Below, in pieces: positions 1 to 35,610 of a DNA stretch of 35,610 bases. The DNA comes from Candidatus Latescibacterota bacterium (lineage in GTDB: Bacteria > Latescibacterota > UBA2968 > UBA8231), in assembly GCA_022819745.1 (NCBI GenBank), contig JAJEGS010000042.1:1-35610 (forward strand), given 5' to 3'. How positions within the stretch are numbered: the first letter of the stretch is position 1; each line of letters opens with the position of its first letter. The translations under genes and the position numbers were made by a program. Under the pieces are notes generated by a model that worked only from the letters and a program-made list of their open reading frames with translations, was not told the DNA's origin and did not search any database.

Positions 1-126
1 GGGGTATGGGATGGTAGGGATGAGGATGGATCTTTGTTGCCGCCGGGGTTGTATGTAGTGGGTTTGAGTGTGGAGACGGATCAGGGGACGACGCAGCGGC
101 AGGCGATCGTCTCCCTAGTATACTAA
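1..126 (+). CDS. C-terminal end of a secreted protein with FlgD-like Ig tail (partial)
   Basis: The open frame runs from base 1 to a TAA at 124-126 and gives 41 residues. It contains WDGRDEDG, then LLPPGLYVVGLSVETD, and ends in a hydrophobic tail (IVSLVY). This is the final beta-strand region of the FlgD/gliding-type Ig-like module found at the C-terminus of many exported FCB-group proteins. The next gene ends with the same motifs (WDGRDDGG, PPGLYLVQLSVDTD), so the two are tandem paralogues, at least in their tails. The N-terminus lies outside the window, so nothing can be said about the functional domain. Confidence 0.75.
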   Translation, partial: GVWDGRDEDGSLLPPGLYVVGLSVETDQGTTQRQAIVSLVY

Positions 127-136
127 GGAGACGAGT

Positions 137-154
137 ATGGCGGACGATGTGTAA
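137..154 (+). other. Five-codon minigene with a strong Shine-Dalgarno
   Basis: AAGGAG at 125-130 overlaps the stop codon of the preceding gene and sits 6 bases before an ATG at 137. Only five codons follow (MADDV) before TAA at 152-154. It could be the remnant of a deleted gene, a translated leader, or chance. Confidence 0.2.
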
Positions 155-205
155 TTTCCTTACCCTAAACGAGTTAAAACACCTTAGAACACAACGGAGA
201 CCGCT

Positions 206-2782
206 ATGATTATCTTCGGACGCGTCCTTTTCATGGGGCTAGCTCTCGCACTGGCCGGAACCGCCGTGTGCGCCCAGCAGGCCGGCCACCAAGTCCGCAG
301 CAATCAGGTCGTGATCAATGGCCGCAACCATTGGCAAAATTGGGAATCTGCCCCAGGGACCTTGACGATTTCTCCGGACGGGGAAGTGCGCACTCGGCGC
401 ATTGAAAAAAATACCAATGCAGTGTTCGACATTGTCGATTACTTGAGCTTTAATCCGCCGGCATCCCTCGGTGGCAAAGAACCCGCCGAGATCGTCCTCG
501 CCGATGCCGTCAAGGGCGGTTCCAATATCGCCGATGTGGTCAATCTGCTCGACGGCGACATCACCACCTATTGGCAGCCCGATCCACCTTCAGCCGACAG
601 GGACTTAGCCTCGCAGTGGTGGTTTGTGATCGACCTAGGTCGCGTAGTTTTTGCCAAAGAACTCGTAATGCGCTTTGTCGAGGAGGGCATGGGCGATCCC
701 TTTCTCCTCTTTGAGGTGCTCATCTCCGACGGTTTGAAGCCGGCTCGCTTGCAAAACAGCGAAAATCCAGCTTTTAAGACCGTGTTGCGGACTTTGAGCA
801 AAAACAAGAGCCAGCGGGTCTTTACGGTTGATCTGACAGATCAAGAGCCTACCGTTCAGGCCGCGGCCGTGCGCTTTGTGCAAATTTTGGTCACGGATAC
901 CGACGGGCTACTCGGCACGGAAGTCTCTGCCGATGAATACGAAGCGCTCAGTGAAGAGACGCGTGGCGCGATCCAGCACTTCAAGCGCCAGCCCGATGGC
1001 CGCGAGGTGCCCGTTGATCAAGACCTGTACGACATATTGGACGAAGAACGCCGGGGCAGTGTCCGCTACTTTCGCCGGGAATTGCCCCGCTTGGCCGAGC
1101 TGGAAGTCTGGAACGAAGGGGACGAGCTAACTGCTGGCATTCTCGCCCGCGGCGGCGTCATCTCTACCAATGCGAAGCAGCCGCTGGCCCTGACCAAGTT
1201 CGTCGATGGCGACTTGGCGACCTTCAATCGCATCTTTTACGGAGTTTCCTCGGCGGTGGCTGATCCCGAGTTAGAGTTGGTTTTTGACTTGGGTTCCTTC
1301 TATTGGATCGACGCCTTCCGCATGATTTACAACAACAGCTTGTTCCCGAACTATCGGATGGACTTTTCGGACGGTTCCTTGGCCCCAGACGGGAGCATCC
1401 AGTGGACGACTAGGGCCGAGCTAAACCCGCGCCCCATCGTCCGCGTTGAAGGTACTGACTTCGAGCCGATCAAGGCGCGGTATGGCCGCTTTCAGTGGAC
1501 CTTGAATGCCATTGGGGCCCGCACGGCGGACATATCCGAGTTGCAGTTCTACGGCGAAGGTTTTCAGCCGGAGGTCTCGCTGCGGTCGGATCTTATTCGC
1601 TTGGGTGGCAGCCGCAACTTGCTGTCAATTGAGTGGGACGCCGACACTCCCCCCGGCACCCAAGTGCTGATTCAGACTCGCACGGGCAATGAATTGGGCG
1701 AGATCCTGCACTATTTCAAAAAAGATGGCACAGAAGTAACCGAAAGCGAGTACAACAAGCTGCTGTCGTTGTTCAGGGGCGACACTGTTGCCGAGCAGGT
1801 ACCCGGCAGCGATTGGAGCAACTGGAGCGAACCCTACGAGGATCCGACGGGCAGTCCGATTGTCTCTCCGTCACCGAGGGAGTTCCTGACGGTGCAGGCG
1901 ACCTTGCTGTCGGAAGACCCGGAGATAAGCCCAACGCTGCGCTCGATCCGTCTCAACTTCGCCAACCCCGTGGCGCAGCGTCTGTTGGGAGAGATCGGCC
2001 CGTTCGCAGTGGACGAACTCGGGGTGCAACGACCGTTTTCGCTTTACGTGCGGCCGGAGTTTGACCGCCGCGATCCAGGCTTTGACGAGCTGTTGTTGTT
2101 GGCTCCGTCGAACATGGAGTTGGATATGGTGGGTCTTTACGGCGGTCAGGTGGCCGATTTCGACGGCGAGGCGAGCCCAAGCGCGCTGACTGGGGTCGAG
2201 GTCATCCCTACGGGTCGGGACTCGCTGCACGTGCGCTTTGATGCGATCCAGCCCAATGGATCTACGGAAGTGCTGAGGCTGGATTTTGAGACGGCGCTTT
2301 TCGTCACTGGCGCGGTGTTACAGGCGGCCCTGCGCAATAGCAGCACAGATGGCGGTGGCGCTTGGCAGCGAATCGACCCGGGGGAGGCTCTAACGCAGGT
2401 CGTCGGCAACACCACGACGATTGTCGCTGCTGTGGAGCACAACGCGCTGCTTACGGATGTGGCGGTGCTGCCGGAAGCCTTTTCGCCCAACGGCGATGGG
2501 ATCAACGACCGCACAGTCTTTGCTTTCAACGTCGTGCGGGTCGGCGATGATAGTCCTGTGGCCGCTGAGATCTACGATTTGGGAGGCCGCCAAATACGGC
2601 GTCTGGCGCAAGAGCGCCCATTTAGCACCGGTACCTATGAGATCGAGTGGGATGGTCGGGATGATGGTGGGCGCATGGTGCCGCCGGGTCTGTATTTGGT
2701 ACAGTTGAGCGTGGATACTGATATCGAGGGAGCGCAGGTCAAAGACGCGCATGTACTCAGGACGGTTTCTGTGGCGTACTGA
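206..2782 (+). CDS. Secreted discoidin-domain protein with C-terminal FlgD-like Ig module
   Basis: The 858-residue product begins with a Sec signal peptide (hydrophobic residues 5-21, likely cleavage after VCA at about residue 23). Two regions look like F5/8-type C (discoidin, galactose-binding) folds: about residues 95-215, with LLDGDITTYW and WWFVIDLGRV, and about 320-455, with FVDGDLATF, LELVFDLGSF and AQF/ELQFYGEGF-like closing strands. A short motif of the type IxHFKRxxDG/ILHYFKKDG recurs near residues 255-295 and 495-515. Residues about 752-858 form a FlgD-like tail (FSPNGDGINDRTVFAF, WDGRDDGG, PPGLY), which in FCB bacteria often serves for export or surface attachment. The ligand is unknown; glycan binding is an inference from the discoidin folds. 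The start follows GGAG at 197-200. It is a tandem neighbour of a gene with the same tail. Confidence 0.8.
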   Translation: MIIFGRVLFMGLALALAGTAVCAQQAGHQVRSNQVVINGRNHWQNWESAPGTLTISPDGEVRTRRIEKNTNAVFDIVDYLSFNPPASLGGKEPAEIVLADAVKGGSNIADVVNLLDGDITTYWQPDPPSADRDLASQWWFVIDLGRVVFAKELVMRFVEEGMGDPFLLFEVLISDGLKPARLQNSENPAFKTVLRTLSKNKSQRVFTVDLTDQEPTVQAAAVRFVQILVTDTDGLLGTEVSADEYEALSEETRGAIQHFKRQPDGREVPVDQDLYDILDEERRGSVRYFRRELPRLAELEVWNEGDELTAGILARGGVISTNAKQPLALTKFVDGDLATFNRIFYGVSSAVADPELELVFDLGSFYWIDAFRMIYNNSLFPNYRMDFSDGSLAPDGSIQWTTRAELNPRPIVRVEGTDFEPIKARYGRFQWTLNAIGARTADISELQFYGEGFQPEVSLRSDLIRLGGSRNLLSIEWDADTPPGTQVLIQTRTGNELGEILHYFKKDGTEVTESEYNKLLSLFRGDTVAEQVPGSDWSNWSEPYEDPTGSPIVSPSPREFLTVQATLLSEDPEISPTLRSIRLNFANPVAQRLLGEIGPFAVDELGVQRPFSLYVRPEFDRRDPGFDELLLLAPSNMELDMVGLYGGQVADFDGEASPSALTGVEVIPTGRDSLHVRFDAIQPNGSTEVLRLDFETALFVTGAVLQAALRNSSTDGGGAWQRIDPGEALTQVVGNTTTIVAAVEHNALLTDVAVLPEAFSPNGDGINDRTVFAFNVVRVGDDSPVAAEIYDLGGRQIRRLAQERPFSTGTYEIEWDGRDDGGRMVPPGLYLVQLSVDTDIEGAQVKDAHVLRTVSVAY

Positions 2783-2902
2783 GTACGGGCGGCGCTGACG
2801 GCTTTATTCGCCTTTTCCAAATAACCCCTCTTCGATTGTCTTCAGCTCAAAGTCGTCGATAAATTCCCCGCTACAGTACATTTTCGGGTAAGGAGAGCCT
2901 GC

Positions 2903-3916
2903 ATGCGTCTGCTGCTAATTTGGGCCGCCGCGCTCGTTGTCGTCGGGTGTAGTGGGTCCGGCGAATCGGGTGACAAGCCCACGGAGAAGAAAATCGTCTG
3001 GTACGCCCTGATGGTCCACCCCTATGTCGAAGAGGTGCAAAAAGGGGTGATCGGCTATGAGCGCGATACTGGGATCAAAATCAAGCGCCAGATCGGCCAA
3101 AACTGGACCCAGGACAACGAAAACGCCAATGTCGAGCCGCTGGCGGCCCAGGGCTACAAGGGCTTCTCGCTCTACCCAGCCGACGCCAGCGCCGCCAACG
3201 GACTTTACGAAGAATTGGTACAAAACGGAGCATACGTCGTCAGCTATGGAGCGCCGACGACGCTGCCGACGCCCGCGTCGTTTTGCGTGGCGACCGATGT
3301 CAAGCAAGCGGCGATGGAGGCGACCGAGGCGCTGATCGGCTTTATGGGCGGCAAGGGCAACATCCTCAACGTGCTCGAACTGGTCGAAGACCCCAACACC
3401 ATTCTGCGCAAAGAAGGCGTCGAAGCGGCGGTGGCCAAATACCCAGAGGTCCAGATCGTCCAAGAAATCGCCGGTATGGAGTCGATTGAGACCAGCACGG
3501 CTAAAATCCAAGACGCGCTCTCGGCGCGGATTGAGGAGATCGACGGTGTGATTTGCACGGGATACACGCCGACCGTGGCCGCGGCGACCATTCTGTCGGA
3601 GTGGAACCAAACCCCGGACAACAAGCGCATCCACTTCGTCGGCATCGACACGGACTCGGTGGTACTCGACGCGATCCGCCAAGGGGCCATTGACGCGACC
3701 ATTTCGCAAAATCCCTATGGCCACGGCTACATTACGTGCGCTCTTCTGAATTATCTGCTCGACGGTTGGCAGGCCAATCCCGACCGCTACTTCATAAACT
3801 CGGGCACGGTGCTGGTGACCAAGGATAACGTCGATACTTTTGAGGACGAGGTCAGGGCCATCACCGCGCAGATTATGGGCGAGTTAGAGACCAAATATCT
3901 CAGCCCACCCCGCTGA
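2903..3916 (+). CDS. Sugar ABC transporter substrate-binding lipoprotein
   Basis: The 337-residue product carries a lipoprotein signal with lipobox VVGC (Cys16), so it should be anchored in the envelope. The body has the type I periplasmic-binding-protein pattern of the ribose/xylose/AI-2 family (Peripla_BP_4): a first strand KIVWYALMVHPYVEEVQKGV, NVEPLAAQGYKGFSLYPADA in the N-lobe, and the hinge-side segment VGIDTDSVVLDAIRQGAIDATISQNPYGHGY typical of sugar binders. AAGGAG at 2891-2896 precedes the ATG at good spacing. The ATPase gene starts 3 bases after the stop and the permease follows, so this is the receptor of a CUT2-type importer. The sugar cannot be named from sequence. Confidence 0.9.
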   Translation: MRLLLIWAAALVVVGCSGSGESGDKPTEKKIVWYALMVHPYVEEVQKGVIGYERDTGIKIKRQIGQNWTQDNENANVEPLAAQGYKGFSLYPADASAANGLYEELVQNGAYVVSYGAPTTLPTPASFCVATDVKQAAMEATEALIGFMGGKGNILNVLELVEDPNTILRKEGVEAAVAKYPEVQIVQEIAGMESIETSTAKIQDALSARIEEIDGVICTGYTPTVAAATILSEWNQTPDNKRIHFVGIDTDSVVLDAIRQGAIDATISQNPYGHGYITCALLNYLLDGWQANPDRYFINSGTVLVTKDNVDTFEDEVRAITAQIMGELETKYLSPPR

Positions 3917-3919
3917 TCT

Positions 3920-5428
3920 GTGCTCGAACTGCAATCCATCAGCAAGCGCTTTCCCGGCGTCCGGGCACTGGACGATGTGTCGCTCTCATTCCAACCGGGC
4001 CAGATCCACGCCCTAGTCGGCGAAAACGGCGCGGGTAAGAGCACCCTGCTCAAAATTGTCACTGGGATATATCAGCCCGACGCTGGGCGGATGCTCTTCG
4101 ACGGCGCGCCGCTGCGCGTGCGCAACTGCCGCGACTGCCTCGACCGCGGTATTGGCTTGGTCCATCAGGAGATTCAGGTGGTAGCCGAGGCCAGCGTCGC
4201 CGAGAACATCATGCTCGATAAGTTAGACGCCTTCAGCCGGTGGGGCCGTCTCGACTGGCCGCGGCTCGACGATCAGGCGCGGGCCGCGATGGCGCGGGTT
4301 GGGCTGGACATTGATCCGCAGATGCCCATTGGCGATTTAAGCGCGGCGCACAAGCAGCTCGTGCAGATCGCCCGGGTGTTGTCGGCCGAGGCGCGGGTTC
4401 TCCTATTGGACGAGCCGACGTCGTCGCTTACCGAGCACGAAGCAGCTCGCCTGTTTGGCATTTTACGCCAGTTGCAAGAGGCGGGCGTGGCCATTGTCTT
4501 TGTCTCGCACAAGTTCGACGAGGTCTATCAAATTGGCGACCAAGTCAGCGTGTTGCGGGACGGGCGACACGTGGGTACGAGAGAGCTGGCCGGGTTGCCG
4601 CGCGCCGAGCTAATCGAGATGATGATCGGTCGGCGAGCGGAGACGGCTTCGTTTGGCATGCCAGCGGTGGACCGGGCGCGGGAGGTGCTCAGGGTTGAGG
4701 AGTTGTATGCACCTGACCGGGCGCACGAGGTGAGCTTTTCGCTCTACGCTGGCGAGATTTTGGGTTTGTACGGCTTGGTGGGAGCCGGGCGCACCGAGTT
4801 GGCGCGGTTGCTAGTCGGAGCCGAGCAGGCCGAGCGGGGGGCCGTCTATATCCACGGGGCCAAAGCGAGGATCGGCTCGGTGGCCGATAGCCTGTACAAA
4901 TACAGCATGGGCTACGTAACCGAAAACCGCAAAGAAGAGGGCCTGCTGCTGGAATCAGCCGTGCGGACCAACCTCGGCATTACCATATGGGAGCGGATCG
5001 CCGGCAAGTTCACCCGCCGGATTGACGACCGGGCAGAGACCCAAGCCGCGCAGGCGCTGGTCGCGGCGCTGGATATTCGCACGACGGGCTTGGAGCAGGA
5101 GGTAAATCACCTCAGCGGCGGCAATCAGCAGAAAGTCAGCTTGGGCAAGTGGCTGGCGGCCGGCTGCGACATCCTGATCGTCGATGAGCCGACCGTCGGG
5201 GTGGATATCCAAGCCAAGGCCCAGATCCATCGCTTGCTGTGGGACTTGGCGGCCAAAGAAGGCAAGGCCATCATTTTGATCTCGTCGGACATGCCGGAGA
5301 TCATCGGCTTAGCGGGGCGGATTCTCGTCTTTAAGGATAAGCAGATCGTCCACGAGATCGCCGAGATCCACGAGCAGGGCTTGAGCTACGATGAGGTAAG
5401 CCGCCGCATCGGTCTGCATCTGAATTGA
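3920..5428 (+). CDS. CUT2-family sugar ABC transporter ATP-binding protein (RbsA/MglA/XylG type)
   Basis: At 502 residues it has the family's usual length and two fused nucleotide-binding domains. In the first half, Walker A is GENGAGKST (34-42), followed by a signature around LSAAHKQLVQIARVL and Walker B VLLLDEPTSSL. In the second half the P-loop is degenerate (GLVGAGRTEL), as is normal for RbsA/MglA proteins, while the signature LSGGNQQKVSLGKWL and Walker B ILIVDEPTVGVD are intact. It energises sugar uptake with the binding protein upstream and the permease downstream. The start is a GTG at 3920, 3 bases after the upstream stop. No second permease gene is present, which fits the RbsABC arrangement with a permease homodimer. 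Confidence 0.93.
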   Translation: MLELQSISKRFPGVRALDDVSLSFQPGQIHALVGENGAGKSTLLKIVTGIYQPDAGRMLFDGAPLRVRNCRDCLDRGIGLVHQEIQVVAEASVAENIMLDKLDAFSRWGRLDWPRLDDQARAAMARVGLDIDPQMPIGDLSAAHKQLVQIARVLSAEARVLLLDEPTSSLTEHEAARLFGILRQLQEAGVAIVFVSHKFDEVYQIGDQVSVLRDGRHVGTRELAGLPRAELIEMMIGRRAETASFGMPAVDRAREVLRVEELYAPDRAHEVSFSLYAGEILGLYGLVGAGRTELARLLVGAEQAERGAVYIHGAKARIGSVADSLYKYSMGYVTENRKEEGLLLESAVRTNLGITIWERIAGKFTRRIDDRAETQAAQALVAALDIRTTGLEQEVNHLSGGNQQKVSLGKWLAAGCDILIVDEPTVGVDIQAKAQIHRLLWDLAAKEGKAIILISSDMPEIIGLAGRILVFKDKQIVHEIAEIHEQGLSYDEVSRRIGLHLN

Positions 5429-5430
5429 CT

Positions 5431-6390
5431 ATGGATTTTCTGCGCAGACTTATGCGGCACAACGACGCGGGGATCGCCTTGTCGGCGGGGTTGTTGTTTG
5501 TGGGATGTGCGCTTAGCTCGGAGAGCTTCCTGTCGGCGTACAACCTTTTCAACATCTCCCGGATCGTTGCGTTCTCCGTGTTGGTGGCGTTGGCTCAGGC
5601 GCTGGTGCTGGTCGCTGGGGGGATGAATCTGTCCGTGGGGGCCATTGGTGGTTTAGCTACCATTACCACTGGGTACTGCATTCAGGTGTTGGGTTTGCCG
5701 GGGTGGTTAGCGGCGCTGGTGGCGCTGGGGATTGGCGGCGCGGCTGGGTGGGTCAACGGCGTCATCATCACGCGGTTGCAGATTAATTCCTTTATCGCTA
5801 CGCTGGCCACGCTTTTTGTCTTTACAGGGCTAGTGCATGGGTTTTCCGAAGGCTACGCCTACACGGACATTCCTCGGGAGTTCACGTTTTTGGGACGGCA
5901 GAAATTTTTGGGGCTGTCGAATTTGTTCTGGACGATGGGGCTGGTGCTGCTGGCGACGCACTACGCATTCCGGCACACGGTTTTCGGGCGGCGGCTGTTG
6001 GCGACCGGGGGGAATCAGGAGGCGGCTCGGCTGGCGGGGATCAATACCGATCGGATGATTTTGCTGTCGCACGTGCTGTCGGGCGGCGTGGGGGCGCTGG
6101 CTGCGGTGTTGTGGGTCTCGCGGATGGGTTCGGCGCAACCGGCGACGGGTAAGGACTGGCTGATTACCAGCTTTGCGGTGGCCATTGTCGGTGGGACTGG
6201 GCTGGCAGGAGGGCGCATCTCGGCGTTGGGCCTGCTGTTAGGGGCGGTCATCATCGTCCTCATCAAGAACGGCTTGGTGATGCTGGAGGCCAACGTCTAT
6301 TACGAGCAGGCGTTTTTGGGGTCGATTATTCTGTTGGCCGTGGTGGTGAGCCGGGTGCGGGATCTGTATGGGGGGCGGAGTGGAAGTTAG
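5431..6390 (+). CDS. CUT2-family sugar ABC transporter permease (RbsC type)
   Basis: The 319-residue product is very hydrophobic, with about eight to ten predicted membrane spans, and has the BPD_transp_2 layout of RbsC/XylH/MglC. Recognisable segments are LAQALVLVAGGMNLSVGAIG near the N-terminus, TRLQINSFIATLATLFVFTGL, and the EAA-like loop GNQEAARLAGINTDRMIL. It forms the membrane pore for the importer encoded just upstream. I chose the ATG at 5431, two bases after the ATPase stop; an in-frame TTG at 5425 would overlap that stop and add two residues. Translation is probably coupled because no clear ribosome binding site is visible. Confidence 0.9.
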   Translation: MDFLRRLMRHNDAGIALSAGLLFVGCALSSESFLSAYNLFNISRIVAFSVLVALAQALVLVAGGMNLSVGAIGGLATITTGYCIQVLGLPGWLAALVALGIGGAAGWVNGVIITRLQINSFIATLATLFVFTGLVHGFSEGYAYTDIPREFTFLGRQKFLGLSNLFWTMGLVLLATHYAFRHTVFGRRLLATGGNQEAARLAGINTDRMILLSHVLSGGVGALAAVLWVSRMGSAQPATGKDWLITSFAVAIVGGTGLAGGRISALGLLLGAVIIVLIKNGLVMLEANVYYEQAFLGSIILLAVVVSRVRDLYGGRSGS

Positions 6391-6435
6391 TACGTAAGCG
6401 GTTGACAAGAGCTAAGAACGAGGCAAAGACCTGAC

Positions 6436-7470
6436 ATGTACCAACAATTAGACCGCATCACGCTCAAATCCGGTGAAGTTGTACAAGCTGGCGTCGTGCA
6501 AGGACCTGATCTCGATTGGGCCGAGCGCGTTGAGACCCTATTGAGTCACAAAGGTCCGTCTTGGCACTGGGGCAACGAACAGGTGCTGCGTACTGAGACC
6601 GGGCTCGATGTCTTCTTTTATCTGTTGCACCGCGACGGCGATCCCTTTGCCAATATAATGACCATTGAATACCGAGGCGTGGGGCTGCTCGGCCACGTGT
6701 ACACCTGCCCCGAAGACCGCCGCCAAGGAGCTGCCATGCAACTGATGGCCTGTCTCATGGAACATTTTAGGCAGCGCGGCGGTCAAGCTCTGTTCTTGGG
6801 CACGGGCTATGATACGCCGCCCTATCACATTTATCGGGCCAATGGCTTTGCTGGGGTCGAGCCGGAAAGCGGTTATATGGATTATTACAGCACCTCACAG
6901 GACGAATTCGATAGGGATTATTTCGCGCCGGGTTCCACGGCTATAGAATCGGTCGGCTGGCTCCACTGGCCTGTTTCTATCCCTCTGTTTTTGGGTGCTT
7001 CCCCCGGTGTCGTGCGTGGCGCTGGTTTGGGTGTGTGGGGTCGCCGCTCCACCGAAGGGCCTTTGTTGCCCTTGCTGCAGGACTGCTTAGAGCGCGACGC
7101 AAGTGGCCTGCCGCCTCGCGCGCTGGCTTTGGTGCAACGGGAAACCCGCGCTGTAGTGGGTTGGGCGATGTGGTCCGATCATCCGCTGTGGCCGGACGCC
7201 TGTTTGGTTGACTTGTATTGCCACCCGGCTTTTTGGGAGAAGGGGGCCGCCTTGCTTCAGGCGCTAGAGATACCGGAGAGCCACACGTGCTTGGCCTATT
7301 GCGACGCTGGTTTGCAGCTCAAAGCTGCTGCTCTGACTGCGGTGGGCTTCCGTTGCAGTGCCACCTTAAACCAGCGGGTTGCTGCGGATCGGGCGCAAAC
7401 GGGTTGGGTGGATGTTGAGGTGTGGGAAAACAAGGGGAGTTTTCACGCCGACGGATCGGTGGTGGACTGA
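6436..7470 (+). CDS. Tandem-GNAT acetyltransferase-like protein
   Basis: Residues about 70-155 form a GNAT acetyl-CoA-binding fold: the strand VGLLGHVYTCPEDRR, the loop RRQGAAMQLMACLMEHF (motif A, RxxGxA variant), then GGQALFLGT and PPYHIYRANGFAG (motif B, the usual Y..NGF). The C-terminal half (about 185-335) has a similar order of strands and a closing LKAAALTAVGFRCSATL, so it is probably a second, degenerate GNAT domain. At 344 residues it is about twice the length of a single-domain GNAT. It lies 45 bases after the sugar permease gene, same strand, and may be co-transcribed. The acceptor substrate is unknown. Confidence 0.7.
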   Translation: MYQQLDRITLKSGEVVQAGVVQGPDLDWAERVETLLSHKGPSWHWGNEQVLRTETGLDVFFYLLHRDGDPFANIMTIEYRGVGLLGHVYTCPEDRRQGAAMQLMACLMEHFRQRGGQALFLGTGYDTPPYHIYRANGFAGVEPESGYMDYYSTSQDEFDRDYFAPGSTAIESVGWLHWPVSIPLFLGASPGVVRGAGLGVWGRRSTEGPLLPLLQDCLERDASGLPPRALALVQRETRAVVGWAMWSDHPLWPDACLVDLYCHPAFWEKGAALLQALEIPESHTCLAYCDAGLQLKAAALTAVGFRCSATLNQRVAADRAQTGWVDVEVWENKGSFHADGSVVD

Positions 7471-7808
7471 TGATACTCTATTTGTCGGGTCGGGATACGG
7501 ATGATTTGCTGATGGTGTTGGAAGGGGTGGCGGGCGTGGTGTTCAAACGGAGCGACGAGCGCAAGAAGCGAAAGTATTTTGAAAAGGGGGCGCGCAAGGA
7601 TTCGATGGGGGAGGTCTCGGCGAAGGTTTTTCTCGGTAGCGGTGTCGGGGAGAAGGCGCGAGCGGCGGTGCGGGAGATCGTGGTTGAGGGCGTGCGGTCG
7701 AAGCAGGTTGTGGTTGTAATAAAAGGCGAGGGGAATGCGGAGATCGAGTTGGCCGGGCCGAATCCTGACGAGGGGCAATTACAGGCGTTGGCCGATCGGT
7801 TAATGTAG
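7470..7808 (+). CDS. Small protein of unknown function
   Basis: The ATG at 7470 overlaps the TGA of the preceding gene (ATGA), which favours this start over an upstream in-frame one at 7422 inside that gene. The 112-residue product starts MILYLSGRDTDD and has a basic stretch (KRSDERKKRKYFEKGARKD) around residues 26-44, then a strand-rich acidic C-terminal part. I recognise no family. The overlap suggests translational coupling with the tandem-GNAT protein and a linked role. Confidence 0.6.
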   Translation: MILYLSGRDTDDLLMVLEGVAGVVFKRSDERKKRKYFEKGARKDSMGEVSAKVFLGSGVGEKARAAVREIVVEGVRSKQVVVVIKGEGNAEIELAGPNPDEGQLQALADRLM

Positions 7809-7896
7809 GATGGGCACCTATTTTCGCCTGCAGCGAATGTAAAACATCCCCTTAGACCTCAGAGCCACCAACCGCCCCTTGCCGTAGAGCACTCTC

Positions 7897-7925
7897 TTGA
7901 CATTGTAGCCCAAACGTGCTACAGT
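7897..7925 (+). promoter_or_regulatory. Sigma70 promoter of the toxin-antitoxin operon
   Basis: TTGACA at 7897-7902 is a perfect -35 box, and TACAGT at 7920-7925 lies after a 17-base spacer. Transcription should start near 7932, downstream of the in-frame ATG at 7929, so translation must start at the ATG at 7947. Confidence 0.75.
7904..7923. promoter_or_regulatory. Inverted repeat, probable antitoxin operator
   Basis: TGTAGC and GCTACA form perfect 6-base arms separated by 8 bases, covering the spacer and most of the -10 box. RelB/DinJ-type antitoxins repress their own promoter through such palindromes, so this is a likely autoregulatory site. Confidence 0.55.
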
Positions 7926-7946
7926 CAGATGAAGAAGGAGACTATT

Positions 7947-8207
7947 ATGGCAAAGACTGAAGTTGTCCGGGCGCGTATCAATCCAGAGCTAAAGCGCAAT
8001 GTCGAGGTGCTATTGAGCAAGCTCGGTCTGACTACGACTCAGGCAATTACCCTTTTCTTTCAGCAAATGGAACTGCGCAACGGACTGCCGTTTTCCGTAG
8101 AGCTACCCAATAAGGAAACCCGCGACGTTTTTGAAAAGACGGATCGAGGAGAAGAATTGGTCGAGTGTGAAGATGCTGATGACATGTTTCGGAAGCTCAA
8201 CATTTGA
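7947..8207 (+). CDS. dinJ: Type II antitoxin, RelB/DinJ family
   Basis: The 86-residue product starts MAKTEVVRARINPELK, the ribbon-helix-helix DNA-binding strand and first helix of DinJ/RelB antitoxins, continuing with LLSKLGLTTTQAITLFFQQM. The acidic C-terminal part (about 50-86) is where the family wraps its toxin. The start is ATG 7947: AAGGAG at 7935-7940 is correctly spaced, and an ATG at 7929 lies upstream of the predicted transcription start. The stop overlaps the toxin ATG by one base (TGATG), the classic coupled arrangement. It should neutralise the YafQ-like toxin and repress the operon. Confidence 0.88.
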   Translation: MAKTEVVRARINPELKRNVEVLLSKLGLTTTQAITLFFQQMELRNGLPFSVELPNKETRDVFEKTDRGEELVECEDADDMFRKLNI

Positions 8208-8476
8208 TGCGGCGTCCTTTTTATTCTAATCGCTTTGAAAGGGATCTGAAACGATCTCAACGGAGAGGGAAGGATCTTGAGAAGATTAAGGCAGTACTGC
8301 GGCACCTGATTGAGGGCAAGCGGCTTGATGACCGCTATTTCGATCATCCGCTCGTAGGGAATTACGTCGGTCGTCGTGAATGCCATATTGAACCGGACTG
8401 GTTGCTCATTTACAAACTGGACGGAGACGACATCATTTTTGAGCGCACTGGTACTCACGCTGACTTATTTAGATAG
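8207..8476 (+). CDS. yafQ: Type II toxin, YafQ-family mRNA interferase
   Basis: The 89-residue product matches the RelE/YafQ ribosome-dependent endoribonuclease fold over its full length. The segment DHPLVGNYVGRRECHIEPDW and the ending FERTGTHADLF are near-identical in pattern to E. coli YafQ. The catalytic set can be placed with a constant offset of three: His47, His60, Asp64, His84 and Phe88 correspond to E. coli His50, His63, Asp67, His87 and Phe91. All key residues are present, so the toxin is predicted active. The ATG at 8207 shares its A with the antitoxin stop; a TTG at 8204 is a less likely start. Confidence 0.9.
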   Translation: MRRPFYSNRFERDLKRSQRRGKDLEKIKAVLRHLIEGKRLDDRYFDHPLVGNYVGRRECHIEPDWLLIYKLDGDDIIFERTGTHADLFR

Positions 8477-8504
8477 CTTGATGAATTTGAAGAAGAGTGC
8501 TAAA

Positions 8505-8546
8505 GTCGCCGCCGACCCAGCCAAAACAGCTTGGGCCGACGGCGAC
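8505..8546 (-). terminator. Hairpin terminator after the M16 peptidase gene
   Basis: Two 15-base arms (8505-8519 and 8532-8546) flank a 12-base loop. Two positions mismatch as A/C on the plus strand but become G-U wobbles in minus-strand RNA, giving a fully paired stem there. That points to service for the M16 gene ending at 8581. The T-run is short (TTT after the stem). Confidence 0.55.
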
Positions 8547-8580
8547 GTAGTAGCAAGAGAAATATACGGTACCGCTAGCG

Positions 8581-11445
8581 CTACTCTTCCGCTGGTTCGT
8601 CCCCCTCCTCAGGATAAAGCACCACCCGCACATAGCGATCCATGTTGAAATACTTCTGCGCCGATTGCTGCACCACATCTACCGTCAGCAAATCGACCAA
8701 CGCTGGATACTGAACCAGCAGCCGCGGATCAACCCCGTTGAAGTCGAGCGACGCCAGCGACCCGACCCAGAAGCTGTTCTCCTTGAGGTCTGTCTCGCGT
8801 TGGCGTTTGCGCATTTCCTTGACCTTATCGACGTAGAGGTCGGTGGTGCCGACGGTTTTTAGGCTGTCGATTTGCTCAAAGATCACCTGCGTCAGTTCCT
8901 CGACGCGGTCGGGATCGCTGCCGAAGGAGATGGAGATGCGGTACTTCTCGTCCGGATAGTGCGAGCCGCTGCTGCTGACCCAGACCCCATAGGTGCCGCC
9001 CAAGTCCTCGCGCAACACCTCGCGCAGCTTGATCTGCAGCACGGAGGTCATGGCCCTGAGTTCGAGGTTGTTTTTCCAGCCATCGTATTCAAAGGGGCCG
9101 GTGAAAATCATCTGCGATTGGCTCTTGGGCTCAATGCCGCGATAGACTGCTTTGTCGATCACGCCCTCCGGGGCCTCAATGCCGACATCGCGCCAAGTCT
9201 CCTCCCGTCCGGTGGTCGGCAAGCCGCCCAAATAAGTGCGCACCAGCGGCTCTATGCCTTCGAGGGTGAAGTTGCCGACGAAGAAAAACGAGAAGTCGCT
9301 GGCATCGGCAAAGCGCTCTTGGTACACAGCCATAGACGTGGCCAAGTCCATCTCGTCGAGCAACTCCAGCGACCAAGGCCGCGCCCGGTGGTGATACTGC
9401 GCCATGGTGACTGTAATGGTGTCGCTGAACGCCGTTTCTGGACGCGCGCTGCGATTTTGGATGGAGCCTCTCATGAGTGTCTGATAGGCTTGGAAGGCCG
9501 TGCTGTCTTGGCGCGGCGCAGTGAAGAAGGCGTAGATCAGCTCGAACATGGTCTGGATATCTTCGGGCGAAGCCGAGCCAGAAACGCCCTCCCGCAAGCT
9601 ACTGATCCACGGCGATACCCGCACCACTTTGCCGGCCAGTTTCTTCTCCAGTTCAATCTTGTTAAACGGCCCCACGCCGCCTTCGCTCACCACCGAGGTC
9701 GCAGTCGAGGCCGCCACGTAGTCGGTGTCGGGGACTAGGGAATGACCGCCGGGACTATAGGCCCTAAAGAGGATCTCATCGTTTTTGAAGTCCGTCGGCT
9801 TCAGGCAGACCCGGATGCCGTTGGCGAGGGTCCACCAAGTCGCGCCGATCTCGGGGATTTCGCTGCGTTCGACGATTTCAGCGGGAGCGGGCACTTGTGC
9901 CACGAGCGGCTCGTCGGATACCTCGTCGGCGTACGGCGCGATCTCCTGCTGCGCTGCCTTGGCGAAGATCGCCAGCAGATCCTGCTCGTTGGGCACGGCA
10001 ATACCCTCTTGCTCAGGGGCTTCTACGGTGATTACCCGGTTTTTTTCGCTCGTCCACTCGCTGGCCAGCGCATTGATCTCCTCTAATGCAATGCCGGGTA
10101 CCAGTTCTTGGTAGAGTTCGTATTCTTTGGCAATGCCGGGGATGGCTTCGTCGGTCAGCAAGTGGCGCACGTATTCGGAGGCAAAACCGCTCGACTGTTG
10201 TTTGTCTCGCTCGCGGTAGGACTGCTCCATGCTGCGCAGCATTTCCTTTTTCTCGCGCGCGAGCTCGGAGGCGGTAAAGCCGTGTTCCCGCACTCGCGCC
10301 GCTTCAACCAGCAGGGCCTCAAGCCCGGCGTCGAAACCGTTGTTTTGTACCGCAGCGCCGAGGATGAAAAACTCCTTGGAGCGCAGCCAGCGCCCTTGGC
10401 CCGAATAGGCACCTAAAAAGGGCGGCTCGGGGAGCTTGGTCAGTTCGTGCAGGCGTTGGTTGAGCATCCGGTGATATAGAGCCTCAATCAGTGAGCGGCG
10501 GTAGGTGCTCACCGTCCCTTGGGGCCGCACGTCCATCTTGTAGTAGATACTGACGCTGTTGTAAGTGGCTTCTGGGTCGGTGGTGATGGCGAAGAGCGTC
10601 TCCTCGTGGTCGGGCACGGGGAACACTGTGCGCTTGGGGGGGCTTTCTGCCGAGGGGATGCGGGCAAAGTACTCCTGCACCAGCGCCTCTACCTCCGCTG
10701 GCTCAATGTCGCCGACGGCCACAAAACCCATCAGATCGGGCCGGTACCAAGTGCGGTAAAAGCGGCGCAGATCCTCGTGATGAAAGGTGTCGAGCACGGC
10801 CTTCTGGCCGATGGGCAGGCGCACGGCGTAGCGCGAATCCTTCAGGAGAATGGGTATTTGCTCGTCGAACATGCGCTGCTGAGCGCCGCGCCGCAGTCGC
10901 CATTCTTCGATTACGACGCCGCGTTCCTTGTCGATTTCCTCGGAATCAAAGCTGATCTGGTGCGCCCAGTCCTCTAAAATTTGGAAGGCTGTGTGTACCA
11001 CTTCGGCGCTGTCGGTGGGCACGGTCAGCATGTACACGGTCTCGTCGAAGCTGGTGTAGGCATTGAGATCCGGCCCGAAGCGCATGCCGATTAGCTCCAG
11101 ATAATCCACCAACTCCTGCTTGGCGAAGTTTTTGGTGCCATTGAAGGCCATGTGCTCGGCAAAGTGCGCCAGCCCCTGTTGATTTTCGTCCTCCAGCACC
11201 GAGCCGGCATCGACCACCAGCCGCAGCTCGACTCGGTTTTCGGGCTTTTGGTTTTTGCGGATGACATAGCGCAGGCCGTTGTCTAACTGGCCGACGGTCA
11301 CCAGCGAATCAATGGGCAGCTTCGGATCCTCTAGCTTCTCGGTCGTCTCCTCCATTGCCGCCTGTTGCACGGTCGTCGGCGACGTGCTGACACAGGCGTA
11401 CAGTAGCACTGGCAGCACAGTGAACAGCAGCAAAACTCGTCTCAT
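8581..11445 (-). CDS. M16-family (pitrilysin/insulinase-type) zinc metallopeptidase lipoprotein
   Basis: The start is the ATG at 11445, preceded by AGGAG at 6-base spacing; an earlier in-frame start at 11487 would bury the signal peptide. The 954-residue product has lipobox LLYAC (Cys18), so it should be a membrane-anchored lipoprotein. The inverted zinc motif HFAEH (94-98) and Glu174 in KERGVVIEEW, 76 residues beyond the second His, form the metal site. The protein has the two-homologous-half layout of the family, with an inactive second half (about 520-930) lacking HxxEH. It probably degrades peptides in the envelope, a role inferred from the family. The upstream small gene ends 43 bases away. 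Confidence 0.92.
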   Translation of the reverse strand: MRRVLLLFTVLPVLLYACVSTSPTTVQQAAMEETTEKLEDPKLPIDSLVTVGQLDNGLRYVIRKNQKPENRVELRLVVDAGSVLEDENQQGLAHFAEHMAFNGTKNFAKQELVDYLELIGMRFGPDLNAYTSFDETVYMLTVPTDSAEVVHTAFQILEDWAHQISFDSEEIDKERGVVIEEWRLRRGAQQRMFDEQIPILLKDSRYAVRLPIGQKAVLDTFHHEDLRRFYRTWYRPDLMGFVAVGDIEPAEVEALVQEYFARIPSAESPPKRTVFPVPDHEETLFAITTDPEATYNSVSIYYKMDVRPQGTVSTYRRSLIEALYHRMLNQRLHELTKLPEPPFLGAYSGQGRWLRSKEFFILGAAVQNNGFDAGLEALLVEAARVREHGFTASELAREKKEMLRSMEQSYRERDKQQSSGFASEYVRHLLTDEAIPGIAKEYELYQELVPGIALEEINALASEWTSEKNRVITVEAPEQEGIAVPNEQDLLAIFAKAAQQEIAPYADEVSDEPLVAQVPAPAEIVERSEIPEIGATWWTLANGIRVCLKPTDFKNDEILFRAYSPGGHSLVPDTDYVAASTATSVVSEGGVGPFNKIELEKKLAGKVVRVSPWISSLREGVSGSASPEDIQTMFELIYAFFTAPRQDSTAFQAYQTLMRGSIQNRSARPETAFSDTITVTMAQYHHRARPWSLELLDEMDLATSMAVYQERFADASDFSFFFVGNFTLEGIEPLVRTYLGGLPTTGREETWRDVGIEAPEGVIDKAVYRGIEPKSQSQMIFTGPFEYDGWKNNLELRAMTSVLQIKLREVLREDLGGTYGVWVSSSGSHYPDEKYRISISFGSDPDRVEELTQVIFEQIDSLKTVGTTDLYVDKVKEMRKRQRETDLKENSFWVGSLASLDFNGVDPRLLVQYPALVDLLTVDVVQQSAQKYFNMDRYVRVVLYPEEGDEPAEE

Positions 11446-11488
11446 TGATGACTCCTGTTTTGATTGGTCAATAGCCGGTTGATCCATT

Positions 11489-11755
11489 TCAACCGGCTGT
11501 TTGTTCTATGATGGAAATTTTCGCTTTGGGATGCGTATGGAGGATGCCGTGGATACCCTTAACGGTGCGTCGATCTACCTCTCGGGCGTAAACTTGGTCC
11601 CAGAACGCTACATTTTCTTGCAGATCTTCGCTCAGATCTTCGAGGTATATTTCGTCTTTCTCTGCCGGAAATAGCAAATCAAAGACCTGATCGGTCACAG
11701 CGTATAGTTCAAAGCGGCTGTTCAGTGCCCCATCGACAATCTCGATATGTTTCAT
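11489..11755 (-). CDS. Small acidic protein, possible immunity partner
   Basis: The 88-residue product begins MKHIEIVDGALNSRFELYAV and is acidic through its middle (EKDEIYLEDLSEDLQE). I recognise no family with certainty. GAGG stands 6 bases before the ATG. It starts 15 bases after the stop of the gene that resembles a polymorphic-toxin domain, the usual place of an immunity protein; that role is inferred from order and charge only. Another possibility is an unrelated small cytosolic protein co-transcribed with the M16 peptidase. Confidence 0.5.
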   Translation of the reverse strand: MKHIEIVDGALNSRFELYAVTDQVFDLLFPAEKDEIYLEDLSEDLQENVAFWDQVYAREVDRRTVKGIHGILHTHPKAKISIIEQTAG

Positions 11756-11770
11756 GTTGTCCTCGTTTTT

Positions 11771-12025
11771 TTATTCGTTTGGATAGACATTGATGTGGCC
11801 GGTACGCCCTCCGTCCAACTGGACGTCGAAGTGAGGACCTCCGTGCGACTCACCCGGTCGTGTGGGGACCCATATATTGCCCTGTTCATCGGGATAGCCC
11901 CTCCGGCCTTTGTAAGGTCCGTACTCCACCACGACCATTTCTCCATGCCAGTTCTTGAGAGGACGAAAACGCTCGGGCAGGTCTTCAACCCGCAAAGGAC
12001 GGTACGGTTTTCTTAGGCGAGGCAT
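11771..12025 (-). CDS. Small protein resembling a polymorphic-toxin nuclease domain
   Basis: The 84-residue product is basic at its N-terminus (MPRLRKPYRPLR) and contains KGRRGYPDEQGNIWVP and GPHFDVQLDGGRTGHINVYP. The order Gly-Tyr-x-Asp-x-x-Gly-Asn-x-Trp then F/W-D-V-Q and a terminal H-x-N-V is typical of C-terminal toxin domains of contact-dependent and Rhs-type polymorphic toxins. Here the domain stands alone, without a delivery region or signal peptide. A palindrome CTTGTACAAG lies at 12045-12054, just upstream. It may be an orphan toxin cassette, a solitary intracellular toxin, or a non-toxic domesticated relative. Confidence 0.5.
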   Translation of the reverse strand: MPRLRKPYRPLRVEDLPERFRPLKNWHGEMVVVEYGPYKGRRGYPDEQGNIWVPTRPGESHGGPHFDVQLDGGRTGHINVYPNE

Positions 12026-12080
12026 ACATCAATATAATTTCGCTCTTGTACAAGGATAGTGCCAGACTACCAGAAACATT

Positions 12081-13559
12081 TCATTTGACGCTTGACACTG
12101 CTGGCGCACTAGCAAACGCCGCACTCGCTTCGGCAATGGAGCTAAACGCGCCGTCGGCTACGGCGGCACACAGTGCGACACCGACAGCGGCCTCTTCGCC
12201 GTGCGACCCCACGTGCAGCGGCATGGCGAACTCCGTTTCCAACGCCGCTCGCAACACGGGATTCAGCTTGATGCCGTTGCCCGCGCCAACCAGCTTGGAG
12301 CGCGTGCCGCTGCCTAGGCGGATGGCCTCGCGATACGAATCGGCCAACTCGACGGCCATGCCCTCCAACAGCGCGCGCGTTAGATGCCCGGCAGTCAGCG
12401 TCGTAGCGGTCAGATCGCGGAAGGCGGCCTTGGCGCGTGGCCTGCTGCGCGACCCGGAAAACAGCGGGTCGGCGCGCACGCCCTCGGCACCGGCCGGTAC
12501 GTCGGCTGCTAATGCTACGAGCCGCTCGTAGAGGGCCTCGCTGTCGGGTTGGACATCGGCGAGGGCATAGATGGCATCGGCGAAGAAGTCGCGCAGCGTC
12601 CTGAACGTACGCCCGCCGACGGCCCCCACGCCGGCCAGCAGATAGCCGCGCTGGATATAGGGACGCAGTTCGAGCGAGCCGCGCGGCAGTGGGGCTTCGA
12701 TATGCAGGGCCGCTTGTCCGCCGGTGCCGACGTTGACGGCCACGGTGTTGGCGTAATCGGCGACCGTGCCGGCAAAGCTACACTGGTGATCGCCAGACGC
12801 CACGGCCACGGGCAGGCCCGCTGGTACGCCGAGCTTTTGGGCCATTGCTGGGGTCAGGGGACCGGCCATGGTACAGGATTCAACGAGATCGGGAAATAGC
12901 GACTGGTCTAGGCCGAGATCGGCGATAAGATCATTTGCCCAAGCGCGCTTGGGCACGTCATAGACGCCCCAGCCGAGCGCGTCCGTGGGATCGACCACCG
13001 GCCGTTTGCCTACCAGCCGCGACACCACAAACTCAGGGGCCGCGGTGCCGCTGACGCCGCTGGGAAGCTGATTGTTGGCTTGCAGCCAAAACAGGTGCGG
13101 CGCAGCGTGGCCAGCCACGAGAGGGCAGCCAGTATTGGCAAAGGCGGGCATTTCTCCTTCAGTGGCGACGGAACCCCCGCGCTGGGCCATGGCCTCTAAG
13201 TAGGTGTGCTGCTGACCCGGTAGGAGGTCTTGAGCACGCTGGTCCTGCCAGGAGAAATAAGGGCCAACGGTATCGAGCGCGGCGTCGAGGAGTTGAAGAC
13301 CCTGTTGCTGCCCGGTGACGCCGATGGCCGTTGGCCGAGCACTGGTGCGGGCTACAAGCGCGGCCGCGTTGTCGATGGCTAGTTCGGTCATCGCGTCGAG
13401 GTCCCACTCCGAGCGGCCGATTCGCTTATCTGTTGCAGCGGTTACTTCGGACGAATTGGCCGCGCTGGCTGCGCCGACGACGGCGTTGGTGTCGAGGTCA
13501 ATGACGATGGTGACAACGGTAGTAGAGCCGATGTCTAGCGCGAGGTAGTGCGTTGACAT
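12081..13559 (-). CDS. FGGY-family carbohydrate kinase
   Basis: The 492-residue product has the two-domain FGGY layout and length. The N-terminal phosphate-binding strand is YLALDIGSTTVVTIVIDLDT, followed by AIGVTGQQQGLQLLD and the substrate-side SWQDQRAQDLL. In the second lobe VASGDHQCSFAG carries the likely catalytic Asp, and VNVGTGGQAAL is the adenosine/phosphate loop. GDHQCS is reminiscent of sedoheptulokinase-type members, but xylulose or another ketose or polyol is possible. Its start lies 4 bases after the stop of the dehydrogenase gene, so the two are one operon: oxidation of a polyol or sugar followed by phosphorylation is the natural reading. Confidence 0.85.
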   Translation of the reverse strand: MSTHYLALDIGSTTVVTIVIDLDTNAVVGAASAANSSEVTAATDKRIGRSEWDLDAMTELAIDNAAALVARTSARPTAIGVTGQQQGLQLLDAALDTVGPYFSWQDQRAQDLLPGQQHTYLEAMAQRGGSVATEGEMPAFANTGCPLVAGHAAPHLFWLQANNQLPSGVSGTAAPEFVVSRLVGKRPVVDPTDALGWGVYDVPKRAWANDLIADLGLDQSLFPDLVESCTMAGPLTPAMAQKLGVPAGLPVAVASGDHQCSFAGTVADYANTVAVNVGTGGQAALHIEAPLPRGSLELRPYIQRGYLLAGVGAVGGRTFRTLRDFFADAIYALADVQPDSEALYERLVALAADVPAGAEGVRADPLFSGSRSRPRAKAAFRDLTATTLTAGHLTRALLEGMAVELADSYREAIRLGSGTRSKLVGAGNGIKLNPVLRAALETEFAMPLHVGSHGEEAAVGVALCAAVADGAFSSIAEASAAFASAPAVSSVK

Positions 13560-13563
13560 GGAA

Positions 13564-14583
13564 CTAACTCAGGTGCGACCAGTCGAAGACTACGCCGAGG
13601 TATTCCTCTTTATTGGCGGTAAGTCCCTCGTACATCTGTTGACAGTCTGCGGGGGACGCTAGATGAGAGATCAGGGGCTCGACGACGAGTTGGCCGCCGG
13701 CGATCCACGCGGCGAGTTGGCGGTAATTAGCGTCGAGATCGCGGCAGCGCTCGGTGGCGTGCTGCGGCCAGCGCCACTCGAGCGCGCCGATCATGCGGAT
13801 CGCCTCTAGGTGGATGCGCAGCAGCATGGGCGTCACATCGAAGTGGGCCGGGGCGCGCGGACTGCCGAGGAGGATGAGTTCGCCGTGGCGGGCAACGCAC
13901 ATCGCGGTCTGGGCAATGACTTCGCTGATGCCAATGGCTTCGACGCCGATGCGAGCACCTGCGCCGCCGGTCCAGTCGCGCACCACTGCTTCCAGATCGT
14001 CGCGGCCGGGATTGACGGTGTGCTCAATGCCACAGGCGCGCGCCTGCTGTAGGCGCAACTCGGACAAGTCCGCGAGCATGACGTCGGCACCGGCCAAGCG
14101 GAAGAGCTGAGCGGCGAAGTTGCCCACGAGGCCGCCGCCGACCACGAGCACGGTGTCTCCGGGCTGGACGCTAGAAGAGCGCAAAGCGGAGATGCTGACA
14201 CCGGCCATGCGCGTGAACACTAGGTGCTGGCCAGGGGCCTCGTGCGAGACGGGCAGCGCCATGCGCTGCGCATCTGTCTTGACGATGGAAGCGTGGCGGG
14301 CAAAGGACAGCACGCGGTCGCCCGGTTGTACGCCAGAAACCGCGTCGCCGATTTGCAGTACTTGGCCGAGGTTGCCGTAGCCAGTGCCTCGGGGATACTG
14401 GCCGGCGTCGCCGAAGGGCATCTGCTTGACGAGGCCGGTAAAGCCCGCGCCTTCGGTGCCGGCGCTGACGATGGAGTATTCGGTCTCTATTAATACTTCA
14501 TGGGGGTGCAAGTGGTCATCGAGATCGGTCTGGGTGACCTCGATGCGCCCCGGCTCGACGACGGTGAGTTCATGAGTTAGCAC
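13564..14583 (-). CDS. Medium-chain dehydrogenase/reductase (zinc-type alcohol dehydrogenase superfamily)
   Basis: The 339-residue product has the MDR fold: a GroES-like N-terminal domain with EVLIETEYSIVSAGTEGAGF, then a Rossmann domain with VLVVGGGLVGNFAAQLFRLAGADVML (VxGxGxVG nucleotide motif). The usual catalytic Cys of zinc ADHs is replaced in the YSIVSAGTE motif, and the four-Cys structural zinc lobe is absent, so this belongs to the SxGTE subgroup of sugar/polyol dehydrogenase-like MDRs. The start is a GTG at 14583 after AAGGAGG. A minus-strand promoter lies just upstream. It pairs with the FGGY kinase. Substrate unknown. Confidence 0.82.
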   Translation of the reverse strand: MLTHELTVVEPGRIEVTQTDLDDHLHPHEVLIETEYSIVSAGTEGAGFTGLVKQMPFGDAGQYPRGTGYGNLGQVLQIGDAVSGVQPGDRVLSFARHASIVKTDAQRMALPVSHEAPGQHLVFTRMAGVSISALRSSSVQPGDTVLVVGGGLVGNFAAQLFRLAGADVMLADLSELRLQQARACGIEHTVNPGRDDLEAVVRDWTGGAGARIGVEAIGISEVIAQTAMCVARHGELILLGSPRAPAHFDVTPMLLRIHLEAIRMIGALEWRWPQHATERCRDLDANYRQLAAWIAGGQLVVEPLISHLASPADCQQMYEGLTANKEEYLGVVFDWSHLS

Positions 14584-14631
14584 GGCGAGTAGTCCTCCTT
14601 AAATGGGCCATATGGCAGCAAGCAGAGAAAA

Positions 14632-14661
14632 TATAAAGGACGTTTAGGGGAGTGGCGTCAA
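14632..14661 (-). promoter_or_regulatory. Sigma70 promoter of the dehydrogenase-kinase operon
   Basis: Read on the minus strand, TTGACG (14661-14656) and TTTATA (14637-14632) are 18 bases apart. Transcription would start about 40 bases before the GTG at 14583. It stands back to back with the plus-strand promoter at 14686. Confidence 0.5.
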
Positions 14662-14685
14662 GCCACACAAAAGGAATAAAACTGC

Positions 14686-14714
14686 TTGACGAAAAAAGCC
14701 GACCTCTCTATTAT
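14686..14714 (+). promoter_or_regulatory. Sigma70 promoter of the ~500-nt transcript
   Basis: TTGACG at 14686-14691 and TATTAT at 14709-14714 are separated by exactly 17 bases. Predicted start of transcription is near 14721. No ordinary gene follows until 15277, and an intrinsic terminator intervenes at 15181-15216. Confidence 0.6.
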
Positions 14715-14926
14715 TGGCGAACCTGCTCGCGGGGTACAAGGAGTTTATTGCGCCCAAGAAGTAAGTGGAGGTCAATGGGGATTTGGTAGCTGTAGGTTGA
14801 GATGGATGTGCCTGCTGGAGCAGATATTATGGCATTGCAGAGTTAAGATAAGCGAGAAGACTTAGAGTATAAAAATTGTAAATTTGTTGTAACGTTTGTA
14901 CTGCTGCTCTCTGTTATGTCGCTTCT

Positions 14927-14940
14927 AACGATTAATCGTT
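14927..14940. promoter_or_regulatory. Perfect 14-base palindrome
   Basis: AACGATTAATCGTT is its own reverse complement. It could be an operator or a hairpin element within the predicted transcript. No cognate regulator is recognisable nearby. Confidence 0.3.
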
Positions 14941-15029
14941 CATAATTGAATGATACTACACTTTGGCATATAAGCAAATTTGTTCCACAAGATATAGTGG
15001 ATCAAATTGTCAACTGAAAAGATACATTT

Positions 15030-15143
15030 ATGAGTTGTATTAAAAGTAACAAAGTTACATCTATAGAGCTAGCGAGTTTAGGAACTTATGTTCAGTTGCT
15101 AGACACAAGCGGAAGATGTGAAGGAGTAGCTACCCTTTTATGA
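15030..15143 (+). CDS. Possible 37-residue small protein
   Basis: An ATG-initiated frame of 37 codons lies inside the predicted 500-nt transcript (starts MSCIKSNKVTSIELASLGTY, contains two Cys). No convincing ribosome binding site precedes it and no family is recognised. It could be a real small protein, a gene fragment, or chance in noncoding RNA. Confidence 0.2.
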   Translation: MSCIKSNKVTSIELASLGTYVQLLDTSGRCEGVATLL

Positions 15144-15180
15144 TATTGCCCAGTGAGCTGACAATCTACTAAAAACCTCT

Positions 15181-15216
15181 ACGGCGCAATATTTAACCTA
15201 TCAGCGCCGTTTTTTA
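15181..15216 (+). terminator. Intrinsic terminator
   Basis: ACGGCGC (15181-15187) pairs perfectly with GCGCCGT (15204-15210) across a 16-base loop, followed at once by six T. It ends the transcript from the 14686 promoter, or acts as a conditional terminator in the leader of the transglycosylase gene. Confidence 0.7.
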
Positions 15217-15276
15217 TTCCAGGCTAAAACACTACTGAGGCCCGTTGAGCGGGCCGATTTGGAAAGGAGGCGCGTC

Positions 15277-17367
15277 GTGTTATTTCGCACTCGAACGCTT
15301 CTTCCTATAGGACTTATTGCCATTTCTACATTTGTCCAATGCAGCCAACCGACGGCACCGCCACAGCCCAAGTACATCGGCGATCTGCCGGTATTGCAAT
15401 CCCACGGCAAGTTGCGCGTCATCGTCCCCTCAGAGCCGATTGCCCATATACCCAAGCAGGCGGAGCCGGTGACGATTGACTACGACCTCGCCCGCGACTT
15501 GGCCGAGGAATTCAAGTTGGAACTGATGCTGGTAAAGGCCGAAAATTATGCCCAGATGGTCCAGAAGTTGCTGGAAGGCGAAGGCGATATCGTCGCTGCG
15601 AGCCTGACGATTACAGCAGCGCGGCAGGAGCAAGTGGCGTTTTCTGTGCCGTATCTCTACGTGGATGAATATCTGATCACTTCAGCCAGCGACGGCCTGC
15701 CGACGACGATTGAGGACTTGGCCGGAATGACAATCGGCGTCCGGCGCTCTAGCTCGCACTACGAGACTCTATTGGATATTCAGCAACAGGTGCCGTCGTT
15801 GCAGATTCACACCGCGTCGGAGAAGCTCGGCCTCGAGTACCTCATCGACGGCATCGTCCGCAGCGAATACCAAGCGACCGTAGCCGACGAGCACTTGTGG
15901 AGGGGGGTGGAAAGCTACTACGACAACATGGTTACGCCGCTAATAGTGGCCGAAAACCGCCCGATCGCCCTGATGATGCGGCCCGACGATGTACAGCTCA
16001 AGACCAGGGTCGATGAATACCTGCTCGCCCAGCAGTTTACGCGCCAGTCCCAGCAGGCTTTCACCGACGATTTGCCCGGCTTAAAAGAGCGTCGGCGGTT
16101 GCGCATGATCACCCGCAATAATGCGCTGACCTATTTTATCCACCGCGGCCGGCAGGTGGGCTTTGAATACGAGCTTATCAAGGAATTTGCCGACCGGCAC
16201 GATCTGCGGCTCGATATCGTTATCCCGGACAGCCACGCCGACCTGCTGTCGTATTTGAACGAGGGCAAAGGCGATGTGGTGGCTGCGGCGATGACTATTA
16301 CCGAGGAGCGACGAGCGCAGGCGGCGTTTACCTTGCCCTATAACGAAGTAGATGAGCTGGTGGTCGTGCGCGCCGATGAGGATTCGATTGCCAGCCTTGA
16401 GGACTTGGCCGGTCGCACGGTTCACGTGCGCGCTAGCTCTTCTTTTTACACCACTCTGGTGGCCCTTGAGGATTCCATAGCGGGTTTGCAGGTCGTGCCG
16501 CTGCCCGACGACCTCGAAACCGAAGACATCCTAGCAGGCGTCGAGGCGGGTCGCTACGACATTACCTTATGCGACTCCAATCTGCTCGACGTGGAACTCG
16601 CCTACGGGCGTGCGCTCAAGGCGGCCTTCAGCATCAAGCCAACGGTCTTGGGATGGGCAGTGCGCCGGGACAATCCGGCTTTGCTAGCGGCGCTCAATCA
16701 GTATGTACAAGAGGAAAAAGGCGGCTTGTTTTTTAATATGATGAAGAAGCGGTACTTCAAAAACAAGCGCACCATCACTAGGGCTAAGGATTCGCTGCGG
16801 GTCGATTTGAGCGGTCGCCTGTCGCCCTACGATGAGCTGGTAAAAAAATACGCCCAGCAGTACGGCCAGGACTGGCGGTTGATTACCGCGCAGATGTACC
16901 AGGAATCCAAGTTCGATCCCCAGGCCACTAGCTGGGTCGGTGCGCGCGGGCTTATGCAGATCATGCCGGTCACCGGGCGCGAGTTGGGATTTACCGATCT
17001 GCACGACCCCGAAGAGAATATCCACGCGGGAGTAAAGTACCTGTCCCAACTGGTCAACCGCTTTGACTCGAACATACCCATCGAGGAACGGACGCGTTTT
17101 GCGCTAGCCGCCTACAATGTCGGCTATGGGCATGTCCTCGACGCGCGTCGCTTGGCGCGCGAAAAGGGGTGGAATCCCGACCGGTGGTTTGGCCACGTGG
17201 AACAGGCGATGCGGCTGCTTGCCAAGCCGGTGTATCACAAACGGGCGCGCTACGGCTTCTGTCGCTGCGGCCAGCCCGTGCATTACGTGGGCAACATTCA
17301 GAATATGTACGACGCCTATGTCGGGATGCTGACTATGGCGAGGGACCCGGACCCAGAGCGTCTATGA
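15277..17367 (+). CDS. MltF-like membrane-bound lytic transglycosylase with two solute-binding domains
   Basis: The start is GTG 15277, 6 bases after AAGGAGG; a TTG at 15259 overlaps that site and is unlikely. The 696-residue product has a lipoprotein signal (lipobox FVQC). Two SBP_bac_3 domains follow in tandem, about residues 40-260 and 270-490; both contain matching segments (LLEGEGDIVAASLTIT and LNEGKGDVVAAAMTIT; LAGMTIGVRRSSS and LAGRTVHVRASSS). The C-terminal SLT domain (about 515-690) has the catalytic Glu543 in AQMYQESKFDP, GARGLMQIMP and ALAAYNVGYGHV. It should cleave murein glycan strands to anhydromuropeptides. E. coli MltF has one binding domain; two are unusual. A leader with a terminator precedes it. 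Confidence 0.9.
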   Translation: MLFRTRTLLPIGLIAISTFVQCSQPTAPPQPKYIGDLPVLQSHGKLRVIVPSEPIAHIPKQAEPVTIDYDLARDLAEEFKLELMLVKAENYAQMVQKLLEGEGDIVAASLTITAARQEQVAFSVPYLYVDEYLITSASDGLPTTIEDLAGMTIGVRRSSSHYETLLDIQQQVPSLQIHTASEKLGLEYLIDGIVRSEYQATVADEHLWRGVESYYDNMVTPLIVAENRPIALMMRPDDVQLKTRVDEYLLAQQFTRQSQQAFTDDLPGLKERRRLRMITRNNALTYFIHRGRQVGFEYELIKEFADRHDLRLDIVIPDSHADLLSYLNEGKGDVVAAAMTITEERRAQAAFTLPYNEVDELVVVRADEDSIASLEDLAGRTVHVRASSSFYTTLVALEDSIAGLQVVPLPDDLETEDILAGVEAGRYDITLCDSNLLDVELAYGRALKAAFSIKPTVLGWAVRRDNPALLAALNQYVQEEKGGLFFNMMKKRYFKNKRTITRAKDSLRVDLSGRLSPYDELVKKYAQQYGQDWRLITAQMYQESKFDPQATSWVGARGLMQIMPVTGRELGFTDLHDPEENIHAGVKYLSQLVNRFDSNIPIEERTRFALAAYNVGYGHVLDARRLAREKGWNPDRWFGHVEQAMRLLAKPVYHKRARYGFCRCGQPVHYVGNIQNMYDAYVGMLTMARDPDPERL

Positions 17368-17569
17368 GCTGGTGGTCTGCTGCTTGGTTTCGCAGATGGA
17401 GATAGTAGCAGTAGCAAGCTGATCCTCGTACAGTCGGTATCTTGACGCTGATAGCACTAGCCGTCAGGTGGTTTACTATTAGATCCCACCCTTGTTGTAT
17501 TTCCTCTCTTTCACCAGCTTAGGTGAATCTGACTTCCATTTTACATAGCAGAGGAGCATAGAAGGCGGG

Positions 17570-19582
17570 ATGGCCGAGCCTAAGCTGCGATTCCCGGTGC
17601 GGAAGTTAGCGGCGCTCAGGCCGGGTTATCTGGCGTTGCTGTTTGTCGTGCTGGCCTTGGTGTTGGGGGCCTTTGCGCTCTACGGCCTGCGGCAGGCGCA
17701 GCAATCGACCTTGGAGACACTCGAACGCGGGGCGCGATCGCTGGCCGAAGCGGTTTCGCGCGCTGAGGAGAACGTGCTCCGCGCCGAAGGCGACATGGAA
17801 GAACTGGTCGAGGAACGGCTGTTAGACAATGCCCGGCTGCTGGCCGAGTTGGGGCTGACACAGTCGTTTTCCGACACGCTCTTGGCGCGGATTGCAGCGG
17901 ACAACGCCCTCGACCAAGTCGATGTACTCGACACGGCCGGCAGGCTGGTGGCGTCGAGTGGCGTCGTCGATACGGAAGAGTTGGTGGAGTGGCAGCGGGA
18001 GTTGGAGCCGCTGCTGGTAGGCGTGGAGGAGGCGCTGCTGTTCGAGTTAGACGACCAGCTCTTTGCCGTGGCCGTGGCCATACGGGGTGGAGGCGCGGTG
18101 ATCGTGCGAGTTGCGGCCGAGCGGCTGTTACACCTGCGGATTCGCTCTGGCGCTGGTCGGCTTATCCAAGAGATCGGCACCAACCAAGACATTGTGTACA
18201 TGGCCTTGCAGGATACGCTGGGCCTGTTGGCCGCTTCGCACGATCTGGTCTTACTCGAAAGCATTGTTGGCGACGCATTTCTCGAGATGGCCCTGACGCG
18301 CAATGCGACCGCTTCGCGCCTCGTCGAGTTTGAGGGCGAGGAGATATTTGAGGTCGTCATCCCCTTCGCGCCCCAAGGGATGACGCTGGGGCTTTTGCGC
18401 ATTGGCCTCTCGCTCGATGAACTGCGGGCACAGGAGCAGCGCGGGCGGCTGCAAGTGGCGTTGCTGGTGCTCCTGCTCCTGATATTGGGTGCCGTGGGTA
18501 CTGGGGCGGTAATTGTGCGGCAAAACTTGGCCCTGCTCAGCGATGCGTACGCGAACATACAGACCTATAGCAGCCGCATCTTGGCGCAGATGACGGACGC
18601 GGTGGTGGCCACGGATCCGGCTGGGACCATTGAAGTCTTCAACCAAGCGGCCGAGGCATTATTCGGAGTCGAAGGTGAGCAGGTGCGGGGGCAGCGCCTG
18701 CGCGATGTATGGCCGCACGAGGCCGTGGGTAGGGCCTTGGCCGGCGAGGAACTGGTGGGCTTAGCCTGTCGTTTTACGGATGCTCGGGGCCGCGAGCGAA
18801 CTCTGTCGCTGTCGAGCGCACAGGTGTACAATGCCAGCGACGAGGTGGAGACCATAGTCTTGGTGATTCAGGATCTGAGCGAGAAGGTGGCGCTGGAGGC
18901 CGATCTCCGGCGACGAGACCGCTTGGCCTCCATGGGGGCACTGGCCTCGGGCGTGGCCCACGAAGTGCGCAATCCACTCAACGCCATCAGTGTGATCGTG
19001 CAGCGGCTGCGGCGCGAGTTTACTCCGCGCGCAGACGAGGGCGAATACCGCCAGTTAACCCAAATCGTCGGTGGCGAGGTCGAGCGGGTCAATCGCATCA
19101 TTCAGCAGTTTCTAGAATTGGCCCGCCCGCGCGCGCTTGCCAAGACTCGTGTGGCGCTGGCGTCGATCTTGGAGCGGGCGGCTGAGACGGTCGAGCCGCA
19201 AATGCTCGCCGCTGGGCTGCGGCTGGAGCGAGATTTTGCCGGTGTAGGCGAAGCTCAAGTCGATGCGGACCAGCTACATCAGGCGCTGCTCAACTTGCTG
19301 GTCAATGCAGTGGAAGCTACAGACGAGGGGCACATCCGGCTAGCGACCCGGTCGCTGCCCGAGGGCTGGGTGGAGATCGGCGTGGCCGATACCGGCCCGG
19401 GCATTCCGGCTGAAAATGTCGAGCGGATATTCGACCTGTATTTTACAACCAAGGCCGCAGGGGCGGGGCTGGGTTTGAGCTTGGTGCACCGCATCGTCGC
19501 AGAGCACGGGGGGCGCGTTGAAGTGCAGAGTGATCGCGGCGCGGGCGCGCGATTTGTCATTCTACTGCCGAGGGGATTTTGA
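17570..19582 (+). CDS. Membrane sensor histidine kinase (PAS-HisKA-HATPase, NtrB/ZraS-like)
   Basis: The 670-residue product has a first membrane span at about 22-42, an extracytoplasmic sensor of about 250 residues beginning with a coiled-coil-like acidic stretch, and a second span at about 296-316. A PAS domain (about 335-440, with MTDAVVATDPAGTIEVFNQA) precedes HisKA, whose phospho-acceptor is His464 in ASGVAHEVRNPLNAI. The HATPase domain has NLLVNAVEA (N box), VADTGPGIP (G1) and GAGLGLSLVHRIV (G2). The response regulator gene starts one base after its stop. With a sigma54-type partner it belongs to the NtrB/ZraS/AtoS class. The stimulus is unknown; the adjacent LTxxQ gene suggests metal or envelope stress. 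Confidence 0.92.
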   Translation: MAEPKLRFPVRKLAALRPGYLALLFVVLALVLGAFALYGLRQAQQSTLETLERGARSLAEAVSRAEENVLRAEGDMEELVEERLLDNARLLAELGLTQSFSDTLLARIAADNALDQVDVLDTAGRLVASSGVVDTEELVEWQRELEPLLVGVEEALLFELDDQLFAVAVAIRGGGAVIVRVAAERLLHLRIRSGAGRLIQEIGTNQDIVYMALQDTLGLLAASHDLVLLESIVGDAFLEMALTRNATASRLVEFEGEEIFEVVIPFAPQGMTLGLLRIGLSLDELRAQEQRGRLQVALLVLLLLILGAVGTGAVIVRQNLALLSDAYANIQTYSSRILAQMTDAVVATDPAGTIEVFNQAAEALFGVEGEQVRGQRLRDVWPHEAVGRALAGEELVGLACRFTDARGRERTLSLSSAQVYNASDEVETIVLVIQDLSEKVALEADLRRRDRLASMGALASGVAHEVRNPLNAISVIVQRLRREFTPRADEGEYRQLTQIVGGEVERVNRIIQQFLELARPRALAKTRVALASILERAAETVEPQMLAAGLRLERDFAGVGEAQVDADQLHQALLNLLVNAVEATDEGHIRLATRSLPEGWVEIGVADTGPGIPAENVERIFDLYFTTKAAGAGLGLSLVHRIVAEHGGRVEVQSDRGAGARFVILLPRGF

Positions 19583-19583
19583 A

Positions 19584-20930
19584 ATGGCTGGAGAGACCAT
19601 TCTGATAATCGACGACGAAGCCGCACAGCGCGAGGCCGTGGGCGGCTATTTGCGCAAGCGGGGTTTTGTGGTCTTGCAGGCCGCTAACGGACGAGAGGGT
19701 TTGGCCTTATTGCAGGGCCAAGTGGTGGATCTGATCATCACGGATTTGCGGATGCCGGAGTTGGACGGGATGGGCGTGCTCGCTGCCGCCCGTGAGATCA
19801 ATCCTGCTATCGGGGTAGTGATGGCGACGGCTTTCGGAACGGTCGATGGAGCCGTTGACGCCATGCAGGAAGGGGCCTTCTACTACCTGCAAAAGCCGAT
19901 TGATCTCGATGTGCTCGACCGGATCGTCGATCGCGCCTTGGAGCAGCGGCATCGCATCTCGGAAAACGAACTGCTCCGCGAGCAAATCGGGGAGCGGGTG
20001 TCGTTTGGCGGCATTATGGGCTGCTCGCCAGCGATAGAAGAGGCCCTCAACGTGGTGGCGCGGGCCGCACCGAGCCGAGCGACTGTGCTGCTGCGCGGCG
20101 AGTCGGGCACTGGCAAGGAGCTGATGGCGCGTGCAGTACACGAAGCAAGTCCTCGCGCGGATCATCCCTTTGTAGCCGTCAACTGCGCCGCCCTCAACAA
20201 AGGCTTGATCGAGAGCGAGTTGTTCGGGCACGAAAAAGGTGCCTTTACCGGGGCGGACGCCCGGCGCGCTGGCCGCTTTGAGCAGGCCGACGGCGGCACT
20301 CTGTTTCTCGACGAATTGGCCGAAATTCCCCTCGATGTGCAGGTCAAACTTTTGCGCGTCTTGCAGGAGCGCAAGATCGAGCGCGTTGGTAGCGGCATTG
20401 AGATCGAGGTTGATGTGCGGCTGATCGGGGCGACGAATCGCGATTTGGAGGCGCTGGTCGCGCAAGGAGCGTTCCGCGAGGATCTGTTTTACCGGCTCAA
20501 TGTCGTCGCGGTGGAGTTGCCGCCATTGCGACAGCGCAAGAGCGATATTCCGCTGCTGGTGGACCACTTTCTCGCCCGCTACGCCGAGGAAAACGGCAAG
20601 GCTATTGGCGAGGTTTCCAAAGAGGCGTTGGAACTGCTGACGCGCTACGCATATCCCGGCAATGTGCGCGAGTTGCAAAACATCGTCGAGCGCGCGGTGG
20701 TCATGTCTCGCGGTGAGGTGGTGACGCGGGCGGACTTGCCGGTCGAAGTGCAACAAGCAGCACCTGCGCCGGTTGCGGATACGTTGTCCGCGCAAGTGGA
20801 GGAATTGGAAAAGACGGCCATTGCCCAAGCCTTAGAGCGGGCCGGCGGCGTCCAGAGCCGAGCCGCCGAATTGCTGGGTCTGACCGAGCGCAACCTGCGC
20901 TACAAGCTGAAGAAGTACGGGCTGAAATAG
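19584..20930 (+). CDS. Sigma54-dependent response regulator (NtrC/ZraR family)
   Basis: The 448-residue product has three domains. The receiver (1-120) has the acidic pair Asp10-Asp11, phospho-acceptor Asp54 in LIITDLRMPEL, Thr82 and Lys104. The AAA+ domain (about 142-375) has Walker A GESGTGKE (172-179), the sigma54-contacting loop GAFTGA (219-224) and Walker B GGTLFLDE (237-244). The Fis-type helix-turn-helix is at about 405-448 (GGVQSRAAELLGLTERNLRYKL). Every residue needed for sigma54 activation is present. The start is ATG 19584 after AGGGG, one base past the kinase stop; an earlier in-frame ATG lies inside the kinase gene. Likely targets are the palindromes upstream of the sigma54 promoter at 24051-24067. 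Confidence 0.95.
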   Translation: MAGETILIIDDEAAQREAVGGYLRKRGFVVLQAANGREGLALLQGQVVDLIITDLRMPELDGMGVLAAAREINPAIGVVMATAFGTVDGAVDAMQEGAFYYLQKPIDLDVLDRIVDRALEQRHRISENELLREQIGERVSFGGIMGCSPAIEEALNVVARAAPSRATVLLRGESGTGKELMARAVHEASPRADHPFVAVNCAALNKGLIESELFGHEKGAFTGADARRAGRFEQADGGTLFLDELAEIPLDVQVKLLRVLQERKIERVGSGIEIEVDVRLIGATNRDLEALVAQGAFREDLFYRLNVVAVELPPLRQRKSDIPLLVDHFLARYAEENGKAIGEVSKEALELLTRYAYPGNVRELQNIVERAVVMSRGEVVTRADLPVEVQQAAPAPVADTLSAQVEELEKTAIAQALERAGGVQSRAAELLGLTERNLRYKLKKYGLK

Positions 20931-20951
20931 CTGACGTATACACGGGCGACC

Positions 20952-20993
20952 CCCACCCTTGGATTCCCGCTTGCGCGGGAATGACGGGTAGGG
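20952..20993. repeat. REP-like intergenic palindrome between convergent genes
   Basis: The core ATTCCCGCTTGCGCGGGAAT (20963-20982) has perfect 8-base arms and a 4-base loop; imperfect pairing extends outward to 20952 and 20993. This core is of the kind dispersed in many bacterial genomes. Lying between the response regulator and a converging gene, it may also work as a bidirectional terminator. Confidence 0.6.
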
Positions 20994-21021
20994 ACAGTTG
21001 GGTGAGATCAGTAAAGTAGCT

Positions 21022-22200
21022 TCAGAAACCGAATTGGATGCCTGCGGAATAGGCGTGGGCGTCTGCGTCGTAGAAAGCGTCGTTGGACGCGACCGAGCGG
21101 TAGAGCCACTCCAATTCGAGGGCCATTTCTCGGAACGGGGTGTTGTCTAGGTAGAATGCGCGCGCTAGCCCTAGGCGCGCAGTATGGCGCGTTTCCGCAG
21201 TGGATTCCCCGGTGAGAACTCCGGCGAGATCGTAGGATGGCCTCTGGCTGTAGAGGCGGCTTTCGCGCTGGAAAGAGGCCGCTAGCTCGCAGTTTAACGG
21301 AGCCAAGTACTTCAGGGCAGCACTCCATTGATCCCCGCCATAGCTGTAGCGGTCTTCAAAGAGTTCGTCTGGATCGTACCAGTATGCCTGCGACGTCGGC
21401 GGCGCTTTGTAGAATTCGTCTGGATTGTACCAGTGCGCCTTGGATTTGGTCTTAGTCTTGTCGAACTCGTCGAAAATTTTGTTTGGATCGTGCCAGAACC
21501 AATCGGCATCGCGGCTCTGGCCGGTGAGGATGTCTTGGTGATGCCACGCTAGCTGTAAGCCGAGGTTGGGACCGAGGGATTGGGCGGCCTTGAGGCGGGT
21601 GCCCCACAGAAGTGGGTTGCGGCTGGGTTGGGTGGTTTCTTGCAGGTAGGATTTAAGGCCCAACTCGCCGTTTAGCTGCAAGGTGGTGCGGGTGGGCAGG
21701 TAGTGGGTTAGCTGAGCGTCGAGGTGCTGTTCGCGGTAGCTGTAGTCCGCGGCGTTGAGAAAGTTTTGGTAGCTGAAGGTATAGTCGAGGCGGGAGATCA
21801 ACTCTGGGTGCAGATACGGCTCGAAGCTGGCGAAGGCTCGGCCAGCGGCAAAGTCGCGGTAGGAGTAAAGCGGGCGATCCAAGCGCAGGCTCAGGTTGGC
21901 ACCGGCGAAGAATAGACCCGCCGCACCCACGGGGCACGCATAGCTCGCACCCAAGCTGTGCAAATGGTTGAACAGGTCGGCGTTTTCGCTGAATACGTTG
22001 GCGTTGCCCGAATAGTACAAGCTCAAGTCGGTGTCGAACTGGTAGTCGAAGTCGATATAGGCCGACTGCATTAGATCGCTGCGCTGGCTGGCCGTGAGAA
22101 AGACATTGTCTGTATAAGTGGTGTACAGATCGGCGTTAAGCGTGACTTGGGCTTCGGCTGCGGAAATCAGTGCGACTAGGCAGGCGGGTAGGTACTTCAT
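21022..22200 (-). CDS. Predicted outer-membrane beta-barrel protein
   Basis: The 392-residue product has a Sec signal (MKYLPACLVALISAAEAQ) and then many alternating, aromatic-rich strands (VTLNADLYTTYTDNVFLT, LSLYYSGNANVFSE), ending in HAYSAGIQFGF with the terminal Phe typical of barrels recognised by the BAM complex. A region around residues 228-275 carries three versions of an aromatic motif of type WY/H-DP-D/N-E/K-L/F-F/Y, with charged spacers, probably in a surface loop. Its ATG overlaps the stop of the upstream calcium-loop gene (ATGA), so translation is coupled. No specific porin or transporter family is recognised. Confidence 0.65.
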   Translation of the reverse strand: MKYLPACLVALISAAEAQVTLNADLYTTYTDNVFLTASQRSDLMQSAYIDFDYQFDTDLSLYYSGNANVFSENADLFNHLHSLGASYACPVGAAGLFFAGANLSLRLDRPLYSYRDFAAGRAFASFEPYLHPELISRLDYTFSYQNFLNAADYSYREQHLDAQLTHYLPTRTTLQLNGELGLKSYLQETTQPSRNPLLWGTRLKAAQSLGPNLGLQLAWHHQDILTGQSRDADWFWHDPNKIFDEFDKTKTKSKAHWYNPDEFYKAPPTSQAYWYDPDELFEDRYSYGGDQWSAALKYLAPLNCELAASFQRESRLYSQRPSYDLAGVLTGESTAETRHTARLGLARAFYLDNTPFREMALELEWLYRSVASNDAFYDADAHAYSAGIQFGF

Positions 22201-22895
22201 TTGCGTTCCTTCTTCTTGGGCTGTTTGGGATCGTCTTTTTTGAGGTGCGGGGGTACGCGGCGTTTTAGACGTTTTGGGGCGAGGTCTCGTACGCGTTCGT
22301 CCGGGTGTCTTAGGAGGCGGCGCAACAGGCGGGCGTCGTCGATGCCGTCGCCGTCCTCGTCCAAGAAGAAGTCCATCCGCCGTTTTTGAGCGTGCAGCCG
22401 CTGGTGCAGCCGCTTGAGCGGGTCGTGCATGCCGTCGCCATCGGCGTCGCGGAATTGCTTGACTTGGTGCCGGCGCTCTTCAAAGACGCGGCCAAAGCGA
22501 TAGCCGAGCAGCCCGTGCGGGCCGTACTTTGCACCGGTGATGTCGTTTACGTGGTCGCCATTGAAATCGACGACATTGTCGATGAAGCCGTCGTCGTCCG
22601 CGTCGCGGAAGCGGCCGTCGAGGTCGTTTACGCCGTCGCCGTCTTGGTCGCGGAAGCGGTCGTTTACGCCGTCTTCGTCTTCGTCTAAAAAAGGGAAGTG
22701 GTGGGGATAAGGCTGGCCGTTGAGGTCGTTCACGCCGTCGCCGTCTTGGTCGCGGAAGCGGTCGTTTACGCCGTCGCGGTCGGCATCGACATAGCCGACA
22801 ATGGGCGCAGGGGCCGCGTCCTCCTCTGACGGACCGGATTGGGCGTGGACAGAACAGGCCAGCAGGGCGCTGACCGCGATAGCGATGACGACCAT
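22197..22895 (-). CDS. Exported protein with eight DxDxDG calcium-loop motifs
   Basis: The 232-residue product has a Sec signal ending near SVHAQ and then a run of EF-hand/thrombospondin-type-3-like loops. I count eight: DADRDGVND, DQDGDGVND, DEDEDGVND, DQDGDGVND, DADDDGFID, DFNGDHVND, DADGDGMHD and DEDGDGIDD. The first six are separated by short spacers; the last two are separated by Arg/Lys/His-rich helical segments, and the C-terminus is strongly basic (KKDDPKQPKKKERK). Calcium or another divalent cation is the expected ligand. It is the middle gene of a three-gene operon, between an LTxxQ protein and a barrel protein that it overlaps by four bases. Confidence 0.75.
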   Translation of the reverse strand: MVVIAIAVSALLACSVHAQSGPSEEDAAPAPIVGYVDADRDGVNDRFRDQDGDGVNDLNGQPYPHHFPFLDEDEDGVNDRFRDQDGDGVNDLDGRFRDADDDGFIDNVVDFNGDHVNDITGAKYGPHGLLGYRFGRVFEERRHQVKQFRDADGDGMHDPLKRLHQRLHAQKRRMDFFLDEDGDGIDDARLLRRLLRHPDERVRDLAPKRLKRRVPPHLKKDDPKQPKKKERK

Positions 22896-22914
22896 GTTTT
22901 TCTCAAGAGATTCA

Positions 22915-22942
22915 GTAGAGGCGACCGGCCAGTCGCCTCTAC
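22915..22942. repeat. Long perfect inverted repeat in the operon
   Basis: GTAGAGGCGAC (22915-22925) and its exact complement (22932-22942) flank a 6-base loop, giving an 11-base-pair stem. It lies between the LTxxQ gene and the calcium-loop gene and lacks a T-run, so it is more likely an RNA-stability or partial attenuation element, or a dispersed genomic repeat, than a full terminator. Confidence 0.6.
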
Positions 22943-22955
22943 CCCTACACTAGGA

Positions 22956-23987
22956 TTACCGATCGAAAGAGTCCTTGACACGGCCCCAGCTCGTCTCCTC
23001 AGCCGAGGTAGTGGCTTTGCCGGCGGCCGCGTCCGTGCTCTCCTCCGCGTCCGTGCTTAGCCCACACCCGTACCATCCGCGTCCGTGCTTGCCGAACTCG
23101 TACCATCCGAGCCCGCGCCATCCGAGCCCGTGCTTGCCGAACCCGTTCTCTTCGAAGGCGGCAATTTGGTCTTCGGTTAGGATGGTCGCCAAGCTGACGA
23201 GGAACTGGTATCTGGTCAGCCCTTGCTCTTGAAGGGCTTCGATTTGGGCTTGCTGATCTTCGGTCAAGCCGAGTGGGTTCACGATGCCTTCGAAGATGGC
23301 GCGTTGCTCTGCGGTTAAGAGGGCCTCAAAGTCGGTGCGGTATTGGTCGCTAAGGGCTTGCCGCTGCTCGTTGAGGGTTTCTTGAAGGGCTTCGATTTGG
23401 GCCAACTGGTCTAAGGTCAAGCCGAGTTGGAGTAGTGTGCTCAGGGAGGTGTATCCGCCGCGCTTGGTGTATCCGTTGAGCCCTCGCCATCCGAGCCCGT
23501 GCTTGCCGAATCCGTACTCATCAAGGGCGGCAAGCCCGGCAATTTGGTCTTCGGTTAGGATGGTCGCCAAGTTGATGAGGAACTGGTATCTGGTCAGCCC
23601 TTGCTCTTGGAGGGCTTCGATTTGGGCCTGTTGGTCTTCGGTCAAGCCGAGTGGGTTCACGATGCCTTCGAAGATGGCGCGTTGCTCTTCGGTTAGGAGG
23701 GCCTCAAAGTCGGTGCGGTATTGGTCGCTAAGGGCCTGCCGCTGCTCGTTGAGGGTTTCTTGAAGGGCTTCGATTTGGGCCAACTGGTCTAAGGTCAAGC
23801 CGAGTTGGACGCTCAGGGAGGTGTATCCGCCGCGCTTGGTGTATCCGCTGTCCTTGGTGTCCCCGCGCTTGGTGTACCAGCCGTCCTTGGCGTGCCCACC
23901 CTTGCCGCCCCGGCCTCGTGCCGAGGTGTCCATAGCCGCTGCAGCTACCAATAGCAGCGCGGCTGCGATGACCCATGTTGTCTTCAT
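22956..23987 (-). CDS. LTxxQ (Spy/CpxP/ZraP-like) periplasmic protein with internal duplication
   Basis: The 343-residue product starts with a Sec signal (MKTTWVIAAALLLVAAAAM) after a strong AGGAGG. It then has two nearly identical units of about 126 residues. Each holds two LTxxQ motifs (LTLDQLAQIEAL and LTEDQQAQIEAL), a long helical segment with QRQALSDQYRTDFEALL, and a third related LTEDQ near the end. Between and after the units lie Gly/Lys/His/Trp-rich linkers (GFGKHGLGWRGL, EFGKHGRGWYGCG). Spy, CpxP and ZraP of this family are about 140-170 residues with two LTxxQ motifs and act as stress-induced periplasmic chaperones or zinc binders. The His/Trp-rich linkers could add metal binding. 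First gene of a sigma54-promoter operon. Confidence 0.8.
   Translation of the reverse strand: MKTTWVIAAALLLVAAAAMDTSARGRGGKGGHAKDGWYTKRGDTKDSGYTKRGGYTSLSVQLGLTLDQLAQIEALQETLNEQRQALSDQYRTDFEALLTEEQRAIFEGIVNPLGLTEDQQAQIEALQEQGLTRYQFLINLATILTEDQIAGLAALDEYGFGKHGLGWRGLNGYTKRGGYTSLSTLLQLGLTLDQLAQIEALQETLNEQRQALSDQYRTDFEALLTAEQRAIFEGIVNPLGLTEDQQAQIEALQEQGLTRYQFLVSLATILTEDQIAAFEENGFGKHGLGWRGLGWYEFGKHGRGWYGCGLSTDAEESTDAAAGKATTSAEETSWGRVKDSFDR
23160..23808. repeat. Tandem 378-base in-gene direct repeat
   Basis: The segments 23160-23430 and 23538-23808 are almost identical and lie at a constant offset of 378 bases, that is 126 codons. They differ by scattered substitutions and preserve the frame. The intervening part encodes the Gly/Lys/His/Trp-rich linker. 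Confidence 0.9.
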
Positions 23988-24050
23988 GATGCTCCTCCTA
24001 TGGGATGCGTGTGATGCTCAACGTGCATTGTTGAGTCGCACTGTATTAGA

Positions 24051-24067
24051 GCAACATGTGTGCCACG
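24051..24067 (-). promoter_or_regulatory. Sigma54 (-24/-12) promoter of the LTxxQ operon
   Basis: Read on the minus strand the sequence is GTGGCACACATGTTGCT: TGGCAC, then the invariant spacing, then TTGC. GG is at 24064-24063 and GC at 24052-24051. It matches the TGGCAC-N5-TTGC consensus at every key base. Transcription should start near 24039, giving a leader of about 50 bases before the ATG at 23987. A sigma54 activator gene lies 3 kb away in the same window. Confidence 0.8.
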
Positions 24068-24141
24068 TTAGAATCTTTTTGCAAAAATGCCGTTTTACAG
24101 TGGCAAAACGTCGCATCGTTGCAAAGACTCGGTACGACGAA

Positions 24142-24159
24142 TTCGACCATTTGGTCGAA
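24142..24159. promoter_or_regulatory. Proximal palindrome, probable response-regulator enhancer site
   Basis: TTCGACCATTTGGTCGAA has perfect 8-base arms around TT. Its centre is about 111 bases upstream of the predicted sigma54 start, the normal position for an NtrC-type activator site. The same CGACCA-NN-TGGTCG element recurs 90 bases further on. Confidence 0.65.
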
Positions 24160-24231
24160 GCAGGAAGTTGTTAATATGCCATAACTTTTTGTTTTTATTT
24201 GATCTATAATTCATTCGACCAAAGTCAGAAA

Positions 24232-24249
24232 TTCGACCAAATGGTCGCT
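24232..24249. promoter_or_regulatory. Distal palindrome, probable response-regulator enhancer site
   Basis: TTCGACCAAATGGTCGCT contains CGACCA-AA-TGGTCG, the reverse orientation of the proximal site, centred about 201 bases upstream of the sigma54 start. A half-site ATTCGACCAAA lies at 24213-24223. A TATAAT box on the plus strand (24205-24210, weak -35) falls between the sites. Confidence 0.6.
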
Positions 24250-24270
24250 AGCTAGACAAAGCCCACCAGA

Positions 24271-24883
24271 TCAAAAACAGGCGCACCATCGCCAAGGCAA
24301 AGGACTCGCTGCGGGTCGATTTGAGTGGCCGCCTGTCGCCCTATGATAAGTTGATAAAAAAATACGCTCGCCAGTACGGCCAAGACTGGCGGTTGATTAC
24401 CGCGCAGATGTACCAGGAATCCAAATTTGATCCCGAGGCCACGAGCTGGGTCGGCGCGCGCGGGCTGATGCAGATCATGCCGGTCACTGGACTCGAACTG
24501 GGATTTACCGATCTGCACGATCCTGAAGAGAATATCCACGCGGGGGTAAAGTACCTGTCCCAACTGGTCAACCGCTTCGATCCGCAAATTCCCATTGAGG
24601 AACGGACGCGCCTTGCGCTGGCTGCCTACAATGTTGGCTATGGGCACGTACTCGATGCGCGCCGCTTGGCTCGTGAGAAAGGGTGGAATCCCGACAAGTG
24701 GTTTGGCCACGTGGAACAGGCGATGCGGCTGCTCGCCAAGCCGGCCTATCACAAACGGTCGCGCTACGGCTTCTGTCGCTGCGGCCAGCCCGTGCACTAC
24801 GTGGGCAACATTCAGAATATGTACGACGCCTATGTCGGGATGCTGACGATGGCGAGGGCATCGAACCCAGAGCGTCTCTGAGC
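24271..24883 (+). repeat. Diverged duplicate of the 3' third of the lytic transglycosylase gene
   Basis: This segment aligns with 16757-17368 without gaps that break the frame. Similarity begins abruptly at TCAAAAACA (24271 against 16757), 22 bases after the distal palindrome, and ends just past the stop codon (GAGCGTCT then TGAGCT). Confidence 0.9.
24321..24881 (+). CDS. Stand-alone SLT lytic transglycosylase domain, truncated paralogue
   Basis: From a TTG at 24321 the frame encodes 186 residues corresponding to the SLT domain of the 15277-17367 gene, with the catalytic Glu kept in AQMYQESKFDP and with GARGLMQIMP and ALAAYNVGYGHV intact. Over the aligned 186 positions I count 14 residue replacements against about 38 silent changes, so the copy has been under protein-level selection. 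It lacks a signal peptide, both binding domains and any good ribosome binding site; the frame is closed by TAG at 24249-24251 and has no ATG before 24321. It may be a recently decayed gene whose 5' part was lost, or a domain expressed from the TATAAT at 24205. Confidence 0.5.
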   Translation: MSGRLSPYDKLIKKYARQYGQDWRLITAQMYQESKFDPEATSWVGARGLMQIMPVTGLELGFTDLHDPEENIHAGVKYLSQLVNRFDPQIPIEERTRLALAAYNVGYGHVLDARRLAREKGWNPDKWFGHVEQAMRLLAKPAYHKRSRYGFCRCGQPVHYVGNIQNMYDAYVGMLTMARASNPERL

Positions 24884-24908
24884 TAGTAGGCTGGGACGCG
24901 GAGGTTTC

Positions 24909-24938
24909 TTGACAGGATGCACGGCCGACGGGCATATT
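24909..24938 (+). promoter_or_regulatory. Sigma70 promoter, possibly giving a leaderless mRNA
   Basis: TTGACA at 24909-24914 is a perfect -35 box; CATATT at 24933-24938 follows after 18 bases (TATTAT at 24935-24940 would need 20). Transcription would begin at or next to the ATG at 24946, leaving no room for a ribosome binding site. Confidence 0.5.
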
Positions 24939-24945
24939 ATCCGCT

Positions 24946-25209
24946 ATGAACGCACCTACTTTCGACACGCTCCACGCTGCTAAACGCCTCCGCGAGTCCG
25001 GCTTTGAAGACGCCCAAGCCGAGGCAGTGGTCGCCACCGTCAACGATGCCATTACCGGCGGCGTTGCTTCCAAGGCAGACCTCGCCGAGCTACGCGCCGA
25101 ATTCAAAAGCGACCTCGCCGAATTCAAAAGCGACATCTACAAGCAGTTGTGGATTGTCGCCGCTTTTATCGTCAGCGCCGTCGTTGCGGCGATCAAATTC
25201 CTTCCTTAA
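24946..25209 (+). CDS. Small coiled-coil protein with C-terminal membrane anchor (DUF1640-like)
   Basis: The 87-residue product starts MNAPTFDTLHAAKRLRESGF and has the pattern of DUF1640/CCDC90-like small proteins: FDTL, a helix with ESGFEDAQAEAVV, then a coiled coil containing KADLAELRAEF and a direct repeat of EFKSDLA/EFKSDIY, and finally one membrane span (about 68-84, LWIVAAFIVSAVVAAIKF). It probably forms membrane-anchored oligomers; the bacterial role is not established. No Shine-Dalgarno precedes the ATG. It converges on the TRAP permease gene, with stops 14 bases apart. Confidence 0.7.
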   Translation: MNAPTFDTLHAAKRLRESGFEDAQAEAVVATVNDAITGGVASKADLAELRAEFKSDLAEFKSDIYKQLWIVAAFIVSAVVAAIKFLP

Positions 25210-25223
25210 AGCGCTCCCAAACC

Positions 25224-26618
25224 TTACCCGCGTCCGAACACCTTCGCCGGTAGATACGTAGCCAGTTCCGGCACGAACCACAGCCCTGCTAACAGCAGCA
25301 CCTGAATGGCGATAAAGGGCACGACTCCCCGATAGATTTGCGGCGTGCTGATCTCAGGGGGAGCGACGCCGCGCAAGTAAAAGAGCGAGAAGCCAAACGG
25401 GGGCGTGAGAAAAGAGGTCTGCAAATTCAGGGCGATCATCACGCCCAACCACACCGGATCTAGGCCCATCGTCAAGAGGATCGGGCCGACGATGGGGACG
25501 ACGACGAAGATGATCTCGAAGAAGTCGAGAAAAAAGCCGAGCAAAAACATCACGGCCATCACCAGCGCAAAAGAGCCGAGCACGCCGCCGGTCGCCTCAT
25601 GGGTTAGAAAACTCTCGACTGCTTCGTCGCCCCCGTAGCCGCGAAAGACCAGCGAGAACACGCTCGCGCCGATGAGGATGATGAAGACCATGGCGTTGAT
25701 CTCGGTGGTGGTGCGCATGACTTCTTTGAGCGCGGTGCGGTTGAAATGACCTTTGGCCAGCGACAAGAGTATGGCCCCGACCGCGCCGACCGAAGCTGCC
25801 TCGGTCGGCGTGGCTACTCCGAAGAGAATGGAGCCGAGCACCCCGCAGATGAGGACTAGGGGCGGCACGAGGGCTGCGCCGAGGCGGCGGAAGAAGGCCG
25901 CGCTGAGGATTTGCGCGCGCTCCTCGGCTGGCACGGCTGGCACGGTAGAAGGTTTGAGGAGGCCGAGGGCGATTATATAGAGGATATAGAGGCCCATCAG
26001 CACGACGCCGGGCACGAGCGCGCCCATAAAGAGGTCGCCGACCGACACCGAGACCGGGGCGAAATTGCCCATTTTGAGCTGGGCCTGCTGGTACGCCGAG
26101 GAGACCACGTCGCCGAGGATGACTAGCACAATGCTGGGCGGGATGATCTGGCCCAGCGTCCCCGAAGCGCAGATGATGCCGGTGGAAACCGCTGGGGAGT
26201 ACGCGCGTTTGAGCATGGCCGGCAGCGAAATGAGTCCCATGGTGACGACCGTTGCGCCGACGATGCCAGTGGAAGCCGCCAACAGGCCTCCGACGAGGCA
26301 GACCGAAATCCCCAGTCCGCCGCACAAGCTGCCGCAGAGCTGAGCCATGGTTTCGAGCAGGTCCTCGGCGATTTTCGAGCGCTCTAGCACGACCCCCATA
26401 AAGACGAACAGCGGCACGGCCATCAGGGTCTCGTTGGACATGATGCCGTAGATGCGGGCCGGCAAAGCCGAGAGAAAGGCCGCGTCAAAGTCGCCGGTGA
26501 GGACGCCGAGGCCGGCAAAGCCGAGAGCCGTACCCGCGAGGCAAAAGGCCACTGGGAAGCCAGATAGCAGCACCGCGAAGGTGCAGAGGAACATGGCCAG
26601 CGGCGCGAATTCGCTCAT
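25224..26618 (-). CDS. dctM: TRAP transporter large permease (DctM)
   Basis: The start is ATG 26618 (MSEFAPLAMFLCTFAVLLSG), which overlaps the stop of the small permease (ATGA); the frame is open much further upstream, but that part is antisense-like and overlaps dctQ. The 464-residue product has about 12 membrane spans and DctM hallmarks: GFPVAFCLAG, MAVPLFVFMGVVLERS, STGIVGATVVTMGLISLPAM, ASGTLGQIIPPSIVLVILG and VATPTEAASVGAVGA. It is the sodium-coupled membrane translocation subunit, working with DctQ and the DctP-type receptor upstream. It is the last gene of the operon starting at 32950. Confidence 0.93.
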   Translation of the reverse strand: MSEFAPLAMFLCTFAVLLSGFPVAFCLAGTALGFAGLGVLTGDFDAAFLSALPARIYGIMSNETLMAVPLFVFMGVVLERSKIAEDLLETMAQLCGSLCGGLGISVCLVGGLLAASTGIVGATVVTMGLISLPAMLKRAYSPAVSTGIICASGTLGQIIPPSIVLVILGDVVSSAYQQAQLKMGNFAPVSVSVGDLFMGALVPGVVLMGLYILYIIALGLLKPSTVPAVPAEERAQILSAAFFRRLGAALVPPLVLICGVLGSILFGVATPTEAASVGAVGAILLSLAKGHFNRTALKEVMRTTTEINAMVFIILIGASVFSLVFRGYGGDEAVESFLTHEATGGVLGSFALVMAVMFLLGFFLDFFEIIFVVVPIVGPILLTMGLDPVWLGVMIALNLQTSFLTPPFGFSLFYLRGVAPPEISTPQIYRGVVPFIAIQVLLLAGLWFVPELATYLPAKVFGRG

Positions 26619-27091
26619 TGGGTGCGGAGGGTTTGTAAACTGTGATGAATGATGGCCAGGGCCTGCAAAAACAGCAGCACAAAGCACAGGGGAATGGCGG
26701 TTTTGAGCAGATAGACCGCTTCCAAGCCGCCGCCGTCTTGGGAGCCTTCGAGCACGGCCCAAGAGTTGGCGACAAAGGGCAGCGATTGGTAGAACAGCAC
26801 CGCGCAGCAGGGAATTAGCAGCAGCGCGCTGCCCAAGAGATTGACTAGGGCCTTGCGTCGTTCGTCCAAGGGCCGGTAGAGGATATCGACGCGGACGTGC
26901 TCGTCGCGCGAGAGGGTGTAGCTGGCTGCGAGGAGGAAGGTAAAGGCGTGCATGTACAGGGCTATTTCCTGCATCCAGACCCAGCCGCGCCCAAAGAGGT
27001 AGCGCAAGATCACGACGACAAAAGTCACCAAGACCATGCCCAGCGTCAGCCAAGGCACGGTGTGGACGATGAAGCGATTGAGGCGTTCCAT
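26615..27091 (-). CDS. dctQ: TRAP transporter small permease (DctQ)
   Basis: The 158-residue product from ATG 27091 (MERLNRFIVHTVPW) has the four membrane helices of DctQ proteins and the conserved VVILRYLFGRGWVWMQEIA (R-Y-x-F...W..E) after helix one, plus LSRDEHVRVDILY. A TTG at 27106 would add five residues and overlap the receptor gene; the ATG, seven bases after that gene, is preferred. It overlaps dctM by four bases. DctQ and DctM form the membrane complex of the transporter. Confidence 0.9.
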   Translation of the reverse strand: MERLNRFIVHTVPWLTLGMVLVTFVVVILRYLFGRGWVWMQEIALYMHAFTFLLAASYTLSRDEHVRVDILYRPLDERRKALVNLLGSALLLIPCCAVLFYQSLPFVANSWAVLEGSQDGGGLEAVYLLKTAIPLCFVLLFLQALAIIHHSLQTLRTQ

Positions 27092-27098
27092 GCGAGCG

Positions 27099-28223
27099 TC
27101 AGCCAAACGTCAGGGCGCGGGCCTGGGTATAGGCTTCTTCGGAGACATGCGTGTACGCGATGGAGTTTTTGCGGAAGGCGTCAAATGAGTCATAGACCCG
27201 GCTGGAGAAGGGGTCTTGGCCGGCGACCTCGGCTACTACTTCGGCGGACACTTTGCCGATTTGCGCCAACAGCTCGTCGGAAAAGCGCCGGAGCTGGACG
27301 CCGTGTTCGTCAACCAAGGTCTTGAGGGCTTGGCTGTTGCGCGCGGTGAACTCGCTGAGCATGTCGTCGTTGGCTGCTTGGCAGGCGTACTCGACGACGG
27401 CTTGAAGGTCTGAAGGAAGGGCTTCCAAGGCTTGCTTGTTGACCATGCACTCTAGCGCAGTCCCCGGCTCGTGCCAGCCCGGCCAGTAGTAGTATTGGGC
27501 GGCTTGGTGTAGCCCAAAGGCGAGATCGTTGTACGGGCCGACCCATTCAGTGGCGTCGATGGCACCGGTCTTGAGAGCTTGGAAAATCTCGCCGCCGGGC
27601 AGGGCTTTGACCGTGACTTCGAGGCGGCGCAGGACCTCGCCGCCCAAGCCCGGCATCCGCATGACCAAACCGGAAAAATCGGCGAGGGTGTTGATTTCTC
27701 GGTTGAACCAACCGCCCATCTGCACGCCCGTGTTGCCGACGGGAAAGGCTCGGAGGTTGAAGTCGGCGTAGAGTTCGTCCCACAGGCTCTGGCCGCCGCC
27801 ATAGCGCAGCCAGCCGTTGATCTCGGTCGCGTTTAGCCCAAAGGGGACAGCCGAGAAAAACTGGGTTGCCTCGTGCTTGCCCTTCCAGTAGTAAGCGGCT
27901 CCGTGGCCCATCTCGGCGGTGCCGCCGGAGACCGCGTCGAATACGCCTGAGGCTGGTACCAACTCGCCCGCGCCATACACCTTGACGTGCAGGCGTCCAT
28001 CGGACAGAGCCTCAATGCTGTGGGCGAGGTTGTTGGCACCGGTGCCCAGCGCTGGAAAGTCCTTGGGCCAGGTGGTGACCATCTTCCATTTGAAGCGCTG
28101 TTGGGATTGGACCGCAGGAGCCGCTTGCTGTTCGGCTTGGCCACAGGCGGCCAAGCCGCCGGCCGCAACGAGCGGGGCGCTTTGCAGAAAGGAGCGGCGC
28201 GAGCGTTGTGTAGAATGTTGCAT
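27099..28223 (-). CDS. dctP: TRAP transporter substrate-binding protein (DctP/TakP-like), Tat lipoprotein
   Basis: The 374-residue product carries a twin-arginine signal (RRSFLQSAP, Arg9-Arg10) and also a lipobox GLAAC (Cys27), so it looks like a Tat-exported lipoprotein. The body fits the DctP family: FKWKMVTTWPKDFPALGTGA at the N-lobe, YGAGELVPASGVFDAVSGG, and the signature MPGLGGEVLRRL ... ALPGGEIFQALKTGAIDATEWVGP with the substrate-clamping arginine. The last segment resembles TakP, which binds 2-oxo acids such as pyruvate. GAGG precedes the ATG. Downstream of an indolepyruvate-type oxidoreductase, a 2-oxo-acid or aryl-oxo-acid ligand is a fair inference. Confidence 0.92.
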   Translation of the reverse strand: MQHSTQRSRRSFLQSAPLVAAGGLAACGQAEQQAAPAVQSQQRFKWKMVTTWPKDFPALGTGANNLAHSIEALSDGRLHVKVYGAGELVPASGVFDAVSGGTAEMGHGAAYYWKGKHEATQFFSAVPFGLNATEINGWLRYGGGQSLWDELYADFNLRAFPVGNTGVQMGGWFNREINTLADFSGLVMRMPGLGGEVLRRLEVTVKALPGGEIFQALKTGAIDATEWVGPYNDLAFGLHQAAQYYYWPGWHEPGTALECMVNKQALEALPSDLQAVVEYACQAANDDMLSEFTARNSQALKTLVDEHGVQLRRFSDELLAQIGKVSAEVVAEVAGQDPFSSRVYDSFDAFRKNSIAYTHVSEEAYTQARALTFG

Positions 28224-28229
28224 GGAACC

Positions 28230-28910
28230 TCAGCTTTTGTTGATCAGATGACAGGAGCCGTCGTCTTGACCGACGATCACGAGATGAGTCATTGCGAGGA
28301 AAAGGCCGTTTTCCACGACTCCGGGCAGGCTGTTGAGCCAGCGCTCGGTGGCGCGGGCGTCGTCGATTCCCTCGGGAAAGCGAGCGTCGATGACGTAGTT
28401 GCCGTTGTCGGTGACAAACGGGGTGTCCGGTGCCTGCAAGCGCAAGGCTGGGGCGAGCCCGCGCTCTTTGAGATGCCGTGCGATGAGAGCATGAGACCAA
28501 GGGACGACCTCGACCGGCAGCGGGGATTTGGTGCCGAGCTGATCGACTAGCTTGGATGGATCGGCGACAATGATTTGGTGCGCGGTGATGGAGGCGACGA
28601 TTTTCTCGCGCAAGAGCGCGCCGCCTAGGCCCTTGATTAAGTCGAGGTTGGGATCGACCTCGTCAGCCCCGTCAATGGTCAAATCGACGCTGGACACCTC
28701 GGCAAGCGTCGTCAGTTCAATGTCGAGGGAGCGGGCCAAGGTGGCCGAGGCTTCTGAGGTCGGGATGGCCTTAACGGACAGTCCGCCCGCGACGCGCTCC
28801 CCGAGGGCGCGGATGGCCCACTCAGTGGTCGAGCCAGTGCCCAAGCCCACGATCATCCCGGATTCAATGTACTCGGCGGCGCGACGGCCGGCGGCTTCTT
28901 TCGGCGTCAT
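28230..28910 (-). CDS. rpiA: Ribose-5-phosphate isomerase A
   Basis: The 226-residue product aligns with RpiA over its full length: VGLGTGSTTEWAI (24-36), IPTSEASATLA, DLTIDGADEVDPNLDLIKG and GGALLREKIVA. The active-site set is present (Asp80, Asp83, Lys93 and Glu102, one less than E. coli numbering). It interconverts ribose-5-phosphate and ribulose-5-phosphate in the pentose phosphate pathway, in the cytoplasm. It lies 12 bases after the GNAT gene and 6 bases before dctP. Its place inside a 2-oxo-acid catabolic operon is not explained by its reaction. Confidence 0.96.
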   Translation of the reverse strand: MTPKEAAGRRAAEYIESGMIVGLGTGSTTEWAIRALGERVAGGLSVKAIPTSEASATLARSLDIELTTLAEVSSVDLTIDGADEVDPNLDLIKGLGGALLREKIVASITAHQIIVADPSKLVDQLGTKSPLPVEVVPWSHALIARHLKERGLAPALRLQAPDTPFVTDNGNYVIDARFPEGIDDARATERWLNSLPGVVENGLFLAMTHLVIVGQDDGSCHLINKS

Positions 28911-28922
28911 GTCGTTACCAAT

Positions 28923-29390
28923 TTAGAGGCGCGTGCAATAGTGGATCTGGCGGGCGACTTCCTCAAAGCCGAGGCTGGGATACAAGTGCGCGCCGATGGG
29001 ATTTTGCGCCAGCGTCTCGATTTTGGCGCACTCCATACCAGCGGCGCGCAGATGCGCTAAGCCGTGCTCCAGGAGTTGGCGACCCACACCCTTGCCTTGG
29101 CAATGCGGCAGGACGGCGAGGTTGGGAATCCCGCCGATTTTGCTCTCGCGGTCGATGCGGGTGGTGATGTAGCCTACTACCTCGCCGTTTTCTTCCCACA
29201 CAAAGACGCCGCTTGCCCGCTCGCCGGCCACGTCGTCGTCAATGTGGCGCAGCTTGCGGAATTGCCAGTCGCGTCCGCCGATTAGCCCGAAGCGCTGCTC
29301 GATGTTGTGATCGATGGATACGCCGGGGAAGCAAACGGCCGTGATGTGCTTGAGCGCGGGCAAGTCCGCTGGGCGATAGGGGCGAATCAC
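28923..29390 (-). CDS. GNAT-family N-acetyltransferase
   Basis: The likely start is GTG 29390 (VIRPYRPADLPALKHIT), 5 bases after the stop of the oxidoreductase gene; the open frame extends far upstream but only inside that gene. The 155-residue product is a single GNAT domain: FVWEENGEVVGYITTRI, then motif A NLAVLPHCQGKGVGRQLLEHGL with the QxxGxG acetyl-CoA loop, then ETLAQNPIGAHLYPSLGFEE. Its layout resembles RimI-type acetyltransferases. The substrate is unknown. It is the second gene of the operon. Confidence 0.85.
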   Translation of the reverse strand: MIRPYRPADLPALKHITAVCFPGVSIDHNIEQRFGLIGGRDWQFRKLRHIDDDVAGERASGVFVWEENGEVVGYITTRIDRESKIGGIPNLAVLPHCQGKGVGRQLLEHGLAHLRAAGMECAKIETLAQNPIGAHLYPSLGFEEVARQIHYCTRL

Positions 29391-29395
29391 AGCGG

Positions 29396-32300
29396 TTAGC
29401 TTCCAGTGGATACGGAAATCTGTACCAGTGCCGGGTCTGGAGCGGTCTCGCGTCCAGAAAGCAACTCGTCGGCCCGCTTTTTGGCCGCTTCCATTTTGGG
29501 CTGCCGGACGCCGCGATAGCCGCGCACCTCCTCGGGCAGCGACAGAACTTGCACCCAGGTGTGGTACTCGTCTGCGGAGCGCGGAGAAAAGTCGGCGATC
29601 AGGTTTTCGTACCAAGCGGCGAAGTCGCGCTCTTCGCGGTGCCACCACGAAGAGAAAAGCCGGCGGAGGAACTTCATGCGAGCGACCCACTTCAGCGACC
29701 TGTCGCCCAACTTGAGGTCCGGGCGGAAGTCGCGGCCAAAAAGGCGCAGATGTGGTCGGTTCAGGTGGCGGTAGCGGATGCGGTCGCCGCGGCTCGGGTC
29801 GATGTTGTAGCGGCGGCGGTCGCGGCGGTATTTTTCCTCGCAGGTGAGCAGATAGGCCACGTAGATTTCGTCCTTGATGGCGAGGACCTTGGCGAGTTGA
29901 TAGATGACCGCGCGAGTGGCTGCGAAATCGAACTCGGGTCCGTCCTTGGCCTGCACGGCGAGCACTTGCTGGATGTAGCGGTCGGCGTACGCGAGGTTTT
30001 CGTACTGGATTAGGTCGTACACCCGCAGCGCAAAGTGCCGCCGCGCCGTAGCGACGGGTGTGTCGCGGATGCGGTCGCGGTAGGCTGCGGCGACGCGCTT
30101 GCCCTTCTTCTTGGCCAACAGTGCAGTTTTGTCGGCGACCAGCTCGGCGTAGCTAAGTGGTTGTTCTTCGAGCGGAAAATGATTCGGATTGAGCGCTAGG
30201 TATCGGCCCATGTTAAAGGCTTTTAGGTTGGTCTCTAGGTCGCGGCGCACGGCCTGTCCAATAGCCCAGAGCAAGGTGTCTAGGTCTAGGGAGAGCAGCC
30301 CGCGCTGGAAGGCCACGCCAAGCATCATGATGTTGGCGTAGAGTTTGTTGCCCAAGTAGTGCTCGCAGATGCGGAAGAGATTCGCGCCAAAGTACGCGTC
30401 TGGCCGGGTGTGTTGGTGAATCAGGTCGGCTTGGTCTTCCGCCAAGAAGTCCTCTTGGCCGATGAGAGTGTCGATCGTGGGGGTTTTGGCGGTGTTGACG
30501 ATGGCGGCGGTGCGCTCTGGATGGGCGATGCGGTAGCGGCCTTGGGGTTCGAGGCCCCGCGCCGCTTCGAGTACGTCGAGCCCGAGGAGCAAGTCGGCCT
30601 TGCCGCAGGGAATCAACGGGGAGACCGGGGTGCCCTTGGGTGAGTAGCTCAAATGCGAATAAACCGAGCCGTTGCGGATGGCCAGCCCCTTCTTGTTGGT
30701 CAGCCGCACCTCGTAGCCCTGTCGCACCCCGGCTTGCGCCAGCACCGAGGCCACCACGTTGACGCCCATGCCGCCGACCCCGGCTATGTAGGTGTACCAG
30801 ATGTCGGTTAGCGGGCGTTGTACGGGCGCGGGCAACTGGCTGGCGTCAATGGGCGGGATCGAGACGGTGGGTGGAGCTTTGCGCTGGACGGTGATTTCCT
30901 CAAAAGAGGGACAGGTTTTGTCGCCATCGCCGACTTCGACTCGGGTGCAGGCACCGTCGGCAACGCAGGAGGAAGGGTCGATGGCGATCTTGGGGCCGTA
31001 CTCAGTGGCGGATGCGACCGTCAAGCCGCTACAGCCGGTCGCTTGGGTGCATTCGAGGCAGTACTCGCAGACGTCTTCGCTGATGTTGATGTGCTTTTCG
31101 ACTGGCAGGAAGCCCTGTTCTTTGGCGATCGCGCTTTGACGCACCCGCTCGCGGCGGTGGTAAGTGATGCCGCATTCCTTGTCGGCGATGATGATTTTGA
31201 CGCCGTCGCGGAGCAGGGTTTTGCGGACGAGGGCGTCGTAGTTCTGGCGCTGGGATGGATCCATGCGGGCGATAAAGGTCGGCGAGTCTCCCGCTAGACC
31301 GGCGACGGCTTTTTCGATGTCTTGGGCGAAGGTTGGTTTACCTAACACATCGACGTCCACGCCTGGCGTAGGCTGGTGCCCGGTCATGGCCGTGGTCTTG
31401 TTGTCGAGGATGATGTAAGTGATGTCTTGGCCGTTTTTGATGGAGTCGGAGATGGCAATCATGCCGGTGTGGAAGAAGGTCGAATCCCCCATGAAGACGA
31501 GTTGTTTGTTGTCGATAAAGGGATCGATGCCCGCGCCGGTGCCGCCGCCTAGGCCCATGCCGGAAAGATTGTGCATCAGCTCGGAAAACGGCGCGTATTT
31601 GAGCATGGAATAGCAGCCGATGTCGCCGTGGAAGACCAAATCTACTGGAGCTTGCCCGTCGGGGGGTGTAGCCAAGTCGGCCGCGGCTTTCTTGAGCACG
31701 CTGGCCGAGTCGCGGTGTGGGCACCCTGGGCAGAAGGAAGGCGAGCGCGGTGGCACGGTCGCGGTGGAGTTGACAGGGGCCAAGGAGTTGAGTTCGGCCT
31801 GTAGTTTCTCGCGGTCGATGGGTAGCTCGGCGTCTAGCGCAACGAAGAGGCGCGCTAGGGTCTGGACGATGAGCGAGGGGTGTAGGCCCTGGATATCGGG
31901 AAAGCCCGGGGTGTTGCCCGGGAAGCGCTTGCCCCACAGCGCGGAGCCGAGGTCTTTTTGCCGCGTCAACTCGGCGGCGACCTGCGGCTCGATAAAGGGC
32001 CGCTTTTCCTCGACCACGCAGAAAGTCTGCGCGCAATCGGCAAAGCGCGCGATCATGTGGGGATCGACCGGATAAGTAATACCCAGCTTGAGGATGGGAA
32101 AGTGCCCGGTTAGCCCGAGGATGTGCAGGGCGTGTTCGAGATAGCTATAAGCCAAGCCAGAGGTGATAAAGCCCAGCGGCTTGGGGCCGTCGCTCGGAGG
32201 ATAGAGGATTTGGTTGATGCCCGCCTCCCGCGCCAACTGCCACAGGCGGGGATAGCGCTGGTGTACTACTTCGCGCTCTTTGTGCGCAGTGGCCGGCGGG

Positions 32301-32950
32301 ATGATGACGCGCTCGTCAGAGCAAATGGTACTGGTGTCTAGCGCGATGCGCTGCTTGCGGTTGAGGGGGGCAAAGCGGTTGGGATAGACGGTGACGCTGC
32401 CGCCGCCGTCGGCTTGATTGGAGGTGACTAGATAGGTCAGATAGAGACCCGAGCGGCGCGACAGTTCAAAGCCGTGCCCAATCCAGTCTTTTATCTCCTG
32501 AAAGGTCGCGGGTTCGAGGACCGGGATGTAGAGATGCTGGGACAGAAAGCGCGAGTCAGCCGGTACTTGGGTTCCCTCGGACCAGGTGTCGTCACCCACG
32601 GCGATTAGGACTCCTCCGCTGGGCGAGGCTCCGACCATGTTGCCGAGGGCCAGCCCGTCGGCCGCCACGTGCAGGCCGACGCTCTTCATCACTCCCAAGG
32701 CTCGAATGCCCTCCATCTGCGAGCCGTTGAGGCGGGCGGCAGCGAGGGCCTCGTTGTTGGCGATCTGCGCGACGATGCCGTGTTCGTTAAAGAGGTCCTT
32801 GTTGTTTTCGAGCGTTTCGAAAAGCTCGGCCAAGGGCGAGCCGGGGTACCCGGTAATGACGCCGACTTGGCTTTCTAAGGCACCCTTGACGATTAGCTCG
32901 TTGCCAGTGTAAATGCCCGTGCCTTGTTCGAGTGAGAAGCGGGGATCCAT
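29396..32950 (-). CDS. Fused indolepyruvate-type ferredoxin oxidoreductase
   Basis: At 1184 residues it matches the single-chain indolepyruvate:ferredoxin oxidoreductase family, which oxidatively decarboxylates aryl- or branched-chain 2-oxo acids to acyl-CoA. The N-terminal pyruvate-oxidoreductase-like domain has GVITGYPGSPLAELFE and NNEALAAARLNGSQ. The IorA signature CPGCPHRDS starts at Cys407. The thiamine-diphosphate site is GDIGCYSML ... GGGTGAGID ... FMGDSTFFHTG ... ILDNKTTAMTG. A Cys-rich region follows (CEYCLECTQATGC, CVADGACTRVEVGDGDKTC), then an IorB-like domain (GVGGMGVNVVASVLAQA) and the long C-terminal extension usual in fused forms. A strong promoter precedes it; it heads a six-gene operon. 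Confidence 0.93.
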   Translation of the reverse strand: MDPRFSLEQGTGIYTGNELIVKGALESQVGVITGYPGSPLAELFETLENNKDLFNEHGIVAQIANNEALAAARLNGSQMEGIRALGVMKSVGLHVAADGLALGNMVGASPSGGVLIAVGDDTWSEGTQVPADSRFLSQHLYIPVLEPATFQEIKDWIGHGFELSRRSGLYLTYLVTSNQADGGGSVTVYPNRFAPLNRKQRIALDTSTICSDERVIIPPATAHKEREVVHQRYPRLWQLAREAGINQILYPPSDGPKPLGFITSGLAYSYLEHALHILGLTGHFPILKLGITYPVDPHMIARFADCAQTFCVVEEKRPFIEPQVAAELTRQKDLGSALWGKRFPGNTPGFPDIQGLHPSLIVQTLARLFVALDAELPIDREKLQAELNSLAPVNSTATVPPRSPSFCPGCPHRDSASVLKKAAADLATPPDGQAPVDLVFHGDIGCYSMLKYAPFSELMHNLSGMGLGGGTGAGIDPFIDNKQLVFMGDSTFFHTGMIAISDSIKNGQDITYIILDNKTTAMTGHQPTPGVDVDVLGKPTFAQDIEKAVAGLAGDSPTFIARMDPSQRQNYDALVRKTLLRDGVKIIIADKECGITYHRRERVRQSAIAKEQGFLPVEKHINISEDVCEYCLECTQATGCSGLTVASATEYGPKIAIDPSSCVADGACTRVEVGDGDKTCPSFEEITVQRKAPPTVSIPPIDASQLPAPVQRPLTDIWYTYIAGVGGMGVNVVASVLAQAGVRQGYEVRLTNKKGLAIRNGSVYSHLSYSPKGTPVSPLIPCGKADLLLGLDVLEAARGLEPQGRYRIAHPERTAAIVNTAKTPTIDTLIGQEDFLAEDQADLIHQHTRPDAYFGANLFRICEHYLGNKLYANIMMLGVAFQRGLLSLDLDTLLWAIGQAVRRDLETNLKAFNMGRYLALNPNHFPLEEQPLSYAELVADKTALLAKKKGKRVAAAYRDRIRDTPVATARRHFALRVYDLIQYENLAYADRYIQQVLAVQAKDGPEFDFAATRAVIYQLAKVLAIKDEIYVAYLLTCEEKYRRDRRRYNIDPSRGDRIRYRHLNRPHLRLFGRDFRPDLKLGDRSLKWVARMKFLRRLFSSWWHREERDFAAWYENLIADFSPRSADEYHTWVQVLSLPEEVRGYRGVRQPKMEAAKKRADELLSGRETAPDPALVQISVSTGS

Positions 32951-32986
32951 GAGTCTATCTAGGTGGGTTAGAAAATGAACCCAAAC

Positions 32987-33014
32987 ATAGTACGAGGTCT
33001 AGGGCGATTGTCAA
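32987..33014 (-). promoter_or_regulatory. Sigma70 promoter of the oxidoreductase-TRAP operon
   Basis: On the minus strand TTGACA (33014-33009) and TACTAT (32992-32987) are 16 bases apart, an almost consensus promoter. The start of transcription would be near 32980, about 30 bases before the ATG at 32950. Confidence 0.75.
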
Positions 33015-33041
33015 GTCAGCGCTCCCTCTGAGCCGGCGACC

Positions 33042-33578
33042 TCACGCTTCGGCATCGAGCCAATAGCGCTGGTATTCCTCTAAGAATGTAAGGGTCTGTA
33101 GATCGGCCATGCGGTCTGGGAAGAGCACGCCGTCGAGATGGTCGATTTCGTGCTGGAGGACGCGGGCGAAAAGCCCTTCTGCTTCCAGTTCCACCGCTTG
33201 ACCATCGCGGCCGTAGCCCCGGACCTCGACGGCTGCCGAGCGCGGGACCACGCCGCGCAATTGGGGGATGCTCAAGCAACCTTCCCAGGCGTCTAGGCGC
33301 TCCGGCGACAGGCTGGTAAACTGTGGATTGAAGAGCACGGTCAGCGGGATGGCGGCTTCGTCTTGGGGGTCGGGGTCAGGATTGCCGAGGACGATTAACC
33401 GCAGGGGTTCAAAGACTTGCGGCGCGGCTAAACCAATGCCCTCGTAGTCGATCATAGTTTCGATCATGTCGTCGATTAAGCGCTGCATCTGAGAGCTTTG
33501 CATCTGGGCGGGAGGGATCTCTGCGGCGCGTTGGCGCAGCACCGGATGCCCCATCTGCGATACTTTGCGAATGGCCAT
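33042..33578 (-). CDS. def: Peptide deformylase
   Basis: The 178-residue product has the three PDF motifs in order: GIGLAAPQV (47-55), EGCLSIP (99-105, metal ligand Cys101) and QHEIDHLDG (142-150, metal ligands His143 and His147, catalytic Glu144). It removes the formyl group from nascent proteins using an iron or zinc ion. Motif spelling and length are those of bacterial type 1/2 enzymes. It starts 4 bases after the stop of a secreted FGE-like gene; def is more often next to fmt, which is absent here. No clear ribosome binding site is visible, so translation may be coupled. Confidence 0.96.
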   Translation of the reverse strand: MAIRKVSQMGHPVLRQRAAEIPPAQMQSSQMQRLIDDMIETMIDYEGIGLAAPQVFEPLRLIVLGNPDPDPQDEAAIPLTVLFNPQFTSLSPERLDAWEGCLSIPQLRGVVPRSAAVEVRGYGRDGQAVELEAEGLFARVLQHEIDHLDGVLFPDRMADLQTLTFLEEYQRYWLDAEA

Positions 33579-33582
33579 GGCG

Positions 33583-34170
33583 TTACGGCGTTTGGGGGGG
33601 ATCTGCCGAGAGACAGCAGCGGAAACCCACTAAGTCGAGGCGATAGTCGGAGTCGAGGAATCGCCCGTAGCGGGCGTCGGCCCGGGCTAGATTGACGTTG
33701 TGGAAGAAGGAGCCGCCGCGCACGATCCGCCAGCGATCGGAGCGCGAATACCAAGACGCGGTCCACTCCCAAGCATTGCCGATCATGTCATAGACTCCGT
33801 AGGCGTTGGTGCAGCCTGCATACGCGCCGCTGGGCGCTAGACCCGGCCCGCGCTGCCAGACCCCATCAACGGCAAAGCGCGTATTGCAGCGTCCCGACTC
33901 GAAATTCTCGCCATAAGAGTACGCGAAGTTCTGCGGCCCGGTGCAGGCTTTCTGCCATTCCTGTTCGGTACACAGCCGCTTGCCCTGCGCCGCACAGAGC
34001 GATTCTGCTTCGACCCACGTGACTTCGACTTTAGGGAGAGTACCGTGCTGGTTGGGGTACTCGTAGATGTCGATGTAGAAAGCGTCGTCGATCAATACCA
34101 TGCCTTCTACGTCGGCTGCGGCCAGCGCCGGCAGGGCGAGTAAAAGACAGAGAGCTAAGAGCTTATTCAT
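33583..34170 (-). CDS. Secreted formylglycine-generating-enzyme (SUMF1)-like protein
   Basis: The 195-residue product has a Sec signal (MNKLLALCLLLALPALAAA) followed directly by an FGE-sulfatase domain: GMVLIDDAFYIDIYEYPN, VTWVEAESLCAAQGKRLCTE, QEWQKACTGP, NAYGVYDMIGNAWEWTA, VRGGSF and GFRCC. The order matches the C-type-lectin-like fold of SUMF1/EgtB relatives. Whether it converts Cys to formylglycine is doubtful, since no sulfatase is in the window and many short exported members are only structural or binding proteins. It lies 6 bases after the CBM9-like gene, probably the same secreted system. Confidence 0.85.
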   Translation of the reverse strand: MNKLLALCLLLALPALAAADVEGMVLIDDAFYIDIYEYPNQHGTLPKVEVTWVEAESLCAAQGKRLCTEQEWQKACTGPQNFAYSYGENFESGRCNTRFAVDGVWQRGPGLAPSGAYAGCTNAYGVYDMIGNAWEWTASWYSRSDRWRIVRGGSFFHNVNLARADARYGRFLDSDYRLDLVGFRCCLSADPPQTP

Positions 34171-34176
34171 AGTCGC

Positions 34177-34971
34177 TTATTCCGCAAATTGCACCGCGCC
34201 AAAGCGAGCGGGGTGGTGAAAGCCGCGCTGGTAGGTTTCGCTCCAGGCCGTGTACTCGGTTTGCTCGTGGTAGTGCTGCTGGAGCGAGTCTGGAACTGCG
34301 GGGTCGTTTAGGCGGCTTTTTAGATTGCGCCCGCCCTTGCGTTCGATGCGGTAGAGGTTGAGCCGCCAGACATCGCCTGCCGTCGGGCGCGCACCGCCTG
34401 TGACGCTATCTGCCATAGCGGCCCAAGGAATGGCGATTTCCGCAGTCCAGCCCCAGTCGAGCGCGAGCGAGTCGTTCACTGTGCCGTGAGCTCGGACCGC
34501 TGTTTTAAGCCCGGCGATATCCCAGTCTTTGGACGAGTGCCACTCGGGCGACACCGAGTAGATTAGCAAATCGACGACCGCATTGAGCGGGTTGACCTCC
34601 AACTCTAGGTAGCGCTTGCCATCGCCATCGGGGTCGATAAAGACCTCCACGACTTCCTCGCTCCACATCGGATCGTCTTCTTGGTCGTAGATAGCCCACA
34701 TATCTGCATCTTGACAGACGAAGGCAAAGTAAAAGTAATCGCCATCCCACAGCATCTTCGCCCGCGTGGGAAAGAGCACTTCGTCGTAATCGTTGAGGAT
34801 GCGCTCAAAGCGGTTGATTTGATGCGCCCTCTCCCACGAGAATTCGTCCAATTTGCCATCGACGACGACCGGTTCGAGCGCGCGTTGGACTGTATAGTGC
34901 GCCTGCAGGCCTGCTTCGGCGTGCGCGGCGAGAGGGAGGATGGCGAGCATGAGAATCGTCGAGAAGTGCAT
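34177..34971 (-). CDS. Secreted CBM9-like carbohydrate-binding protein
   Basis: The start is ATG 34971, after AAGGAG at good spacing; an upstream frame to 35049 runs into the glutamine synthetase terminator and is rejected. The 264-residue product has a Sec signal (MHFSTILMLAILPLAAHA) and then a CBM9/DOMON-like domain: VVVDGKLDEFSWERAHQI, AKMLWDGDYFYFAFVCQDAD, EEVVEVFIDPDGDGKRYLEL, WTAEIAIPWAAM and WRLNLYRIER. No catalytic domain is attached. Such proteins bind glycans or heme-like ligands at the surface. It is the first gene of the operon with the FGE-like protein and peptide deformylase. Confidence 0.85.
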   Translation of the reverse strand: MHFSTILMLAILPLAAHAEAGLQAHYTVQRALEPVVVDGKLDEFSWERAHQINRFERILNDYDEVLFPTRAKMLWDGDYFYFAFVCQDADMWAIYDQEDDPMWSEEVVEVFIDPDGDGKRYLELEVNPLNAVVDLLIYSVSPEWHSSKDWDIAGLKTAVRAHGTVNDSLALDWGWTAEIAIPWAAMADSVTGGARPTAGDVWRLNLYRIERKGGRNLKSRLNDPAVPDSLQQHYHEQTEYTAWSETYQRGFHHPARFGAVQFAE

Positions 34972-34998
34972 ACATTCTCCTTGTATTTGGGGAGGCTG

Positions 34999-35027
34999 AA
35001 TATACGAAAATCGCGCGGTCTTACCAA
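34999..35027 (-). promoter_or_regulatory. Candidate promoter of the CBM9-FGE-def operon
   Basis: On the minus strand TTGGTA (35027-35022) and TATATT (35004-34999) are 17 bases apart, just after the glutamine synthetase terminator. The start of transcription would lie about 20 bases before the ATG at 34971. Confidence 0.5.
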
Positions 35028-35033
35028 AAGAGT

Positions 35034-35066
35034 AAAGGGGCGATGCCAAGCTGGCACCGCCCCTTT
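35034..35066 (-). terminator. glnA: Intrinsic terminator of the glutamine synthetase gene
   Basis: Fifteen-base arms (35034-35048 and 35052-35066) pair with one mismatch across a 3-base loop; the arms read AAAGGGGCGGTGCCA on the minus strand, and a T-rich tail (ACTCTTTT) follows in that direction. It lies 24 bases past the stop of the gene. Confidence 0.8.
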
Positions 35067-35090
35067 GTGTAGTTTGTAGGTAGTTGTTAT

Positions 35091-35610
35091 TTACACGTCG
35101 TAGTAGAGCGCGAACTCATAGGGATGAGGCCGCAAGCGGAGGGCATCGACCTCCTCAGTGCGCTTGTAGTCAAGCCACGCGTCGATCAGGTCGTCAGAGA
35201 ATACATCCCCCTGCAACAGAAAGTCCCGATCCTGCTCCAAGTGATCCAACGACGCCTCCAACGATCCCGCCGTCTGCGGAACTCCCGCCCGCTCCTCCGC
35301 CGACAGATCATACAGATTCTTGTCCAACGGCTCCCCCGGATCCAACTGACGCTCAATGCCGTCCAACCCCGCCATCAGCATCGCCGACAACGCCAAGTAG
35401 ATGTTGCACGACGGATCCGGACAACGGAACTCCACCCGCTTGCTCTTGGGCGAAGGCGAATACATCGGTATCCGCACCGACGCACTGCGGTTGCGTTGCG
35501 AATAAGCCAAGTTCACCGGCGCTTCGTAGCCGGGCACCAGCCGCTTGTAGGAGTTGGTCGTCGGATTGGTGAACGCCAACAGCGCCGGCGCGTGGTGCAA
35601 CAACCCGCCA
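35091..35610 (-). CDS. glnA: Glutamine synthetase, type I, C-terminal part (partial)
   Basis: The frame enters from the right edge and gives 172 residues ending at 35091. It begins [20 protein letters not shown], the ATP-site segment of GSI, and continues with [44 protein letters not shown] and [24 protein letters not shown] contains the Tyr equivalent to the adenylylated residue of E. coli GlnA, so it is likely a GSI-beta enzyme open to adenylylation. It makes glutamine from glutamate and ammonia. The catalytic N-terminal part is outside the window. Confidence 0.96.

Follow-up and report, generated by a model that had tools for sequence, protein, structure and literature searches.

The sigma54-type promoter and paired palindromes found ahead of an operon for three envelope proteins are, judging from their conservation among relatives, very probably the target of the adjoining two-component regulator. 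We consider it highly probable that this regulator would activate the operon from the upstream sites through sigma54, as part of an old family of regulators in the FCB (Fibrobacteres-Chlorobi-Bacteroidetes) group. The finding is real and bigger than first noted, and the TTCGAC-N6-GTCGAA site, the regulator and the output genes travel together across genera and phyla. To our knowledge, little is known of sigma54 two-component systems outside the Proteobacteria; here the sequences of several mostly uncultured phyla let regulator, DNA site and targets be read side by side, giving a concrete handle on genes so far without any name.

Promoter, sites and genes of the window

The window, by which we mean the whole 35,610-nucleotide stretch of DNA analysed, carries the following features.

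15259-17367, convergent to the operon: MltF-like protein with two solute-binding domains and a transglycosylase domain
17570-19582, plus strand: sensor histidine kinase (PAS, HisKA, HATPase) with two transmembrane helices around a double-Cache-like periplasmic domain
19584-20930, plus strand: sigma54 response regulator (receiver, AAA+ with GAFTGA, Fis-type helix-turn-helix), its tail ending LGLTERNLRYKLKKYGLK
21022-22200, minus strand: operon gene 3, outer-membrane barrel (AlphaFold2 model, pLDDT 85.5, 16 long strands)
22197-22895, minus strand: operon gene 2, secreted calcium-loop protein with eight DxDxDGxxD-type loops (FxDxDGDGxND repeats)
22956-23987, minus strand: operon gene 1, secreted LTxxQ protein of 343 aa (Pfam PF07813, 33.4 bits for the whole protein, above the cut-off of 24.3)
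about 24040, minus strand: predicted transcription start
24065-24051, minus strand: -24/-12 sigma54 promoter TGGCACACATGTTGC, the one exact TGGCAC-N5-TTGC in the window
24144-24157, no strand: proximal palindrome CGACCATTTGGTCG, exact CGACCANNTGGTCG match
24142-24159, no strand: extended form of the proximal site, TTCGACCATTTGGTCGAA, kept in genomes G005, G002 and G008
24214-24221, no strand: half-site TTCGACCA, its arm 18 bp from the matching arm of the distal site
24234-24247, no strand: distal palindrome CGACCAAATGGTCG, exact CGACCANNTGGTCG match
24232-24247, no strand: distal upstream site TTCGACCAAATGGTCG, kept in G005 and G002, with one base altered in G008

The initial annotation had described a TGGCAC-N5-TTGC promoter upstream of an operon of LTxxQ, calcium-loop and barrel genes, two CGACCA-NN-TGGTCG copies with a half-site nearby, and a histidine kinase and a GAFTGA-bearing response regulator in the same window. 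Each of these was recovered: the promoter is exact and followed by all three genes, the palindromes are some 110 and 200 bp away from the predicted start, as had been claimed, the half-site is present, and both signalling proteins are there by Pfam and by sequence. Both palindromes are exact as described, but the proximal one is longer than had been stated. The promoter match alone is unremarkable, because an order-1 model of the whole window expects 0.11 exact matches against the one seen, and the pattern with up to two mismatches is no commoner in the window (33) than in shuffles (40.8). Unlike the promoter match, the palindrome pair lies far beyond chance; the window holds no exact copies of CGACCANNTGGTCG (CGACCA-NN-TGGTCG) other than the proximal and distal ones, and the same type of model expects 0.003 per whole window and 2.5e-5 per 300 bp.

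The distal palindrome could instead serve mainly as a terminator of the upstream dctP-dctM genes with no regulatory part, as in G005 it starts 29 bp past the stop codon of dctM, with AATTTTT after it, and both window palindromes fold as short RNA hairpins (z of -1.86 for the distal and -3.16 for the proximal), as any palindrome would. We regard this as highly improbable, given that the stems have just 5-7 pairs, that the proximal copy and the sites of other phyla do not stand behind dctM, and that a scan reported neither palindrome, only the hairpins 24110-24091 and 24282-24261, with a shuffle mean of 1.6 and so no excess. The first of these hairpins (CGTTTTGCC-ACTG-TAAAACG, then GCATTTTTGC, at 24091-24110) sits between the proximal site and the promoter and has a similar form in G005, G002 and G008; its conservation suggests that it may act as a read-through stop or as another site. 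Directly behind the distal palindrome, positions 24271-24893 duplicate the end of the MltF-like gene (16757-17379) at 89% identity. Neither G005 nor G002 has this copy, the DNA there leading from the palindrome to dctM, so that about 24271-25205 of the window is an insertion relative to them.

The LTxxQ protein of the window has ten LTxxQ motifs and an internal tandem duplication, seen in the gene at 23109-23850 as a repeat of about 370 bp with 91.6% identity, and its length varies among relatives (305 aa in G002, 356 aa in G005). The calcium-loop protein matched no family in Pfam or NCBIfam, and for a small Bacteroidota version the best 120 of 159 relatives are all unnamed or hypothetical. 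Similarly, the 87 barrel homologues among the matches listed are all unnamed or "hypothetical" and without Pfam assignment, no named family being found; Pfam SlipAM was matched by two distant barrel members, one just over the cut-off and one under it, and the window barrel scored a sub-threshold 18.4 against TIGR03016 (PEP-CTERM-associated outer-membrane protein; cut-off 90.85). The closest solved folds to the barrel model are AlgE and OprD (Occ) barrels, at TM 0.4-0.5 and about 10% identity, which is a general barrel resemblance and no proof of transport.

The kinase and regulator genes also converge on this operon. In the kinase model (pLDDT 81) a long first helix leads to two PAS-like lobes, after which comes another membrane helix; the sensor region best matches extracellular kinase domains, DctB and double-Cache chemoreceptors in the PDB (best E 4e-7, with TM of only about 0.2-0.4). 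Pfam sCache_3_2 passes its cut-off in the kinases of loci L199 and L238 and falls below it in the window kinase, and the sensor region can be aligned across phyla in 26 kinases, the other 25 being 26-95% identical to that of the window. The regulator exceeds the Pfam cut-offs for PF00072, PF00158 and PF02954 and has the GAFTGA motif; by its domains and the layout of its presumed target promoter it would be classed as an NtrC-type sigma54-dependent response regulator. The rpoN gene was found in 20 of 21 related genomes, the miss being a genome that is 75% complete.

Conservation from close relatives to other phyla

The closest loci are those of G005 and G002, whose regulators are 94% and 97% identical to that of the window; both have the two palindromes at the same 90-bp spacing and an identical TGGCACACATGTTGC, close variants of which occur in G007, G008, G009 and G018. 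G007, with a regulator 79% identical to the window's, has the sites TTCGACCAAATCGTCGAA and TTCGACCAGGATGTCGAA upstream of promoter TGGCACGCACCTTGC, G009 a single full site upstream of TGGCACGGGGTTTGC, and G018 two TCGACGAnnnCGTCGA sites upstream of TGGCACAACCCTTGC. In G016, sites stand ahead of two calcium-loop genes, one of these promoters having just one site, with 59 bp between it and the -24 element. An equivalent of the half-site (an extra GTCGAA) was seen in four of the eight genus promoters compared and is absent in G005, G002, G007 and G009. The first operon gene of G007, G009 and G018 encodes a different, shorter protein, which in G018 scores 17.5 against PF07813 (cut-off 24.3) and in G007 was not recognised as PF07813 by the Pfam scan. 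In G034 the LTxxQ gene is found alone, behind its own two sites and a lower-scoring promoter, and the barrel is present in 11 of 25 genomes of the window's family.

The locus of G008 has lost most of its kinase, and its regulator retains 279 of 448 residues with the C-terminal part gone; the promoter region keeps one exact palindrome and one altered (CGACCATTCGGTCG). Despite the damage, the LTxxQ gene, the promoter and the proximal site are retained, and such retention of a target without an intact regulator would count against a simple regulation story. Additional places resembling the operon front were found in G005 (L139, C1:2449035), with both sites and the promoter and no LTxxQ gene seen behind it, and in G007 (L133, C63:162123), where two sites and a weaker promoter precede a short, broken reading frame that resembles the start and the end (ETSWGRGKGAFGK) of the LTxxQ protein but lacks its repeats; these could be either decaying copies or reduced targets. 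Between the kinase and regulator genes of G002 (L047, 4360-6831) and G008 (L054, 4307-6064), some 1.8-2.5 kb are inserted at one point, bounded by end repeats of about 25 bp; both inserts encode an AAA_21/AAA_15 ATPase of 550-580 aa, and it is odd to find a same-site insertion in two species.

For a wider survey a barrel profile (A1, built from eight barrels) was searched over genome contigs, giving 68 places labelled Gemmatimonadetes/Latescibacteria, KSB1, Calditrichota, Ignavibacteria, Bacteroidota, Glassbacteria and a few doubtful ones. The set of 68 loci analysed here is made up of 65 of these 68 plus three loci of G032-G034; L183 (= L194/G037), L187 (G002), L188 (G005) and L194 were left out, and L209 and L240 were counted despite their doubtful labels (an archaeon and Ectothiorhodospiraceae). 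Loci from Latescibacterota (the phylum in which the window is placed), Bacteroidota, Ignavibacteria, Calditrichota and KSB1 share the kinase, the sigma54 regulator, a DGDG-loop protein, a 16-strand barrel and the sites with a promoter. By single-linkage families the barrel is present in 64 loci, the kinase/regulator in 62, the calcium-loop protein in 51 and all three in 47, the next commonest families being found in no more than 19 of the 68. The barrel count is no test, because the loci were found by their barrel, and the other counts are; from these numbers, therefore, the core consists of kinase, regulator, calcium-loop protein and barrel. With the window protein as BLAST query, LTxxQ proteins were recognised in Latescibacterota alone, the Pfam scan being confined to that phylum. 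The constant outputs are the calcium-loop protein and the barrel, both outside any named family.

Beside the core in Calditrichota, Ignavibacteria and Bacteroidota, genes for DUF2202, DUF4405 and a ferredoxin-type pyridine nucleotide oxidoreductase recur (loci listed for these or for cytochrome neighbours: L253, L222, L221, L226, L228 and L248). Multihaem ORFs with at least three CxxCH motifs number 13 and are limited to eight of the 68 loci, L222 and L253 among them, so that multihaem cytochromes are not core, and a reading of the barrel as an electron conduit with such cytochromes was dropped on this count. Kinase, regulator, calcium-loop and barrel genes are also present in L209, labelled Heimdallarchaeota, and L240, labelled Ectothiorhodospiraceae; both are likely to be mis-binned contigs, with transfer as a possible alternative for L240.

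Of the 68 loci, 47 have CGAC-N6-GTCG at 45-220 bp upstream of YGGYA-N6-TTG, with 56 such places in all, as compared with 4, 3, 1 and 1 places for four of eleven permuted half-sites searched in the same loci and none for the other seven. When a scored promoter was demanded, the counts were 29 against 0-1 for eight controls under a strict setting and 45 against 1-10 under a looser one. The looser YGGYA-N6-TTG pattern was used because searches requiring GC at the -12 end missed TTGA/T promoters; TGGCAC-N5-TTGA/T promoters were seen by eye in Calditrichota and Bacteroidales loci. By group, the arrangement was found in 6 of 8 Latescibacterota loci, 10 of 15 with an HLRSR helix (L212 was assigned here though its helix is unreadable) and 31 of the 45 others. 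It was not found in 21 of the 68 loci within the DNA covered, some contigs stopping near the operon. Bases beyond the search seed are kept as well, with T before CGAC in 72 and A after GTCG in 66 of 82 sites, the inner A and T being kept in 51 and 52 of 82, and the spacing of neighbouring sites is 22 bp in 13 of 26 pairs.

These details bear on whether the palindromes are instead operators of another DNA-binding protein, such as a TetR-family repressor, unconnected with the two-component system. The inner CGACCA-nn-TGGTCG does resemble known TetR-family operators, RutR-type sites of that family reading TTGACCAnnTGGTCAA. However, in those 47 loci the sites stand at activator distances from a -24/-12 element and are often paired 22 bp apart; the inner C/G varies (TCGACGAnnnCGTCGA in G018, TCGACAATTTTGTCGA in L230) where TCGAC/GTCGA is constant, and none of the nine gene families found in at least five loci is TetR-like, which makes such a repressor very unlikely.

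The regulators themselves point to the two-component system as the partner of the sites. Among 62 loci looked at, 59 regulator tails were readable and 57 of these carry the recognition helix [TS]ER[NTH]LR[YS] (43 with Y, 14 with S), from which the tails of paralogues differ. In the regulator tree 56 sequences fall on one side of a branch (support 100/99.9) with 21 sigma54 paralogues on the other, the latter being the best regulator matches in 21 genomes without an orthologue of the system's regulator. The 14 regulators with ERHLRS rather than ER[NTH]LRY belong to loci L196, L202, L203, L206, L209, L213-L215, L218, L221, L222, L224, L234 and L253. In several of these loci the promoter ends in TTGA/TTGT at -12 and the sites diverge more, which offers a natural test of whether helix and site change together.

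Genome-wide distribution of sites and targets

When CGAC-N6-GTCG-N58-88-TGGCA-N6-TTG was searched genome-wide, 18 genomes gave 24 matches at 22 distinct places, and the reversed pattern 4 matches. At 14 of these places the gene that follows, 36-70 bp further on, encodes a small secreted protein with FxDxxGDGxxD loops, and at three it is a DUF2202-type gene 52-59 bp away (two by Pfam, the third by eye), whilst the remaining five have no calcium-loop or DUF2202-type gene behind them, one being at a contig end. In three Bacteroidota genomes a DUF2202-type protein thus forms a second target; a full-text search of open papers found no literature on DUF2202. The 14 home-locus promoters are not independent evidence, because 17 of the 18 genomes had already shown the arrangement. 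Three of the 17 target places are on contigs other than that of the regulator (G042 C95, G047 C50 and G047 C156) and encode the same kind of protein as the home targets; these unlinked promoters and the scarcity of further targets are independent evidence. As a negative control, the 21 genomes whose best regulator match is on the paralogue side gave nine matches in five genomes, none before target-type genes and eight of them inside open frames of more than 300 codons.

In the window's own GC-rich family the search was less specific, and most matches there are due to chance. A slightly shifted pattern gave 23 matches in 16 genomes of that family, eight of which are promoters of the system type; these belong to LTxxQ or calcium-loop genes of G002, G005, G007, G008, G018, G032 and G033, the eighth being in G031, ahead of a gene that starts like a calcium-loop protein before a frame change. 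In an earlier search of the family eight of 20 matches were true promoters or copies of them, and with proportions of 8/23 and 8/20 the site and promoter pattern alone is not specific there. Simpler markers were discarded: CGACCANNTGGTCG by itself occurs 0-14 times per genome in 30 relatives, most off-locus places examined being in frames of at least 100 aa; TCGACSANNTSGTCGA occurs 2-14 times in 18 genomes and is similarly placed; and a loose promoter pattern was too frequent, with 5-32 matches in each of 18 genomes. Site and promoter together are more specific and can be used to seek targets in new genomes, and a laboratory strain would suffice for testing regulator, operator and reporter, with no need to culture the host.

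Proposed mechanism and relation to known systems

In NtrC-class activation a phosphorylated regulator occupies upstream sites, the DNA loops, and ATP-driven opening takes place at the sigma54 polymerase. Applied here, the membrane kinase would phosphorylate the adjoining response regulator, which would bind TTCGAC-N6-GTCGAA sites 75-200 bp upstream and, by DNA looping, activate the LTxxQ/calcium-loop/barrel operon, the promoter at 24051-24065 presumably being driven by sigma54 RNA polymerase. The dedicated output of the regulator family would be the secreted DGDG-loop protein and the outer-membrane barrel, to which a DUF2202 protein or the LTxxQ protein may have been added in some lineages. 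Our best guess for the signal is envelope or metal stress, a disturbance that may be sensed by the double-Cache-like domain, and as to the task we can but guess at a metal-binding surface or envelope coat, aided by a chaperone in Latescibacterota. The recurrence of sensor, regulator, site and unnamed envelope proteins in several phyla makes this look like an old system of envelope control. The further proposal, to which we would give an even chance, is of an old FCB sigma54 switch dedicated almost wholly to one undescribed envelope machine of a secreted, metal- or calcium-binding DGDG-loop protein and a 16-strand outer-membrane barrel, with the LTxxQ chaperone and DUF2202 as accessories of particular lineages; if true, the pair would make up a novel type of system, equipped with a sensor, for buffering metals or forming a coat at the surface or in the periplasm.

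The initial annotation had drawn a parallel with ZraSR-ZraP of E. coli, whose target is a periplasmic LTxxQ-type protein. A membrane kinase, a sigma54 regulator, an LTxxQ target (the gene at 22956-23987, PF07813 being over its cut-off) and few targets are indeed common to both, and the logic of a sigma54 promoter, paired sites and an adjoining two-component system as the likely activator is supported by sequence, but a close kinship with ZraSR is not supported. The targets given for ZraR are zraP, zraSR and mgtA, with ZraR peaks also at zraSR (PMC7657598). By contrast, no likely autoregulatory site was found in the window ahead of its own kinase and regulator genes; the sole CGAC-N6-GTCG near the kinase, at 17310, is inside the MltF-like gene, and no -24/-12-like sequence was found between it and the kinase or before the MltF gene. 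The constant outputs differ too, being a calcium-loop protein and a barrel.

A further rival reading is an ordinary member of the ZraSR-ZraP type, or of PrsKR or AtoSC, with calcium-loop and barrel genes as accidental neighbours. The general logic of a sigma54 regulator beside an LTxxQ protein is the same, and the best NCBIfam matches of the regulator include AtoC, ZraR and PrsR. Against this, every curated cut-off was missed: none of the best 25 models passed for the regulator, which scored 456.3 bits for ZraR (cut-off 760), 509.2 for AtoC (714) and 408.8 for PrsR (TIGR02915; 502.6), and the kinase scored 207 bits for ZraS (479), 287.3 for AtoS (646) and 86.2 for PrsK (TIGR02916; 300). Furthermore, the supposed neighbours are found in 64 (barrel) and 51 (calcium-loop) of 68 loci, the LTxxQ protein was recognised by BLAST in Latescibacterota only, and genome-wide the sites stand ahead of calcium-loop genes. 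Ordinary membership is on these grounds very unlikely, and activation by the system's own regulator through its own sites is the reading we prefer.

No published description of the system was found among the best-ranked full-text literature matches, which covered the main text of open papers. PrsK-PrsR, the two-component pair of the PEP-CTERM/exosortase system, shares with it a sigma54 response regulator serving envelope proteins. In Desulfovibrio vulgaris, which represents another lineage, two-component sigma54 response regulators likewise have small regulons, mostly of one to four operons, with sites derived by comparison (PMC4641369; LTXXQ, ZraR and TTCGAC are absent from its main text). 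The Zra label does not fit as a statement of membership; the system is a sigma54 two-component regulon that has an operator of its own and an envelope output so far undescribed.
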